From Malaciobacter mytili LMG 24559 (lineage in GTDB: Bacteria; Campylobacterota; Campylobacteria; Campylobacterales; Arcobacteraceae), in the NCBI RefSeq assembly GCF_003346775.1, contig NZ_CP031219.1:2418001-2482000 (forward strand): a stretch of DNA of 64,000 nucleotides, given 5' to 3'. The notes beneath the pieces are model-generated. The model was given only the letters and a program-made list of their open reading frames with translations, was not told where the DNA came from and made no database searches. Within the stretch, counting starts at the first letter, position 1. Every line of letters starts with the position of its first letter. Position numbers and translations under genes: made by a program. This document shows positions 1-64,000 of the stretch, piece by piece.

Positions 1-762
1 GATAAATTAATGGCTTGTTTTCCTTCTATTTTATGTTATTGGTATCACTATGCATATAATGGAAAAAGAATAGAAGTTGTAACTGACGATGAATCAATTG
101 GAGGGCATTTCTTACACCTATTACATGGTGAAAAACCAAGAGAATCTTGGGTTAAAGCTATGCATGTATCTTTAATTTTATATGCTGAGCATGAGTTTAA
201 TGCTTCTACATTTACTTCAAGAGTTATTTCTGGAACTAATTCTGATTTATTCTCTTGTATCACTGGTGCAATTGGAGCTTTAAGAGGTCCTAAACATGGT
301 GGAGCAAATGAAGTAGCATTCTATATTCAAGAAAGATATTCTTCAGCTGATGAAGCAGAAAAAGATATTAGAGAAAGAATGGCAAAAAAAGAGATTATTA
401 TTGGTTTTGGACATCCTGTATATACTATTTGTGATCCAAGAAACGTAGTAATTAAACAAGTTGCAAAAGAGTTATCTGAAGAAAATAATAATATGTTAAT
501 GTATGATGTTGCAGAAAGAATTGAATCAGTAATGTGGGAAGAAAAGAAAATGTTCCCTAACTTAGATTGGTTCTCAGCTGTTTCATATAACCAAATGGGA
601 ATTCCAACAGATATGTTTACTCCAATTTTCATTATTTCAAGAGTAACTGGATGGGGTGCACACGCTATTGAACAAAGAGAAGATGGAAAAATCATTAGAC
701 CTTCAGCTAATTATACTGGTCCTGAAAATCTAAAATTTGTTCCTTTAGAAGAAAGAGAATAA
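1..762 (+). CDS. prpC: 2-methylcitrate synthase, C-terminal part (cut by window start)
   Basis: Condenses propionyl-CoA with oxaloacetate to 2-methylcitrate, the entry step of the methylcitrate cycle. The frame is open from base 1, so the N-terminus lies outside the window and the first ATG at 10 is not the start. The visible part holds the citrate-synthase core: the NGKRIEV and [13 protein letters not shown] stretches, the [13 protein letters not shown] active-site His region, the GFGHPVY His loop, and a C-terminal RPSANYTGP. These match the PrpC branch rather than the main citrate synthase. acnD and prpF follow on the same strand, which fixes the pathway. Confidence 0.92.
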
Positions 763-785
763 TTTTAGTTTCTTTTATAAATAGT

Positions 786-813
786 TTTAAGTAGTCCCTA
801 AGGACTACTTAAA
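786..813. promoter_or_regulatory. 12-bp perfect stem-loop between prpC and acnD
   Basis: TTTAAGTAGTCC at 786-797 and GGACTACTTAAA at 802-813 pair perfectly around a CTAA loop. No T-run follows on the plus strand, so it is a weak terminator candidate. It could be a 3'-end stabilising hairpin of prpC mRNA or a processing site. Confidence 0.6.
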
Positions 814-870
814 TGTTCTAGTAGCTACAACTTAAAATCATAAAAAGTTCTTTACAGTAGCAAACATAAA

Positions 871-899
871 TAGGATTGTCTACACTGTAGGCAATCCTA
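871..899. promoter_or_regulatory. 29-bp near-perfect palindrome, candidate operator of acnD
   Basis: TAGGATTGTCTACA (871-884) mirrors TGTAGGCAATCCTA (886-899) around one central base, with one mismatch. It ends 8 bp before a TATAAT box at 908-913, so a bound dimeric regulator would overlap the promoter of acnD. The one-base centre makes a protein-binding site more likely than an RNA hairpin. The regulator is not in the window. Confidence 0.5.
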
Positions 900-907
900 A
901 TTAAATT

Positions 908-913
908 ATATAA
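908..913 (+). promoter_or_regulatory. -10 box of acnD
   Basis: TATAAT lies 17 bp upstream of the acnD start. An AGGA Shine-Dalgarno follows at about 917-920. No clear -35 is seen, as is usual for Campylobacterota sigma-70 promoters. Confidence 0.45.
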
Positions 914-929
914 TATAGGATATACGATA

Positions 930-3524
930 ATGACAAACGAAAAATATCTTAAAGATCTTGATGGTGTAGATGGTGTTAAATATTATGATGTTAAATCAGC
1001 TGTTGAAGATATTACTGCTGGTTCATTTGAAAAATTAAACTATACATCAAGAGTTTTAGCAGAAAATTTACTTAGAAAGTGTCCAAGTGAAGATTTAAAA
1101 GATTCTTTAATTCAATTAATTGAAAAAAGAACAGATAAAGATTTCCCTTGGTACCCAAGTAGAGTTATCTGTCATGATATATTAGGATTAACTGCATTTG
1201 TTGATTTAGCAGGTCTTAGAGAAGCAGTTGCAAAAGAAGGTGGTGATCCTCAAAAAGTAAATCCAGTTGTACCAACACAACTTATTGTTGACCACTCATT
1301 AGCAGTTGAGTGTGGTGGATTTGATCCAGATGCTTTCCAAAAAAATAGAGATATTGAAGATAGAAGAAATGCAGATAGATTCCACTTTATTAACTGGACT
1401 AAAGAAGCGTTTAATAATGTAGATGTTATTCCTCCAGGTAATGGTATTATGCACCAAATTAACTTAGAGAAAATGTCGCCTGTTGTTCACTTAAATGATG
1501 GAATTGCAAGTCCAGATACATTAGTTGGAACTGACTCACATACTCCTCACGTAGATGCACTTGGAGTTATTGCTGTAGGTGTTGGTGGATTAGAAGCTGA
1601 AAACGTAATGCTTGGAAACCCTTCTTATATGAGAGTTCCTGAAATTATTGGTGTTGAAATTGTAGGAACAAGAGCACCTGGAATTACTGCAACTGATATT
1701 GCATTATCTATGACTTCATTTTTAAGAGAAAACAATGTTATTTCTGCATATTTAGAGTTCTATGGTTCAGGTATTAAATACCTTAACTTAGGTGATAGAG
1801 CTACTATTGCAAATATGACTCCTGAATATGGAGCAAGTGCTGGTATGTTTGCTATTGATGAGCAAACAATCTCTTATTTAAGAGTAACTGGTAGAGAGGA
1901 AAAACAAGTTAAATTAGTTGAAGCTTATGCTAAAGCAAATGGTTTATGGGCAGATCAGTTTGAAAATGCTACATATGCTAGAACTTTAACTTTTGATTTA
2001 TCAAGTGTAACTAGATCATTAGCTGGTCCATCAAAACCACATAAATTAGTTCCAACTTCTACTTTAAAAGAAGAAGGTATTGTAAAAGAGTGGACTCAAG
2101 AAGGTGATTTAATTCCAGATGGTGGTATCTTAATTGCTGCTATTACTTCTTGTACAAATACTTCAAATCCAAGAAATGTTATTGCTGCTGGATTACTAGC
2201 TAAAAAAGCAAATGAACTTGGATTAACAAGAAAACCTTGGGTTAAGTCTTCATTAGCACCAGGTTCAAAAGTTATTGAAGTTTATTTAAAAGAAGCTGGA
2301 TTATTAAGTGAAATGGAAAAATTAGGATTTGGTGTAGTTGGTTTTGCATGTACTACTTGTAATGGTATGTCTGGGGCATTAGATCCAAAAATTCAACAAG
2401 AAGTAATTGATAGAGATATCTACTCAACTGCTGTACTTTCTGGAAATAGAAACTTTGATGGAAGAATCCATCCATACGTAAAAGAAGCATTTTTAGCATC
2501 TCCTGCACTTGTTGTTGCATATGCATTAGCAGGTACTGTAAGATTTGATATTGAAAATGATGTGTTAGGAAAAGATAAAGATGGTAATGATATTAAGTTA
2601 GCTGACTTATGGCCATCTGATGAAGAAATTGATGCAATTGAAAAAGAATATGTTAGACCAGAAATGTATAACGCTATTTATGAGCCAATGTTTGCAAGAA
2701 ATACTTTAACTGATATAAAAGCTGAGCCATTTTATAGATGGAATCCAAACTCTACTTATATTCAAAGACCTCCATATTGGGAAGCTGAATATATGAGTAT
2801 GCCAGCATTAAAAGGTATGAGACCATTAGGTGTATTCCCTGATAATATCACTACTGATCACTTATCTCCATCAAATGCAATTTTACCAGATTCTGCTTCT
2901 GGTGAGTATTGTTTAAAAATGGGATTACCAGTAGAGGATTTAAACTCATATGCAACACATAGAGGGGATCACAATACTGCATCAAGAGCAACTTTAGCAA
3001 ATCCAAAACTATTTAATGAAATGCTTAAAGATGAAAATGGAAATGTTAAACAAGGTTCATTAACTAAAATTATGCCAGAGGGTATTGAGTCTAGAATGTG
3101 GGAAGCTATTGAAGAGTATAACAATAGAAAACAACCACTTATTATTATTGCTGGTACTAACTATGGTCAAGGAAGTTCAAGAGACTGGGCTGCAAAAGGT
3201 GTTAGACTTGCAGGTGTTGAAGTTTTAATTGCTGAAAGTATTGAAAGAATCCATAGAACAAACCTTGTTGGTATGGGTGTATTACCATTACAATTTAAAG
3301 AAGGTGATACTAGATTTACTTACAATATTGATGGAAGCGAAGTTTTTGATATTGAAGGTGAAATCACTCCAAGATGTGACTTAACTGTTGTTATGACAAG
3401 AGCAAATGGTGAAGTTGTTAAATTCCCTGTATTATGTAGATTAGATACTTCTGCTGAAGTTGAAGTTTACAAAAATGGTGGTATTTTACAAAAATTCGCT
3501 AAAGATGTAATTGCATCTAAATAA
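930..3524 (+). CDS. acnD: Fe/S-dependent 2-methylisocitrate dehydratase AcnD
   Basis: Aconitase-family enzyme that dehydrates 2-methylcitrate to 2-methylaconitate in the methylcitrate cycle, replacing PrpD. At 864 residues it has the AcnA/AcnD length. Seen in sequence: the substrate loop VGTDSHTPHVDALG, the cluster cysteines in ITSCTNTSNP and ACTTCNGMSG, and the swivel-domain motif GTNYGQGSSRDWAAKG near residue 750. The prpF partner downstream supports AcnD over housekeeping aconitase. AcnD makes an isomer that PrpF must convert, so the two genes usually occur together. The start at 930 is supported by AGGA about 9 bases upstream. Confidence 0.92.
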   Translation: MTNEKYLKDLDGVDGVKYYDVKSAVEDITAGSFEKLNYTSRVLAENLLRKCPSEDLKDSLIQLIEKRTDKDFPWYPSRVICHDILGLTAFVDLAGLREAVAKEGGDPQKVNPVVPTQLIVDHSLAVECGGFDPDAFQKNRDIEDRRNADRFHFINWTKEAFNNVDVIPPGNGIMHQINLEKMSPVVHLNDGIASPDTLVGTDSHTPHVDALGVIAVGVGGLEAENVMLGNPSYMRVPEIIGVEIVGTRAPGITATDIALSMTSFLRENNVISAYLEFYGSGIKYLNLGDRATIANMTPEYGASAGMFAIDEQTISYLRVTGREEKQVKLVEAYAKANGLWADQFENATYARTLTFDLSSVTRSLAGPSKPHKLVPTSTLKEEGIVKEWTQEGDLIPDGGILIAAITSCTNTSNPRNVIAAGLLAKKANELGLTRKPWVKSSLAPGSKVIEVYLKEAGLLSEMEKLGFGVVGFACTTCNGMSGALDPKIQQEVIDRDIYSTAVLSGNRNFDGRIHPYVKEAFLASPALVVAYALAGTVRFDIENDVLGKDKDGNDIKLADLWPSDEEIDAIEKEYVRPEMYNAIYEPMFARNTLTDIKAEPFYRWNPNSTYIQRPPYWEAEYMSMPALKGMRPLGVFPDNITTDHLSPSNAILPDSASGEYCLKMGLPVEDLNSYATHRGDHNTASRATLANPKLFNEMLKDENGNVKQGSLTKIMPEGIESRMWEAIEEYNNRKQPLIIIAGTNYGQGSSRDWAAKGVRLAGVEVLIAESIERIHRTNLVGMGVLPLQFKEGDTRFTYNIDGSEVFDIEGEITPRCDLTVVMTRANGEVVKFPVLCRLDTSAEVEVYKNGGILQKFAKDVIASK

Positions 3525-3541
3525 AGAGGCTTTTGCCTCTT
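3524..3541 (+). terminator. Hairpin after acnD
   Basis: AAGAGGC, a TTTT loop, then GCCTCTT, directly after the acnD stop codon. The following bases (AATTGAG) are not T-rich, so termination may be partial and allow read-through to prpF. Confidence 0.5.
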
Positions 3542-3576
3542 AATTGAGAGTTAAAAGAGAGTTTGAGATTTATTTT

Positions 3577-3715
3577 GGCTAAGTATTTAGCCCTTTAGTA
3601 TTTTGCTTCTTTTAGGGTCTCCTTTAAAAAAAACATTTTTTAAAGGCACCGCTTAGCATAAATTCATTTTATGCGCTAAAAAGAAGACATTTATTGGTTC
3701 CTAAAAAATAGGAAC
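3577..3715 (+). promoter_or_regulatory. Run of four stem-loops in the acnD-prpF gap
   Basis: Four separate inverted repeats follow one another: GGCTAA/TTAGCC (3577-3592); an 11-bp perfect CCTTTAAAAAA/TTTTTTAAAGG (3621-3646); TTAGCATAAA with a bulged partner (3653-3679); and GTTCCTA/TAGGAAC (3697-3715). The last is followed by TATTTTT, like a terminator, only about 8 bases before the prpF Shine-Dalgarno AAGGA. The layout suggests a structured prpF leader or an attenuator. I do not recognise a known riboswitch. Confidence 0.5.
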
Positions 3716-3735
3716 TATTTTTAAGGATACAAATT

Positions 3736-4914
3736 ATGAGTAATTACGCACCACAAATTACTATACCAGCTACTTATATGAGAGGTGGTACAAGTAAAGG
3801 TACATTTTTTAATATTGCTGATTTACCAAAAATTGCTCAAGAAAATCAAGAAGCAAAAGATAAATTACTTTTAAGAGTAGTTGGAAGTCCAGATCCATAT
3901 GGGAAGCAAATAGATGGTATGGGTGGAGCTACTTCTAGTACAAGTAAGACTGTTTTAGTTGGAAAAAGTAGTGTTGCAAATCACGATGTTGATTACTACT
4001 TTGGACAAGTTTCAATTGATAAACCATTTATGGATTGGAGTGGAAACTGCGGAAACTTATCATCTGCTGTTGGACCTTTTGCAATTAAATGTGGATTAGT
4101 TGATAATGTGGTTGAAAATGGTATTCAAACAGTTAGAATATGGCAAGCAAATATTAAAAAAACTATTCTTTGTTATGTTCCAATGAAAGATGGAAGAGTT
4201 CAAGAAATTGGTGATTATGAGATTGATGGAGTTGCGTTCCCTGCTGCTGAAATCAAACTTGAATTTGCTGAACCTGTTGATCCATCAGAAGAGTTATTTC
4301 CAACTGGTAATTTAATTGATGATTTAGAAGTTCCAGGTATTGGTACTTTTAAAGCTACAATGATAACAGCAGGAATTCCTACAATTTTCTTAAATGCAGA
4401 AGAGTTAGGATATAAAGGAACAGAATTACAACCTGATATAAATTCAGATAAAGAAGCTTTAGCAAGATTTGAAACAATAAGAGCTTATGGTGCTATTAAA
4501 ATGGGACTAATTTCAGATTTAAAAGAGGCTGAAACTAGACAACATACACCAAAAATTGCCTTTGTATCACCTGCTCAAAACTATATAGCTTCAAGTGGGA
4601 AAGAAATTACAGTGCAAGATATAGATTTAAATGTTAGAGCTTTATCGATGCAACAATTACACCATGCTATGATGGGAACTGCTTCGGTTGCAATTGGTGT
4701 TGCTGCTTGTATTCCTGGAACACTTGTAAACTTAGCTGCAGGTGGGGGAGAAAAAGATGCCGTAACTTTTGGTCACCCTTCAGGAACACTAAAAGTTGGT
4801 GCAGTTATTAAAAAAGATGGTGATAAATATTTAGTTGATAAAGCAAGTATGAGTAGAAGTGCAAGAATTATTATGGAAGGAAATGTACACGTACCTGCAA
4901 ATACTATGAACTAA
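3736..4914 (+). CDS. prpF: 2-methylaconitate cis-trans isomerase PrpF
   Basis: Isomerises the 2-methylaconitate made by AcnD so that an aconitase can hydrate it to 2-methylisocitrate. At 392 residues it has the usual PrpF length. Family hallmarks visible are the N-terminal TYMRGGTSKGTFF, the DPYGKQIDGMGGATSSTSK loop, and the second-domain GNCGNLSSAVGPFA, which carries the conserved Cys of the diaminopimelate-epimerase-like fold. AAGGA at 3723-3727 supports the ATG at 3736. The gene ends in a strong terminator and completes the prp block. It is separated from acnD by a 211-bp structured gap, which suggests separate tuning of its expression. Confidence 0.94.
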   Translation: MSNYAPQITIPATYMRGGTSKGTFFNIADLPKIAQENQEAKDKLLLRVVGSPDPYGKQIDGMGGATSSTSKTVLVGKSSVANHDVDYYFGQVSIDKPFMDWSGNCGNLSSAVGPFAIKCGLVDNVVENGIQTVRIWQANIKKTILCYVPMKDGRVQEIGDYEIDGVAFPAAEIKLEFAEPVDPSEELFPTGNLIDDLEVPGIGTFKATMITAGIPTIFLNAEELGYKGTELQPDINSDKEALARFETIRAYGAIKMGLISDLKEAETRQHTPKIAFVSPAQNYIASSGKEITVQDIDLNVRALSMQQLHHAMMGTASVAIGVAACIPGTLVNLAAGGGEKDAVTFGHPSGTLKVGAVIKKDGDKYLVDKASMSRSARIIMEGNVHVPANTMN

Positions 4915-4942
4915 AAAAACTTTTTATTTTTTCGATTTACCT

Positions 4943-4968
4943 AAAAGGCCTAGTTATCTAGGCCTTTT
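4943..4968. terminator. Bidirectional terminator between prpF and the hydrolase gene
   Basis: AAAAGGCCTAG (4943-4953), loop TTAT, CTAGGCCTTTT (4958-4968), then more T. It is GC-rich and serves both convergent genes. Confidence 0.9.
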
Positions 4969-4978
4969 TTTTTAGCTA

Positions 4979-5521
4979 TTATTTTACTAGCTGAGAAATT
5001 TCTTTAAATACAGGATGTTTAGCATTTACTGTAAGTTCAAATAATAATGACTCATAAGTAGTTGGGATTACTCCTGCTTGAACTAATCTATCTATTGCTA
5101 CTTTAGTATCATTTTCTTTTCTAGAACTAACACAATCAGTAACAAGTACAGGTTGTAATCCAGCTTCAAGTAAATCTATACAAGTTTGAAGTACACAAAC
5201 ATGAGTTTCAATACCTGCAACTATTACAAATTTTCTTTTTAAATCTTTAATAGCATCTAAAGTTGGTTCATTTTTACAACAAGAAAAAGTTGTTTTTTCA
5301 AAATGAGGATACTCATCTACTAGCTCTTTTAAACTAGGAATTGTTTCCCCTATTCCTTTTTTATATTGTTCATTTATAACAAAAGGTATTTCATGTAATT
5401 GAAGTCCTTTTACTAAAATTAAAAGATTTTTTTCTAACTCTTCATTATTTCTTATATGTGGAAAAAGTCTTTCTTGAACATCTACTAAACAAAATAGTGC
5501 ATCATTTGCATGAATTCTCAT
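4979..5521 (-). CDS. Isochorismatase-family cysteine hydrolase
   Basis: Hydrolase of the isochorismatase/nicotinamidase fold; the substrate cannot be told from sequence. With the ATG at 5521 (180 residues) the triad is D14 (in FCLVDVQE), K76 (in FEKTTFSCC) and C109 (in VAGIETHVCVLQT). The IETHVC motif carries the cis-peptide and nucleophile typical of the family. An ATG 42 bases upstream lies inside hemC and has no ribosome site, whereas the ATG at 5521 follows GAGGGG by 7 bases. It sits 28 bases after hemC on the same strand, so it is probably the last gene of that operon. I see no functional link to haem. Confidence 0.85.
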   Translation of the reverse strand: MRIHANDALFCLVDVQERLFPHIRNNEELEKNLLILVKGLQLHEIPFVINEQYKKGIGETIPSLKELVDEYPHFEKTTFSCCKNEPTLDAIKDLKRKFVIVAGIETHVCVLQTCIDLLEAGLQPVLVTDCVSSRKENDTKVAIDRLVQAGVIPTTYESLLFELTVNAKHPVFKEISQLVK

Positions 5522-5549
5522 TTTAACCCCTCTAATTAAAATTTGACCA

Positions 5550-6488
5550 TTATTTAAATGCAACTGCCTCCGCTCTTTTTAATAATTCAGTTGCACCTTT
5601 TTTTATAAAAGCCTGTGCTAAATTTTGCCCTATTGTTTCAAAATTGTCAATATTTTCTACTATTTCATCACTAATAGTTTCACTTCCGTCCGGCATCCCT
5701 ACAATTGCTTGAACTTTTATATTTTTTTCATCTAAAATTGTAGCTTTTACACCTATTGGAACTTGACAACCACCTTGTAAAGTATCTACAAATCCTCTTT
5801 CAATAGTTGATTCAATATGTGCATTTCTATCATTTAAAACTGATACTAATTTAATTATCTCTTCATTAGTAGTTGTCTCTATTCCTAAAGTTGCTTGTCC
5901 CATTGAAGGTATCATAGTATCTGTATCAATAGGAGTAAAATATTTTACTTCATTTTCAATTTTTAATTTTTGAACACCAGTTGCAGCTAAGATAATAGCA
6001 TCATACTCACCTGCATTTAATTTTGCAATTCTTGTATTAATATTACCTCTTAAATCTTTTAGTTGAATATCTGGTCTTAAAAGTTTAATAGCCATTCTTC
6101 TTCTTAGACTTGTTGTTCCTATAACTGCACCTTGTGGTAATTCTTCTATTGTTTGATATTTATTACTTAATAAAGCATCTCTTGGGTCAAATCTTTTTGT
6201 AACTGCCGCTAAAGTTAGTCCATCTTCAAATTGAGTTGGTACATCTTTTAATGAATGAACAGCCAAATGAGCTTCACCATTTAACATAGCAACCTCTAAC
6301 TCTTTTGTAAATAACCCTTTTCCACCAATTTTTGCTAAAGGAACATCTAAAATTTTATCTCCTTTAGTTACAAACTCCTGTAATTGAATTTCTAAATGAG
6401 GATAATGTTTTTGAAGTTCTGCTTTTACATATTCACTTTGCCATAGTGCCAATTGGCTTCTTCTTGTTGCTATTACTAATTTTTTCAT
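5550..6488 (-). CDS. hemC: Porphobilinogen deaminase (hydroxymethylbilane synthase)
   Basis: Polymerises four porphobilinogens to hydroxymethylbilane in haem and sirohaem synthesis, in the cytoplasm. At 312 residues it has normal length. It starts with the conserved ATRRSQLALWQ and carries GGKGLFTKE, the VHSLKDVPT substrate loop, TSLRRR and LRGNINTR. C241 in GGCQVPIG is the Cys that anchors the dipyrromethane cofactor. It begins 3 bases after the Dsb-like gene, so the two are co-transcribed. Confidence 0.97.
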   Translation of the reverse strand: MKKLVIATRRSQLALWQSEYVKAELQKHYPHLEIQLQEFVTKGDKILDVPLAKIGGKGLFTKELEVAMLNGEAHLAVHSLKDVPTQFEDGLTLAAVTKRFDPRDALLSNKYQTIEELPQGAVIGTTSLRRRMAIKLLRPDIQLKDLRGNINTRIAKLNAGEYDAIILAATGVQKLKIENEVKYFTPIDTDTMIPSMGQATLGIETTTNEEIIKLVSVLNDRNAHIESTIERGFVDTLQGGCQVPIGVKATILDEKNIKVQAIVGMPDGSETISDEIVENIDNFETIGQNLAQAFIKKGATELLKRAEAVAFK

Positions 6489-6491
6489 CTA

Positions 6492-7328
6492 TTATTTTCC
6501 TAATTCTTCATATTTTAATTTTGATTTATCTTGTTCACCATTAATAAATATAGTTGGAGTTCCTTGAACCATAACCTCTTCACCCATAGCTACATCTTCA
6601 AAAATCTCTTCTCGAAGTTTTTTATCTTCTAACTCTTCAAGTTTAATATCTGTTTTTATTAACTTATTAAAAGCTTCAAGAATTTTTTCTTTACTAGTCT
6701 CTTTTGAATCAAAAAAAGGCTCAAAATCAGCTTGATAAACTTTTAATTCTATATCTTTTACGCCTTTATTTTTTGCAATAACCATAGCTTTTGTAATAGT
6801 TTCTGCAGCTGGATGTATTCTTAAAAGAGGGAAATGATAATAATACAATGCTATTTTATTCTTGTGCTCTTTTACAAATTTAATAACTTCAGGAACATAA
6901 TCTATACAAAAAGGACATAAAGGATCAGAGAAAATTACAATTTTATCTTTTGCATTTTCATTTCCAGCAATAAGTCTTTTTTTATCATAATATTTAGAAG
7001 TTAAAGTAGGAGTCATTATATCTTTTAATGATTTTCCTGTATTTATATCTAAAAGTTCAGGAGCAATAAAAGTTCCATTTGAAAATAAAACATCTTTAGC
7101 TTTTATACTTTTATCAGCAATTTTTGCTTCCACATCTATAATATAACCATACCAATTTTCAAGTGAAAGTTTTTTCTTTAAATTAATTGATAATTTTTCT
7201 ACTTTTACTCTATCATTTTTTGAAAATCTATCTTTTTCAAAATTTAAAACTTTTTCATCAATATTATTTGCATATATACTACTAATTAGCAATGTACTTG
7301 CAAGTAGTGTTTTTGAAATAAAAGACAT
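6492..7328 (-). CDS. Periplasmic DsbA/DsbG-like thiol-disulfide protein
   Basis: Exported thioredoxin-fold redox protein. The ATG at 7328 is chosen over a TTG one codon upstream because AAGGAG sits 6 bases ahead. Residues 1-21 are a signal peptide ending in IYA. Residues 25-110 form a non-thioredoxin N-terminal part like the dimerisation region of DsbC/DsbG. The active site is CPFC (C138, C141), in SDPLCPFCIDYVPEV. GTPTIFING near residue 255 supplies the cis-proline. DsbC-type isomerase or DsbA-type oxidase cannot be separated by eye. The gene lies between dnaX and hemC. Confidence 0.8.
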   Translation of the reverse strand: MSFISKTLLASTLLISSIYANNIDEKVLNFEKDRFSKNDRVKVEKLSINLKKKLSLENWYGYIIDVEAKIADKSIKAKDVLFSNGTFIAPELLDINTGKSLKDIMTPTLTSKYYDKKRLIAGNENAKDKIVIFSDPLCPFCIDYVPEVIKFVKEHKNKIALYYYHFPLLRIHPAAETITKAMVIAKNKGVKDIELKVYQADFEPFFDSKETSKEKILEAFNKLIKTDIKLEELEDKKLREEIFEDVAMGEEVMVQGTPTIFINGEQDKSKLKYEELGK

Positions 7329-7397
7329 CAATATCTCCTTATAAAAATTAGATTATTATAATAAAAGGCAACTTAAATACTTTGTCACCTTAATTTC

Positions 7398-9473
7398 TTA
7401 TGTTTTTGTTTTTACAGTTATTTTTCTAATATCAAAAAGTTCTTTTGCTTTATTTAACATTTTTGAATTTAAAATATCATTTATTTGTAATTCTTGTTGT
7501 GCAGGAGTAGGATTACTATTATTATACATACTAGCAACACAACCTGAACCTCCTACTAAATTCTCTTCAATATTTTCAGGTTCAGTTGATGTTATTTCTT
7601 GAATTTCTTCTTTTTCTTGAACTTTTTCTAGCTCAATTTTTTTTTTTGATGGCTCTTCTGAGTCATCTTTAATAAAATCAAGTTCTATATCACTTCCAAA
7701 AACATCATAAATAAATGTTTTTAAAAGTCCAAAGTGCTTAAATAAAAATTTTCTTTCTTCACCTTGGGCATAAGAGATAATTTGTAATTTTTTATTTTCA
7801 TAACTTTTATATACAAAGTTATCTTCAAAACACTCCCCAAGCTTAATATCTCTATCATAAACTTTATTGATAACCTTTTCATACATATTAAAATATGCAT
7901 CATCTTCTTTTTTTAAATTTTCATTTATAGCTTCATCTAAAGCATCAACTTGCTCTTCTTCAAAAGGATTAGCTTTTTTTATTGTATCTTCAACTTTTTC
8001 ATAAAAATTCTCAAGACTTTTTGAAGTATCTTCTACTTTTGCAGGCTCTTGATTTGATGTTTTTTCAAAGTCAAATGAATTAAACTCTTCATCAAAAGGA
8101 GTGATAAATTCTACTGCATCTACAACTTCTAAAGGAAGAGTATTATTACTAAGAACTTCATCATATACATTTGGTTCATCAATTACTGTTTCATATTCAT
8201 CATATGTAATAGAACTCTCTTCTACTTTTTCATTTAAATTAAAATTTTCTTTTGTCTGTTCTAATCTGCTTTCAACTATATTTTTTTCACCATCAACTTG
8301 TTTTTCATTGGAAATTGTTACCTCATAAATATGATTTTCATCATTTTTAGCATGTTCTACAATTTTTTCTTTTGATATTGCCTCTTTAACAACTGGTTTA
8401 ACTTCAATTTGCTCAACTTGATTTATAATATCTTGAATTGATTTTAAATTAGTTGCTTCTTGCATTTTTAATAAAGTTAAAATTAAAACAAAACTTCCAT
8501 CAGAATTTAAAGCTAATAGATGTTTAGCATCACCTAAAATTCTGAAAAATCTATCAAATAATAATAAATCAAATTTAGCATCTTTATCAAGCATTTTTTG
8601 TTTTAAATAAATTGTCATTTCATCACAAATTTGAGATACTTCATAGTTTTCTAAACTTTTTACTAAAGAAGTTATATCTTTTCTATTTAATACAATATCA
8701 AAAATTTTATCCATTACTTTTGGTTCAATTAAACCTAACATTTCCACAACAGCAATAGTATTTATACTTCCTTTTGAAAAAATAATTGCTTGGTCAAGTA
8801 GTGTTAAAGTATCTCTTAAACTTCCTTGTCCACTTCTAGCAAGTATTTCAAGTGCTTCAGTTTCATAATCAATATTTTCTTCATTTAAAATATGAGATAA
8901 ATGATGAATAACATCAGAATTTGAAATTTTATTAAATCTAAAATGCTGAGTTCTACTTAAAATTGTTGCTGGTAGTTTAAGAGGGTCTGTTGTTGCTAAA
9001 ATAAATTTTACAAAAGAAGGAGGTTCTTCAAGTGTTTTTAGTAAAGCGTTAAAAGCTTGAGTTGTAAGCATATGAACTTCATCGATTATAAATACTTTAA
9101 ATCTTGCACTACTTGGTTTATATTTTGTATGCTCAATTAAATCTTTAATATCATCAATCCCTCTATTACTTGCAGCATCCATTTCTATAATATCAAGATG
9201 TCTATTTGCATTTGCACTTTGACAATTTTCACAAACTTCACAAGGTTTTGAAGTTGGTCCATTTGAACAAAGAAAAGCTTTTGCCATAATTCTAGCAGTA
9301 CTTGTTTTTCCACTACCTCTTAATCCACTAAATAAATAAGCGTGTGATAACCTATTTGAGTCTAAAGCAAGTGATAAAGTTTGTGAAATTGTACTTTGTC
9401 CAACTAAATCTTCAAATCTTCTTGGTCTATATTTTAATGCTAAAACCTTTTTTTCAATATTTGTATTACTCAT
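7398..9473 (-). CDS. dnaX: DNA polymerase III subunit tau/gamma
   Basis: ATPase of the clamp loader, also linking polymerase and helicase. The 691 residues comprise an AAA+ domain (about 1-230) with Walker A GLRGSGKT (50-57), four zinc cysteines C69/C78/C81/C84, the VFIIDEVHML Walker B, and sensor-1 TTDPLKLPATILSR. A collar domain runs to about 350, followed by a long acidic, low-complexity tail and a small C-terminal domain near 540-600. Codons at 7637-7647 contain 11 consecutive A on the coding strand, at about residue 610, and a -1 slip there meets TGA at once (see findings). It overlaps murI by ATGA. The tail is longer than I recall for Campylobacter homologues. Confidence 0.96.
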   Translation of the reverse strand: MSNTNIEKKVLALKYRPRRFEDLVGQSTISQTLSLALDSNRLSHAYLFSGLRGSGKTSTARIMAKAFLCSNGPTSKPCEVCENCQSANANRHLDIIEMDAASNRGIDDIKDLIEHTKYKPSSARFKVFIIDEVHMLTTQAFNALLKTLEEPPSFVKFILATTDPLKLPATILSRTQHFRFNKISNSDVIHHLSHILNEENIDYETEALEILARSGQGSLRDTLTLLDQAIIFSKGSINTIAVVEMLGLIEPKVMDKIFDIVLNRKDITSLVKSLENYEVSQICDEMTIYLKQKMLDKDAKFDLLLFDRFFRILGDAKHLLALNSDGSFVLILTLLKMQEATNLKSIQDIINQVEQIEVKPVVKEAISKEKIVEHAKNDENHIYEVTISNEKQVDGEKNIVESRLEQTKENFNLNEKVEESSITYDEYETVIDEPNVYDEVLSNNTLPLEVVDAVEFITPFDEEFNSFDFEKTSNQEPAKVEDTSKSLENFYEKVEDTIKKANPFEEEQVDALDEAINENLKKEDDAYFNMYEKVINKVYDRDIKLGECFEDNFVYKSYENKKLQIISYAQGEERKFLFKHFGLLKTFIYDVFGSDIELDFIKDDSEEPSKKKIELEKVQEKEEIQEITSTEPENIEENLVGGSGCVASMYNNSNPTPAQQELQINDILNSKMLNKAKELFDIRKITVKTKT

Positions 9474-10267
9474 ATTTCACACTTCCTTACTTTTATTTCA
9501 TCTTTGTTTTTACTATCTTTAAAAATCTCTTTTATCATTATTTCGTTTATTGTTCCTGTGTAATAAATTGATATTTTTAGAGGGTCAATTTTACAATGAC
9601 CTTTTTCTTTACATAATTGATTTAATCTTTTTGCAATTGCAGGACCAGTTTCTATTAAATTTATCTGCTCACACATAATCTCTTTTATACTTTCTTGAAC
9701 TAAAGGATAATGTGTACAACCTAAAACTATAGTATCTACTTTATTTTCTTTCATTGGAGTAAGCCATACTCTAAGCATATCTTTAGTAGTTTCACTAAAA
9801 ATTTCACCTTTTTCAATTTGCTCAACTAAACCAGGACAAGCTTGCTCAAATAAAGTAATCTCTTTATCTTTTGATAATTCATCTACTAAAGCTTGATACT
9901 TTTCACCTCTTAAAGTTACATTTGTTGCCATAACTCCAACTTTTAAAGTTTTTGTTATTTGTATTGCTGGTTTTATTCCAGGTTCTGTTCCAATAACTAT
10001 TAAAGAAGGATAATTTAATCTTAAATACTTAATTGCAGCAGAAGTTGCTGTATTACAAGCTACTATAAGTGCCTCAATATTATGAGTTTTAATTAAATAA
10101 TCTGTAAGTTCTATACATCTATTTAGTATTTCTTCATGGGTTTTAATACCATATGGAGCATATGCTGTATCAGCTATATATAAAATATCAGCACCTTTAA
10201 AAACTTCATTTATAGCTTTTACAACAGTTAATCCTCCAAGCCCCGAATCAAATGCCCCTATCTTCAA
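9470..10267 (-). CDS. murI: Glutamate racemase
   Basis: Converts L- to D-glutamate for peptidoglycan in the cytoplasm. At 265 residues it shows the N-terminal FDSGLGGLTV, the first catalytic Cys in VACNTATS and the second in LGCTHYPLV. The start is TTG at 10267 with AAGG about 8 bases upstream, behind a TATAAT box (10294-10299, minus). Its stop shares four bases (ATGA) with the dnaX start, so translation is likely coupled. It is the first gene of the murI-dnaX-dsb-hemC-hydrolase run. Confidence 0.96.
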   Translation of the reverse strand: MKIGAFDSGLGGLTVVKAINEVFKGADILYIADTAYAPYGIKTHEEILNRCIELTDYLIKTHNIEALIVACNTATSAAIKYLRLNYPSLIVIGTEPGIKPAIQITKTLKVGVMATNVTLRGEKYQALVDELSKDKEITLFEQACPGLVEQIEKGEIFSETTKDMLRVWLTPMKENKVDTIVLGCTHYPLVQESIKEIMCEQINLIETGPAIAKRLNQLCKEKGHCKIDPLKISIYYTGTINEIMIKEIFKDSKNKDEIKVRKCEI

Positions 10268-10293
10268 CTTTTGCCTTATATCAAATTTAGATG

Positions 10294-10299
10294 ATTATA
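10294..10299 (-). promoter_or_regulatory. -10 box of murI operon
   Basis: TATAAT on the minus strand, with a predicted transcript start near 10287 and the TTG start at 10267. Arms GATTAT and ATAATC flank it as a short inverted repeat. Confidence 0.45.
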
Positions 10300-10363
10300 A
10301 CAAAAGTTTGATAATCACTTTGTTAAAATAAAAAAATATGAAATCCAAATTAAAAGGCTATTT

Positions 10364-11023
10364 TTGTTTTTTCATTTTCATCCTTTTAAACCTTTTATTT
10401 TTAACGATACAAAATATCTAATTATTGGAACTTTACCACCACCTAGATTTTGTACTAAAAATTTAAAAAAAAATGATGTGGACTTTTGTTATGGTTCACA
10501 AGATAATTTACTTTGGCAAGTTTTAGATAAAATTTATAAATTAAATCTTTTATATGATAACTCAAAAGAAGCAATAAAGCAAAGAAAAGAGTTTTTAATT
10601 AAAAAAAATATTGGTATTTGTGATATTGTTGAGTCTTGTTTTAGAGAAAAAATAGATGCAAGTGATTTGGGAATGAAAGATATAAAATTAAGAGATATTT
10701 TAAAATATTTAAATAAGTATAAAAATATACAAAAGATAATTTTTACAGGTAAAAATAGTAAAAACTCTCCCGAATATTTTTTTAGAAAAACTATTTTAAA
10801 TAATTATAAATTAGAAGAAATAAAAAACTCAAAAATTAGAACTCATAAACTTATTTTTAATAATAGACAAATTCTTGTATATAGTTTAACTTCTCCTTCA
10901 AATGCTGCAAATCGCTCAATTGGTACAAATAAAGATTTTAAAGAAAAAAAGTTAAAAAATCCAAATTATAAACCTTTTGATTTTAGATATGAGGAGTATA
11001 AACTAGCTTTTTTAAATAGTTAA
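10364..11023 (+). CDS. Uracil-DNA-glycosylase-superfamily-like protein
   Basis: Probably a DNA base-excision glycosylase of the MUG/hypoxanthine-glycosylase side of the superfamily. Residues 18-35 hold LIIGTLPPPRF, the usual motif-1 place (GSxPG/GTxPP), followed by FCYGSQDNLLWQVL, which matches the conserved aromatic-x2-NxFW segment. The C-terminal LTSPSNAANRS is in the position of motif 2 (SPS.AN). No Met codon lies near the N-terminus in this frame. The TTG at 10364 follows AAAAGG by 6 bases and is taken as start. Lysine and asparagine content is high. The substrate is unknown. Confidence 0.6.
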   Translation: MFFHFHPFKPFIFNDTKYLIIGTLPPPRFCTKNLKKNDVDFCYGSQDNLLWQVLDKIYKLNLLYDNSKEAIKQRKEFLIKKNIGICDIVESCFREKIDASDLGMKDIKLRDILKYLNKYKNIQKIIFTGKNSKNSPEYFFRKTILNNYKLEEIKNSKIRTHKLIFNNRQILVYSLTSPSNAANRSIGTNKDFKEKKLKNPNYKPFDFRYEEYKLAFLNS

Positions 11024-11100
11024 TTTACTTCTAATTAAATTTTCTCTACAATTTCTTTTAAGATTGAATGACTATTCATTTATATAAAAAAGGGAAGGTT

Positions 11101-11196
11101 ATGTTTATTACAGAAATAGTATTGTTCATTATATTTGGACTTGTTGCATTTGCAGGTTTTAGTTGGATTGTAGGTCTTTTTGTAAAAGAAAAATAA
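11101..11196 (+). CDS. 31-residue single-span membrane peptide
   Basis: ATG at 11101 follows AGGGAAGG, a strong ribosome site, and a stop lies at 11194. The peptide is almost one transmembrane helix: FITEIVLFIIFGLVAFAGF, SWIVGLFV, then the charged end KEK, predicted cytoplasmic by the positive-inside rule. A terminator follows 23 bases later, so the unit looks like a complete mini-gene. I do not recognise the family. Small respiratory-complex or transporter subunits have this shape, but nothing nearby suggests a partner. Confidence 0.6.
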   Translation: MFITEIVLFIIFGLVAFAGFSWIVGLFVKEK

Positions 11197-11219
11197 ATTT
11201 TAATTTATAATAAAAAAGC

Positions 11220-11246
11220 AAAATTTCTGCTAATAGCAGAAATTTT
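11220..11246. terminator. Terminator between the 31-aa gene and rho
   Basis: AAAATTTCTGC (11220-11230), loop TAATA, GCAGAAATTTT (11236-11246). It lies between convergent genes with A/T on both flanks and probably serves both. Confidence 0.75.
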
Positions 11247-11256
11247 AAGCTTTTAT

Positions 11257-12612
11257 CTATTCATTCATTGAAGCAAAGAACTCTTCATTATCTTTTGTTT
11301 TTTGCATTTTTGAATATAAAAATTTAAGTGCTTCAACTTCATCCATTTGAGAAATTGCATTTCTTAAAATCCATGTTTTTTGTAGAACTTCAGGAGTTAA
11401 TAATAACTCTTCTTTTCTAGTTCCTGATTTAACAATATCAAGTGCAGGATAAACTCTTCTATTTGCAGCATTTCTACTTAATACAACTTCTGAGTTACCA
11501 GTTCCTTTAAACTCTTCAAAAATAACTTCATCCATTTTTGAACCAGTCTCAATAAGTGCAGTAGAGATAATAGTAAGGCTTCCACCTTCTTCAATATTTC
11601 TTGCAGCTCCAAAAAATCTCTTTGGTTTATGAAGAGCATTTGCATCAACCCCACCTGAAAGAACTTTTCCAGAACTTGGTGTTACAGTATTATATGCTCT
11701 TGCTAATCTTGTAATTGAATCTAAAAGAATAACAACATCTTTTTTCATCTCAACAAGTCTTTTTGCTTTTTCAATAACTATTTCAGCAACTCTTACATGA
11801 TTGTGTGCAGGTAAGTCAAAAGTTGAAGAATAAACTTCTCCTTTTACACTTCTTTGCATATCAGTAACCTCTTCGGGTCTTTCATCTATTAATAGAACCA
11901 TTAAGTGTGTTTCAGGATGATTTCTTGCAATACCATGAGCTAACTCTTTAAGTAGTTCAGTTTTACCTGTTTTAGGAGGTGCAACAATAAGTCCCCTTTG
12001 ACCTTTACCCATAGGAGCAAATAAGTCAAGTATTCTTCCAGTCATTTTTGAAGAATCATATTCAAATTTAAATCTCTTTGTAGAATATAAAGGAGTTAAG
12101 TTATCAAATAGTGGTCTATTTTTTGATTCATTTACAGGTAGATAATTTATTGCTTCAATTTTTAATAAAGCATAATATTTTTCGCTCTCCTTATTTGGAG
12201 GCCTAACCTGCCCTGTTACAATATCACCTGTTCTTAAAGCAAATTTTCTAATTTGTGTTGCGGATACATAAGAATCACTTGAAGTATCTGAAAAGTTTCC
12301 ATCAATTGCCCTTAAGAAACCAAAACCACCCTCTTTTATTTCTAAAATACCTGTAAATAAGACGAATCCGCCTGCATCAATTTGATTTTTTAAAATAGAG
12401 AATACTAAGTCTTGTCTTTTAAGCTCTTGCGGATTTTCTACTTTAAGTTCTTTTGCAATTTTTAATAAATCTTCGAGAGGATATTCTCTTAATTTTTCTA
12501 TCGTATGCCCTTCAACGGGAATATGTGTCCTTGCTTTTTTGCTAGCACTAGCACACGCTGTTGCTGCTTTCGAGCTTTTTGTTGTTTTTGATTGAGTATT
12601 TGACTCTTCCAT
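11257..12612 (-). CDS. rho: Transcription termination factor Rho
   Basis: Hexameric RNA helicase ending transcription at Rho sites. It has an N-terminal Ser/Ala/Lys-rich extension (about 40 residues), a Rho-N helical part ([21 protein letters not shown]), and the RNA-binding cold-shock-like domain with [14 protein letters not shown]. The ATPase has Walker [14 protein letters not shown], Walker [15 protein letters not shown] and the Q-loop/R-loop region [12 protein letters not shown] take the ATG at 12612 (451 residues), about 12 bases after AAAAGG. An in-frame ATG at 12645 would add 11 residues but has no ribosome site. It is monocistronic by context. Confidence 0.96.
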
Positions 12613-12731
12613 AAGTTTATTTAACCTTTTAAATTCGATATACATAAAGTTATGTAGTTTTTGAAGTTTAGTTTAAAATTTTAAGTTGTGTAATTGTAGT
12701 CTTTATTTAAAAAAAAGTCAATTAAATAAAA

Positions 12732-12754
12732 GAGACACCATTTTATGGTGTCTC
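12732..12754 (-). terminator. Terminator of the peroxiredoxin gene
   Basis: GAGACACCAT and ATGGTGTCTC pair around TTT. On the minus strand the hairpin is followed by TTTTATTT. It lies 24 bases past the peroxiredoxin stop. Confidence 0.85.
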
Positions 12755-12777
12755 CAAAGGTTGCTATAAAGGAAATA

Positions 12778-13374
12778 TTATAAATCACCTTCGTGTTTTG
12801 CTAAATATTCAGCAACACCTTCAGTTGAAGCTTTCATACCTTCATCACCTTTATTCCATCCAGCAGGACAAACTTCACCATGTTCATTAGTAAATAACAT
12901 TGTGTCTACCATTCTAATCATTTCATCAATATTTCTTCCTAATGGTAAGTCATTGATTACTGCATGTCTTACAGTTCCATCTTTGTCAATTAAAAAAGAT
13001 CCTCTTAAAGCAACTGAATCACCAAATAATACATCATAATCTCTAGAGATTTGTTTAGAAAGGTCTGCCACTAATGGATATTTAACTCTTCCAATTCCAC
13101 CTTGCTCAACAGGAGTTTCTCTCCATGCAAAGTGAGAAAATTGAGAATCAACAGAAACACCAATTACAGATACACCTCTTGATTCAAATTCTTCAATTCT
13201 TTTAGAGAAAGCGATAATTTCTGATGGGCATACAAATGTAAAATCTAATGGATAAAAGAATAATACTGCACCATTCTCACCTATATTATTATATAAGTTA
13301 AAATCCTCTACAATTTGTCCATCTGCTAAAACAGCTGTTGCTGTGAAATCTGGAGCTTTTTTAGTTACTAACAT
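12778..13374 (-). CDS. ahpC: 2-Cys peroxiredoxin (AhpC/TSA type)
   Basis: Thiol peroxidase reducing H2O2 and organic hydroperoxides in the cytoplasm. The peroxidatic C49 sits in FYPLDFTFVCPSE, the resolving C169 in GEVCPAGW, and the catalytic Arg in ALRGSFLID. At 198 residues it has the typical-2-Cys length, with a C-terminal YLAKH tail resembling the YF region of sensitive peroxiredoxins. It is monocistronic with its own terminator. No AhpF is nearby, so thioredoxin is the likely reductant, as known in Campylobacterota. Confidence 0.95.
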   Translation of the reverse strand: MLVTKKAPDFTATAVLADGQIVEDFNLYNNIGENGAVLFFYPLDFTFVCPSEIIAFSKRIEEFESRGVSVIGVSVDSQFSHFAWRETPVEQGGIGRVKYPLVADLSKQISRDYDVLFGDSVALRGSFLIDKDGTVRHAVINDLPLGRNIDEMIRMVDTMLFTNEHGEVCPAGWNKGDEGMKASTEGVAEYLAKHEGDL

Positions 13375-13478
13375 GTGATTTCCTTTTCAATTAAATTAAG
13401 TTGCGTAATTATATAATAAAAATCTAAAAGAAACCATTACATTTTAGTTACATTCTAAATTTAAGAAAAATCTTACTT

Positions 13479-13484
13479 TATAAT
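13479..13484 (+). promoter_or_regulatory. -10 box of metK
   Basis: TATAAT 26 bases before the metK ATG, in AT-rich DNA without a clear -35. Confidence 0.45.
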
Positions 13485-13510
13485 AAAATTTTTCCACAAA
13501 AGGGTATTTT

Positions 13511-14668
13511 ATGACTAACAAATATATATTTACAAGTGAGTCAGTAACAGAAGGACATCCAGATAAAATAGCAGATCAAATTTCAGATGCAATTTTAGAT
13601 TATATAATTGAAAATGATAAAAATGCTAGAGTTGCTTGTGAAACTCTACTAACAAATGGATTATGTTTAATTGCAGGGGAAGTAAAAACTTCTACTTATG
13701 CTCCTATTCAAGATATTGCAAGAGAAGTTATAAGACAAATAGGATATACAGACTCTTCTTATGGGCTTGATTATAGAAGTGTTGGTATTTTAAATGCCAT
13801 TGGAGAACAAAGTGTTGATATTTCAATGGGAGTTGATAAAAGTACGGAAGATATTGGAGCAGGTGATCAAGGAATTATGTTTGGATATGCTTGCAATGAA
13901 ACTAAAGAATTTATGCCTTTACCTATTTTATTAGCACATAAATTAACACAAAGATTAACACAAGTAAGAAAAGAAGGCATACTTCCTTATTTAAGACCAG
14001 ATGGAAAAGCTCAAGTTAGTGTTGAATATATAGAAGGTAAACCCTCAAAAATTACAACAATTGTAATTTCAGCTCAACACTCTGATACTATTTCTATGAA
14101 ACTATTAAAAGAAGATATTATAGAAGAGGTTATAAAAGAAGTAATACCAAAAAAGCTATTAAGTGAAAATGTGGTTTTTCATATAAATCCAACTGGAAGA
14201 TTTGTAATAGGTGGTCCACAAGCAGATGCAGGACTTACAGGAAGAAAGATTATAGTTGATACATATGGAGGAAGTTGTCCCCATGGAGGAGGAGCCTTTT
14301 CAGGAAAAGATCCAACAAAAGTTGATAGAAGTGCTTCATATATGGCAAGATATATAGCAAAAAACTTTGTAGCTTCTGGGGCTTGTGAAAAGATGATGAT
14401 TCAACTATCATATGCCATTTCTGTTAGTGAACCAATTTCTATAATGATAGATACTTTTAATACAAATAAAGTAGCAGAAGAGAAAATCTTACAAGCAATT
14501 AAATCAATTTTTAATTTAACTCCAGCAGGAATAATAAAACAATTAGATTTATTAAAACCTATATATAAAAAAAGTGCAACTTATGGACATTTTGGAAGAG
14601 AAGAAGAAGAATTTTCTTGGGAAAAATGCGATAAAATCGAGGATATTAGAAATTTTCTATCTATATAA
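13511..14668 (+). CDS. metK: S-adenosylmethionine synthase
   Basis: Makes S-adenosylmethionine from methionine and ATP. At 385 residues it shows the N-terminal [21 protein letters not shown], the [12 protein letters not shown] loop, and the P-loop-like [19 protein letters not shown], which binds triphosphate and K+. It has normal length and all signature motifs are intact. An AAGGG site at about 13499 supports the start. It stands between its own TATAAT box and the ferredoxin gene, about 100 bases apart. Confidence 0.97.
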
Positions 14669-14769
14669 ATAAGCTTTAATTATATCTGTGTAATTGATAA
14701 TAAGCCAAATTTAATTATATATTTATTTATAGTGTGATAAAGTTTCTTAAAATTTTCCAAGGAGATAAT

Positions 14770-15045
14770 ATGGCAGTTAAAATTACTGACATCTGTATTA
14801 GTTGTGATGCTTGTTTAGATGAGTGTCCAGTAGAAGCTATCGTTGATAATGATGAGAATCCAACAGGTGAAGATATTTATTACGTATATGCTGACAAATG
14901 TGTTGAATGTGTAGGACACCATGATTCTCCTGCATGTGCTGATGCATGTCCTACAGAGGGATGTATTGTTTGGGACGAGCCAGGTGTAGGTTCTGTTGAA
15001 AGTCCAGACAGAGGGGAAGCAGGTAGTCCTGTAGTAGAAGACTAA
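14770..15045 (+). CDS. 2[4Fe-4S] ferredoxin with expanded second cluster loop
   Basis: Small electron carrier of 91 residues. The start at 14770 follows AAGGAG; an in-frame ATG 36 bases upstream has no such site. The first cluster is CISCDACLDECP. The second is CVECVGHHDSPACADACP, in which the gap between the second and third Cys is widened to eight residues, as in Alvin-type (Allochromatium/YfhL-like) ferredoxins that have low potential. The C-terminal tail is acidic. It is likely a donor or acceptor for oxidoreductases such as pyruvate or 2-oxoglutarate:acceptor enzymes, but no partner is adjacent. Confidence 0.92.
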   Translation: MAVKITDICISCDACLDECPVEAIVDNDENPTGEDIYYVYADKCVECVGHHDSPACADACPTEGCIVWDEPGVGSVESPDRGEAGSPVVED

Positions 15046-15077
15046 TTATCTAGTTTTATACAAATTTTTAATAAAAA

Positions 15078-15110
15078 GGCAAGTAGATTTTAATTCTACT
15101 TGCCTTTTTT
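15078..15110 (+). terminator. Terminator of the ferredoxin gene
   Basis: GGCAAGTAGA (15078-15087) and TCTACTTGCC (15095-15104) pair, followed by TTTTTT. Confidence 0.9.
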
Positions 15111-15122
15111 TAATTTTTTAGG

Positions 15123-15128
15123 TATAAT
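15123..15128 (+). promoter_or_regulatory. -10 box of ndk
   Basis: TATAAT followed by CCGCG, 37 bases before the ndk ATG, with AGAGGA as ribosome site in between. Confidence 0.5.
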
Positions 15129-15164
15129 CCGCGACTTAATAAAATTAGTAGAGGAATATACTTA

Positions 15165-15578
15165 ATGGAACAAACATTATCAATCATCAAACCTGATGCA
15201 GTTGCAAAAAATGTAGTAGGAAAAATCTTAGATAGATTTGAGTCTGCTGGATTAAAAATTGCTGCAACTAAAAAATTACAATTATCAAAAGCTGATGCTG
15301 AAGCATTCTATGCAGTACATGCACAAAGACCTTTTTTCAACGATTTAGTTGAATTTATGATTTCTGGTCCAGTTGTTGTTTCTGTTTTAGAAGGTGAAAA
15401 TGCAATGGCTAAAAATAGAGAATTAATGGGTGCAACTAACCCAAAAGAAGCAGCAGCTGGTACAATTAGAGCTGATTTTGCTGATTCTATTGATGCAAAC
15501 GCAGTACATGGTTCAGATTCATTAGAAAATGCAGCAAACGAAATTAAATTTTTCTTTTCAGATAGAGAAATTTGCTAA
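15165..15578 (+). CDS. ndk: Nucleoside diphosphate kinase
   Basis: Transfers the gamma phosphate between nucleoside triphosphates and diphosphates. It has 137 residues, begins with [10 protein letters not shown], and carries the catalytic H115 in NAVHGSDS. Normal length. It is followed after 10 bases by the YceD-like gene, so it probably leads the ndk-yceD-rpmF-plsX-fabH transcript. Confidence 0.97.
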
Positions 15579-15588
15579 GAATTAATCT

Positions 15589-15966
15589 ATGAAAATTGAA
15601 TTTAGAAAAGTACCTACAACTCCAAAAGAGTTTATTAATGATTTTGCTTCAGTAAAATTAGAGGGGACTTTTTGTAAAATTTCGCCAACTCTAATCAAAA
15701 TTGATGCGTCATTGACAGGAGAAACTACTGTTCAATGTATAAGATGTGGTGAAGAAGAGAATATAAGCTTAGATGAAAAACTAGATTTTTTATTAAGTGA
15801 TGGAATTTTTAAAGGTAACGAATCAGAAGATTTGGTTATCGAAATAGAAAATGGTATAATAGATTTTGATGATATTTGTGAAAGTGAACTTTCATCAATA
15901 AAAAGTGATTACCATATATGTAACAGTTGTTTAAAAAACAACGAAGAAATTGAAAAAGAATTTTAA
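15589..15966 (+). CDS. YceD/DUF177-family protein
   Basis: Member of the family encoded just before rpmF in most bacteria and linked to 23S rRNA accumulation or processing. It has 125 residues. Two CxxC pairs, CIRCGEE and CNSCLKN, suggest a metal knot. The family's central acidic region (DEKLDFLLSD) is visible. It is placed between ndk and rpmF with 11-base gaps. Assignment rests on position and Cys pairs more than on sequence details. Confidence 0.8.
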   Translation: MKIEFRKVPTTPKEFINDFASVKLEGTFCKISPTLIKIDASLTGETTVQCIRCGEEENISLDEKLDFLLSDGIFKGNESEDLVIEIENGIIDFDDICESELSSIKSDYHICNSCLKNNEEIEKEF

Positions 15967-15977
15967 GGAGATAAACT

Positions 15978-16130
15978 ATGGCAGTACCTAAGAGAAGAGT
16001 GTCTCATTCTAGATCAGCTAAAAGAAGAACTCATTATAAAGTGGCTTTAAAAAGACCTATTAAAGATAGTGATGGAACTTGGAAAATGCCTCATACTGTT
16101 AACCCTACTACGGGTGAATACAAAAGCTAA
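15978..16130 (+). CDS. rpmF: 50S ribosomal protein L32
   Basis: Fifty residues, beginning [17 protein letters not shown], the L32 signature, with an AAGGAG site 7 bases upstream. The usual zinc cysteines of some L32 proteins are absent, so this is the C-minus form. Its TAA overlaps the plsX ATG by one base, which couples ribosome and phospholipid genes. Confidence 0.96.
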
Positions 16131-17122
16131 TGATTAAAATAGCAATTGATGCGATGGGTGGGGACTTCGGTCCAGAACCCATTGTTGATGGACTTGTTGC
16201 TGCATTAAAAAGCAACACTAACTTTACAGCTATAGCTGTAGGTAAAAAAGAAGAACTACTAAACCTTATACCTAATAACTTTTTAAGCAGAATAGAAATT
16301 TTAGATGCATCTGATGTAATTTCTATGAGCGATAGTGCAACTGATGCACTAAAAAGAAAAGAATCTACAATATATAAAGCAATTGATTTAGTTAAAGAAG
16401 GAAAAGCAGATGCTATTGTTTCTGCTGGTCACTCTGGTGCTTCAATGTCACTTGCCACACTTAGAATTGGAAGAATTAAAGGTATTTCAAGACCTGCAAT
16501 TGCAACACTTATGCCAACTAGCGAAAATCAAAATACTTTAGTATTAGATGTTGGTGCTAATGTTGATTGTGATGCAAAAAATCTTTTTGAATTTGCTGTA
16601 ATGGGACAAGTTTATGCACAAGATGTATTAAAACTTGACGAGCCAATTATTGGACTATTAAGTAATGGTGAAGAAGAAAGTAAAGGTAATGAAGTTACAA
16701 AAGAAGCATATCAGCTTATAAAAAGACTTCCAAATTTTGGTGGAAATGTAGAAGGAAATGATATATTTAAAGGTTCGGTAGATGTTGTTGTTTGTGATGG
16801 TTTTATAGGTAATATTTTACTTAAAACAGCTGAAGGTGTAGCTGATACTATCGGAACAATTATAAAGAAAAATCTAAAACGTTCACTTATTTCTATTGCT
16901 GGTGCAGTTTTAATGAGAAAAGTTTTCAAAAACTTAAAAGTAAGAGTAGATTATGCTGAATATGGTGGAGCACCACTTTTAGGTGTAAAAGCTCCTGTTA
17001 TTATTGCACATGGTAAATCAAATGCAAAAGCAGTTAAAAATGCAATTTTTCAAGCAATTACAGCAGCAAGTTCTAACCTTAACCAAAATATAGAAGATAG
17101 AATAAATAAGTATAAACAATAA
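16130..17122 (+). CDS. plsX: Phosphate acyltransferase PlsX
   Basis: Converts acyl-ACP to acyl-phosphate, the first step of bacterial phospholipid synthesis at the membrane. At 330 residues it begins [14 protein letters not shown]. It also has [31 protein letters not shown] and the [17 protein letters not shown] region, all characteristic. It is in the fixed order rpmF-plsX-fabH and starts on the last base of rpmF. Confidence 0.97.
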
Positions 17123-17137
17123 GTAAGGATTGTGTGT

Positions 17138-18136
17138 ATGGCTTACGCAGCATTTAGGTCAATTGGTGCTTATATTCCACCAAAAATAATGACAAACCAA
17201 GATTTTGAGAAAATCATTGATACTAGTGATGAATGGATCACTAAAAGAACAGGAATAAAAGAAAGAAGAATTTCTGAAGAAAATGAAGCTTCTTCTGATT
17301 TAGGAGCAAAAGCTGCTCAAGTTGCAATAACTAGAGCAGGAATAGCTAAAGAAGATATAGATTTAGTAATTTGTGCAACAGTTACGCCAGATTATTTGTG
17401 TATGCCTTCAACAGCTTGTCTTATTGCATCAAAATTAAATCTACCTCCTGTAATGGCATATGATATTAGTGCTGCTTGTACAGGTTTTGTTTATGCATTA
17501 TCTGTTGCAAAAGCATTTATTGAATCTGGTATGAAAAAAAATGTTCTAATAATTGGGGCTGAGACATACACTTCTATTTTAGACTATACAGATAGAACTA
17601 CATGTTTTATTTTCGGAGATGGAGCAGGTGCTGCTATTATCTCTGCTACTGATAATAAAGATGAAGCAATTATAGATATTAACTGTTCAAGTGATGGTAA
17701 CTATGATGATTTAATTAAAACTCCTGGTGGAGGAAGTAAACATCCTTGTTCACAAGAAGTTTTAGATAATAAAATGGCTTGTATTAAAATGAAAGGTAAT
17801 GAAACTTTCAAACTTGCAGTTAAAACTTTAACATCAGATGTTAAAGATATGATGATAAAACATAACTTAACAAATGAAGATATTGACCATTTTATTCCAC
17901 ATCAAGCTAATTATAGAATTATTAAAGCAGTTGGTGATGCTTTAGGATTAAATGAAGAACAAACTGTTGTTACAGTTGATAAATATGGAAATACTTCTGC
18001 TGCTTCTATTCCAATGGCAATGAACTATGCATTTGAACAAGGTAAAATCAAAAAAGGCGATACAGTTCTTTTTGATGCTTTTGGTGCTGGTTTAACTTGG
18101 GGAAGCGCACTATTTAAATTCTCACCTAAAAACTAA
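17138..18136 (+). CDS. fabH: 3-oxoacyl-ACP synthase III
   Basis: Starts fatty-acid chains by condensing acetyl-CoA with malonyl-ACP. With the ATG at 17138 (332 residues; AAGGA 8 bases upstream) the catalytic triad is C114 in ISAACTGF, His in IPHQANYRI and Asn in YGNTSAAS. A GTG two codons upstream is less well placed. It ends the ndk-yceD-rpmF-plsX-fabH run. Confidence 0.97.
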   Translation: MAYAAFRSIGAYIPPKIMTNQDFEKIIDTSDEWITKRTGIKERRISEENEASSDLGAKAAQVAITRAGIAKEDIDLVICATVTPDYLCMPSTACLIASKLNLPPVMAYDISAACTGFVYALSVAKAFIESGMKKNVLIIGAETYTSILDYTDRTTCFIFGDGAGAAIISATDNKDEAIIDINCSSDGNYDDLIKTPGGGSKHPCSQEVLDNKMACIKMKGNETFKLAVKTLTSDVKDMMIKHNLTNEDIDHFIPHQANYRIIKAVGDALGLNEEQTVVTVDKYGNTSAASIPMAMNYAFEQGKIKKGDTVLFDAFGAGLTWGSALFKFSPKN

Positions 18137-18137
18137 A

Positions 18138-18158
18138 AATAGAGCTTTTTGCTCTATT
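18138..18158 (+). terminator. Hairpin after fabH
   Basis: AATAGAGC, loop of five T, GCTCTATT, beginning just after the fabH stop, then TATCTTT. The T-run is weak. Confidence 0.6.
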
Positions 18159-18234
18159 ATCTTTCAATTTGCTATATTTTAAATCATTTTTTTTATTTTT
18201 TGTTAAAATTCCAAAAAAACTTGGAGCAAAGATA

Positions 18235-18591
18235 ATGATACTTGGGAAATGTCCTTATTGTAATGCAAATGTAATCTCAAAAAAAATCACAGCAAGAGGG
18301 AAAAATATTAAAGTATATAGCTGTGAAAATGCTAAAAAACAATATGATGAAAGTGAAATATATGTTTTTACTTCGGATTCTACATGTAGATTTAGAGTCT
18401 ATTCAAATACTTTTTTAAAATGGAATAAAAAAAGTTTTTCAGAACTTGAAATGAAAAAACTTTTAAAAGATGGTCAAACTATTGTAAGACTTCATGGTAA
18501 AAAAGGAAGTAGTGAATATTTTAAGTATGTAATACCCCATAAAGAATATGGAGTATCAATACTTTGGGAAGAAGAGATAGAAACTTTATAA
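18235..18591 (+). CDS. Zinc-ribbon protein resembling a topoisomerase C-terminal repeat
   Basis: 118 residues; the ATG at 18235 follows GGAG, and longer starts have no ribosome site. It begins with CPYC (C6, C9), has further Cys at YSCEN and STCRFRVY, then SFSELEMKKLLKDGQTIVRLHGKKG, and ends with a beta-rich part. This order (CPxC, Cys, CxF, a Leu-rich helix before a Gly, then a strand pair) fits the Toprim_Crpt repeat found at the end of topoisomerase III-type enzymes, here as a free-standing protein. It could bind single-stranded nucleic acid. Function unknown. Confidence 0.5.
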   Translation: MILGKCPYCNANVISKKITARGKNIKVYSCENAKKQYDESEIYVFTSDSTCRFRVYSNTFLKWNKKSFSELEMKKLLKDGQTIVRLHGKKGSSEYFKYVIPHKEYGVSILWEEEIETL

Positions 18592-18906
18592 ATATTGAAC
18601 TAAAGCCATATAAAAAATTGTTCCACCAAAAATAGAGATAAGATAGTTTTTTATACTTAAATGCAAAAATGCCGTTACACAAATACCAAGCAACTCTTTA
18701 AATCCATAAGGATATATTTTAAAATCTATATCTTTTAAGGTATAAACTATAAGTATCATCATAATAACAGGTGGAAAATACTTTTCAATAAATATAATAT
18801 ATAAAGGTGGTTCTTTTTTTATAAAAAATATAAAAGGGAATACCCTTGTAAAGTAGTTTACAACTGCCATAACTAAAATGGCTAAATATATCTCTAAAGA
18901 ACTCAA
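18586..18906 (-). CDS. azlD: AzlD-family small transporter subunit
   Basis: 106 residues with three to four hydrophobic helices. It is the small partner of AzlC-type permeases that export branched-chain amino acids or analogues. Motifs fit the family: the YFTRVFPFIFF stretch near residue 20 and the Pro-rich YFPPVIMMILIVYTLKD. The TTG start shares TTGA with the azlC stop. It overlaps the end of the convergent zinc-ribbon gene by six bases. Confidence 0.85.
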   Translation of the reverse strand: MSSLEIYLAILVMAVVNYFTRVFPFIFFIKKEPPLYIIFIEKYFPPVIMMILIVYTLKDIDFKIYPYGFKELLGICVTAFLHLSIKNYLISIFGGTIFYMALVQYL

Positions 18907-19586
18907 GCTTCAACCTTTTTTCTTAAAAAAAACATTAATATCAATGAAGACACAATAGAAACAATTAGCATCTTATCACTAGAAACAAAAATAAGTGCAA
19001 AGATAGAAGAGATGGCACCTATTATAAAAGGATAAATATTTTTTAAGTTTTTATATTGTTCTATACATAATACAACAAAAAGAGCAGTTAAAGAAAACTC
19101 CAAGCCTGCTGTATTAAACTTTACATAAGAGCCAATTAAAGCCCCACTAGTACATCCAATAATCCAATATAATTGATTTAATAGACCTAAAAATAAATAG
19201 TAGTGCTTTTTACTTAAACTCTCATCATCCTTTATTGTAGTTAATAAAGCATATGTTTCATCTGTTAAACCAAAAATTAAAAAAGGTTTAAAATTTCCAC
19301 TATTTTTAAATCTTTTTAATAAAGATAATCCATAAAAAGATTGTCTAATATTTACAAACCAAGAAGCAATAGCAATATCAATTAATCCAGCTTTTGCATT
19401 AAAAAAGTTTATTGCTACAAACTGTAAAGCACCCGCATATATAAATATAGACATAATAGGTGCTAAATACCAAGGATAATTAAAACTTGTTAATAATAAG
19501 CCAAAAGCAAATCCTAAAACAATATATCCCATCATAACAGGGATTGAAATAGAAAAAGCTTTTTTTAATTCTTTTTCATATTTCAT
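18903..19586 (-). CDS. azlC: AzlC-family branched-chain amino acid permease
   Basis: 227 residues, large subunit of the AzlCD exporter. Visible are the N-terminal AFSISIPVMMGYIVLGFAFGLLL, the NIRQSFYGLSLL motif, and the FGLTDETYALL motif typical of AzlC; multiple helices follow to the end. The start overlaps the stop of the upstream SspB-like gene by one base, and the stop overlaps azlD, so the three form one tight operon. Confidence 0.9.
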   Translation of the reverse strand: MKYEKELKKAFSISIPVMMGYIVLGFAFGLLLTSFNYPWYLAPIMSIFIYAGALQFVAINFFNAKAGLIDIAIASWFVNIRQSFYGLSLLKRFKNSGNFKPFLIFGLTDETYALLTTIKDDESLSKKHYYLFLGLLNQLYWIIGCTSGALIGSYVKFNTAGLEFSLTALFVVLCIEQYKNLKNIYPFIIGAISSIFALIFVSSDKMLIVSIVSSLILMFFLRKKVEA

Positions 19587-20026
19587 TATTTAATCAATTT
19601 AAGGTTTCTTGGATTGTTTTTAAAATTATTTAAAGATTTTTCTTTTGGTTTTGTATTAAATTTATCTACTGTTGCAATTGGATTTAAGTATAAAATTGAA
19701 TCATCAATAATTATTTGAAAAATTGAATGTAAAGGAACTTGTACTGTTGAACCAAAATTTTCACTTCCAAATCCTGCTTCAAAAGATAAAATAGTTTCAT
19801 TTATAATTTTTACAGTTGTATATGTATAATTTGATAAAATATATAAAGAAAATTTAGATAATTGTGATTTTATTGTACTTGGTAATTCAGGATTAAATTC
19901 CATCGCCTCTAAATTAGCAGTTATTGAGAATTCTTTATTATTTTTTAGTAAAAAATTTATTATCTCATTTATTTGAGAAGCTACTAAATCTTTATAACTA
20001 TTCTGTTCTATTATTTCATTTATCAT
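19586..20026 (-). CDS. SspB-like ClpXP adaptor candidate
   Basis: 146 residues. Residues 1-30 are helical, about 33-115 are a beta-rich domain, and the tail is charged and flexible. The core order (FSLYILSNYTY, then ILSFEAGFG, then VQVPLHSIFQI) parallels SspB, where an iVL-x-Y/F strand, an F.a.FGG strand and a VP..Ai.aI strand form the fold that holds ssrA-tagged proteins. The last residues NPRNLKLIK resemble the E. coli SspB ClpX-docking end (LRVVK). SspB delivers tagged proteins to ClpXP. I infer the role from pattern and tail; it could instead be an unrelated Campylobacterota protein. It is the first gene of the operon with azlC and azlD. Confidence 0.55.
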   Translation of the reverse strand: MINEIIEQNSYKDLVASQINEIINFLLKNNKEFSITANLEAMEFNPELPSTIKSQLSKFSLYILSNYTYTTVKIINETILSFEAGFGSENFGSTVQVPLHSIFQIIIDDSILYLNPIATVDKFNTKPKEKSLNNFKNNPRNLKLIK

Positions 20027-20070
20027 AAGAACTTTATCCTCTTTTTTAAAATAACTTGTTATTATAACTT

Positions 20071-20712
20071 ATGAAACAGATAATTCTACTTATTTTGATA
20101 ACAATTTCATCTTTACAAGCTAAAAAGGTAACCTTAACAAAAGAGGATTTAGCTCTAATTCAAAAGAAACCTACTAGTTCACAAATTATACATAGACTAA
20201 TTAATTATAAAAGATTACTAGATACAACTAAAGATTTGGAATTAATAAAAAAGCTTTCTTATGTAAATAGTTTTTACAATAAAATTCTTCCAGTTAATGA
20301 TGAGGAAAAATATAAAGTTGATGATTATTGGGCTACACCAAAAGAGTTTTTAATTGAAGGTAAAGGTGACTGCGAGGACTATGCTATTGCAAAATATTTT
20401 ACACTCCTTACTTTGGGAATACCTAAAGATAAATTATATTTAGCAATAGTAAAAGTTAAAAATGCAACTTCATACCATATGGTTTTATTATATATTAAAA
20501 ACAAAGATTCAATGCCTCTTGTTTTAGATAATTTAAGTTCAAAAGTTATAGAGTTTAATAAACGACCAAAACTTATTCCTAAAGTTATTTTTAATGAAAA
20601 TAATATTTATATTTTAAAAAATAAAAAAATTTATAAAAAAGCAAATATACAGTGGCAAGGGGAAAATAAATGGGAAAAAATTCTAAAAAGAGTCTATAAA
20701 GACAATGAATAA
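20071..20712 (+). CDS. Transglutaminase-like cysteine protease (LapG type, BTLCP)
   Basis: Periplasmic protease of the family that releases large adhesins when c-di-GMP is low. Its 213 residues begin with a signal peptide (1-17, ending LQA). The catalytic triad is C101 in KGDCEDYA, H136 in SYHMVLL and D153 in LVLDNL. The DDYWATP segment before the Cys matches LapG. Its stop overlaps the convergent pabC gene by 19 bases. No LapD or giant adhesin is in the window. The start lacks a clear ribosome site. Confidence 0.82.
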   Translation: MKQIILLILITISSLQAKKVTLTKEDLALIQKKPTSSQIIHRLINYKRLLDTTKDLELIKKLSYVNSFYNKILPVNDEEKYKVDDYWATPKEFLIEGKGDCEDYAIAKYFTLLTLGIPKDKLYLAIVKVKNATSYHMVLLYIKNKDSMPLVLDNLSSKVIEFNKRPKLIPKVIFNENNIYILKNKKIYKKANIQWQGENKWEKILKRVYKDNE

Positions 20713-21260
20713 TCTTCTATAATATCAAAATCTATCATTGCATTTAAAAGTGCTATTTTAGAAGCTTTTTTTAATATATCAAAAGTTATATCCAACTGTT
20801 TTAAAAATCCACTATCTAAATATCTTTGTCTTGTTGTTCCTTGTAATAGAGGTTTTTTGGGAGTAAACCAAATATTATCAACTAAAACTGCAATATTTGA
20901 GATTGTAGTATCAGTTAAATACCCCTGTTTAAATATCATTACCTCATCACAACCTTGTTTATCAATATTATCTAAAATTTCTCTATTTAAATACTTTTTT
21001 GAATAGGAGATATTATCATTATTTACTATTTTAAAGCTTTTGATTTGTCTTTTTTTATATTCAAAATAATTAATATCTATAATCTCATCTTCATTATAAA
21101 TAACTTTACATCTTAGAAGTTTATTACTTAAAGGATAGATATATTCACCCAAATCAAAATTTTTAGCTATTGTATTTGCTACTCTTTTATTATGATACTC
21201 TAAATTAAAAATTTCATAATCTTCACATTTTATTGTTTCAAAATATACTTTATTTTCCAT
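20694..21260 (-). CDS. pabC: Aminotransferase class IV, probable 4-amino-4-deoxychorismate lyase
   Basis: PLP enzyme that would release p-aminobenzoate from aminodeoxychorismate for folate. It has 188 residues, shorter than E. coli PabC (269) and lacking most of the N-terminal domain's usual length. The PLP Lys is likely in SKKYLNRE. GYLTDTTISNIAVL and PLLQGTTRQRYLD are the class IV motifs that bind the cofactor phosphate. pabB lies 2 kb away on the same strand, separated by two other genes. A role on branched-chain amino or D-amino acids is less likely. Confidence 0.72.
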   Translation of the reverse strand: MENKVYFETIKCEDYEIFNLEYHNKRVANTIAKNFDLGEYIYPLSNKLLRCKVIYNEDEIIDINYFEYKKRQIKSFKIVNNDNISYSKKYLNREILDNIDKQGCDEVMIFKQGYLTDTTISNIAVLVDNIWFTPKKPLLQGTTRQRYLDSGFLKQLDITFDILKKASKIALLNAMIDFDIIEDYSLSL

Positions 21261-21297
21261 ATTAATGTTTTATTTTATTCCCAAGTTTTTTTCTTTT

Positions 21298-21303
21298 GTT
21301 ATA
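21298..21303 (+). promoter_or_regulatory. -10 box for the alpha/beta hydrolase gene
   Basis: TATAAT 31 bases before the GTG at 21334. Its position rules out an ATG at 21265 as start, since that would lie upstream of the promoter. Confidence 0.4.
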
Positions 21304-21333
21304 ATAGCCAAAAAATTTTTAGGACATATAAAA

Positions 21334-22098
21334 GTGAAAGAGTTAAAAAAGACTATAAAAAAATATGAGAATTTTGAAGATACCTATAAAAAAGGGTTTA
21401 TTGGAATACCAAAAAACTTTTTTAATAATAATGAAGCTTTAATTTTAACTATTGAAGAATTTAAAGAAAAATTTTCAGACTTAAAAATAACTAAAAACTA
21501 TCCAACTTTATTTTATATGCATGGCTCTGCTGGATTTTCCTATGGAAAAGAGTATTGCAAAGCTATAATAGAAGAAGGCTTTATCTTTTTTGCTCCAAAC
21601 TCTTATGAACTAAAAAATAGACCAACATATAAAACTCCAACAAAAATAAGAAACTATGAAGAAGTTCATAAAGTAAGAGTTGCTGAAGTTTTTTATAATA
21701 TTAATAGATTAAAAGAGTTTTCATTTATAAATATAGAAAATATTTTTTTAATGGGAAGTAGTGAGGGTGCATTAGCTGCTGCAAAATATAAAGGAAAAGA
21801 GTTTAAAGGAAGAGTTGTTGTTGCTTATGCTTGCGAAAATGGTTATTATAGTCGTGATTTTAAAATTGGAGCCAAAAAAAAAGACCCATTTTTAAATATA
21901 ATTGGTACACATGACCAATATTTTAGCAAATACTCAAAATATGAAGAAAAAAAAGTAAATGGACATTGTGCTATGGCACTACTTGAATATAAAAATGCAA
22001 AAGTTGTACTACTTCCAAAAACAAAACATAATGTAATTGAAAATCCTTACACTATTTATGAAGTAGTAAACTTTTTAAAATTTTGGACTAATATGTAG
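21334..22098 (+). CDS. Alpha/beta hydrolase (dienelactone-hydrolase-like)
   Basis: About 254 residues from the GTG at 21334 (AGGA 9 bases upstream). The oxyanion strand is FYMHGSAGFSYG, the nucleophile elbow is MGSSEGALAA, the acid is the Asp in IGTHDQYF, and the His is in PKTKHNV, so the catalytic triad is complete. The substrate is unknown. It lies convergent with the Cj0069-like gene, overlapping by 11 bases, and divergent from pabC. There is no signal peptide with this start, so it acts in the cytoplasm. Confidence 0.72.
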   Translation: MKELKKTIKKYENFEDTYKKGFIGIPKNFFNNNEALILTIEEFKEKFSDLKITKNYPTLFYMHGSAGFSYGKEYCKAIIEEGFIFFAPNSYELKNRPTYKTPTKIRNYEEVHKVRVAEVFYNINRLKEFSFINIENIFLMGSSEGALAAAKYKGKEFKGRVVVAYACENGYYSRDFKIGAKKKDPFLNIIGTHDQYFSKYSKYEEKKVNGHCAMALLEYKNAKVVLLPKTKHNVIENPYTIYEVVNFLKFWTNM

Positions 22099-23161
22099 CT
22101 TTTTTTAATAAAATATCTTTATCAAGTTTAAAATCAATAGCCTGAGGTTTAAATACCTTTGCAATATCTCTTGCATACTCTAATTGTGTTGTTATTCCCA
22201 CACACGAGCAGTTTATTTCACTTAAAACATATATATCATTTAACTGTTTATCATAATCTAAAATATAATCCATTGTCCAAAGTAATGGAAAATCTTCATT
22301 TTTGCAATAGGGTTTTATTTCATCTAAACCTTGCATAGTTAAATCTATAACTTTTTTATATTTTGGTAAAGTTGGCTCTTCATATTTATATTGTGCGCCT
22401 GAAAATAAAGTTGCAGAAAATTCCCCCTCTTGAGGCTTTTTATGTACTACTGAAATTGGTCTATCATTAACAAGTAAAACTCTAATCTCACCTTCATTAA
22501 TTCTACTTAAATATTTGCAAGAAACAAAACCTTTTTTATTTTTAAAATAGACTGCATTTTTTTCCTCTTCTTCAAATTTTAAAGAAAAATTAGCTAAAAA
22601 CTCATCAAGATTACTAAAATGTTCTTTTTCATTATTTACAGCTTCAGTTGAAGAAATAGTATTATCTTCATTTAATGATATTAAATAAACCCCCTCACCT
22701 GTTGAACCATAATTTGTTTTAAGAACTCTTATTTTTTCCCTATTTAATACCTTTGGGAAATCTATTTTAAACTCTTTAAAATCTTGATAAAATTTAGTGC
22801 TTTTTTCACCTAACACAGTATCTTTTAATTTAAATAAAATATCTTTAAAATCTAAGTTAATCATTACATCTGGATGAGTATGCACTATTACTTGTTTATT
22901 TGCTAAGTTTTTTAAAAACTGAAAATACTCATCTATTTGTTTTAAGTTTCCAGGATTTATTCTACTAATTACACAATAAGCATTATTTACTAAATATTCA
23001 AATAACTGCTCTTTTTTATTTGGTATATAAAATACAATTTCAGTTTCTAAAGAAGTTGCTTCCTCAATAGCCTTTAATATTGGCTTAGTATCTGGTCTAA
23101 AGCCATCAAAACCTTTATCAGTTCCAGCAGCATACTCAATAACTACAACTTTATTTTTCAT
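22088..23161 (-). CDS. Cj0069-family protein, ATP-grasp-like
   Basis: 357 residues, recognised as a Campylobacterota-type protein starting with VVVIEYAAGTDKGFDGFRPDTKPI. It has an ATP-grasp feel: VLKTNYGSTGEGVYLI for the glycine-rich loop, LRINEGEIRVLLVNDRPI-like strands, and WTMDYILDYDKQLNDIYVLSEINCSCVG, where an acidic-Asn metal site (E-x-N) is expected. By analogy it may ligate an amino or carboxyl group, as glutathione-synthetase-like enzymes do. The substrate is unknown. The start has AGGAGAC upstream and a TATAAT (23189-23194, minus). Confidence 0.6.
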   Translation of the reverse strand: MKNKVVVIEYAAGTDKGFDGFRPDTKPILKAIEEATSLETEIVFYIPNKKEQLFEYLVNNAYCVISRINPGNLKQIDEYFQFLKNLANKQVIVHTHPDVMINLDFKDILFKLKDTVLGEKSTKFYQDFKEFKIDFPKVLNREKIRVLKTNYGSTGEGVYLISLNEDNTISSTEAVNNEKEHFSNLDEFLANFSLKFEEEEKNAVYFKNKKGFVSCKYLSRINEGEIRVLLVNDRPISVVHKKPQEGEFSATLFSGAQYKYEEPTLPKYKKVIDLTMQGLDEIKPYCKNEDFPLLWTMDYILDYDKQLNDIYVLSEINCSCVGITTQLEYARDIAKVFKPQAIDFKLDKDILLKKATY

Positions 23162-23188
23162 AATGTCTCCTACTATTTTTTAAAAAAT

Positions 23189-23194
23189 ATTATA
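23189..23194 (-). promoter_or_regulatory. -10 box of the Cj0069-like gene
   Basis: TATAAT on the minus strand, 27 bases before the ATG at 23161. It separates this gene transcriptionally from pabB. Confidence 0.4.
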
Positions 23195-23232
23195 GGAATT
23201 TTATAAAATTATAGTTACAGAATAATTACAGT

Positions 23233-24186
23233 TTAAGAGGGAATATAAATTTTATCTAGAAGTTCTTGATATTCTAAAGTTACATTTGAATCACAAGTTA
23301 TTCCTCCACCACTTTTATAAAAAAACTCATTTTTATGTTTTTCAATAAATCTAATTAATACAAAACTTTGAACTTTTTGTGAAGTAAAAACTCCAGCAAT
23401 TCCCGTATAAAAATCTCTTTTATATGCTTCTACTTTATTTAAAATATCAACTGTTATTTTTTTAGGAGTTCCTGTAATAGAACCTGCTGGTAAAATTGAA
23501 GTTATAATATCTCCAAATTTACTTTGCCAATTATCATCTAAAGTTCCATGAATTTTAGAACTTACTTGAAGAAGTTTTTTTTCACCTGCATTTATCTTCT
23601 CACAAAATCTAAACTTATCAACTTTAACTTTTGAAGAGACAATTGCTAAATCATTTCTTAGTAAATCAACAACCATTGTATGTTCAGCCATCTCTTTTAT
23701 ATCACCTAAAATTCTAGTTTGAGCATTTGGTATTTTTGTGTCAATTGTTCCTTTCATAGGATAAGTATAGATTTTATTTTTTTTAATTTCTATAAATCTT
23801 TCAGGAGAGAAACATACAAACTCATCTTTATATTTTAATTTAAACCTAGCTTTTGCTTTTTTATATATCTCTTCTAAAGATAAAGAAGTTTGTATTTTTG
23901 TTTTGCAAGTTAGATTTAAAAGATAGCTATTTCCATTTAATATTTCTTCTTGCAAAATATCAAATTTACTTTTATACTCTTTAAAACTTATAGGATATTT
24001 TTTTACTAAAATTTTTTCTTGAAGTTTTGATTGACTTTTTTCACAAAGCTCAAACTTTATATTAGAAGGTAAGTCTTTAAGTTTAATTATCTCATATTTA
24101 CTTAAATCATAAGAAATCATAAAAAAAAATGGCTCATTTTCTGAGCCATATTTATTTAATAATAGTCTAATTTCCTCTTTTTTCAA
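23233..24186 (-). CDS. pabB: Aminodeoxychorismate synthase component I
   Basis: Chorismate-binding enzyme that aminates chorismate to aminodeoxychorismate for folate. It has 317 residues, the short Campylobacterota type without the N-terminal half seen in E. coli. Motifs: NGNSYLLNLTCKT, PERFIEI, PMKGTIDT (where the Lys distinguishes PabB/TrpE), ADHTMVVDLLRND-like AEHTMVVDLLRND, GSITGTPK and YTGIAGVF. It starts 8 bases after pyrB, so the two are co-transcribed. The glutaminase PabA is not in the window. Confidence 0.93.
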   Translation of the reverse strand: MKKEEIRLLLNKYGSENEPFFFMISYDLSKYEIIKLKDLPSNIKFELCEKSQSKLQEKILVKKYPISFKEYKSKFDILQEEILNGNSYLLNLTCKTKIQTSLSLEEIYKKAKARFKLKYKDEFVCFSPERFIEIKKNKIYTYPMKGTIDTKIPNAQTRILGDIKEMAEHTMVVDLLRNDLAIVSSKVKVDKFRFCEKINAGEKKLLQVSSKIHGTLDDNWQSKFGDIITSILPAGSITGTPKKITVDILNKVEAYKRDFYTGIAGVFTSQKVQSFVLIRFIEKHKNEFFYKSGGGITCDSNVTLEYQELLDKIYIPS

Positions 24187-24194
24187 AGAACTAC

Positions 24195-25070
24195 TTATTT
24201 TAATAATTTTTTTAGAACTGCCATTCTTATAGCAACACCATTTGATACTTGTTCTAATATTTTATTTCTAGGATCCAATAGCATCTCATCATCAATATCA
24301 ATATTTCTATTTACAGGACCTGGGTGAAGTAATAAAATATCTCTATCTTGGAAACTATCTTTTGTTATACAATAATCTTTTGCATACTCTTGCATAGAAG
24401 TATAATAAATTTCAGAGTGTCTTTCTAATTGAGTTCTTAAACTCATTACAATATCCACTTCATTGATTATTTCATTTAAAAATGTTACTTGTCTAAAAGC
24501 TGAATCTTCTGATTTAAAATGATCTGGTGCAACAATAATTGGTTCTATTCCAAATCTTGGTAAAAGTTCAAGATTAGATGATGCAACTCTTGATGTTTTA
24601 ACATCTCCAACTATTGCTATTTTTTTACCTTCTATATTTGCATTAAAATGTTCACTTATTGTAAATAAATCCAATAAAGCTTGTGTAGGATGTGCATTTT
24701 TACCATCACCTGCATTTAAAATAGGACAATTTACATGCTCCACTAAACTTCCAGGTAATCCGCACTCGCTATGCCTTATAATAATAGCATCTGGTTTCAT
24801 AGCATTAATGTTTGCAACAGTATCAAAAATAGTCTCACCTTTACTTCTTGAACTTGTACCAACATCTAAAGAAACTACTTCTGCACCTAATCTTTTCGCT
24901 GCTATTTCAAAAGAACTTCTTGTTCTTGTTGAGTTTTCAAAAAATAGTGTTACAACTAATTTACCTTGTAAAAAAAGATTAGATTGTAAATCCTTAAACA
25001 TTCTAGCATCGTCAAAAAGATTTAAAATTTCCTCATTAGTAAAATCAGAAGGTGTAATCAAGTGCTGCAT
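24195..25070 (-). CDS. pyrB: Aspartate carbamoyltransferase catalytic subunit
   Basis: Joins carbamoyl phosphate and aspartate in pyrimidine synthesis. 291 residues. The carbamoyl-phosphate loop ENSTRTRSSFE, HPTQALLDL, the aspartate-loop region RTQLERH and LLHPGPVNRN are present. No pyrI regulatory subunit is near, so it is probably the unregulated or PyrC-associated type. First gene of pyrB-pabB. Confidence 0.96.
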   Translation of the reverse strand: MQHLITPSDFTNEEILNLFDDARMFKDLQSNLFLQGKLVVTLFFENSTRTRSSFEIAAKRLGAEVVSLDVGTSSRSKGETIFDTVANINAMKPDAIIIRHSECGLPGSLVEHVNCPILNAGDGKNAHPTQALLDLFTISEHFNANIEGKKIAIVGDVKTSRVASSNLELLPRFGIEPIIVAPDHFKSEDSAFRQVTFLNEIINEVDIVMSLRTQLERHSEIYYTSMQEYAKDYCITKDSFQDRDILLLHPGPVNRNIDIDDEMLLDPRNKILEQVSNGVAIRMAVLKKLLK

Positions 25071-25185
25071 TTTTTTCCTTTAATTTTAGTTTTGATTATA
25101 CCCAAAGAGCCATTAAAAAAATCCTTTAAAATGAAGATTTTTTTAACTTATTTTTTCAATTAACATTTTGTTCAATTAAATTAGA

Positions 25186-25191
25186 TATAAT
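25186..25191 (+). promoter_or_regulatory. -10 box of argD
   Basis: TATAAT followed by CC, 34 bases ahead of the argD ATG, with a TTAGGGA ribosome site between. Confidence 0.5.
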
Positions 25192-25224
25192 CCTACTATT
25201 ATATAAATTTCGTTAGGGAAAAAA

Positions 25225-26418
25225 ATGTCAAAAGAGTTAGAAAATCTTGATAAAAGCTATGTGTTATCAACATATGCTAGAAATTATGTAAACTTTAAAA
25301 AAGGTATAAATGCTACATTATATGATGAAAACGGTAAAGATTATATCGATTTTACATCAGGGATTGGTGTAGTATCAGTAGGTCATGGTAATAAACAAGT
25401 TGCAAATGCAATTTGTGAACAAGTAAATAATATTACTCATATTTCAAATTTATATGTTATTGAACCTCAAGCAAAATTAGCACAACAAATCGCAAAATTA
25501 AGTGGATATGATGTTGCTACTTTTTTTGCAAATAGTGGAGCTGAAGCAAATGAAGGTGCAATTAAAATTGCAAGAAAATATGGGGAAACAAAATTTAAGA
25601 AAAAAAAATACAAAGTTATCACATTAGAACACTCTTTTCATGGAAGAACAATTACAACTGTTAAAGCAACAGGGCAACAAAAATTTCACTCGCCTAACTT
25701 TGCTCCATATCCAGATGGGTTTTCATATGATACAACTATTGATGATATTTATAATTCAATAGATGATGAAACTGTTGCTGTGATGATTGAGCTAGTTCAA
25801 GGAGAAGGTGGAGTTCAACCTTTTGAAAAAGCAGCTATTCAAGAACTTGCAAAGTTTTTAAAGCAAAATGATATTTTTCTAATTGTTGATGAAGTTCAAA
25901 CAGGTGTTTATAGAACAGGTGAATTTTTAGCTTGTAACTTATATGAAATTGAACCAGATATTATTACACTTGCAAAAGGATTAGCTGGAGGTGTTCCAAT
26001 TGGGGCAGTTTTAACTAAACATAAAGATATTTTTGAGCCAGGAGACCATGGTTCTACTTTTGGTGGAAACTATTTAAGTACAGCAGCAGGACTTGCGGTA
26101 GTTAATATTTTAGAAAACTATAAAAATAGTGGTAAACTTGATGAAACAATAATCTATTATGAAAAAAAGCTAAATGAAGTTTATGAAAGAAATAGAGATA
26201 TTTTTCTTGATAGTGTAGGTCTTGGTCTTATGAGAGGATTAAGAGTAAAAGATGAAAAAACTCTATCAGATATAATTAAAAAATCTTTAGAAGAAGGAGT
26301 AATGGTACTTAAAGCTGGAAAAAATACTTTAAGACTTTTACCTGTTTTAACAATATCAAAAGAAGAGATTGACGAAGGGTTCAAAAGGTTAGAAAATGCA
26401 CTTAGCAAAATCTCTTAA
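25225..26418 (+). CDS. argD: Acetylornithine aminotransferase
   Basis: Class III PLP aminotransferase of arginine synthesis, possibly also acting on succinyl-diaminopimelate. 397 residues. Motifs: IDFTSGIGVVSVGHG, FFANSGAEANEGAIK, HSFHGRT, LIVDEVQTGVYRTG, PLP Lys in TLAKGLAGGVPIGAV, and HGSTFGGN. Complete and normal. Its last 23 bases overlap the TolC-like gene in another frame, so they are translated from one mRNA. Confidence 0.94.
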   Translation: MSKELENLDKSYVLSTYARNYVNFKKGINATLYDENGKDYIDFTSGIGVVSVGHGNKQVANAICEQVNNITHISNLYVIEPQAKLAQQIAKLSGYDVATFFANSGAEANEGAIKIARKYGETKFKKKKYKVITLEHSFHGRTITTVKATGQQKFHSPNFAPYPDGFSYDTTIDDIYNSIDDETVAVMIELVQGEGGVQPFEKAAIQELAKFLKQNDIFLIVDEVQTGVYRTGEFLACNLYEIEPDIITLAKGLAGGVPIGAVLTKHKDIFEPGDHGSTFGGNYLSTAAGLAVVNILENYKNSGKLDETIIYYEKKLNEVYERNRDIFLDSVGLGLMRGLRVKDEKTLSDIIKKSLEEGVMVLKAGKNTLRLLPVLTISKEEIDEGFKRLENALSKIS

Positions 26419-27571
26419 GATAAAACTACTTTTATGTAGTTTTATCCCTTTATATCTAAACTCATCAAATTTAGAAAATATTCTTTCAGAAGATAGGCTA
26501 AAAAAGTTTGAATTAGATGAAAAAAAAGTAATAGAAGATAGTAGTAAGCTAAGAAAAGATTGGATAAACCCTATTACTTATACCTACTCAAAAGTAGATG
26601 GACAGACAAATGATTATGAAAAATCTGTAATTAGAGTAGATCAGCCAATTTTTAAAAGTGGTGGAATTTATAAAGCTATTAAATATGCTGATGCTTCTGA
26701 AAAATACTCAAATTTGGGTATAAATATTGAAAAAAAATCTTTAATTACACAAGCTTTAAACCTATTATATAATATCCACAAGATGGATTTAGAGATTGAA
26801 AAAACTACTTTTATTTTAAAAAATGCACAAATAGATGTTCAAAGAAAAAAAGAGCAAGTTTTAAATGGCTTTTTAGATACTTCATATTTAGATAATGCAA
26901 TTTTAGATGCAAATAGTGCTAAAAAGAACCTAATTGATTTAAAATATCAAAAAAAAGAACTAATAAATAAGTTTAATAATATAGCAAGTGGAGAGTATGA
27001 AAAGTTTGATTTACCAACTTTTGAATTGGTTTCAAAAGAAGAGTTTATAAATAAAAACTTAGAACTATTACAAGCACAAGCAAATACAAATACAAAATAT
27101 GAATTAAAAGGAATGGTATTATCAAAATATTTACCAACTTTAAGTGCAACTTATGATTATACTAGAAACCACTCTTCTACAACTATTGTAGATAAGGAGA
27201 CTCAAAGTGTAGGAATCTCTATTTCTATGCCCTTTGATGTACGAACTTTTAATGATATAGAAGCAACACAAATTGATTATTTAAAATCAAAACTAGAATT
27301 AAAAAATAAAATCTTAGAAGAAGAAAATTTTTATAAATCAAAATTAGCAAAAATAGAGACTATTGAAGAAAAAATAGATATTACAAAAGATGATTATAAA
27401 CTATATAACTCTTTACTTGACACTATAATGGAAGAAAAAAATGCAGGCTTAAAAACTACAAGTGATGTGGAAACTCTTTTAAACTCTTCAAAAGTTAAAG
27501 AACTAGAATTAAAGATTTTTAAATTAGATAAACAAATCGAACTATTAGAAATCTATGCTAAATTAAATTAA
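26396..27571 (+). CDS. TolC-family outer membrane protein
   Basis: 391 residues with an N-terminal hydrophobic signal (about 8-24). Two similar halves of long coiled helices are separated by short strands (IRVDQPIFKSGGIYKAIKYADA and ISISMPFDVRTFNDIEATQIDYLKSK are the repeat starts), as expected of a trimeric TolC channel. No membrane-fusion protein or RND/ABC pump is adjacent. It starts inside argD, and 19 bases after its stop lies a decayed sensor fragment. Substrate unknown. Confidence 0.75.
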   Translation: MHLAKSLKIKLLLCSFIPLYLNSSNLENILSEDRLKKFELDEKKVIEDSSKLRKDWINPITYTYSKVDGQTNDYEKSVIRVDQPIFKSGGIYKAIKYADASEKYSNLGINIEKKSLITQALNLLYNIHKMDLEIEKTTFILKNAQIDVQRKKEQVLNGFLDTSYLDNAILDANSAKKNLIDLKYQKKELINKFNNIASGEYEKFDLPTFELVSKEEFINKNLELLQAQANTNTKYELKGMVLSKYLPTLSATYDYTRNHSSTTIVDKETQSVGISISMPFDVRTFNDIEATQIDYLKSKLELKNKILEEENFYKSKLAKIETIEEKIDITKDDYKLYNSLLDTIMEEKNAGLKTTSDVETLLNSSKVKELELKIFKLDKQIELLEIYAKLN

Positions 27572-27590
27572 ATACAAAAGAAGAAGAATA

Positions 27591-29224
<1,634 letters not shown>

Positions 29225-29238
29225 ACCAAAAAGAGTTT

Positions 29239-29267
29239 AAAAGAAGTAAGTTAAACTTACTTCTTTT
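29239..29267. terminator. Bidirectional terminator between gdhA and pyk
   Basis: AAAAGAAGTAAG (29239-29250), loop TTAAA, CTTACTTCTTTT (29256-29267). The pyk stop codon lies inside the right arm. Confidence 0.8.
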
Positions 29268-30705
29268 GGTGAGGAAGATTTAAATAATATTCTATTTCGC
29301 TCTCAGTTAAAATTTTAATTGTATTTGTACTTCCTGGCATACCAACTGGGTATCCAACAGTTGCCACATAAGGACCTTTTTTATCTAATAACCCTTTTGA
29401 ATCTAAAGTTTTTAGCATTTTTTGAAACATTTTTGAAGCTTGAGACTCTTTTATTGTATCAATTGGATAAATACCCCAAACTGCTGTTAATCCACTTAAT
29501 ACTCTTTTTTTATGCGTAAAAGTAAAAATCTTAGTTCTTGGTCTATATCTTGACATTCTAATAGCAGATTGTCCAGAACTTGTTAAAGCTAAAATTCCTT
29601 TTGCATTAATATCATCAGCAAGTTTTGTAACTGTAGATTGAATAACATCAAATTCATCGATATAATTCATCTTATCTTGTTTATCAAAAGCATAAATCTC
29701 TTCAGTTTTTGCAATAATATTTCTCATTGTTTCAACAACATTTACAGGGTCATCTCCAACAGCACTCTCTTCACTTAACATTACCACATCTGTTCCATCT
29801 AAAACAGCATTTGCAACGTCAGAAATTTCTGCTCTTGTAGCTCTTTCATTATGTGTCATTGATAAAAGCATTTGTGTTGCTGTAATTACTGGTTTACAAG
29901 CAATATTTGCTTTTTTAATAAGTCTTTTTTGAATTGTAGGAACTTCATAATAAGGAACTTCAATCCCTAAATCTCCCCTTGCAACCATTAATCCATCACT
30001 TGCTTCTAAAATCTCATCAATATTCTCAACTGCATCAAATTTTTCAATTTTTGCAATTAATTTTCCTTTATATTCACCTAATAGTTTCCTTGCACTTAAC
30101 ATATCTTTTTTATTTTGTACAAAAGAAATAGCAAAATAATCAACCTTATTTTCAACTCCCCATTCAATATCTTTTTTATCTTTTTTAGTAATTACATCAA
30201 TATCAATTACTGTATTTGGGAAGTTTACTCCTTTTCTTGAACTTAAAATTCCATGATTTTCAACTTTAGCTTTAATTTCAATTCCAGTTTCAATAACTTT
30301 TGCTCTAATAGTTCCATCATATAAATAAATATACTCATCTTCTTTTACTTTATCAAGTAGCTCAGGATAATTAATAGATACAACATAACTTTTATTACTT
30401 TCTTTATAACCTACTATATCATCTTTTAAAAATGTAATAATATCACCTCTATGTAATTCAAAAGGCTCTTTAATATCTCCAATTCTTACTTTTGGACCTG
30501 AAATATCTTGTAATACACCAACTGTTGTATTTAAATTTCTCATAGCAGTTCTAATATTTTTTAAAGTTTGTGAATGATATTCATGATCTCCATGAGAGAA
30601 GTTTAATCTAAACATATTAGCACCAGCTTTTATAAGCCCTTCAATTACCTCAACACTATCACTAGCTGGCCCTAATGTTGCTAAAATTTTTGTTCTTTTT
30701 ACCAT
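29257..30705 (-). CDS. pyk: Pyruvate kinase
   Basis: Transfers phosphate from phosphoenolpyruvate to ADP. 482 residues. Motifs: TKILATLGPASDS, MFRLNFSHGDHE, LQDISGPKVRIG, the active-site KIEKFDAVENIDEIL, VARGDLGIEVPYYEVP, and the ATQMLLSM helix. The C-terminal allosteric domain is present. AAGGAGAAG precedes the ATG, and an AT-rich region with -10-like boxes separates it from the divergent MidA gene. Confidence 0.96.
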   Translation of the reverse strand: MVKRTKILATLGPASDSVEVIEGLIKAGANMFRLNFSHGDHEYHSQTLKNIRTAMRNLNTTVGVLQDISGPKVRIGDIKEPFELHRGDIITFLKDDIVGYKESNKSYVVSINYPELLDKVKEDEYIYLYDGTIRAKVIETGIEIKAKVENHGILSSRKGVNFPNTVIDIDVITKKDKKDIEWGVENKVDYFAISFVQNKKDMLSARKLLGEYKGKLIAKIEKFDAVENIDEILEASDGLMVARGDLGIEVPYYEVPTIQKRLIKKANIACKPVITATQMLLSMTHNERATRAEISDVANAVLDGTDVVMLSEESAVGDDPVNVVETMRNIIAKTEEIYAFDKQDKMNYIDEFDVIQSTVTKLADDINAKGILALTSSGQSAIRMSRYRPRTKIFTFTHKKRVLSGLTAVWGIYPIDTIKESQASKMFQKMLKTLDSKGLLDKKGPYVATVGYPVGMPGSTNTIKILTESEIEYYLNLPHQKK

Positions 30706-30837
30706 GGGCTTCTCCTTTAATTATTTTTATTTCAAATGTATTATACCTAAAATCTATTACATTGTAGTAACAAACCTACTAGTAGATTTTATACAAATTA
30801 TAAAATTATAATAACTACAATATAACAATTTTTTTGA

Positions 30838-30843
30838 TAAAAT
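30838..30843 (+). promoter_or_regulatory. -10 box of the MidA gene, next to its ATG
   Basis: TAAAAT, preceded by GA, ends 6 bases before the ATG at 30850. A transcript starting at the usual distance begins at or near the A of the ATG, which implies a leaderless mRNA. Confidence 0.4.
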
Positions 30844-30849
30844 CCCAAG

Positions 30850-31857
30850 ATGAAAACATTTAGTAATTATATGAACTCTTGGCTATATGATAATGATGGC
30901 TACTATGCAAACTATAAAATTATAGGAAAAGAAGGAGATTTTTTTACCTCTGTTTCTACTACTTCTTTTTTTGGAGGAACAATTGCTAAAAAAATAGTAG
31001 ATTCAATAGAAGAAAAATCTTTAAGCAAAACTTGCAGTATTGTTGAAATTGGGGCACATCATGGCTACTTACTTGCAGATATTATTCAATTTATTTATAC
31101 TTTAAAACCTGCACTTTTAAACTCACTAAATTTTATAATTATAGAAAAATTTGAATCCTTACAAAAAAAACAAAAAAGTTATCTTTATGAATCTTTTGGT
31201 GATGCTATTAATTTAACTTTTTATAAAGACCTTAGTGAAGTTAAACTAAATGAGGCTTTTATTGTAGCAAATGAAATTTTTGATGCTTTTACTTGTGAGC
31301 TTGTTTATACAAAAGATAATATTTTACATCAAGCTTTTGTAAAAGAAAATACTATTTTGTTTCATCCTTGTAAAGATAAAAATATATTAAATTACTGTAA
31401 AAAGTTTAATATAACTAAAGGTGAAGTAGCCCTTTCTTATAAATCTTTTATTGAAACTTTAAATAAAAATATAGAAAAATTTATCTTTATTACTTTTGAT
31501 TATGGGGATAATTATGCAAGAAATGACTTTTCAATAAGAGTTTATAAAAATCATAAAGTTTATGCTTTTTTTGATAAGAGTATAAATGTTTTACAATTTT
31601 ATAAAAATAGTGATATTACATATGATGTAAACTTTAAATATTTAATAGATATTGCACATAAACTCTCTTTACAAACTAATTTTAAAACACAAGCTATGGC
31701 ATTAATTGATTTTGGTATAGTTGAACTTTTAGAGCTTTTAAGAAAAAATGTAGATGAAAACAATTACTTAAAACAAACACAAAAAGTAAAACTACTAATT
31801 GAACCAACAGGAATGGGTGATAGATTTAAAATGCTTGAAATTAGGAAATTAAAATAA
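30850..31857 (+). CDS. SAM-dependent methyltransferase, MidA/NDUFAF7 family
   Basis: 335 residues. In mitochondria the family methylates an Arg of complex I subunit NDUFS2; bacterial roles are less clear. Seen: GKEGDFFTSVST near the N-terminus (the GDF..S/TSP motif), the SAM-binding VEIGAHHGYLLADI, IVANEIFDAF (family motif NEx.DAhP), ITFDYGD and LIEPTGMGDRFK (the GMG motif). No Shine-Dalgarno is seen and the -10 box abuts the ATG. It is divergent from pyk. Confidence 0.82.
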   Translation: MKTFSNYMNSWLYDNDGYYANYKIIGKEGDFFTSVSTTSFFGGTIAKKIVDSIEEKSLSKTCSIVEIGAHHGYLLADIIQFIYTLKPALLNSLNFIIIEKFESLQKKQKSYLYESFGDAINLTFYKDLSEVKLNEAFIVANEIFDAFTCELVYTKDNILHQAFVKENTILFHPCKDKNILNYCKKFNITKGEVALSYKSFIETLNKNIEKFIFITFDYGDNYARNDFSIRVYKNHKVYAFFDKSINVLQFYKNSDITYDVNFKYLIDIAHKLSLQTNFKTQAMALIDFGIVELLELLRKNVDENNYLKQTQKVKLLIEPTGMGDRFKMLEIRKLK

Positions 31858-31883
31858 TTTACTTAAAAAACTTATGAGCCAAA

Positions 31884-32255
31884 TTAAATTGGCTCTAAGT
31901 TTTTATACTCTTCATCAGTAAAAATTCTAGATTTTGTAATAAATTGATACCCTAAATTTATCTCTAAAGAAAAAGAGTTTCCAAAGGCTGCTTTCTCTTC
32001 TTTTACATCAATTGTAATTTGAGAATGTCTAAAATACTCAAATTGGTCTTTATCCATAAAAAATTCACATCCACAAATTTCTCCAAGTTTTACATTTCTA
32101 CTTGGAACATAAAAATCATCTTTTGCATAGCACATAGGAGCTGTACCATCACAGCATCCTCCACTTTGATTAAAAACCAACTCACCATGCTCTTTTTTTA
32201 ACATTTCAATTATTTCACAAGCTTTAGGAGTTACTTCTACTCTATTAATTTTCAT
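31884..32255 (-). CDS. DUF779-family protein (aldehyde dehydrogenase-associated)
   Basis: 123 residues. The family is small, Cys-containing and almost always encoded beside acetaldehyde-type dehydrogenases. Visible conserved parts are VFNQSGGCCDGTAPMCY, GEICGCEFFMDKDQFEYFRHSQ (Cys and acidic ligands) and a C-terminal ESGLGYRF-like part, here EINLGYQFITKSRIF. Placed just downstream of the aldehyde dehydrogenase with a hairpin between. The biochemical role is not established. Confidence 0.88.
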   Translation of the reverse strand: MKINRVEVTPKACEIIEMLKKEHGELVFNQSGGCCDGTAPMCYAKDDFYVPSRNVKLGEICGCEFFMDKDQFEYFRHSQITIDVKEEKAAFGNSFSLEINLGYQFITKSRIFTDEEYKNLEPI

Positions 32256-32267
32256 TTTATCTCCTCA

Positions 32268-32286
32268 CATAGGCAAAAAGCCTATG
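32268..32286 (-). promoter_or_regulatory. Intercistronic hairpin between aldehyde dehydrogenase and DUF779 gene
   Basis: CATAGGC (32268-32274), five-base loop, GCCTATG (32280-32286), just before the DUF779 ribosome site GAGGAG. It may act as a partial terminator or block RNA decay. Confidence 0.5.
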
Positions 32287-32291
32287 GGTTT

Positions 32292-33788
32292 TTAAAAGAA
32301 TCCTAACGCATTTTTGCTATATGAAGTTAAGATATTTTTTGTATGTCTATAAGAGTTTAACATCATCATATGTGTTTCTCTACCAATTCCAGATTTTTTA
32401 TATCCTCCAAAAGAAGCGTGAGAAGGATATAGATGATAACAATTTACCCAAACTCTACCCGCTTGAATTGCTCTACTTAATTTATGAAGTTGATGGGCAT
32501 CTCTTGACCAAACTCCTGCACCTAAGCCATAAACTGTATCATTTGCAATTGCAATTGCTTCTTCTTCATCTTTAAAAGTAGTTACAGCTAACACAGGCCC
32601 AAAAATCTCCTCTTGGAAAATTCTCATTTTATTATGACCTTTAAAAATTGTAGGTTTTATATAATTTCCATTAGGGAAAGTTGTACTTTTATACTCTTCT
32701 CCTCCAATTAAGCACTCAGCCCCCTCTTCTTTTCCTATTTTAATATACTCTAAAATCTTCTCTTTTTGATTTACAGAAGCTTGAGCTCCCATCATATTTG
32801 AGCTATCTAAAGGATTATCTTGTGTAATTTTTTCAACTCTTTGTAATACTCTTTGCATAAATGGTTCATAAATTGACTCTTGAATTAAAGCTCTTGAAGG
32901 GCAAGTACAAACTTCTCCACTATTAAAAGCAAATAAAACTAGTCCCTCAATTGCCTTATCAAAAAACTCATCATCTTTATGCATAATTGATTCAAAAAAT
33001 ACATTTGGTGATTTTCCACCAAGCTCTAAAGTAGAAGGAATAATATTCTCTGTTGCATATTGCATAATTAGTTGTCCAGTAGTTGTCTCTCCTGTAAAAC
33101 CTACTTTTTTAACATCTGGATGAGTTGAAAGATATTTTCCTATTTTTCCCCCTGCCCCATTAATAATATTAACAACTCCTTTTGGTAAAACATCTTGAAT
33201 TATCTCCATAAGTAATAAAATAGACATAGGTGTAGCACTTGCTGGTTTTAAAACTACACAATTTCCAGCTGCTAAAGCAGGAGCTAATTTCCAAGCTGCC
33301 ATAAGTAAAGGGAAATTCCAAGGAATAATTTGAGCAACTACTCCATAAGGCTCATATATCTCTTGTGAAACTGTATCATTGTCCAAATCTGCAACAGTTC
33401 CAGCTTCACTTCTAATAACAGAAGCAAAATATCTAAAATGATCAACAACTAAAGGAATATCTGCATTTAGTGTTTCTCTAATTGTTTTTCCATTATCAAG
33501 TGTTTCAGCAATTGCAAGTCTTTCTAAGTTTGCTTCAATAGCATCTGCTACTTTATTTAGCATTGTACTTCTTTCAATAACAGTTGAATATTTATAACTT
33601 TCAAAAGCTTTTTTTGCAGCACTTACTGCTAATTCCACATCTTGTTCATTTGATCTTGGAATTTTTGTAAGAACTTCTCCACTAACAGGAGAAAGATTCT
33701 CAAAATATTCACCACTTTTTGGTTCAATCCACTCTCCACCAATAAAATTCTCATATTTTTCTTTAAACTGTGGTTTTTCATATACCAT
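32292..33788 (-). CDS. NAD(P)-dependent aldehyde dehydrogenase
   Basis: Oxidises aldehydes, probably acetaldehyde, to acids. 498 residues with FIGGEWIEPKSGEYFENLSPV at the N-terminus, IIPWNFPLLMAAWKLAPALAAGN, VGFTGETTTGQ, catalytic Glu in LELGGKSPNVF, nucleophilic Cys in FNSGEVCTCPSRAL, and IFGPVLAV. It resembles the ExaC/AcoD group. The DUF779 partner supports an acetaldehyde role. AAAAGGAT precedes the ATG at about 9 bases. Confidence 0.9.
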   Translation of the reverse strand: MVYEKPQFKEKYENFIGGEWIEPKSGEYFENLSPVSGEVLTKIPRSNEQDVELAVSAAKKAFESYKYSTVIERSTMLNKVADAIEANLERLAIAETLDNGKTIRETLNADIPLVVDHFRYFASVIRSEAGTVADLDNDTVSQEIYEPYGVVAQIIPWNFPLLMAAWKLAPALAAGNCVVLKPASATPMSILLLMEIIQDVLPKGVVNIINGAGGKIGKYLSTHPDVKKVGFTGETTTGQLIMQYATENIIPSTLELGGKSPNVFFESIMHKDDEFFDKAIEGLVLFAFNSGEVCTCPSRALIQESIYEPFMQRVLQRVEKITQDNPLDSSNMMGAQASVNQKEKILEYIKIGKEEGAECLIGGEEYKSTTFPNGNYIKPTIFKGHNKMRIFQEEIFGPVLAVTTFKDEEEAIAIANDTVYGLGAGVWSRDAHQLHKLSRAIQAGRVWVNCYHLYPSHASFGGYKKSGIGRETHMMMLNSYRHTKNILTSYSKNALGFF

Positions 33789-33970
33789 TTTTTATCCTTT
33801 TATTAGTTTTTTTCGTAGTGATTTTTCACTTTGAAAATAATACTACTTTTGTATAGCCATAGTTTAGCTACAAAATAGCTTTAAAATAGCGATATAAGAA
33901 ACTACTAATTTATGGGATTTAAACTCTTTAATTAAAAGGATTTTTTTATAATTTCTACTCTTTTTTTGGA

Positions 33971-33976
33971 TAAAAT
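33971..33976 (+). promoter_or_regulatory. -10 box of the FIST kinase gene, next to its ATG
   Basis: TAAAAT, preceded by GGA, ends 7 bases before the ATG at 33984. With no ribosome site visible the mRNA may be leaderless. Confidence 0.4.
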
Positions 33977-33983
33977 CTTTTTT

Positions 33984-35903
33984 ATGAAATGTTATAACTA
34001 TAATTTAAACAATAAAAATCTTGAAAATGTTATAAATTTTGAGAAATTTAAAGATAAAAAAAATATCTTAGTTCAAATCTTTTGTGGGAATAACCATAAA
34101 GTATTTAAAAAAATAAATAGCTATATACAAAAAAACCTGCCCCAAGCTACAATTATTGGTGCAACTACTGATGGAGAGATTATTGAAGATAAAGTTACTA
34201 CTTTAAATAGTATTATTTCTATTAGTATTTTTGATAAAACCTCTTTAGTTAGTGATTTTTCAACTTTAGAAGATAGTTTTGAAAATGGAAAAGAGTTAGC
34301 CACTAAACTAATAAAAGAAGATACAAAACTTCTTATTTTATTTACAGATGGGATAAAAATGAATGCTGAAGAGTTCTTAAATGGTATTTCTTCTGTAAAT
34401 AATAAAGTAAAAATTTGTGGTGGAATGGCAGGAGATAATAGTGAATTTATCCAAACTTTTATCTCTTGTCAAAATAAAATTTTAAAATTTGGCTCGGTGG
34501 GAGTTGCTTTAAATTCTAAAGAATTAAAAGTTTATAATGATTATCGATTTAATTGGTCTGCAATTGGAGTTGAACATACTTTAGATAAAGTAATTGGCAA
34601 TAGAGTTTACTCTATTTCAGGTATGAATCCAATTGATTTTTATGCTAGATATTTAGGGACTGATGTTGCAAAAAATCTTCCTTCAACAGGAATAGAATTT
34701 CCTTTAATTATAAAAGATGAATTTTTAAATACTGCAAGAGCAGTTATAAAAAAACATAAAGATGGAAGTTTAAGTTTTGCTGGTAATTTAAAAGAAGGGG
34801 ATATTGTAAAACTTGGTTTTGGTAATGCTGAAATGATTATGCAAAACCCAATAAAAAAACTAAAAAAAAGTTTAGAGAAAATAAATCCTGAAGCTTTTTT
34901 TCTTTTTTCTTGTATGGCAAGAAGAAGATATATGCCAAATTTTATACAAATTGAAATTGAACCTTTTAGTACAATTGCACCTACAAGTGGATTTTTTACT
35001 TATGCTGAATTTTTTCATAAAAAAAATGAAAATAAGCTTTTAAATCAAACTCTTACAATAATAGCCTTAAGTGAAAATACAAAAGAAAAAACTATTTATA
35101 TAAAAAAGAAAAATAGTAAAAAAAATAGTGAATATGCAAGAACAGTAAAAGCCCTTACACATCTAATAGAACAATCTTCAAAAGATTATGATAAACAAAC
35201 AAAAAAACTTCATAAACAAAAAAGCTACTCAAATAGTCTACTTTTATCCCAAAAACAGTTTTTAAGACATGCTGTACATGAAACAAATACTCCTTTATCT
35301 GTAATTATGGGTAATATTGAATTATATGAGATGCAATATGGTAAAAATGCCTATATTTCTAATATTGAAGTTGCAATGAAAAATATCTTTTCTATTTATG
35401 ATGATTTAACTTATCTAATAAAAAAAGACCAATTAGATAATAGTAAAATAAAAATTGATTTTGTAGATTATATAAGAAGTAGAATAGATTTTTTTTCGCA
35501 AGTTGCTTTGCAAGTAAAATCAAATTTTATTTTCAATTTTACACATAAAGATATGCCTATGTTTTTCAATGAATCAAAACTTCAAAGAATAGTTGATAAT
35601 AATCTAACAAATGCTATAAAATATACTTTTGAAAATGAAGATATTTTTATAAATCTTTCAAAAGAAAATAGTGATTATATTTTAAGTATCTCAAGTCACT
35701 CTTGTGTGATTCAAAACCCTAAAAAAATATTTGAAGAGTATTATAGAGAAGAAAAAAACCAAAAAGGCTTTGGGCTTGGATTAAATCTAGTAAAAAGAGT
35801 TTGTGATGAAGAGAATATTTTAATAGATGTAGTTTCAAATAAAGATATTACATGTTTTACATATAAATTTAAAGGAGTTGCAAATGAAGATATTATTGCT
35901 TGA
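33984..35903 (+). CDS. FIST-domain sensor histidine kinase
   Basis: 639 residues from the ATG at 33984; a longer TTG-started form overlaps the -10 box. FIST-N (about 1-200) has QATIIGATTDGEIIE and KICGGMAGDNSEF; FIST-C (about 200-370) includes NPIDFYARYLG and FFLFSCMARRRYM. FIST is known as a small-ligand, possibly amino-acid, input domain. A short kinase follows: H-box FLRHAVHETNTPL, N-box DNNLTNAIKYT and a G-box GFGLGLNLV. No transmembrane part, so cytoplasmic. It overlaps its response regulator by 20 bases. Confidence 0.85.
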   Translation: MKCYNYNLNNKNLENVINFEKFKDKKNILVQIFCGNNHKVFKKINSYIQKNLPQATIIGATTDGEIIEDKVTTLNSIISISIFDKTSLVSDFSTLEDSFENGKELATKLIKEDTKLLILFTDGIKMNAEEFLNGISSVNNKVKICGGMAGDNSEFIQTFISCQNKILKFGSVGVALNSKELKVYNDYRFNWSAIGVEHTLDKVIGNRVYSISGMNPIDFYARYLGTDVAKNLPSTGIEFPLIIKDEFLNTARAVIKKHKDGSLSFAGNLKEGDIVKLGFGNAEMIMQNPIKKLKKSLEKINPEAFFLFSCMARRRYMPNFIQIEIEPFSTIAPTSGFFTYAEFFHKKNENKLLNQTLTIIALSENTKEKTIYIKKKNSKKNSEYARTVKALTHLIEQSSKDYDKQTKKLHKQKSYSNSLLLSQKQFLRHAVHETNTPLSVIMGNIELYEMQYGKNAYISNIEVAMKNIFSIYDDLTYLIKKDQLDNSKIKIDFVDYIRSRIDFFSQVALQVKSNFIFNFTHKDMPMFFNESKLQRIVDNNLTNAIKYTFENEDIFINLSKENSDYILSISSHSCVIQNPKKIFEEYYREEKNQKGFGLGLNLVKRVCDEENILIDVVSNKDITCFTYKFKGVANEDIIA

Positions 35904-36543
35904 AGATGATATTATGTTAAACAATGCAATAAAACAGTATCTAACTTCCGTAGGTCATGCAATTACAGCAACAAGAGATGGAGATAGTTGTCTTGATATA
36001 CTTGATAATGAAAATTTTGATTTATTAATTTTAGATATTAATGTTCCAAATATTGATGGCTTAACCGTATTAGAAATTCTTCATAAACAAAAAAAATCTA
36101 TTCCTACAATTTATATTTCAGCACTATTAGATATTGAAGATATTTCTAAAGCTTTTGATATAGGATGTAATGATTATTTAAAAAAACCTTTTCATTTAAA
36201 AGAGTTACATCTAAGAATTAATAGAATTTTAAAAAATTCAAGTTTACCTTTAAACCATAAAAGACTTTCAAAATCATATAGTTTTGATTTAGAAACAACA
36301 ACTTTATATTATAATAAAGAGCCTCATATTTTACCTAAAAGACAACTTATGATAATTTCATTATTGGCTAAAAATAGAAGTTTGGTAGTAAATTATGATA
36401 TGTTTAGAACTTATGCTTATAATGATGAAGATATTGATATAGGAACTATTAGAGCAGAAGTAAATAGAATCAAAAAAATTTTAAAAGAGGATTTTATTAT
36501 AAATGTAAGAGGTGTTGGCTATATGGTTGAAAGACCACATTAG
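35884..36543 (+). CDS. OmpR-type response regulator
   Basis: 219 residues from the ATG at 35884 (AAAGGAG 6 bases upstream). The receiver has LLEDD at its start, phosphorylatable D51 in LLILDINVPNIDG, and Lys in DYLKKPFHL. The winged-helix DNA-binding domain is C-terminal (LETTTLYYNKEPHILPKRQLMIISLL, VRGVGYMVE). It overlaps the FIST kinase and is surely its partner. Divergent neighbour is the aldehyde dehydrogenase, 195 bp upstream of the kinase, a candidate but unproven target. Confidence 0.93.
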   Translation: MKILLLEDDIMLNNAIKQYLTSVGHAITATRDGDSCLDILDNENFDLLILDINVPNIDGLTVLEILHKQKKSIPTIYISALLDIEDISKAFDIGCNDYLKKPFHLKELHLRINRILKNSSLPLNHKRLSKSYSFDLETTTLYYNKEPHILPKRQLMIISLLAKNRSLVVNYDMFRTYAYNDEDIDIGTIRAEVNRIKKILKEDFIINVRGVGYMVERPH

Positions 36544-36624
36544 ATATTTTTTTACATATATATTTTGATATACAATAAAGAATAATTAGATAAAATTTTA
36601 TATAAACAATCAAAGGCGTAAATA

Positions 36625-36825
36625 ATGCAAATTATAGTTAATGGTGAAAATAGAGAGTTTAATGACGAAATAACTCTACAAGAAGTTATTACTACTTTAC
36701 AAATTGAAGATAAAGTAATGGCTGCTGCTGTTAATATGCAAATAGTAAAAAAAGAGAAATGGGAAAGTTTTAGATTAAGCAATGAAGATAAACTAGAACT
36801 TTTACAATTTGTTGGTGGTGGGTGA
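36625..36825 (+). CDS. thiS: Sulfur carrier protein ThiS
   Basis: 66 residues of ubiquitin-like fold: the MQIIVNGENREF start and VGGG C-terminus, whose terminal Gly is adenylated then thiocarboxylated for thiazole synthesis. ThiF and ThiG are not nearby. AAAGGCG precedes the ATG. Followed after 6 bases by the YraN gene. Confidence 0.88.
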   Translation: MQIIVNGENREFNDEITLQEVITTLQIEDKVMAAAVNMQIVKKEKWESFRLSNEDKLELLQFVGGG

Positions 36826-36831
36826 GTTACC

Positions 36832-37164
36832 TTGAGTAAAAGTATAGGTGATTTAGCAGAAGAAAAAGCTTGCAAATTTTTACAAAACAAAGGCTTTGAA
36901 ATTTTGCAAAAAAACTTCTATGCTAAAAAATTAGGAGAGATAGATATTATTGCATCTAAAAATAATATCTATCACTTTTGTGAAGTAAAATCTGCAACTT
37001 CATATGAAACTGCTATTTTAAATATAACTTCAAAAAAACTTTCAAAATTAAAAAGAAGTATAAACTACTACTTACAAGTAAAAAACCTAGAGGTTCCTTA
37101 CTGTTTAGATGCACTTATAGTTGTGGAAGAACAAATCTTTCACTTAGAAAATATTACTTTTTAA
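36832..37164 (+). CDS. YraN/UPF0102-family nuclease-like protein
   Basis: 110 residues. The family has a restriction-endonuclease-like fold and is genetically tied to recombination or DNA processing. Seen: GDLAEEKACKFLQNKGFEIL, the catalytic GEIDIIASKNNIYHFCEVK (E..D..ExK pattern). The start is TTG at 36832, six bases past thiS, with GGTGGGTGAG upstream. It converges on the DUF502 gene with an 11-base overlap. Confidence 0.88.
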   Translation: MSKSIGDLAEEKACKFLQNKGFEILQKNFYAKKLGEIDIIASKNNIYHFCEVKSATSYETAILNITSKKLSKLKRSINYYLQVKNLEVPYCLDALIVVEEQIFHLENITF

Positions 37165-37822
37165 GATACTCTTCTATAGTTATAAACTCTTCAATATTTT
37201 TTGGTTCGATTTTTAAAATCTCAGCTAAAGATTTAACTCCCATTGATAAAAGATATTGTAAATTTGAATCAAAAGTTGCCTCTTGTATAACATATATCTT
37301 ATCTTTAGGAACTTCAAACATATACCCTCCATTTGGAATAGGTGTCATAGATAAAGTAACCGTATAATGATCTTTTACAACACTTTGTTTTGTTGAATAC
37401 ATAAGTCCTATATTGTACCCTTGTGTTGTAAACCCTTTTATTAGTACAACTAAAACTTTTTTCTCACCTGATTTTGAAGTATTAAAGATATTTACTAACT
37501 CTTTTATTGTTTGATAACCTGGAATTTTTGAATAAATCCTTTGAATAAAATCCCCAAGACTTGTCTCTACAAAAATACCAATAATATATGCAATAAATCC
37601 AAGAACAATTACACCAATAACTGTCCATAAAAAAGGATGGTTTTGTGGATTTAAACCAAAAAGTTCAAACATATTACCAGTTAAGGCATTTATATTTTCA
37701 TAAATCCAAAGTATTATAATTGTAATTGCAATAATTGGAGCTAACCAAAAAAGACCTTTTATAATAACTGTAAGAAAATGGTCTTTTCCATGAGAAAAAT
37801 ATTTCTTTATTTTATTTAACAT
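37154..37822 (-). CDS. DUF502 integral membrane protein
   Basis: 222 residues. Two N-terminal helices (about 18-45, 62-87) are separated by a periplasmic loop with a conserved Asn-Pro; then the family motif GDFIQRIYSKIPGYQTIKELVNIF and a soluble C-terminal part with VTLSMTPIPNGGYMFEVPKD. The function is unknown; homologues are widely conserved. Placed between thiS-yraN and a chemoreceptor gene, both convergent or in line with no clear operon. Confidence 0.85.
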   Translation of the reverse strand: MLNKIKKYFSHGKDHFLTVIIKGLFWLAPIIAITIIILWIYENINALTGNMFELFGLNPQNHPFLWTVIGVIVLGFIAYIIGIFVETSLGDFIQRIYSKIPGYQTIKELVNIFNTSKSGEKKVLVVLIKGFTTQGYNIGLMYSTKQSVVKDHYTVTLSMTPIPNGGYMFEVPKDKIYVIQEATFDSNLQYLLSMGVKSLAEILKIEPKNIEEFITIEEYLKK

Positions 37823-37898
37823 ATTGTTCCTTTGAAATAATATGTTAAATTATATCTTAAGTTGTTTAACCAAAAGTATAAAGAAAATTCTTTATACT

Positions 37899-40418
37899 TT
37901 ATTTTTTCCCTTTAAACTCTTTTGTATTAGCATCTTCTACTATTTTTAAAGCTATTTTATTTGTCTGTAAAGATACATCTTGAGTTTGATTAGCAATTGA
38001 TGCATTTTTTTGTGTTTGTTGGTCTAATAATGTAACTGCATCATTAATCTGCTCAATTCCACTTTGTTGTTCTTTTGAAGCTGCACTAACTTCTGTTATA
38101 AGTTCTATTGCTCCATTAATATTTTCATTTAAAGAAGTATATCCCTCAATCATCAATGCTGCTATTTTTTTACCTTCATTTGCTTTTAATGTAGCTTGTT
38201 CAACTATGTGTTTTATTTTATTTGCTGCTTCTGCACTTCTACTTGCTAAATTTCGCACCTCTTGTGCAACAACTGCAAAACCTCGCCCTGCTTCACCAGC
38301 AGTTGCTGCTTCTACTGCTGCATTAAGTGATAGAATATTTGTTTGAAATGCTATTTGGTCAATTACTGTTATTGCCTCATTTATGGCTTCTACTTGTGCA
38401 TTTATATCTTCCATTGATTTTGTTGTATTTAATGCTAACTCTTGACCTCTTGTTACTGAACTTGTAAGTTCTTTTGCATTTTCACTCATCTTTTGTACAT
38501 TATTTGAGTTATTTATTACTGTACTTGTTATCTCTTCTAAAGCTGCTGCTGTCTCTTCTAAAGATGCCGCTGCTTCATTTGCACTTGTATTTAAAACTTC
38601 CACATTATTTAAAAGATTTTTTGAACCTTTTTGTAAAATTAGTCCAGTTTCTTGATTTTCAATTAACATAGAAGTAATAGAATCACCTAAAATATTAATT
38701 CCATCAATAAGCTCTTCAATCTCCCCTTTTAGATTTTTCTTATCTACGCTATTTAAATAGTTATAATTTGAATACTCATTTAAAACTTCTAAAATAGAGC
38801 CAATATTACCTTCTAAATTATTAAGCATTTGATTAATTAACTCTTTTAACTCATTTAAACCTTTATTATCTGAGTTTAAAGTTATTCTACTTTTTAAATC
38901 TCCAGAATTTACAATACTAATAACCTTACTTGCATCTTCAATTAAAGCTTTTTCTTTTTCAATTGCTATTTTTATAATATTAATATTATCATTTACTACA
39001 CTTGACATTATTCCAATTTCATCATTTGATTTAATCTCTAAGCTTTTAACTTCATCACTTTGTTTATTTAAGTATTTAAAAAAAGCAAGTAATCCCTCTT
39101 GAAAAGATTTTAAAGGAGATACTATAATTTTATTTATAAAAAATAAAATTACAAAAACTACTACTATTATAATAGCTAAAGAGATTAGGCTAATTAAGTT
39201 TCTTAAATTATATGCTGGAGTAAAGGCCTCTTGCTTATCAATTTCAGAAACAATTGCCCACGAAGTTGTATTAAATATATTTATTTTACTAAATACACTT
39301 AAAACTTCTATCCCCCTATAATCAATAATTATCTCTTTTCCTATTTCATCTTTAGTAAACTCTTTTAAGGCTTTTTTTGTAGCATCAGATTCTATTTTCC
39401 AAACACCAATAGTTGAGTTTAACTCTTGCACAACTTTATTCTCTATATCTTTTATAAACCTAGAGTTATTTCTCATTTTATAATCTTGCCCTACAAGATA
39501 TACTTCTCCACTCTTTCCCAAACCTGATTCTTCAAATTTTCCATCAAGTCCCATTATTTTGTTGATTTTATTAACAGGCATTTGAAAGATTAAAACACCT
39601 TTTTTTTCATTGTTTATATAAATAGGTGTTGCTATAAATGAAGCACTTGAATTATAACTTGGTTCATATGGCATAAAATCTTCAAAAGCTAACTCTTCAT
39701 TATTTAAAGATAAAGCTTTTTTATAAACTTTACCTAATCCAGTATTTGAATATACTCCCTCTTTTAAATTTGTAGCAAAATCTTTTTCTTTAAAATCTGT
39801 ATAGATTAAATTTCCTTTTAAATCCACCATAAAAATATCATATAAAGAAAACTCTTTTAAAAATTTATCAAAAGTAGGATGATAAGCTTTATGATTATCC
39901 ATATAAGTTGAAGAAAATTTTTCATCATATATTAGATTATTCTTTTCGCCAAGTTTTTCTTTATTATTGCTAATAAAAATATATTGGGCAATTTTTGCAC
40001 TATTTAGTGTGGGGATATACTCTTTTATCTCTTTTCTTTGTTCACTATTTGGAACAGAATAATTTACAGAATTTATATAGTTTGATTGAAAATCTCCTTT
40101 TAAGTTTTTTTCAACCATATTAATATCTATATTAACTTCTTCTTCTAATTTATAAAATCCCTCTTCAAAACCTAAAAAAGCATCTTGTGTTATTTTAGAG
40201 TTTGAAAGTGATATAAGTAAAGATTCCAAAGACTCAAAATAGTGTCTAATTTCCTCATTTTTTGTAACATTTAATGTTGTTAATTTATTATATTCTGCTT
40301 GTAAAAGTGCATCTGTTGATTTACTAATAGATAAAAATATAATACAAATACCTAAAATTACCAATGAAAAAATTGAGATTAATGTTATTTTTGTTTTAAT
40401 TGTAAAATCACTTTTCAT
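37899..40418 (-). CDS. Methyl-accepting chemotaxis protein 1 (dCache type)
   Basis: 839 residues. TM1 about 10-32, a long periplasmic sensor (about 33-405) of dCache type, TM2 about 405-430, then a HAMP-like region and a long cytoplasmic coiled-coil. The signalling tip [39 protein letters not shown] lies near residue 690. It ends in KEFKGKK with no WESF pentapeptide, unlike the two receptors to its right. The ligand is unknown. Same strand as those receptors and the MFS gene. Confidence 0.92.
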   Translation of the reverse strand: MKSDFTIKTKITLISIFSLVILGICIIFLSISKSTDALLQAEYNKLTTLNVTKNEEIRHYFESLESLLISLSNSKITQDAFLGFEEGFYKLEEEVNIDINMVEKNLKGDFQSNYINSVNYSVPNSEQRKEIKEYIPTLNSAKIAQYIFISNNKEKLGEKNNLIYDEKFSSTYMDNHKAYHPTFDKFLKEFSLYDIFMVDLKGNLIYTDFKEKDFATNLKEGVYSNTGLGKVYKKALSLNNEELAFEDFMPYEPSYNSSASFIATPIYINNEKKGVLIFQMPVNKINKIMGLDGKFEESGLGKSGEVYLVGQDYKMRNNSRFIKDIENKVVQELNSTIGVWKIESDATKKALKEFTKDEIGKEIIIDYRGIEVLSVFSKINIFNTTSWAIVSEIDKQEAFTPAYNLRNLISLISLAIIIVVVFVILFFINKIIVSPLKSFQEGLLAFFKYLNKQSDEVKSLEIKSNDEIGIMSSVVNDNINIIKIAIEKEKALIEDASKVISIVNSGDLKSRITLNSDNKGLNELKELINQMLNNLEGNIGSILEVLNEYSNYNYLNSVDKKNLKGEIEELIDGINILGDSITSMLIENQETGLILQKGSKNLLNNVEVLNTSANEAAASLEETAAALEEITSTVINNSNNVQKMSENAKELTSSVTRGQELALNTTKSMEDINAQVEAINEAITVIDQIAFQTNILSLNAAVEAATAGEAGRGFAVVAQEVRNLASRSAEAANKIKHIVEQATLKANEGKKIAALMIEGYTSLNENINGAIELITEVSAASKEQQSGIEQINDAVTLLDQQTQKNASIANQTQDVSLQTNKIALKIVEDANTKEFKGKK

Positions 40419-40511
40419 AATTTACTCCTTTCAATTATATTTTAAAATCTTAACCAAAAGAAGTAACACGAAAGTACTAAAAAATAATAAACTATAAAAA
40501 TAAATTCTAAC

Positions 40512-41693
40512 TTAATTTAAAAAACATTTTTTAGCTATAAAAAGTAGTAAAATACCTATAAATACCATAAAGGCAGTTAAATATAAAGCATAATTATAGT
40601 TTCCAAAATGCTCTATTAAAACAACAGAGTACAAAGGAGCTATAACTTGGCCTATTCCATATGAAGTAGTTAAAGCACCCATTAAAACCACAGGATTTCC
40701 CTTTGAAAGTTTCCCTCCCAAATTCATAAAAAGAGCAACTAATCCTACAAAAGTTCCTCCATATAAAACTCCAGAAATTAAATTTAAATATATATTAGAA
40801 CTAATAGTTGGAATTAAAATTCCAATTAACTGTATAATCATTGCAACTATAATAATATTGACACTACCATATTTATGAGCTAATCTCATCCAAATTATAC
40901 ATGAGAAGATTCCAGATATTCCAACAACTAGCCAAGTTAATCCTCCAAAACCTTCTAAACCTTTTAAAGAGTTTATAATATCAGGTAAAAAAGTTCCTTG
41001 AACTACAAAACCTATACCTTCAGTAAAATATGCAACAATTAAAATTAAAACAAAAGGAGTAAATAAAGATGTATCAAATTTATAATATGTATTTGTTGTT
41101 TTTATTTTTTTATCAAAAGATAAAATATATACTGGATATAAACTAAAAACTATTGCAAAAAAAACTAAGATAAACCAAGTATCTTGCCAAGTATTTCCAT
41201 AATTAAGTGAAATTTTACTTATTATATCTGTAATAGCAATAGAAAATCCTATTCCTGAAAAATGTATTCCCATTGCTTTTGTTTTATCTTCAAAGTTTAA
41301 TTTAGTCATCACTAAAGCTGAGCCAACTACTAAAACCATAGCTGCACCAAAACCAGCTATAATTCTAGAAATTAGCCATAAAGTATCATTTGTGGTAGTT
41401 GCTAAAACTAAAGTAGTTAAAATAGAAAGTATTAAGCCTATTCTAAAAAGTATTACTTTTGTATTTATATTTTTTATAAATACAGCAAGTATTGAACCAC
41501 TTAAATAACCTGCAAAATTAACTGAAGCTAAAACTCCTGCAAAAGTAATAGTCAAATAATCTTCAAGCATTAAAGGAAGAAGCGAAGTAAAAACAAATCT
41601 TGCAACTCCAACACCAATAATCAAAGCTATTATACCAGCTAATAAAATAGAAAAATTATGATTTTTATCTAAAAGTATTTTTAAAAGTTTCAT
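40512..41693 (-). CDS. YbfB/YjiJ-family MFS transporter
   Basis: 393 residues with about 12 predicted helices. The first holds GVGVARFVFTSLLPLML, typical of the YbfB/YjiJ (UPF0226) group, often near LysR regulators. The substrate is unknown. The gene starts without a visible Shine-Dalgarno and lies directly behind a 13-bp-arm inverted repeat (41699-41752). It sits between two chemoreceptors on the same strand. Confidence 0.8.
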   Translation of the reverse strand: MKLLKILLDKNHNFSILLAGIIALIIGVGVARFVFTSLLPLMLEDYLTITFAGVLASVNFAGYLSGSILAVFIKNINTKVILFRIGLILSILTTLVLATTTNDTLWLISRIIAGFGAAMVLVVGSALVMTKLNFEDKTKAMGIHFSGIGFSIAITDIISKISLNYGNTWQDTWFILVFFAIVFSLYPVYILSFDKKIKTTNTYYKFDTSLFTPFVLILIVAYFTEGIGFVVQGTFLPDIINSLKGLEGFGGLTWLVVGISGIFSCIIWMRLAHKYGSVNIIIVAMIIQLIGILIPTISSNIYLNLISGVLYGGTFVGLVALFMNLGGKLSKGNPVVLMGALTTSYGIGQVIAPLYSVVLIEHFGNYNYALYLTAFMVFIGILLLFIAKKCFLN

Positions 41694-41698
41694 AAGAT

Positions 41699-41752
41699 AT
41701 AGTAACCAAAATAAGTAGCACTAAAATAGCACAAGTTATTTTTGGTTACTAT
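41699..41752. promoter_or_regulatory. 13-bp inverted repeat upstream of the MFS gene
   Basis: ATAGTAACCAAAA (41699-41711) pairs with TTTTGGTTACTAT (41740-41752). The spacer holds a direct repeat TAGCAC. The left arm ends six bases from the MFS start and a TATATC box overlaps it. It may be an operator or a terminator of the upstream receptor gene. Confidence 0.5.
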
Positions 41753-41765
41753 TTTTTAGAAGAGT

Positions 41766-44156
41766 TTAAAAACTCTCCCAATCGCTATTTTTGCTATTAT
41801 CAGTAAAAGTATTTTTAGAATTATTATTTTCTATTATAACTTCACTTTTAGCTTTTGATTTAGGTATAGTAATACTATTTTTACCAATAAATTCTTTTTT
41901 ATCTGCATCTTCTACAATACTATCAGCAAGTACATTTGTTTTATTTGCTATTTCTTGAGTTTTTGTAGCAATAGAGGCATTTTTTTGTGTTTGTTGATCT
42001 AATAATGCAACTGCATCATTAATCTGCTCAATTCCACTTTGTTGTTCTCTTGAAGCAGAGTTTACCTCTGTAATAAGAGTTATTGTACCACTAATATTAT
42101 CATTTAGTGCTTTATAACCTTCTATCATTTGAGTTGCAACTTGCTTACCTTCATTTGCTTTTAATGTAGCTTGTTCAACTATGTGTTTTATCTCATTTGC
42201 TGCTTCTGCACTTTTACTTGCTAAGTTTCGCACCTCTTGTGCAACAACTGCAAACCCTTTTCCAGCTTCACCAGCACTTGCTGCTTCTACTGCTGCATTA
42301 AGTGATAAAATATTTGTTTGAAATGCTATTTGGTCAATTACTGTTATTGCCTCATTTATGGCTTCTACTTGTGTATTTATATCTTCCATTGATTTTGTTG
42401 TATTTAATGCTAAATCTTGACCTCTTGTTACTGAACTTGTAAGTTCTTTTGCATTTTCACTCATCTTTTGTACATTATTTGAATTATTTATTACTGTACT
42501 TGTTATCTCTTCTAAGGCTGCTGCTGTCTCTTCTAAAGATGCCGCTGCTTCATTTGCACTTGTACTTAATGTATTTACATTTACTAATAACTCTGTTGAA
42601 CCATCTTTTAATGTTAATCCATTTTGCTTATTTTGAACTAACATTTTTGTTATAGCATCTCCTAATTTATTTATGCCATCACTTAGTTCTCCTATCTCTC
42701 CTTTTGTATTGCCTTTTTCTACACTATTTAAATAGTTATAATTTGCATACTCATTTAATACTTTTAAAATATTTTGGATATTCCCTTCTAATTTCTCAAG
42801 CATACTATTTATTAAATCTTTTAATTGATTTAATCCTTGATTATTTGAGTTTAGTAAAATTCTATCTGTTAATACTCCTGTATTTACTGTATTTATTATT
42901 TCACTTGCATTATCTATTAATTTCTTCTCTTCTTCTAACCCTTTTTTTATCTTATTTATATTCTCATTTACGATACTTGACATTAATCCTATTTCATCTT
43001 TTCTATCTACTATTAACTCTTGTGTATCTTCTGTCTCTTTATTTAAATATTTAAAAAATGATAATAACCCATTTTGAAATACATTTAATGGTTTTACTAC
43101 CATTATATTTATAAAAAAATATATAATAATTCCTATAATAACTATAAGAGATACTGAAGCAATAGCAATAATATTTCTTATTCTATTTGGTGTTATAAGA
43201 ACTTCTTTTTTATCTATTTTTGAAATAATTGCCCACTTTAAATCTTTTCCCACTTTTATAGGAGCATAATATTCAAATACAGTTTGCCCAGAATAAGCAG
43301 TAACTTCTCCTTCACCACTCTTTCCAGATAAAGCAGCTTTTACAAATTCTGTTTCAATTTTATTTTTTTGTGGATTTTGTAATGATTTTTTTATACTATA
43401 TAGATCAGGAAATAATACACTATCATTTCTCATTAAATAATCAGATCCAATTACAAGTGTCTCTTCACTAGCTCCAAAACCTTCTCTAAAATTCATTATT
43501 TCATTTATAGCTACTTCATCAAATCTAAAAACCAAAACTGCTTCTAATTTATCTTTTAAATATACTGGTGTTCCTATAAACATTTCTGGAGAATTTTTTG
43601 TTGGAAGATAAAGACTCATATCTTCAATAATTGGATGTTTTGTATCAACTACTTTTTTAAATACTCTTGCAAGACCTGAGTCTCTTAATTCATTATTTAA
43701 CAAATTTGTTCCATAATCAGAATATTTTTTAGTAGAATAAAGAACTCTTGCATTTTCTGCACTTATAATTAATAAGTCTTTATATCCTGATTCTTTTATA
43801 TAATTTATAAAAAAGTCATCATATTCATTTATAACTTTTTTTACATTTGAATTATGCACAGGAAAGTTATCTGTATTATTAAGGCTTAAACTTGATTTTA
43901 TTTCTAATAATTCCTTAACAAAAGATTTTATACTTAAGTTATTACTTAAAATTTTAACATCTTCAGTTGTTTCTTGAAAAAATGTTTCAAGTTGATGTTG
44001 TTTTATTAAAGTTATAGTTTTTAACCTATCATAACTCTCCTTTTCTAAAACTTTTGTTGATTCTGTTACTGCAATAGTTGCTAATATAACTCCTAATAGT
44101 ATAAGAGAACATAAGGTAATAACCAAGATTTTTGCTTTTATTGTTAGATTTTTCAT
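41766..44156 (-). CDS. Methyl-accepting chemotaxis protein 2 (dCache type, WESF end)
   Basis: 796 residues. TM1 about 10-30, periplasmic dCache-like sensor to about 330, TM2 about 330-350, then HAMP-like and coiled-coil parts. The tip [39 protein letters not shown] lies near residue 619. It ends in DWESF, resembling the NWETF pentapeptide that tethers CheR/CheB. Its region 42100-43104 is nearly identical (three mismatches) to receptor 3, so gene conversion is likely. Periplasmic parts differ, implying different ligands. Confidence 0.92.
42100..43104. repeat. 1-kb near-identical tract shared with receptor 3, copy A
   Basis: Matches 44929-45933 at a constant offset of 2829 with only three mismatches that I count. 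Boundaries are sharp: divergence begins at 42099 and 43105. It covers the region from just inside TM2 through the signalling tip. Confidence 0.85.
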
Positions 44157-44531
44157 TTGCTTTCCTTTTATATGCTAAATTAATTATCTATATTAAATAA
44201 TTAAAATAGTGATTAAATTATCTTAATGTAATATTATATTAATAAAACTAAAAATAAAATTATATATTTAATTATTTATAAATAATATTTTTTATTGGAA
44301 ATATAATCTAATTATGTAATTTATTTTAAATATTCATTTTGTAGTTATTTTGTAGTTACTTTTAATAAAAGATTATTTAATTGATATTTGATGTATTTTT
44401 AAAAAATAATTTCATATTTTTTTTATGAAAAAGAAAAGAAATTGCCAAATTTTTCATTTTTTTAGTAAAAATAATAAAAAATGACTATAAATAATTTTTA
44501 GAATTTTTAACTAAGAATTAAGTGAAAGAGT
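44157..44531. other. Gap between receptors 2 and 3 (upstream of receptor 2)
   Basis: 375 bp of extremely AT-rich DNA with many short A/T tracts. I see no gene, no good hairpin and no clear -10/-35 pair beyond chance in such sequence. It probably carries the receptor 2 promoter on the minus strand. Confidence 0.5.
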
Positions 44532-46985
44532 TTAAAAACTCTCCCACTCATCATCACTACTAGATTTAGAAGCAAAGACTTTTTCTTCTTTATGTGTTTT
44601 AATTGGCTTATGCTCAAAAGTAGGCTCTACTTTTTTTACAGTTCTTTGTACTTTTTCATAACCAAATTCATCTTTAGATTTGCCTTTTTTAGAAGATTGT
44701 ACATTATTTTTACCATTAAATTCTTTTGCATTAGCATCTTTTACTATACCATCAGCAAGTAAATTTGTTTCATTTGCTATTTCTTGAGTTTGATTAGCAA
44801 TAGAGGCATTTTTTTGTGTTTGTTGGTCTAATAATGTAACTGCATCATTAATCTGCTCAATTCCACTTTGTTGTTCTTTTGAAGCTGCACTAACTTCTGT
44901 TATAAGTTCTAAGGTATTACTAATATTGTCATTTAGTGCTTTATAACCTTCTATCATTTGAGTTGCAACTTGCTTACCTTCATTTGCTTTTAATGTAGCT
45001 TGTTCAACTATGTGTTTTATCTCATTTGCTGCTTCTGCACTTCTACTTGCTAAGTTTCGCACCTCTTGTGCAACAACTGCAAACCCTTTTCCAGCTTCAC
45101 CAGCAGTTGCTGCTTCTACTGCTGCATTAAGTGATAGAATATTTGTTTGAAATGCTATTTGGTCAATTACTGTTATTGCCTCATTTATGGCTTCTACTTG
45201 TGTATTTATATCTTCCATTGATTTTGTTGTATTTAATGCTAAATCTTGACCTCTTGTTACTGAACTTGTAAGTTCTTTTGCATTTTCACTCATCTTTTGT
45301 ACATTATTTGAATTATTTATTACTGTACTTGTTATCTCTTCTAAGGCTGCTGCTGTCTCTTCTAAAGATGCCGCTGCTTCATTTGCACTTGTACTTAATG
45401 TATTTACATTTACTAATAACTCTGTTGAACCATCTTTTAATGTTAATCCATTTTGCTTATTTTGAACTAACATTTTTGTTATAGCATCTCCTAATTTATT
45501 TATGCCATCACTTAGTTCTCCTATCTCTCCTTTTGTATTGCCTTTTTCTACACTATTTAAATAGTTATAATTTGCATACTCATTTAATACTTTTAAAATA
45601 TTTTGGATATTCCCTTCTAATTTCTCAAGCATACTATTTATTAAATCTTTTAATTGATTTAATCCTTGATTATTTGAGTTTAGTAAAATTCTATCTGTTA
45701 ATACTCCTGTATTTACTGTATTTATTATTTCACTTGCATTATCTATTAATTTCTTCTCTTCTTCTAACCCTTTTTTTATCTTATTTATATTCTCATTTAC
45801 GATACTTGACATTAATCCTATTTCATCTTTTCTATCTACTATTAACTCTTGTGTATCTTCTGTCTCTTTATTTAAATATTTAAAAAATGATAATAACCCA
45901 TTTTGAAATACATTTAATGGTTTTACTACCATTGAGTTTACAAAAGTAAATAAAGCAATACCTATTAATATAATAAGTAAAATTGAAGCAAGTGCGATTA
46001 CATTTCTTATCTCATTTGGAGTAAGTAAAACTTCAGCTTCATCAATTTCAGCCATTATTGCCCACTTAAAATCTTCTCCAATTTTTACAGGTGAATAAAC
46101 TGATAATACAGGATTATTGTTATAGTCAATTATAATTTTCGCGCCACTTTTTCCTTCTAGTGCTTCTTTTGTTGCTTCTGTATCTACTGAACCTTTATCA
46201 GGGTTTGAAAAAGAAGCTATTAATGTATGATTTTTAGGGTCTAAAAAGCTATCACTTCTCATAAGGTTATCAGCCCCTACTAAGTATGTTTCTTCACTCT
46301 CTCCAAAACCTTCTCTAAACTTCATTATATCATTTATAGATTTATCAGAAATTTGAAAAACTAATACTGATTTAATTTCTCCATCAATATATACAGGAGT
46401 TGCTAAGAACATTGCAGGTGCGCCGTTACTTGGGGCATAAGGTTCCATATCAACATATACTGGTCTTTTTAACTCTTTTGCTTTTTTCCAAGCATCAGCA
46501 AGGGCAGAATCTTTTAAAGAACCATTTGATAAATTTGCTCCATAATCTGACTCTTTTGCTGCACTATACATTACATGTCCATGCTGAGCACAAATTACAA
46601 AAATATCATAATACCCATAATCATTCATATAACTTTGAAAGAAATCTTCATGAGGCTTTGTCTCATCTTTTACCATCTCATTTGTAACAGGAAAATTATC
46701 TGTACTTTTGACACTTAATTCATTATGTGTTTCAGTTAAATCATTTATTATATTTTTAATATTCTCACTTTTTGCCAAGACTTTAATATCAGCAATTCTC
46801 TCTTGAAAAAATACTTCAAGTTGATGCGCTTTTATATCTTTTACTGTTTGAAGTCTATCAAAGCTTTCCTGCATTAACACATCTTTTGAATACTTTACAG
46901 AAATTATTGCAAGGATTACTCCAAGTAAAATTAGTGAACTTAAACCAATAAGTAATATTTTGGTTTTTATAGCTACATTTTTCAT
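44532..46985 (-). CDS. Methyl-accepting chemotaxis protein 3 (dCache type, WESF end)
   Basis: 817 residues. TM1 about 10-30, dCache periplasmic part to about 330, TM2 about 330-350, then HAMP-like and coiled-coil parts. The tip near 618 reads [22 protein letters not shown]. It has a basic, low-complexity tail ending in EWESF, a likely CheR/CheB tether. The body equals receptor 2 while a 106-base stretch (44806-44911) equals receptor 1, so the gene is a mosaic. The periplasmic part is distinct. AAGGGAAAAT precedes the ATG. Confidence 0.92.
44929..45933. repeat. 1-kb near-identical tract shared with receptor 2, copy B
   Basis: Partner of 42100-43104; divergence begins at 44928 and 45934. At its three differences from receptor 2 (tip and flank) it carries the bases seen in receptor 1. 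Confidence 0.85.
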
Positions 46986-47327
46986 TATTTTCCCTTTTTT
47001 TGACTCTCTTTTTTATAATTATTACTTATTTATTCTTTAAAGTTGTTGTTTTTTAGACAAAGTGTCATACAAATAATTATTTTTTTATATAAATGTATAA
47101 AAAATGACCAAATGTTTATTTTTTAACAATATTATTATAGTCTTTTTAGATTTTGCTTTAGAATAAAAGTAGCTAGAAGGTCTAACTACTTTTATATGAG
47201 GAGGAGTACTTAAAAATTAGTACAAAAAAATTATAACTATATACAATAGCATAATAGTAGCAGTTAAAAAAATTTAACAAATTTTTAGAAATTTTGATAT
47301 ATAATAACTAAACTTATAGGAGAAATT
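46986..47327. other. Gap upstream of the BioF-like gene
   Basis: 342 bp. It holds receptor 3's upstream region on the left, a 10-bp stem-loop at 47163-47195, then TGAGGAGGAGTACTTAA, and a TATAATA box just before the BioF-like start. No gene longer than a few codons is convincing. Confidence 0.5.
47163..47195. promoter_or_regulatory. 10-bp stem-loop upstream of the BioF-like gene
   Basis: ATAAAAGTAG (47163-47172) pairs with CTACTTTTAT (47186-47195); the 13-base loop has complementary TAG and CTA. It is not adjacent to any gene end, so a terminator of an unrecognised small RNA or an operator are both possible. Confidence 0.45.
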
Positions 47328-48422
47328 TTGTACTCTAAAGAACTAAATTCCATAAAAAAATCAAATAGATATAGAACTCGAGAGATTTTTAATGAAAATT
47401 TAATCGATTTAGCTTCAAATGACTACTTAGGTTTTACTCAAGATAAAAAACTTTTTGAAAATGCTTATAAAAGAGTTCTAAAAGAAAACTACACTGCACC
47501 AAAAGCTTCACAACTTGTAAATGGCTACAATTTAATTCATAAAGAGTTTGAAGATTTATTATGTGAAAAAAATCACTTTGAAGCAGCGATAACTGTAGGT
47601 TCTGGATTCTTAGGGAATATCTCAATGATAGAGGCATTAGTTAGAAAAAAAGATAAACTTTTTATAGATGAAGACTACCATGCAAGTGGTATTCTTGCTA
47701 CAAAATTACTTGAAGCAAATCAAGTAATTATATTTAATCACAATGATTATAAAGATTTAAAAGAAAAATTTGAAAAATATAAAAGTTCAAATAGAAATAT
47801 AATTGCCATAGAAGGCGTTTACTCTATGCAAGGGGATTTAGCCCCAAAAGAGATATTTGAATTTGCCGATGAAAAAAATGCTTTATTAATAGTTGATGAA
47901 GCCCACTCAAGTGGAGTTTTAGGTGATAATTTACTTGGTATTTTTGATTATTATAAGATAAAACCAAAGTCAAATCATATAAAAATGGGGACTTTAGGAA
48001 AGGCTTATGGAAGTTATGGAGCCTATATTCTAGCAAGTTCTCATATTATAGAATATCTTCAAAATAGAGCAAAAGCCATCATCTACACAACAGCCCCCTC
48101 ACTTTTTGATATAAGTTTAGCCTTACAATCTTTAAAGAAAATAATTACTCATAAAGAAGAAATTAAAAGTAAAATCCAAAAAAATCTAAATATAGTAAAA
48201 GAGATTTTAGATATTGATTCAAAAAGTTTAATTATACCTATTGATATAAAAGATAATAAAAAAGTAAAACTTATTCAAGAGGAGTTAAAAAAGAAAGGTT
48301 ATTTAGTTGGAGCAATTAGACAACCTACAGTTAAAAGTGCAATAATTAGACTTATTGCAAAAATAGATATAAATGAAGATGATTTAAGATATGTCTGTAA
48401 CTATTTAAAGGAAAATCTATGA
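47328..48422 (+). CDS. bioF: 8-amino-7-oxononanoate-synthase-like aminotransferase
   Basis: Alpha-oxoamine-synthase-family PLP enzyme, likely the pimeloyl-CoA/ACP plus alanine condensation of biotin synthesis. 364 residues. Motifs: LIDLASNDYLGFT, VGSGFLGNISMI, IDEDYHASG, VDEAHSSGVLG and the PLP Lys in MGTLGKAYGSYGAY. The start is TTG at 47328 with AGGAGA about 6 bases upstream. No other bio genes are nearby, so a related 2-amino-3-oxo acid lyase function is possible. The stop overlaps the next gene by ATGA. Confidence 0.7.
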   Translation: MYSKELNSIKKSNRYRTREIFNENLIDLASNDYLGFTQDKKLFENAYKRVLKENYTAPKASQLVNGYNLIHKEFEDLLCEKNHFEAAITVGSGFLGNISMIEALVRKKDKLFIDEDYHASGILATKLLEANQVIIFNHNDYKDLKEKFEKYKSSNRNIIAIEGVYSMQGDLAPKEIFEFADEKNALLIVDEAHSSGVLGDNLLGIFDYYKIKPKSNHIKMGTLGKAYGSYGAYILASSHIIEYLQNRAKAIIYTTAPSLFDISLALQSLKKIITHKEEIKSKIQKNLNIVKEILDIDSKSLIIPIDIKDNKKVKLIQEELKKKGYLVGAIRQPTVKSAIIRLIAKIDINEDDLRYVCNYLKENL

Positions 48423-48658
48423 AAAAGATAATTTTACTTAGTTTTATCACACTAATTACATACGCCAATGATAATATTATAAATCCAAAAAATTGTGAAA
48501 TTGTGAAATTATCAAAATTCACTACTTTAGTCTCTTGTAATAAATTAGATTATATTGTACAAACAAAAGAGGCAAGAAGGGATGATGAAGACAATGTAAA
48601 AAAAATTATTGTTCTTACACAAAAAGAAAGCAAAATAATTTTAAGTGAAGGAAATTAA
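48419..48658 (+). CDS. Small exported protein with one disulfide pair
   Basis: 79 residues with a signal peptide (1-16, ending TYA). The mature part is NDNIINPKNCEIVKLSKF with Cys at CEIVK and SCNKL, probably a disulfide in the periplasm. Family not recognised. It overlaps the BioF-like gene by ATGA and the carbonic anhydrase gene by one base, so all three share a transcript. Confidence 0.65.
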   Translation: MKKIILLSFITLITYANDNIINPKNCEIVKLSKFTTLVSCNKLDYIVQTKEARRDDEDNVKKIIVLTQKESKIILSEGN

Positions 48659-49308
48659 TGAAAGAGTTAATAAAAGGTAATAAAAGATTTAGAGAACAAA
48701 AATTTCCCTCTTTAAAAAATGATATTCAAAAATTAGTTAAAGAGGGACAAAAACCTGATGTACTATTTATAGGATGTTCAGATAGTAGAGTTACTCCAGA
48801 TATTATGCTTGATGTAAATCCAGGAGATATGTTTATTTTAAGAAATGTTGGTAACTTTGTACCTCCATTTAAATGTGATGAAGATTACCATGGAAGTGCA
48901 GCAGCAATTGAATATGCTGTATCAGTTTTAGAAGTAAAACATATTATTGTATGTGGACATTCACATTGTGGAGCTTGTCAAAGTCTATATAAAGAAATCC
49001 CACTAGAAAAAGAAAAAGTTGTTCATATTGTAAAATGGTTAGAGTTAGGTGCAGAAGCTAAAGCTAAAACTTTAAGTTTAATAAAAGACCCAGAAGATAA
49101 AGAAAAACTTTATAGTCTTACTGAAAAAATATCTGTAACTTACCAGCTAAAGAACTTATTAACATATCCTGATGTAAAAAGAAGAGTTGAAAATGGTAGT
49201 TTAAAAATCCATGGTTGGTATTATAAACTAGAAGATGGTTCAATTGAATGTTATGACCAGCAAAAAGAGAGATTTATATCTTTAGAAGAGTGTGTAAATG
49301 GAAAATGA
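48658..49308 (+). CDS. Beta-carbonic anhydrase
   Basis: Interconverts CO2 and bicarbonate. 216 residues. Zinc ligands C40 in IGCSDSRV, H101 and C104 in CGHSHCGAC; D42-R44 form the active-site dyad. It has normal prokaryotic beta-class length. It begins on the last base of the preceding stop and overlaps the following small membrane gene by 11 bases. It may supply bicarbonate for carboxylases in a microaerophile; that is inference. Confidence 0.93.
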   Translation: MKELIKGNKRFREQKFPSLKNDIQKLVKEGQKPDVLFIGCSDSRVTPDIMLDVNPGDMFILRNVGNFVPPFKCDEDYHGSAAAIEYAVSVLEVKHIIVCGHSHCGACQSLYKEIPLEKEKVVHIVKWLELGAEAKAKTLSLIKDPEDKEKLYSLTEKISVTYQLKNLLTYPDVKRRVENGSLKIHGWYYKLEDGSIECYDQQKERFISLEECVNGK

Positions 49309-49615
49309 AATTAGAAAAATACCTAAAAAAAGTAAAATTATAATCTTGATTTTAACTCTTCTTGCTATTATGTCATTCTTAGTAATTACATACTTAAAAG
49401 AGTTAAAAATAAAAGGGATATTAAACTCTTTAGGATATACTCAAATTAGCAGTGTAAAAGTAATTAATAAACTTAGTGTAGAAGATAAAGATACAAAAAG
49501 AAAAGGAACTGTTTATAAAGTTCTATTTTTCAATAATAAAACAAATCAAGAATGTATTGGATTTTTACACAAAGATAAATCAAACAAATACTTTGAAGAT
49601 TTTGATTGTAAATAG
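49298..49615 (+). CDS. Small single-TM protein of unknown family
   Basis: 105 residues: a basic cytoplasmic end, a helix IIILILTLLAIMSFLVITYL (about 13-33), then a periplasmic part of about 70 residues with Cys at QECIGF and the extreme DCK end, possibly a disulfide. It overlaps the carbonic anhydrase gene by 11 bases and is followed after 8 bases by mqnE. Not recognised. Confidence 0.6.
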   Translation: MENEIRKIPKKSKIIILILTLLAIMSFLVITYLKELKIKGILNSLGYTQISSVKVINKLSVEDKDTKRKGTVYKVLFFNNKTNQECIGFLHKDKSNKYFEDFDCK

Positions 49616-49623
49616 GTAAATAA

Positions 49624-50685
49624 ATGGATATTTTAAAAAAATTAGAAAATAAAGAAAGATTAAATTTTGATGATGCAGTAAAACTTTATGACCTAGATCT
49701 TTTTGAACTAGGAATGATTGCAAATCAAATTAGAGAAGAGAAGCATGGGAAAAAAACATACTTCAATATAAATAGACACATTAATCCAACAAATATCTGT
49801 AAAGATGTATGTCAGTTCTGTGCTTATAGTGCAAGTAGAAAAAATCCCAATCAATATACAATGACACATGAACAAATTTTAGAAGCAGTTGGAAACTCTT
49901 CTAAAAATGGGATAAAAGAAGTACATATCGTATCAGCACACAATCCACACACTGGTTTACAATGGTATTTAGATGTATTTAAAATCATAAAAGAAAAGTT
50001 TCCCTCAATTCATATAAAGGCTTTAACTGCTGCTGAAATTCATTTTTTAGCAACAGAATATAATTTAACATATGAAGATATTATAAGTAAAATGTTAGAA
50101 CATGGTGTTGATTCTATGCCTGGTGGTGGAGCAGAAATTTTTGATGAAAAAGTAAGAAAAAGAATCTGTGGTGGAAAAGTAAGCTCAGAGCAATGGCTTA
50201 ATATTCATAAACTTTGGCATAATCATGGTAAACATAGTAATGCTACAATGCTTTTTGGACATATTGAAACTAGAGAACATAGAATTGATCATATGTTAAG
50301 ATTAAGAAATTTACAAGATGAAACAGGTGGATTTAATGCTTTTATTCCATTAGTTTTTCAAACAAAAAATAACTACTTAAAAGTAAAAGAACCACTAACT
50401 GGTCAAGAAATTTTAAAAACATATGCAATTGCTAGAATCTTGCTTGATAATATTTCTAATATTAAAGCATATTGGGCAACTTCAACAGTAAAACTTGCTT
50501 TAATTGCTCAAGAATTTGGAGCAAATGACTTAGATGGAACTATTGAAAAAGAGTCAATTCAAAGTGCTGCTGGTGCTCAAAGTGCCCATGGAGTTCAAGT
50601 ACAACAGTTTGTAGATTTAATTAAAAACTCTGGATTTACTCCTGTAGAAAGAGACTCAGTTTATAATGAATTAAAAGTTTGGTAA
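49624..50685 (+). CDS. mqnE: Aminofutalosine synthase MqnE
   Basis: Radical-SAM enzyme of the futalosine route to menaquinone; it joins SAM's adenosyl group to the chorismate-derived precursor. 353 residues. The cluster cysteines are C59, C63, C66 in NICKDVCQFC. NINRHINPTN precedes it, and GVDSMPGGGAEIF and the C-terminal TIEKESIQSAAGA are family-typical. The other mqn genes are not in the window. It is last in the bioF-like to mqnE run. Confidence 0.93.
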   Translation: MDILKKLENKERLNFDDAVKLYDLDLFELGMIANQIREEKHGKKTYFNINRHINPTNICKDVCQFCAYSASRKNPNQYTMTHEQILEAVGNSSKNGIKEVHIVSAHNPHTGLQWYLDVFKIIKEKFPSIHIKALTAAEIHFLATEYNLTYEDIISKMLEHGVDSMPGGGAEIFDEKVRKRICGGKVSSEQWLNIHKLWHNHGKHSNATMLFGHIETREHRIDHMLRLRNLQDETGGFNAFIPLVFQTKNNYLKVKEPLTGQEILKTYAIARILLDNISNIKAYWATSTVKLALIAQEFGANDLDGTIEKESIQSAAGAQSAHGVQVQQFVDLIKNSGFTPVERDSVYNELKVW

Positions 50686-50708
50686 TATTAGGGCTTTGCC
50701 CTATTACC
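50681..50708. terminator. Hairpin between mqnE and the convergent gene
   Basis: GGTAATATTAGGGC and GCCCTATTACC pair around TTT with a three-base bulge; the mqnE stop codon is in the left arm. The T-run is poor on the plus strand. Confidence 0.4.
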
Positions 50709-50729
50709 TACTAAAAATAGCTTAAATTT

Positions 50730-52301
50730 TTACTTTGGTTGATGAAATTGTAAAATAAATTCTAATTCTATTCCAGCTTCTGTTTTTACTATTGAAATAG
50801 GATAAGAAATATGAATTGAATATAGTTCATTATTTAGCATTTTAACCACATCAAAAAGTCTTGTTGGAGTATCTACTACAAAATTTACAATATAATTAAA
50901 AGTAACTACATCTGATTTAAAACTAGATTTAAAATTAATCTTTGCATCTTGTGGAAATAGTGTTTTTAACTGTTCTGTTACTCTAATAATAGGTATAAAT
51001 TCATCAGTTATATATGTCTCTTCATATATTTTCATAGAAGAAGTTACAGGTTTTGCACCACTATTTGTAATAACTCCCTCATATACAACTTTTTTACTAT
51101 TTAAAAATTCAATAGTTGAACTTTCATAATATTTTAAAAGTTCTGGTTGCATTGTTTTTATAAAAGTATCATTATTTAAAAAGTCGGCTACTAATTTAGA
51201 GCCTTCTTTTGTAATTTCTATTTCTTTTAAAACAACATCATATGGTATAGAATTAAATAATTCCTCTACTCTTTTTTTAACTATTAAATTCTTTTCTATG
51301 TGATTTGGTAGTTTAAATTGCTTGATAATTACTTGTTCTTTTTTCTCTAACTCTTTTTTATTTTCTTTTATTATTTCATTTAAAGGTATTGTTAAATACC
51401 CTACTAATCCTACAATAATAATAGATAAGATAGTTAAGATAATCTTAGAAGTATTTTTACTTTTTTTCTTTCTTGCTACAATAAAACTTTTATGCTGATG
51501 TTTATCTTTTACTAATTCAAAAAGCTCTTCTTCAATTGAAATTGGATGATAAAATACTTCCATCATCATCTCATCTTTTAACTGTTCTATTTGCTTTTCA
51601 CTTAGTTGTTTAACCGTATATAATAGTCTTATTTCCTCTATGAAAATATCATTTGTATTTTCATAAAATTCATTAATAATACCATTTATTGTATCAATAA
51701 CTTCAAAATAGTGAATTTCATCAAAAAGTTTTTGCCCTAATACATCATTATCATAAAATTTACTATTTTTTACATTTTCAAAAGTAGTAAACTCTTCAAC
51801 CTTAGCAAAAACAATTTCACCTTTTGTATTTAAAATTACAATATATGCTTTATTATTAAAAAATAGTGCTATTAATGAATTTCTATATGGATTTTTTTCA
51901 ATAAATAAGTTTAAAATATGAAATATTGAATAAACATAATCAATACCCGTAGCTTCAAAATAGTGTCTTGTTTCAAAAAGTTTATTTTTTAAAATTGCAA
52001 CATCATATTCATTATTTAAATTTGTAGTGGAATAATCTTTTAATCGTTTAGATAAATTTCTTTTTACAAGCTTTGTGTCATCACTTATTAATAAAGTTGA
52101 AACATATGTTTTATCTATTTCTTTTTGAAAAGCATTTATTTTATGAACTGCATCTCTAGGTAAGATTTCCTCTTTTGATAAAAACACGGATTGAGATGAT
52201 TCTACAATTTCATTATTTTCTAACTTCTTAAAATCTAGTTTTAAAGAGTTTGTGTTTTTAATAGCATTAATATATAAAGAGTGTTTATTAAACATAATCA
52301 T
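50730..52301 (-). CDS. Large one-TM protein, GspL/PilM-N-like layout
   Basis: 523 residues. A cytoplasmic N-terminal domain (1-280), one TM helix (about 286-307, KIILTILSIIIVGLVGYLTI), a coiled-coil start, and a periplasmic domain (about 310-523) rich in beta and mixed segments. This resembles GspL or a fusion of PilM-like and PilN/PilO-like parts, but I see no secure motif. It lies 7 bases after the acyltransferase gene. The start could also be two codons downstream at 52295. Function unknown. Confidence 0.6.
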   Translation of the reverse strand: MIMFNKHSLYINAIKNTNSLKLDFKKLENNEIVESSQSVFLSKEEILPRDAVHKINAFQKEIDKTYVSTLLISDDTKLVKRNLSKRLKDYSTTNLNNEYDVAILKNKLFETRHYFEATGIDYVYSIFHILNLFIEKNPYRNSLIALFFNNKAYIVILNTKGEIVFAKVEEFTTFENVKNSKFYDNDVLGQKLFDEIHYFEVIDTINGIINEFYENTNDIFIEEIRLLYTVKQLSEKQIEQLKDEMMMEVFYHPISIEEELFELVKDKHQHKSFIVARKKKSKNTSKIILTILSIIIVGLVGYLTIPLNEIIKENKKELEKKEQVIIKQFKLPNHIEKNLIVKKRVEELFNSIPYDVVLKEIEITKEGSKLVADFLNNDTFIKTMQPELLKYYESSTIEFLNSKKVVYEGVITNSGAKPVTSSMKIYEETYITDEFIPIIRVTEQLKTLFPQDAKINFKSSFKSDVVTFNYIVNFVVDTPTRLFDVVKMLNNELYSIHISYPISIVKTEAGIELEFILQFHQPK

Positions 52302-52307
52302 ATTTTC

Positions 52308-52934
52308 CTAGATTACAGCATTTATCAGCATTTTTTCTTTTATTAAAGCTTTTGCTTCTTCATTTTCTAAACCACTAATATCAAGTGGCTCTTGAATAAA
52401 AAACTCTAAAGTTCCAAAAGGTTTTGGAACAATAAATTTATCCCAAGATTTCATTTGCCAATATTTTGATGGTTTACAATTGAAAATAACAATCCTTGCA
52501 TTTGCTTTATTAGCAATTGCAACTATTCCATCAGCAACAGAAAATCTAGGTCCTCTTGGACCATCAGGAGTTATAGCTATATCATTTTTTGCTTTTAACT
52601 CTTTAATTGTACTAATTAAAGCTTTAGCCCCACCTTTTGAAGAAGAACCTCTAATAGAACCAATACCTAAATATTCAACTGTTCTAGTAATGGCTTCTCC
52701 ATCTTTGTGCTGACTAATAATAGCTTTAATTAGACTATTTGGTCTAAGTTTTTGATAATTAAAAGGTTGCATTAGTAATTCACCATGCCAAAAAGCCACA
52801 ATAATAGGCTCTTTGGGATTAATCTTTGCATGATGGAATACTTTTTTATTTGTAAGATAAATAAATCTTACAATTAAATGCAATATAAATGGCATTACTG
52901 TTAAAGATATAAAAGTTTTAATTCTTTTTTTCAT
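52308..52934 (-). CDS. DUF374-family lysophospholipid acyltransferase-like protein
   Basis: 208 residues, a small membrane-associated acyltransferase of DUF374. Motifs: AFWHGELLM (the HxE/Q-type loop), QHKDGEAITRTVEYLGIGSIRGSSSKGG and ITPDGPRGPRF, the family signature. A hydrophobic helix is at about 9-27. It likely acylates a lipid or a lipid-A precursor. Two bases separate it from miaB. Confidence 0.85.
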   Translation of the reverse strand: MKKRIKTFISLTVMPFILHLIVRFIYLTNKKVFHHAKINPKEPIIVAFWHGELLMQPFNYQKLRPNSLIKAIISQHKDGEAITRTVEYLGIGSIRGSSSKGGAKALISTIKELKAKNDIAITPDGPRGPRFSVADGIVAIANKANARIVIFNCKPSKYWQMKSWDKFIVPKPFGTLEFFIQEPLDISGLENEEAKALIKEKMLINAVI

Positions 52935-52936
52935 AT

Positions 52937-54253
52937 CTATGCTACTACTTCACCTTTTAATGCTGTTCTTGTAACATCTGTGATTTTAACATCTACAAAT
53001 TTACCAAGAAGCTCATCACTACCTTTTGCAAATACTTGAAGATAGTTATCTGTATATCCAGAAACCTCTGCATTTGGTTTTAGGCTCTCAACTAAAATAT
53101 TTACAGTAGTTCCAATAAGTTTTGGCATACACTCTTCTAAATATCTTTTATGAAGTTCAATAAGTTCAGTTAATCTTGAACTTCCTATTTCATCATCTAT
53201 TTCTAAATGCTGTAATTTTAAAGCTTCTGTTCCAGGTCTAGGAGAATATTTAAAGTTAAAAATTTGATCAAATTTCACTTCATTTACCACTTCTAAAGTA
53301 TCTTCAAAATCTTCTTGTGTTTCCCCTGGAAAAGCTACAATAATATCAGTTGTAATTCTTAAATTAGGAACTAAATCTCTTAACTTTTTAGCTCTATTTA
53401 AAAACCACTCTTTAGTATATCCTCTTTTCATAGCTCTTAAAATCTCTGTCGAACCACTTTGTAATGGCATATGAATACATTTTGAGATTTTAGGATTTTT
53501 TGCAAACTCTTCTATAAATTCATCATCCATATGTAAAGGATGAGGAGATGTAAATCTTATTCTTTCTAAACCTTCTATAGCAGATACATCCCTTAAAAGT
53601 TGTGTAAAGCTATATTTTCCTCTTCCATCAGAAAATCTTCTACCGTAAGAGTTTACATTTTGACCTAAAAGCATTACTTCAACAGCCCCATCAGCAACTG
53701 CTTTTTTTATTTGATCAACTATCATTTCAGGAGGAATAGAAATCTCTTCACCCCTTGTACTTGGAACAATGCAATATGTACATGTTTTATCACAACCAAT
53801 AGAGATATTTACACTTGCTCTATATTTATTAGTTTTTGCAGGTGCAAAATCATATGTTGATTCATCATTATCAATTGCAATTTCAACTGCACCTTTTACA
53901 TCAACAACATCTTTAATTTTAGATATATTTCTAGCCCCTACAACAAAATCCACATAAGGTGCTCTTTTGATAATATCATTTCCAAGATGGCTTGCAGTAC
54001 ATCCACAAACACCAATTTTAGCACCTTGTTTTTTCTTAATATTAAATTGTCCAATTTCTGAGAAAAGCTTTTGTACAGGTTTTTCTCTAACAGAACAAGT
54101 GTTAATAATAATTAAATCAGCATCTTCTATATTTTGTGTTGTATCATAGTTTTTATATTTCTTTAACTCTGCTGCAATATGTTGGCTATCAGTATCATTC
54201 ATCTGACAGCCAAGCGTTTGAATAAATAATTTTTTTGACTCTTCTTTACTCAT
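52937..54253 (-). CDS. miaB: tRNA-2-methylthio-N6-dimethylallyladenosine synthase MiaB
   Basis: Radical-SAM methylthiotransferase acting on A37 of tRNAs reading UNN codons. 438 residues. N-terminal UPF0004 domain with C16 in TLGCQMN, Cys in INTCSVREKP and VCGCTASH, the radical-SAM CDKTCTYCIVPSTRG, and a C-terminal TRAM domain with IDV-type strands (VDVKITDVTRTALKG). 11 bases separate it from the upstream HP0268-like gene. Confidence 0.97.
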   Translation of the reverse strand: MSKEESKKLFIQTLGCQMNDTDSQHIAAELKKYKNYDTTQNIEDADLIIINTCSVREKPVQKLFSEIGQFNIKKKQGAKIGVCGCTASHLGNDIIKRAPYVDFVVGARNISKIKDVVDVKGAVEIAIDNDESTYDFAPAKTNKYRASVNISIGCDKTCTYCIVPSTRGEEISIPPEMIVDQIKKAVADGAVEVMLLGQNVNSYGRRFSDGRGKYSFTQLLRDVSAIEGLERIRFTSPHPLHMDDEFIEEFAKNPKISKCIHMPLQSGSTEILRAMKRGYTKEWFLNRAKKLRDLVPNLRITTDIIVAFPGETQEDFEDTLEVVNEVKFDQIFNFKYSPRPGTEALKLQHLEIDDEIGSSRLTELIELHKRYLEECMPKLIGTTVNILVESLKPNAEVSGYTDNYLQVFAKGSDELLGKFVDVKITDVTRTALKGEVVA

Positions 54254-54264
54254 ATAAATCTTGC

Positions 54265-54516
54265 CTACTTAATTAAAAGTGCATGAACCTCATACATATA
54301 CTCATCATCAGCTAATCCATACTTTACCTCTCTAAAGTATACATTAAATCCTTCTGCTTCTAAAGCATCAACTAATGCCATCATATCTTTATGCGAGTTA
54401 TCTCTATCAAAATAGAATATTTTCTCACCAACTTTTGATAATTCCTCTTTAATTTTTTCTAATTGCACTTTTTTTGGTTTTTCAGTTAACTCATTTCTTG
54501 CAAATAATAATTCCAT
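54265..54516 (-). CDS. HP0268-family small nuclease
   Basis: 83 residues, similar in length and order to H. pylori HP0268, a small nuclease with nicking and RNase activity reported for that family. It begins with MELLFARNE and shows IFYFDRDNSHKDMMALVDALEAEGFNVYFREVKYG (given as a single diagnostic stretch of the family's HKDM and E-V positions) and a C-terminal MYEVHALL. It heads the cluster with miaB, DUF374 and the one-TM gene. Assignment is from memory of the family. Confidence 0.75.
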   Translation of the reverse strand: MELLFARNELTEKPKKVQLEKIKEELSKVGEKIFYFDRDNSHKDMMALVDALEAEGFNVYFREVKYGLADDEYMYEVHALLIK

Positions 54517-54596
54517 ATTATTAAACCTTTTGTCATTTAAATTAGCTATATATTTTAGCTTAAATCGGCTTTAATTTGTATAAAAGAAGTTTTAGA

Positions 54597-54602
54597 TATA
54601 AT
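54597..54602 (+). promoter_or_regulatory. -10 box of nusA-cysS
   Basis: TATAAT with ATCCG following, about 68 bases before the nusA ATG. The transcript would carry the inverted repeat at 54618-54650. Confidence 0.5.
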
Positions 54603-54617
54603 ATCCGTCTAACTATA

Positions 54618-54650
54618 ACATTGAAAAATCAAAAACAATCATTTCAATGT
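54618..54650 (+). promoter_or_regulatory. Inverted repeat in the nusA leader
   Basis: ACATTGAAA (54618-54626) and TTTCAATGT (54642-54650), a perfect 9-bp pair with a 15-base spacer, between the -10 box and the nusA ribosome site AAAGGG. NusA leaders in other bacteria are feedback sites; whether that holds here is not known. Confidence 0.4.
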
Positions 54651-54669
54651 CAATAAACAAAGGGTTTTA

Positions 54670-55851
54670 ATGGATAAAATTATTGATATTTTAGATTCAA
54701 TTGCCTATGAAAAAGGCCTAAAAGTTGAAGATGTGGAGAAAGCATTAAAAGAGGCTTTAATTAAAACAGCCCAAAAGATGGTTGATCCATCATTAAATTT
54801 TGATGCACATATTGATAGAGTTAATAAAAAATTAGAATTATTTCAAAAAATTGAAGTTGTACATGATGAAGATAAAAGATTATTAGGTATAGCTGTTGAT
54901 GAGTATAACAATGTAATTAACCCTGAAAATTTTATTTCAATAGAAGAAGCAAAAGAGATTGATTCTGATTTAGAAATTGGCGATTTTGTTAATTATGATT
55001 TAGAATTTGAAAATATGGGTAGAAATGCAGCTACAATTTTACATACAAATTTTGAATATAAAGTACAAAGGTTTATAGAAGAAAACCTAGTATCTAAATA
55101 TAAAAACAAAGTAGGTAAAATTGTTCATGGTTCTGTTACAAGAGTAGATAGAAATGAAAATACTTTTATTGAAATAGGTGAAGTTAAAGCTATTTTACCA
55201 AGAAAAAATAGAATTAAAGGTGAAAGCTTTAAAATTGGTGATACTTTAAAAGCAGTTGTAAAAGCTGTTAAAATTGATAAATCTCTTGGACTAATCATTG
55301 AGATTTCAAGAACTTCTCCAAAATTCTTAGAAGCACTTTTAAGACTTGAAGTTCCTGAAATAAAAGATGATAGAATTAAAATAGAAGCAAGTGCTAGAAT
55401 TCCAGGAAGTAGAGCTAAAATTGCCCTATCTACAACTGAAGCAAATATTGATCCAATTGGTTCAGTAGTTGGAGTAAAAGGTGTTAGAATTAGTGCAGTA
55501 AGTCAAGAATTACATGGAGAGAGTATTGATTGTGTTGAATATTCAACAGTACCTGAAATGTTCCTATCAAGAGCTTTATCTCCTGCAATTATTTCAAGTG
55601 TTGTGATTGAAAAATCATTAATTCCAAATAAAAATGATAAAGCAACAGTTACAATTCCAAGTGACCAAAAATCAAAAGCTATTGGAAAAGCTGGTTTAAA
55701 TATTAGACTTGCTTCAATGCTTACAAAAACTGATATTGAGTTAATAGAAATTGAAACAAATAATGCTTTATCAAGTATCACAGGTGAAAATAGTATTTCA
55801 AATATTGAAAAAACAACTGATACAACAGATTTAGAGGCTTTATTTAAATAA
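54670..55851 (+). CDS. nusA: Transcription termination/antitermination factor NusA
   Basis: RNA polymerase pausing factor. 393 residues. N-terminal NusA-N (about 1-120), S1 domain (KVGKIVHGSVTRVDRNENTFIEIGEV), KH1 (EVPEIKDDRIKIEASARIPGSRAKIAL) with GVKGVRISAVSQELHGESID, and KH2 (GKAGLNIRLASMLT). The C-terminal acidic repeats of E. coli NusA are missing, as usual here. The stop overlaps the cysS ATG by one base. Confidence 0.96.
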   Translation: MDKIIDILDSIAYEKGLKVEDVEKALKEALIKTAQKMVDPSLNFDAHIDRVNKKLELFQKIEVVHDEDKRLLGIAVDEYNNVINPENFISIEEAKEIDSDLEIGDFVNYDLEFENMGRNAATILHTNFEYKVQRFIEENLVSKYKNKVGKIVHGSVTRVDRNENTFIEIGEVKAILPRKNRIKGESFKIGDTLKAVVKAVKIDKSLGLIIEISRTSPKFLEALLRLEVPEIKDDRIKIEASARIPGSRAKIALSTTEANIDPIGSVVGVKGVRISAVSQELHGESIDCVEYSTVPEMFLSRALSPAIISSVVIEKSLIPNKNDKATVTIPSDQKSKAIGKAGLNIRLASMLTKTDIELIEIETNNALSSITGENSISNIEKTTDTTDLEALFK

Positions 55852-57257
55852 TGAAAAAATTACACTTATTCGATTCAGTAAAAAAAGAAAAAGTAGTATT
55901 TCAGCCAATAAAAGACAATGATGTAAAAGTTTATGTATGTGGACCCACAGTGTACGATGATGCACACTTGGGTCACGCAAGAAGTGCCATAGCTTTTGAC
56001 TTATTACATCGAGTTTTAAAAGCAAATAACTACAATGTTACTATGACAAAAAACTTTACTGATATTGATGATAAAATCATCAAAAAAATGAATGAAACAA
56101 ATAACTCTTTAGAAGAAATTACAAACCACTACATCAACTCATATAAAAAAGATATGAACTCTTTAAATATCCTAGAAAACACATTAGAACCTAAAGCAAC
56201 ACAAAACCTTGATGTAATGATTGATATGATAAATAACCTTCAAACTAAAGATATTGCCTATAATACTAGTGATGGGGTATATTTTGATACTTCTAAAGAT
56301 GAAAATTATGGAACTATTAGCCATAGAGCTAGTGATGAAAACTCTCAAGCAAGAGTTGAAGTAAATGATGAAAAAAGAAATCAAAAAGATTTTGCACTTT
56401 GGAAATTTCAAAAAGAGCCAAATGAAGTAGCATATGAAGCACCATTTGGAAAAGGAAGACCTGGTTGGCATATTGAATGTTCAGCTATGATTGATAAACA
56501 TTTAGCATATAAAAATAGTGAATATGCTATTGATATTCATGGTGGAGGAGCAGATTTACTTTTTCCTCACCACGAAAATGAAGCAGCACAAACTAGATGT
56601 TCTTCAAACCAACATCTTGCAAAATATTGGATGCACAATGGTTTTGTAAATATAGATGGAGAAAAAATGAGTAAATCTTTAGGAAATTCATTTTTCCTAA
56701 AAGATGTACTAAAATCTTATGCAGGTGAAGTTGTAAGATTTTATCTATTATCTGCTCATTATAGAGCAAACTTTAACTTTAATGAAGAAGATTTAATTTC
56801 AAGTAAAAAAAGACTTGATAAGCTTTATAGAGTTAAAAAAAGAGTTTATGCTCTTGGAAAATCAGTAGTTAATAAAGAGTTTAAAGAAGAACTTATGAAT
56901 GCTTTAAATGATGATTTAAATACTGCAAAAGCTATTTCTATAATTGATGAGATGATTACAAAAGCAAATGATACTCTTACAAATGAACCAAAAAATAAAA
57001 ACTTTAAAAAAGAACTTGTTGCTAATTTAGAGTTTATTGAGGAAATTTTAGGAGTTGCCACATTGGATGCTTATGAATATTTTCAATTTGGAATTTCGCC
57101 AGAACAAAAACAAAATATAGAAGCTTTAATTAAAAAAAGAGTAGAAGCAAAACAAAATAAACAGTTTGATGAAGCTGATAATATTAGAGAAGAATTACAA
57201 CAACTAGGTATTTCTATTATGGATACTGTAAATGGTGTAGTTTGGGAAAAACTATAA
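55851..57257 (+). CDS. cysS: Cysteinyl-tRNA synthetase
   Basis: Class I synthetase charging tRNA-Cys. 468 residues. The HIGH-like motif is HLGHA (in DDAHLGHARS), KMSKS is in GEKMSKSLGNS. Zinc ligands: C in YVCGPTVYDD, then ECSAM, and HHENEAAQ. The C-terminal tRNA-binding helix region is present. It starts on the last base of nusA and ends at a terminator shared with rpsR. Confidence 0.96.
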   Translation: MKKLHLFDSVKKEKVVFQPIKDNDVKVYVCGPTVYDDAHLGHARSAIAFDLLHRVLKANNYNVTMTKNFTDIDDKIIKKMNETNNSLEEITNHYINSYKKDMNSLNILENTLEPKATQNLDVMIDMINNLQTKDIAYNTSDGVYFDTSKDENYGTISHRASDENSQARVEVNDEKRNQKDFALWKFQKEPNEVAYEAPFGKGRPGWHIECSAMIDKHLAYKNSEYAIDIHGGGADLLFPHHENEAAQTRCSSNQHLAKYWMHNGFVNIDGEKMSKSLGNSFFLKDVLKSYAGEVVRFYLLSAHYRANFNFNEEDLISSKKRLDKLYRVKKRVYALGKSVVNKEFKEELMNALNDDLNTAKAISIIDEMITKANDTLTNEPKNKNFKKELVANLEFIEEILGVATLDAYEYFQFGISPEQKQNIEALIKKRVEAKQNKQFDEADNIREELQQLGISIMDTVNGVVWEKL

Positions 57258-57290
57258 GATTTAGATTTTTTTCTAAATTTTATTAGATAT

Positions 57291-57324
57291 AAAAAAAGGG
57301 AAGAGTAACCTCTTCCCTTTTTTA
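57291..57324. terminator. Bidirectional terminator between cysS and rpsR
   Basis: GGGAAGAG (57298-57305) and CTCTTCCC (57310-57317), flanked by A-run (57291-57297) and T-run (57318-57323). Confidence 0.9.
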
Positions 57325-57340
57325 TTCCACTTTACAATAA

Positions 57341-57598
57341 TTATTTAATGTGAGCTGGATCTGTAACAGCTTGTGTATTAACAATATATGGAACTAATGC
57401 CATATGTCTTGCTCTTTTAATAGCTTTTTCTACCATCTCTTGAGCATTTTTAGAGTTACCAGTAAGTCTTCTAGGCATAATTTTACCTCTTTCACTCATT
57501 GATAATTTTAATAACTCAGTATTTTTATAATCAATGAAATCAACTTTCATCTCAGTATATTTACAATATTTTTTTCCGTATTTTCTTTTTTCTGCCAT
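57341..57598 (-). CDS. rpsR: 30S ribosomal protein S18
   Basis: 85 residues, with [48 protein letters not shown] as the S18 core (DYKN... and the RRLTG and [10 protein letters not shown] motifs). Last in rpsF-ssb-rpsR. AAGGAT lies before the ATG. Confidence 0.96.
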
Positions 57599-57614
57599 TT
57601 TTTATCCTTATATT

Positions 57615-58151
57615 CTAGAAAGGTATTTCGTCTTCATCAATATCAATTTCAGGTATTCTATGCTCAGAATTAGCATTCATACCACCATAATTATTCCTTT
57701 GACCATAATCATTCTCTGAAGCAGAAAGATTGTATTGATTAGATGGATTAGATGGTTGAGAATATCCCATATTATTATCATAATTATAGTTATTGTCAGC
57801 CCCAGCTTGTGGCATTACACCCTCAGATTTTGTATCTAACATTTTCATAGTATCAACTCTTAAAGAGTGCTTACTTCTATTAGACCCATCTTGTGCTGTC
57901 CATTGCTCTAAAACTAATCTTCCTTCTAATAAAACTTTAGAACCTTTTCTTAAATATTGGTTAGCAACTTCAGCAGATCTACCAAAGATATTAAAATCTA
58001 AAAAACAAACCTCATCTTTTTGTTCACCCGTTGAAGTTTTATATTTATAACTAGTCGCAATAGCTGATTTTGCAATTGCTGCACCGCTTGGTAAATATCT
58101 AAGTTCAATATCCCTAGTAAGATTTCCTACCATTACTATTTTATTATACAT
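57615..58151 (-). CDS. ssb: Single-stranded DNA-binding protein
   Basis: 178 residues. OB fold at 1-110 with NKIVMVGNLTRDIELRYLPSG, WTAQDGSNRSKHSLRVDTMKML; then a Asn/Gly/Tyr-rich flexible linker and the acidic tip DIDEDEIPF, which recruits replication and repair partners. Between rpsF and rpsR, a conserved order in bacteria. Confidence 0.97.
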   Translation of the reverse strand: MYNKIVMVGNLTRDIELRYLPSGAAIAKSAIATSYKYKTSTGEQKDEVCFLDFNIFGRSAEVANQYLRKGSKVLLEGRLVLEQWTAQDGSNRSKHSLRVDTMKMLDTKSEGVMPQAGADNNYNYDNNMGYSQPSNPSNQYNLSASENDYGQRNNYGGMNANSEHRIPEIDIDEDEIPF

Positions 58152-58174
58152 TTAAAGGTCCTTATCTTTCGTTA

Positions 58175-58528
58175 TTAGTTAGCTTTTTTAGCTGCCTCAT
58201 CACTCATTTTTGTCCAAGCAGTAACTTCTTTTTTACTTTCATATTTAATAAAAATAAATCTTAAGATTTGCTCATTGATTCTGTAATTTCTTTCTAATTC
58301 TAAGATAGCATCAGCAGGTGATTTAAAATAAATTACGAAATAGTAACCTCTTTTGTTTCTTTCAATTTCATATGCTAATTGTCTAGAACCCATATCATCA
58401 CAAGATACGATTTCACCACCATTTTTTTCAATATTAGCTTTTACTAACTCGATTTGTGCCTTTGTTTCTTCTTCAGTTAAAGTAGGCTTTAAAATAAACA
58501 TTGTTTCATAATGTTTTAATTTTGACAT
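58175..58528 (-). CDS. rpsF: 30S ribosomal protein S6
   Basis: 117 residues starting with [18 protein letters not shown], with the [22 protein letters not shown] core of S6. GGAGAAAC precedes the ATG. First gene of rpsF-ssb-rpsR. Confidence 0.96.
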
Positions 58529-58600
58529 TTGGTTTCTCCTTATAGTTTATGCCGGTATCTTTACATAATATCAGCAAGGATTTTTGTAAAGTTCGTGATT

Positions 58601-59581
58601 TTATCTAAACTTAACTGTGAATTTTCTTAGACTTGCCTGTAAAAATAGGTTTTGATTATCGATTTTTGAAGATTTTAATTGAAGTTCCAATTCCAAAAGA
58701 TACTCAAACATCTCTTGAAATTTTTCAGGTTTTATTGAAATTGCAAGCTTAGTTTTCTTCTCCCAAATATTTTTAGGAGGTATAAATCCTAAAATTTCTT
58801 TTGCATTTGGAGCCCCAAAAACTCTTGCATATGCGCTTATCATAAAAAGTTGTTGTACAAAAGAAGTAACTTGATTTAAAAGATATATTTCATTCATTCC
58901 TTCTTCTAATAAAAGTTGTAATTCATTTGAAATATCATTTCCAAACATTAAATCAGTTAAAAAATCTTCAAAAGATACATTTCCTATACCAAAACAATGA
59001 GAATTTATTATATTTGTAGTAACTCTTTTATTTAAAACTGCAACTTTTTTTAAATCATTTATACATAAACTTAAATCTTGTCTATGCATAAAATAAAGAT
59101 GATTTAAAGCACTTATATCATACTGCACTTTTAATTCTTTTGCTTCATGCTCTAAGATTTTTATAGCTTCATTTGTAAAAGGAGAAAACATTCTTACACT
59201 AATAGAATTTGTAGTAGTTGAAAAACAAGAACTCATTGTTTTAAATTCACTATCTCCCAAACAAGCCAAAATTAGTGTAGAATCTGGATTTATATTACAA
59301 GCATTTATAAGTTCTGTAAGTTCTTTTTTTTGTATTTTCTTTTCAGTTTTAATAACTATTAAATTAGTTGAAGAAAATAGTGATGATTGAAGTAGTTTAT
59401 CTTTAATCTCTTTAAAATTGTAATCATCAAAATATACTCTTTCTATCTCATCTTTTTGAGCAATACTTTTTGCTACTATCTCTGTATAGTATTCTACTAA
59501 AAACGTCGATTGCCCATAAAACATATATGCATCAAACTTTTTATTTTGCTTTAATAAGTTATCAAATTCATTTTTATACAT
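58601..59581 (-). CDS. holA: DNA polymerase III subunit delta
   Basis: Clamp-loader wrench subunit opening the beta clamp. 326 residues, poorly conserved as usual for HolA. Visible: YMFYGQSTFLVEYYTEIVAK near the start, the VIKTEKKIQKKELTELI Walker-B-less strand, and the helical C-terminal domain with EDFLTDLMFGNDISNELQLLLEEGMNEIYLLNQVTSFVQQLF. Lies 72 bases upstream of rpsF in the same direction. Confidence 0.85.
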   Translation of the reverse strand: MYKNEFDNLLKQNKKFDAYMFYGQSTFLVEYYTEIVAKSIAQKDEIERVYFDDYNFKEIKDKLLQSSLFSSTNLIVIKTEKKIQKKELTELINACNINPDSTLILACLGDSEFKTMSSCFSTTTNSISVRMFSPFTNEAIKILEHEAKELKVQYDISALNHLYFMHRQDLSLCINDLKKVAVLNKRVTTNIINSHCFGIGNVSFEDFLTDLMFGNDISNELQLLLEEGMNEIYLLNQVTSFVQQLFMISAYARVFGAPNAKEILGFIPPKNIWEKKTKLAISIKPEKFQEMFEYLLELELQLKSSKIDNQNLFLQASLRKFTVKFR

Positions 59582-59664
59582 AAGTAGATAATACCTAAAA
59601 TTAAGTTATTTTTCTATAAAATCAATCTAATTTGATAAATAAGAATTAATTAAAAGGTTTAAAA

Positions 59665-60033
59665 TTGTATATAGTAAAAATGCCTATTTTAGGTTTTGAT
59701 AACAATAAAAATATGAATATTAGTAAATTAGATAAAAATTTTGCAATTTTACAAATAAATGAAGAAACAAATATGCACCTGTTAGACTCTATTGCCATTA
59801 AAAATCTTGAGATAGATATTGAAGATAACTTCTCAAAAGAATTAGAACTTGAAAACACATCTCATATTTCAATTTATTTTTCAATAGTAATAAATAATCC
59901 AGTTTCAAAATCAGTAGTTAATTTAACTGCCCCAATAATTGTCAATGAAGATAAAAAACTATTAGGGCAATATATAATCAATCAGCCAATGAAAGCTATG
60001 TTTTTAACAATGGACGAACTTAATACTTTATAG
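59665..60033 (+). CDS. fliW: Flagellar assembly factor FliW
   Basis: Binds flagellin and controls CsrA in flagellum assembly. 122 residues, slightly short of the usual 130-140. The family core PILGFDN at the start and the VVNLTAPIIVNEDKKLLGQYI stretch (NLxAPIxIN) are clear. The TTG at 59665 with AAAAGG is taken as start; an ATG five codons in has no ribosome site. Ends 14 bases into the convergent ribonuclease gene. Confidence 0.85.
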   Translation: MYIVKMPILGFDNNKNMNISKLDKNFAILQINEETNMHLLDSIAIKNLEIDIEDNFSKELELENTSHISIYFSIVINNPVSKSVVNLTAPIIVNEDKKLLGQYIINQPMKAMFLTMDELNTL

Positions 60034-61879
60034 AAGCAACTATTTGTTTTGTAATAATATCAGCAGATTTTATTACTACTCTTAGTTTAGTATATAAATT
60101 TTGTCCCTTATAATTATCTAAAACTACTCTCATGCCAGGAATTTTAGAACAAATTTTTGCTTGTCCTTTTTCACAATCAGTAATTACAGCTTTAAACTCT
60201 TCATTAATATTTTTATAGGCATATCTTGCGTATTTCCTATCTTCATAATCCCATACAAGTTGATCAACTTTTCTTTCTTGAATTGAAATATGTTCACAAA
60301 TTTCTTCAATATTTGCAGGAGTTTGCTTACTTTTTAACATTCTATGTAAAACTAAATCTGAGTATCTTCTAATAGGACTTGTAAAATGTGAATAAGAATC
60401 AAATCCCAAACCAAAGTGTCCTAAATTTTTTGAAGAGTATTTTGCTTGTGTTTGAGCATGAATAATTAATTCATCTATCTCTTTTGCTAATACAGACATT
60501 TTTGCTTTTTGTTGGATATGAGTAATAGTATCATGTACATTTCCTTGAAGTTTAACTTCAACTCCAAGCATATTTACATCATCAATTAATTGGCTAATAG
60601 CTTTAAAAGGTGGTTCTTCATGTATTCTAAAAATACCAACTTTATTTACTTTTTTACTAGCTTCAATATTAGCTAATAGCATGCACTCTTCTACTAATTG
60701 ATGAGAAGCAGTTGAAAACTCTTCTTCAATATCTTCAAGTTCAGCTTTATGATTAAGCTTTAATCTTAGTTCACTTGACCTAAAATCATACCCTTTTAAT
60801 AATCTTTTTGCTCTAAAGGCTTTTGTAACTTCATAAAGTTTTATTAGTGAGTCAAAAATAGTTTTTTCTAAAGTTGTAAAAGTATCAAATTTTTTATCTA
60901 ATACCCTATCAATTCTTCCATAAGAGAATTTTCTTTTTGATTCAATTATAGCTTCATATAATTTTGATTTTTTTACACTAAGCTCTTTTATATCTAAATG
61001 TATTTCAAATACATAAGCATATCTTTTTTCATTTTCTCTTAAAGAACACATATTTTCACTAAGTTTTTTAGGAAGCATTGGTAAAACTCTATTTGGCAAA
61101 TATATAGAAGTTGATTTTAAAAAAGCTTGTTTATCTAAAGCTGAATTTTCTTTTACAAAATAAGAAACATCAGCAATTGCCACATATAAAATTTGATTTT
61201 CTTCATCATAATAAATTGCATCATCATGGTCTTTTGCACTTGCTGGATCAATTGTAGTAAAATTTAAATGTGTTAAATCAATCCTTTGATTTTTATCATC
61301 CATTTTTGCTTCAACTTCAAGCTCATTTTCAAGTCTAATTAACTCTTTATAAAGATATAAACTTATATATTCATCAATCTTAGGATTATTAATTTCTCCA
61401 ATTTCTAATATAATTTCATAACTTTTATTATCTACTAAATAAACATAATTTTCTTTAAATTTTTTAGTATCTTTACAGTGAAGTAAAATCGACTCTTTAA
61501 CAGTATATAATGCCTTATCTTTAACATATACTAAAGCTTCAGTTTTTTTATTTGTATCACTAAAAACTTCAATAATTTTTGCTTTAACTTTACTTCTTGG
61601 ATTAAATACTTTTTTTGCTATTACAAGGTCACCTTCATAGGCACCATTTAAACTATCAAAATCCAATTTTATATTTTTATGTTCATTAGAAATATCTTCT
61701 AAAATAACAAAATTTTTTTCAACTTTTATAGTTCCAATCTTATATTTAGAATTTATTTCAATAGTGTCATTAATTTTAATTAAAACTTCATTTTCAATAA
61801 GTTTATTAAAAACTTTTAATTCATCTTCAGAAAAATCAAAATTTTGATTTATAATTTTTTTAAATAGTTCTTTATACAA
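60020..61879 (-). CDS. rnr: Ribonuclease R / RNB-domain exoribonuclease
   Basis: 3'-5' exoribonuclease of RNase II/R family. 619 residues, shorter than E. coli RNase R (813) with a reduced N-terminal part. The RNB domain shows TIDPASAKDHDDAIYYDEE, the catalytic aspartates, SVLPMLPKKLSENMCSLRENEKR-like IYLPNRVLPMLPKKLSENMCSL, HFTSPIRRYSDLVLHR. A C-terminal S1-like tail is weak. The short architecture is normal in Campylobacterota. Confidence 0.92.
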   Translation of the reverse strand: MYKELFKKIINQNFDFSEDELKVFNKLIENEVLIKINDTIEINSKYKIGTIKVEKNFVILEDISNEHKNIKLDFDSLNGAYEGDLVIAKKVFNPRSKVKAKIIEVFSDTNKKTEALVYVKDKALYTVKESILLHCKDTKKFKENYVYLVDNKSYEIILEIGEINNPKIDEYISLYLYKELIRLENELEVEAKMDDKNQRIDLTHLNFTTIDPASAKDHDDAIYYDEENQILYVAIADVSYFVKENSALDKQAFLKSTSIYLPNRVLPMLPKKLSENMCSLRENEKRYAYVFEIHLDIKELSVKKSKLYEAIIESKRKFSYGRIDRVLDKKFDTFTTLEKTIFDSLIKLYEVTKAFRAKRLLKGYDFRSSELRLKLNHKAELEDIEEEFSTASHQLVEECMLLANIEASKKVNKVGIFRIHEEPPFKAISQLIDDVNMLGVEVKLQGNVHDTITHIQQKAKMSVLAKEIDELIIHAQTQAKYSSKNLGHFGLGFDSYSHFTSPIRRYSDLVLHRMLKSKQTPANIEEICEHISIQERKVDQLVWDYEDRKYARYAYKNINEEFKAVITDCEKGQAKICSKIPGMRVVLDNYKGQNLYTKLRVVIKSADIITKQIVASIKY

Positions 61880-61940
61880 GATTATTCCTTAGAAATATTA
61901 TGTTAGAATAGTATCTAAATTCCTTTTAAGGCTTATTGTA

Positions 61941-62702
61941 ATGATTAAAAAACTTGCATTATCTTTACTTATGTTTTTCTTTTTAAATCAAACACTTTTT
62001 GCAAAAGAGAAACCAACACTAATCTTTTATTGTGGAATAACAATGGTTAAACCTATAAAAGAAATGGCAAAAATTATTGAAGAAAAATATAATTGTGAAA
62101 TAAAAATTTCACAAGGTGGTTCAAAAGATTTATATGATTCTTTAAAATTTTCAAAAAAAGGAGATTTATATCTTCCGGGAAGTGACTCATATAGATTAAA
62201 TAATTTAAAAGATGGTTATTTACTTGATGGTGTTTATATTGGATATAATCAAGCAGCTATTTTTGTGCAAAAAAACAATCCTAAAAATATTAAAAACTTA
62301 GATGATTTTTTAAATACACAAAATTCTTCTGTTTTATGTGACCCAAACTCTGGAAGTATTGGAAGAATGACAAAAAAAATCTTTTTAAAATATAAAGATG
62401 AAGAGTTTTTAAATAAAGCATATGATAATGCTGTTGAAATTGGAACAGATTCAAGAAATTTAAATAAAGCACTTATTGATAAAAGAGCTGATATTTCTAT
62501 TAATTGGAGAGCAACTGCTTTTTGGCCAGAAAATTACCAATCAATTGATATTATACAAATAGATGAAAAATATGCTCCTAAAAAGAAATTAGTTTTAAAT
62601 CTTCTAAGTTTTTCACAAAATAAACAAATAGCAAGGGCTTTTATGGACTTTGCTAAAAGTGAAGAAGGTAGAGAAATTATGAAAAAATATGGATTTTTGT
62701 AA
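61941..62702 (+). CDS. Periplasmic substrate-binding protein (ModA/PstS-like)
   Basis: 253 residues, signal peptide 1-21 ending LFA. Type II binding-protein fold: YCGITMVKPIKEMAKIIEEKY, ISQGGSKDLYDSLKFSKKGDLYLPGSD, NPKNIKNLDDFLN and VLCDPNSGSIGR. Pattern fits oxyanion-type (molybdate/tungstate) or related binding proteins. No ABC permease or ATPase follows; instead a sensor gene begins 10 bases later, so it is likely a ligand receptor for that sensor. Ligand unknown. Confidence 0.75.
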   Translation: MIKKLALSLLMFFFLNQTLFAKEKPTLIFYCGITMVKPIKEMAKIIEEKYNCEIKISQGGSKDLYDSLKFSKKGDLYLPGSDSYRLNNLKDGYLLDGVYIGYNQAAIFVQKNNPKNIKNLDDFLNTQNSSVLCDPNSGSIGRMTKKIFLKYKDEEFLNKAYDNAVEIGTDSRNLNKALIDKRADISINWRATAFWPENYQSIDIIQIDEKYAPKKKLVLNLLSFSQNKQIARAFMDFAKSEEGREIMKKYGFL

Positions 62703-62712
62703 AAGGTAAAGT

Positions 62713-64000
62713 TTGTTAAAAAAATATCATTCAAGTACTCTATCAAAACTTATTTTATTAGTTAGTATTTTTTTTATAGGAATATTTTCACTTATAATAA
62801 TTCACTTATTTTTCCTTGATTTAATGGAAAGATTAGATAATAAAACAAAAAATCAAAAAGCAAAAATACAAATAGGTGAATATATTGTAAATGATTTATA
62901 TAAAATTCGGTCAGATTTTTATGAATTAGCAACTACAGCAACAAATAAAAAAGGTAGAGAACTAATTGCTAGAAGATTGGAAGAAAGAATAAATGATATT
63001 AAAGAAGCTTTACATATTTTAGAAAATGGTGGAACTTTAAAAAGAGTTATTAGATTAAATATTGCTGGACATAACCACACTACAAAGATAATCAATTATA
63101 AAAAAGATAATAATGAATCTTTTTCTTTAGAAGCAATTGATTTAAGACCAAAGTTAGAACAACTTTTACAAATGACTGAACATTTACAAAACTTACTTGA
63201 TATTGCAAGTGAATATAGAAATAATAATGATCATAAAAAATTTACTGAATTTATTAGAAATATTACAAGGTACTATAAATCAACTCCTGCTTTTTTTATA
63301 AGAATTACAGAAAATACAAGAAGACTTTTATATGAAGGTGAAAATACCTTAGCTACTTTAGAATATACAATACAAGAGGAAAAACAACAATATCAAAGAC
63401 TAGAAATTCTTTTAATTATAGTAATTATACTGTTAGTTTTAATTCTTGCATATATTATTGGTACACAAATAAATAAAAATTCAAAAGATTTAATAAAACT
63501 AAATAATGAATTACAGAAAAAAATGCTTCAATTAAAAATCCAAGAAGAAGCGACTAGAGGGATTTTAGATGGACAACCAAATATGGTTGTAGTAAGTAAT
63601 GGAACAGAAATGATTGATGCAAATAGTGCTTTAATTGATTTTTTTGATGGTTATCACTCTTTTAATGATTTTAAAGAAGAACATGCTTGCATTTGTGACT
63701 TTTTCCAAAAAATGAATGATGATGATTTCTTAGAAGACAAAGATTATGATGGGTTAAGATGGTATGAATATATTATTGAAAATCCTAATAAAATGCACAA
63801 AGTTGCCATGAAAAACTTAAGTGGTTTACATTTTTTTACTATTACTGCAAAAAGAAAGGTTTTAGAAAAAGAAAACTTTATCATTATTATTTCATTAAAT
63901 GATATTACAAATGAAATATCTGTACAAAAAGAGCTTGAACAATTAAATGATAATTTAGAAAATATAATTGATTATAAAACTAAAGAGCTTCAAGAATTAA
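62713..64000 (+). CDS. Membrane sensor, likely histidine kinase (cut by window end)
   Basis: Open frame from TTG 62713 (AAAAGG about 7 bases upstream) to the window end, 429 codons. TM1 about 14-37 (LIIIHLFFLDL), a periplasmic helical part of about 200 residues, TM2 about 236-258 (ILLIIVIILLVLILAYII), then a PAS-like region (VVVSNGTEMIDANSALIDFF) and a coiled-coil LEQLNDNLENIIDYKTKELQEL, which normally precedes HisKA or GGDEF. The output domain is beyond the window. Directly after the binding-protein gene. Confidence 0.7.
   Translation, partial: MLKKYHSSTLSKLILLVSIFFIGIFSLIIIHLFFLDLMERLDNKTKNQKAKIQIGEYIVNDLYKIRSDFYELATTATNKKGRELIARRLEERINDIKEALHILENGGTLKRVIRLNIAGHNHTTKIINYKKDNNESFSLEAIDLRPKLEQLLQMTEHLQNLLDIASEYRNNNDHKKFTEFIRNITRYYKSTPAFFIRITENTRRLLYEGENTLATLEYTIQEEKQQYQRLEILLIIVIILLVLILAYIIGTQINKNSKDLIKLNNELQKKMLQLKIQEEATRGILDGQPNMVVVSNGTEMIDANSALIDFFDGYHSFNDFKEEHACICDFFQKMNDDDFLEDKDYDGLRWYEYIIENPNKMHKVAMKNLSGLHFFTITAKRKVLEKENFIIIISLNDITNEISVQKELEQLNDNLENIIDYKTKELQEL

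Follow-up and report, generated by a model that had tools for sequence, protein, structure and literature searches.

The proposed adaptor gene and its neighbours in the window

The window analysed here is a stretch of 64,000 nucleotides from Malaciobacter mytili LMG 24559, and the gene under study occupies positions 19586..20026 on its reverse strand. It encodes a protein of 146 residues which, on the basis of its orthologues, its predicted fold and its profile match, we describe as an SspB-like adaptor; SspB is a helper that brings faulty proteins carrying a degradation tag to ClpXP, a protease. The first-pass annotation of this DNA had proposed such an adaptor from the letters alone, and the open reading frame and the four segments that it singled out (FSLYILSNYTY, SFEAGFG, VQVPLHSIFQI and NPRNLKLIK) are all found at the positions it gave. 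The order that it had described, a helix followed by a beta-rich core and then a tail, is borne out by both the predicted model and a profile alignment in the SspB register.

In the model, the folded core comprises residues 1-118 (19673..20026, reverse strand), which is also the range aligned by VIA-align; it consists of an N-terminal helix (residues 2-28) and, after it, a beta-rich barrel, and is the proposed binding domain for the ssrA tag. Within the core, and in the register given by hhalign, FEAGFG (residues 82-87; 19766..19783, reverse strand) corresponds to FNARFG in E. coli SspB, and VQVPL (residues 95-99; 19730..19744, reverse strand) to VSVPL. Residues 131-146 (SLNNFKNNPRNLKLIK; 19589..19636, reverse strand) make up a conserved C-terminal tail, a putative ClpX-docking peptide.

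Downstream on the same strand lie azlC (18903..19586; PF03591, E 7.4e-40) and azlD (18586..18906; TTG start; PF05437, E 5.6e-21). The Pfam matches confirm the identities suggested earlier for these two genes, and the overlaps are as had been described: one base between the adaptor gene and azlC, in the sequence TAATG, and four bases between azlC and azlD. On the other side, a gene for a LapG-like cysteine protease (Peptidase_C93; 20071-20712, forward strand; NCBIfam CystProtLapG, 135 bits vs a cut-off of 320) diverges from the adaptor gene, an arrangement seen in most Arcobacteraceae loci. The window also holds a pabC-like gene for a class IV aminotransferase (20694-21260) two genes away from a pabB-like open reading frame that was judged by eye (23233-24186), both on the reverse strand.

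Conservation and gene order in Campylobacterales

Named relatives of the protein, from Malaciobacter halophilus and Arcobacter sp. CECT 8985, are 74-77% identical to it. The sampled genomes all come from one order, Campylobacterales; the protein was present in 99 of 100 relatives, and searches with a profile of 59 sequences recovered the gene in 292 of 298 and in 386 of 397 genomes, nearly always as a single copy. Across 59 orthologues, P46, F82, G85, G87 and N115 are invariant, and conservation is 90% or more at E83, A84, F86, N90, V95, P98 and Q104. Given this near-universal presence and conservation, we regard the gene as a core gene rather than the oddity of one genome.

The genes found next to it across loci include azlC, pepF, pabC-like, uvrD, lysR-type or fabH genes. 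In 27 loci, drawn from 10 families, the gene immediately upstream and on the same strand encodes a PepF-type M3 oligopeptidase and usually overlaps the adaptor gene or nearly does so; every sampled locus of Campylobacteraceae (7) and Helicobacteraceae (8) is among the 27. This adjacency would fit, if weakly, a role in protein breakdown. In many other families the upstream gene is a pabC-like aminotransferase gene, and at several Helicobacteraceae and Campylobacteraceae loci (L121-L124 and L113-L115) the downstream gene is uvrD or encodes a DUF5644/HdrB-like protein. Unlike the gene of gamma- and betaproteobacterial SspB, the Campylobacterales gene was not found beside sspA at the loci examined.

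Gene order also identifies the counterpart in Campylobacter jejuni. The H. pylori counterpart is, by gene order, probably HP0469; HP0292 was rejected as a candidate in view of the pepF neighbour. The order pepF-adaptor gene-uvrD is found in all seven Campylobacteraceae loci, and it is the order of Cj1099 (pepF), Cj1100 and Cj1101 (uvrD) in C. jejuni, where Cj1100 is entered as a protein of unknown function (PMC4004267). No adaptor role for Cj1100 was found in the literature searched.

Fold and family assignment

On its own, the window protein matched no relevant family in Pfam, NCBIfam, PDB (by phmmer) or PHROGs, and a profile search against PDB sequences returned nothing useful; the SspB signal emerges only when many members are scanned or when profiles are compared with profiles. 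In a Pfam scan of 59 members, PF04386 (SspB) was matched by nine, with a best E of 0.0016, and every other Pfam family by at most two. Five NCBIfam families were matched by more than one member, all of them SspB models, the top one hitting 12 members (best E 3.3e-4). When PF04386 was searched against 100 genomes in six frames, three of the five best matches were the adaptor gene. No member reaches the curated PF04386 cut-off, the best scoring 18.7 bits vs 27.

Profile-profile comparison was carried out with hhalign against ten gamma- and betaproteobacterial SspB sequences, which include E. coli sspB and plasmid-borne copies. The alignment has an E of 3.8e-4 and the correct register, pairing FEAGFG with FNARFG and VQVPLHSIFQI with VSVPLAAVLAI. 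As the hhalign probability is modest (36-46%), the score was calibrated on 328 decoys, 164 natural and 164 reversed. Seven of 11 SspB entries outscore all of them (24.8-30.5, against 21.9 for the best decoy), and E. coli SspB scores above every decoy.

The AlphaFold2 model, built from three sequences, is of moderate confidence (pLDDT 67, pTM 0.61). An SspB fold as the top structural match had been proposed as a check on the assignment, and this is what was obtained: SspB structures take ranks 1-4 in a Foldseek search of the PDB and ranks 1-12 with VIA-align (Z 9.1 to 7.1), where the next entries are unrelated barrels at Z 6.5 and below. Small Sm/Hfq-like barrels match in both searches, at lower scores. 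The twelve VIA-align entries include 2nys, from Agrobacterium, whose title does not carry the SspB name and which is hit weakly by an SspB profile.

The nearest structures are those of alphaproteobacterial SspB (Caulobacter 2qas and 2qaz, Agrobacterium 2nys; Z 9.1-8.6), to which the window protein is 13-15% identical; they too form a distant offshoot of the family. With the E. coli type of gamma- and betaproteobacteria (PF04386; 1ox9, 1yfn, 8et3) it has in common the fold, the order of motifs, the register of FEAGFG/FNARFG and VQVPL/VSVPL, and a disordered linker followed by a conserved basic-hydrophobic tail; it differs in its low identity (about 15% in the structure alignment) and in scoring under the Pfam cut-off. 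Homology and a fold relationship to SspB are thus well supported.

The C-terminal tail and ClpX

The first-pass annotation had rested part of its case on the ending of the window protein, an L-basic-aliphatic-aliphatic-K sequence on an SspB-like core, and expected an LK[LV][IV]K tail to be conserved among orthologues. This did not hold up: among 97 distinct orthologues, the window protein is the only one to end L-basic-hydrophobic-hydrophobic-K, or even in the looser form hydrophobic-basic-hydrophobic-hydrophobic-basic, and LKLIK is thus ruled out as a conserved SspB-type motif, being an ending peculiar to this species. Another tail motif is conserved. It reads S-[ML]-[NE]-[AVI]-[FL]-x-[SN]-N-P-x-N-K-K-[FL]-[LIF]-K, its core pattern is present in 85 of the 97, and the linker ahead of it varies in length. 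Because an ending of the canonical XB type (L-R-V-V-K) is thereby limited to the window's own protein, we file the protein apart from canonical SspB.

The two kinds of tail may nevertheless have a layout in common. Several gamma- and betaproteobacterial SspB sequences end R-P-x-L-[KR]-[LV]-V-K, so that a proline, basic residues, two hydrophobics and a lysine possibly recur in both; the end itself differs, being N-P-x-N-K-K-[FL]-[LI]-K here and R-P-x-L-R-V-V-K there. In P. aeruginosa SspB, the tail (residues 128-135) is the main contact to ClpX (PMC13251409). We hypothesize that the conserved 16-residue tail of the Campylobacterales protein is likely a ClpX-docking peptide as well. Four orthologues (L030, L058, L062 and L120) keep the core and have no NPxN tail, and at least two genomes with such orthologues still have a detectable ClpX N domain.

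The genome of the window encodes a ClpX with a zinc-binding N domain. Across genomes, tail score and ClpX N-domain score show no significant correlation (rho 0.31, p 0.15), and divergence of the N domain does not follow the presence of the adaptor cleanly. In genus g63 and in genome G287, neither of which has the adaptor gene, the N domain falls under Pfam detection; the idea that adaptor-less lineages have lost the zinc domain is weakened in that the cysteine pairs remain and it is the surrounding residues that have changed. In the Helicobacter genus g53 the adaptor is kept and the N domain also goes undetected, so N-domain divergence does not discriminate. A second ClpX-like gene occurs in G006 (L168 and L180) and in G237 (L181 and L198); in G006 the zinc N domain is present in both copies.

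Co-variation between gene and ssrA tag

A tmRNA is present in the genome of the window and encodes the tag ANNTNYAPAYAKAA. Tags were read from 59 genomes, 45 with the adaptor gene and 14 without it. Those of the adaptor-positive genomes read (A/V)NNxx[YF]: N stands at position 2 in 44 of the 45 and at position 3 in all of them, and position 6 is always Y or F, while positions 4 and 5 are free, with six different residues each. The sole deviation, ADNASF, belongs to G250, whose adaptor (L126) has diverged strongly (E 1e-13) and shows FEAGFG in degraded form; adaptor and tag in this genome are possibly a system in decay. Two loci of family f15 (L132 and L135) come with tags that have an additional leading alanine and an odd end (AANNTNYSPAVARAAA and AANNKSYSPAVATAAA).

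Where the gene is missing, the pattern is broken in nine of the 14 genomes, across four separate lineages. In genus g63, four genomes carry Y6L and one of these also N3T; G287 reads ANKKEL (N3K and Y6L) and G062 reads ANKITF (N3K). Three genomes of g68 read AKNTNY (N2K), whereas the tag is ANNTNY or ANNTDY in four g68 relatives that still have the gene. The five genomes with an intact tag despite the missing gene are four drafts of 200-370 contigs and G411, with about 40 contigs; in G490, which also lacks the gene, a tmRNA was not found. Gene presence thus co-varies with tag positions 2, 3 and 6, with a Fisher p of 1.4e-6 by genome and of 0.006 by lineage, the latter resting on four lineage losses, which are few, and on lineages compared by genus rather than on a tree. 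Leaving out the four fragmentary drafts, an exclusion chosen post hoc, gives 4e-4 by lineage.

The SspB determinants of the E. coli tag were reportedly located by Flynn and colleagues (2001) at residues 1-4 and 7. With the aromatic residue as the anchor of the alignment, A-N-N-x-x-Y corresponds to residues 2-4 and 7 of the E. coli tag. The residues kept in these Campylobacterales genomes align with AANDENY, the tag segment bound by E. coli SspB (PMC8512704). Recognition of the ssrA tag by the adaptor is supported by the co-variation, and we infer from it that the folded core would be the part that binds the tag.

A proposed ClpXP adaptor and its alternatives

The call of an SspB-type adaptor made in the first-pass annotation is now backed by the fold, by decoy-controlled profiles, by family scans and by the co-variation of gene and tag. 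We consider it very likely that the protein belongs to the SspB adaptor family, as its Campylobacterales branch, and would deliver tagged proteins to ClpXP; most probably this is a divergent, order-wide branch acting on ssrA-tagged proteins. In the mechanism that we suggest, proteins that trans-translation has released would be bound by the core (residues about 1-118) through the N-terminal half of their ssrA tag, which is A-N-N-x-x-Y in ANNTNYAPAYAKAA. The flexible linker and the tail S-x-x-x-[FL]-x-x-N-P-x-N-K-K-[FL]-[LI]-K would then attach to ClpX at its zinc-binding N domain. Docking may then tether the tagged protein to ClpXP, leading to faster degradation.

An SspB-fold adaptor for ClpXP might have another main cargo, with the ssrA tag at most a secondary client. 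SspB does have other peptide ligands (1yfn shows it in complex with RseA, fragments of which are also delivered by E. coli SspB), and an important protein client could account for the near-universal retention of the gene; however, the tag keeps positions 2, 3 and 6 exactly fixed, with departures confined to genomes in which the gene is absent or strongly diverged, and we believe this reading to be unlikely. We give even less credence to an SspB-fold protein working in some other process, such as another protease, RNA or amino-acid metabolism, where the match would amount to a small barrel in common. The Sm/Hfq-like barrels do match the model, and the neighbours PepF, pabC-like and azlCD vary among families, but SspB stands above all other barrels in structure and profile comparison alike, and the co-variation of gene and tag is hard to explain under a role outside ClpXP.

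The first-pass annotation had also left a coupling to azlCD to be explained, and the one-base overlap in the window would suit a gene acting with azlC and azlD in branched-chain amino-acid export. Yet, when distinct loci are counted, azlC comes next in 22 of 43 from Arcobacteraceae and never in the 53 from 21 other families, whereas the gene itself is nearly universal. This distribution rules out a general functional link and leaves the coupling without general meaning: azlCD is a local Arcobacteraceae neighbour outside the adaptor system, and a joint role in export is so improbable that we set it aside.

Implications

With delivery of ssrA-tagged proteins to ClpXP as the preferred reading, we think it probable that the Campylobacterales, including C. 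jejuni and relatives of H. pylori, have a third SspB system, set apart by a ClpX-docking peptide of its own and by a separate tag code, (A/V)NNxx[YF], and that on loss of this system its adaptor and tag, perhaps along with the N domain of ClpX, decay jointly. A study of trans-translation in H. pylori described a tag without an SspB recognition motif and predicted the SspB adaptor to be absent (PMC2584231); an order-wide SspB branch, as the best reading of our data, contradicts that prediction. A literature search for SspB together with Campylobacter, epsilonproteobacteria or Helicobacter gave no contrary report in open-access full texts. In the same H. pylori work, altering the last two alanines of the tag stabilised a reporter weakly (PMC2584231), for which an SspB-like adaptor may account.

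The natural co-loss of the gene and of tag residues predicts which tag residues are read by the adaptor. A near-universal SspB branch in Campylobacterales would revise the picture drawn from H. pylori, and it offers a candidate function for the uncharacterised core gene Cj1100 and its orthologues.
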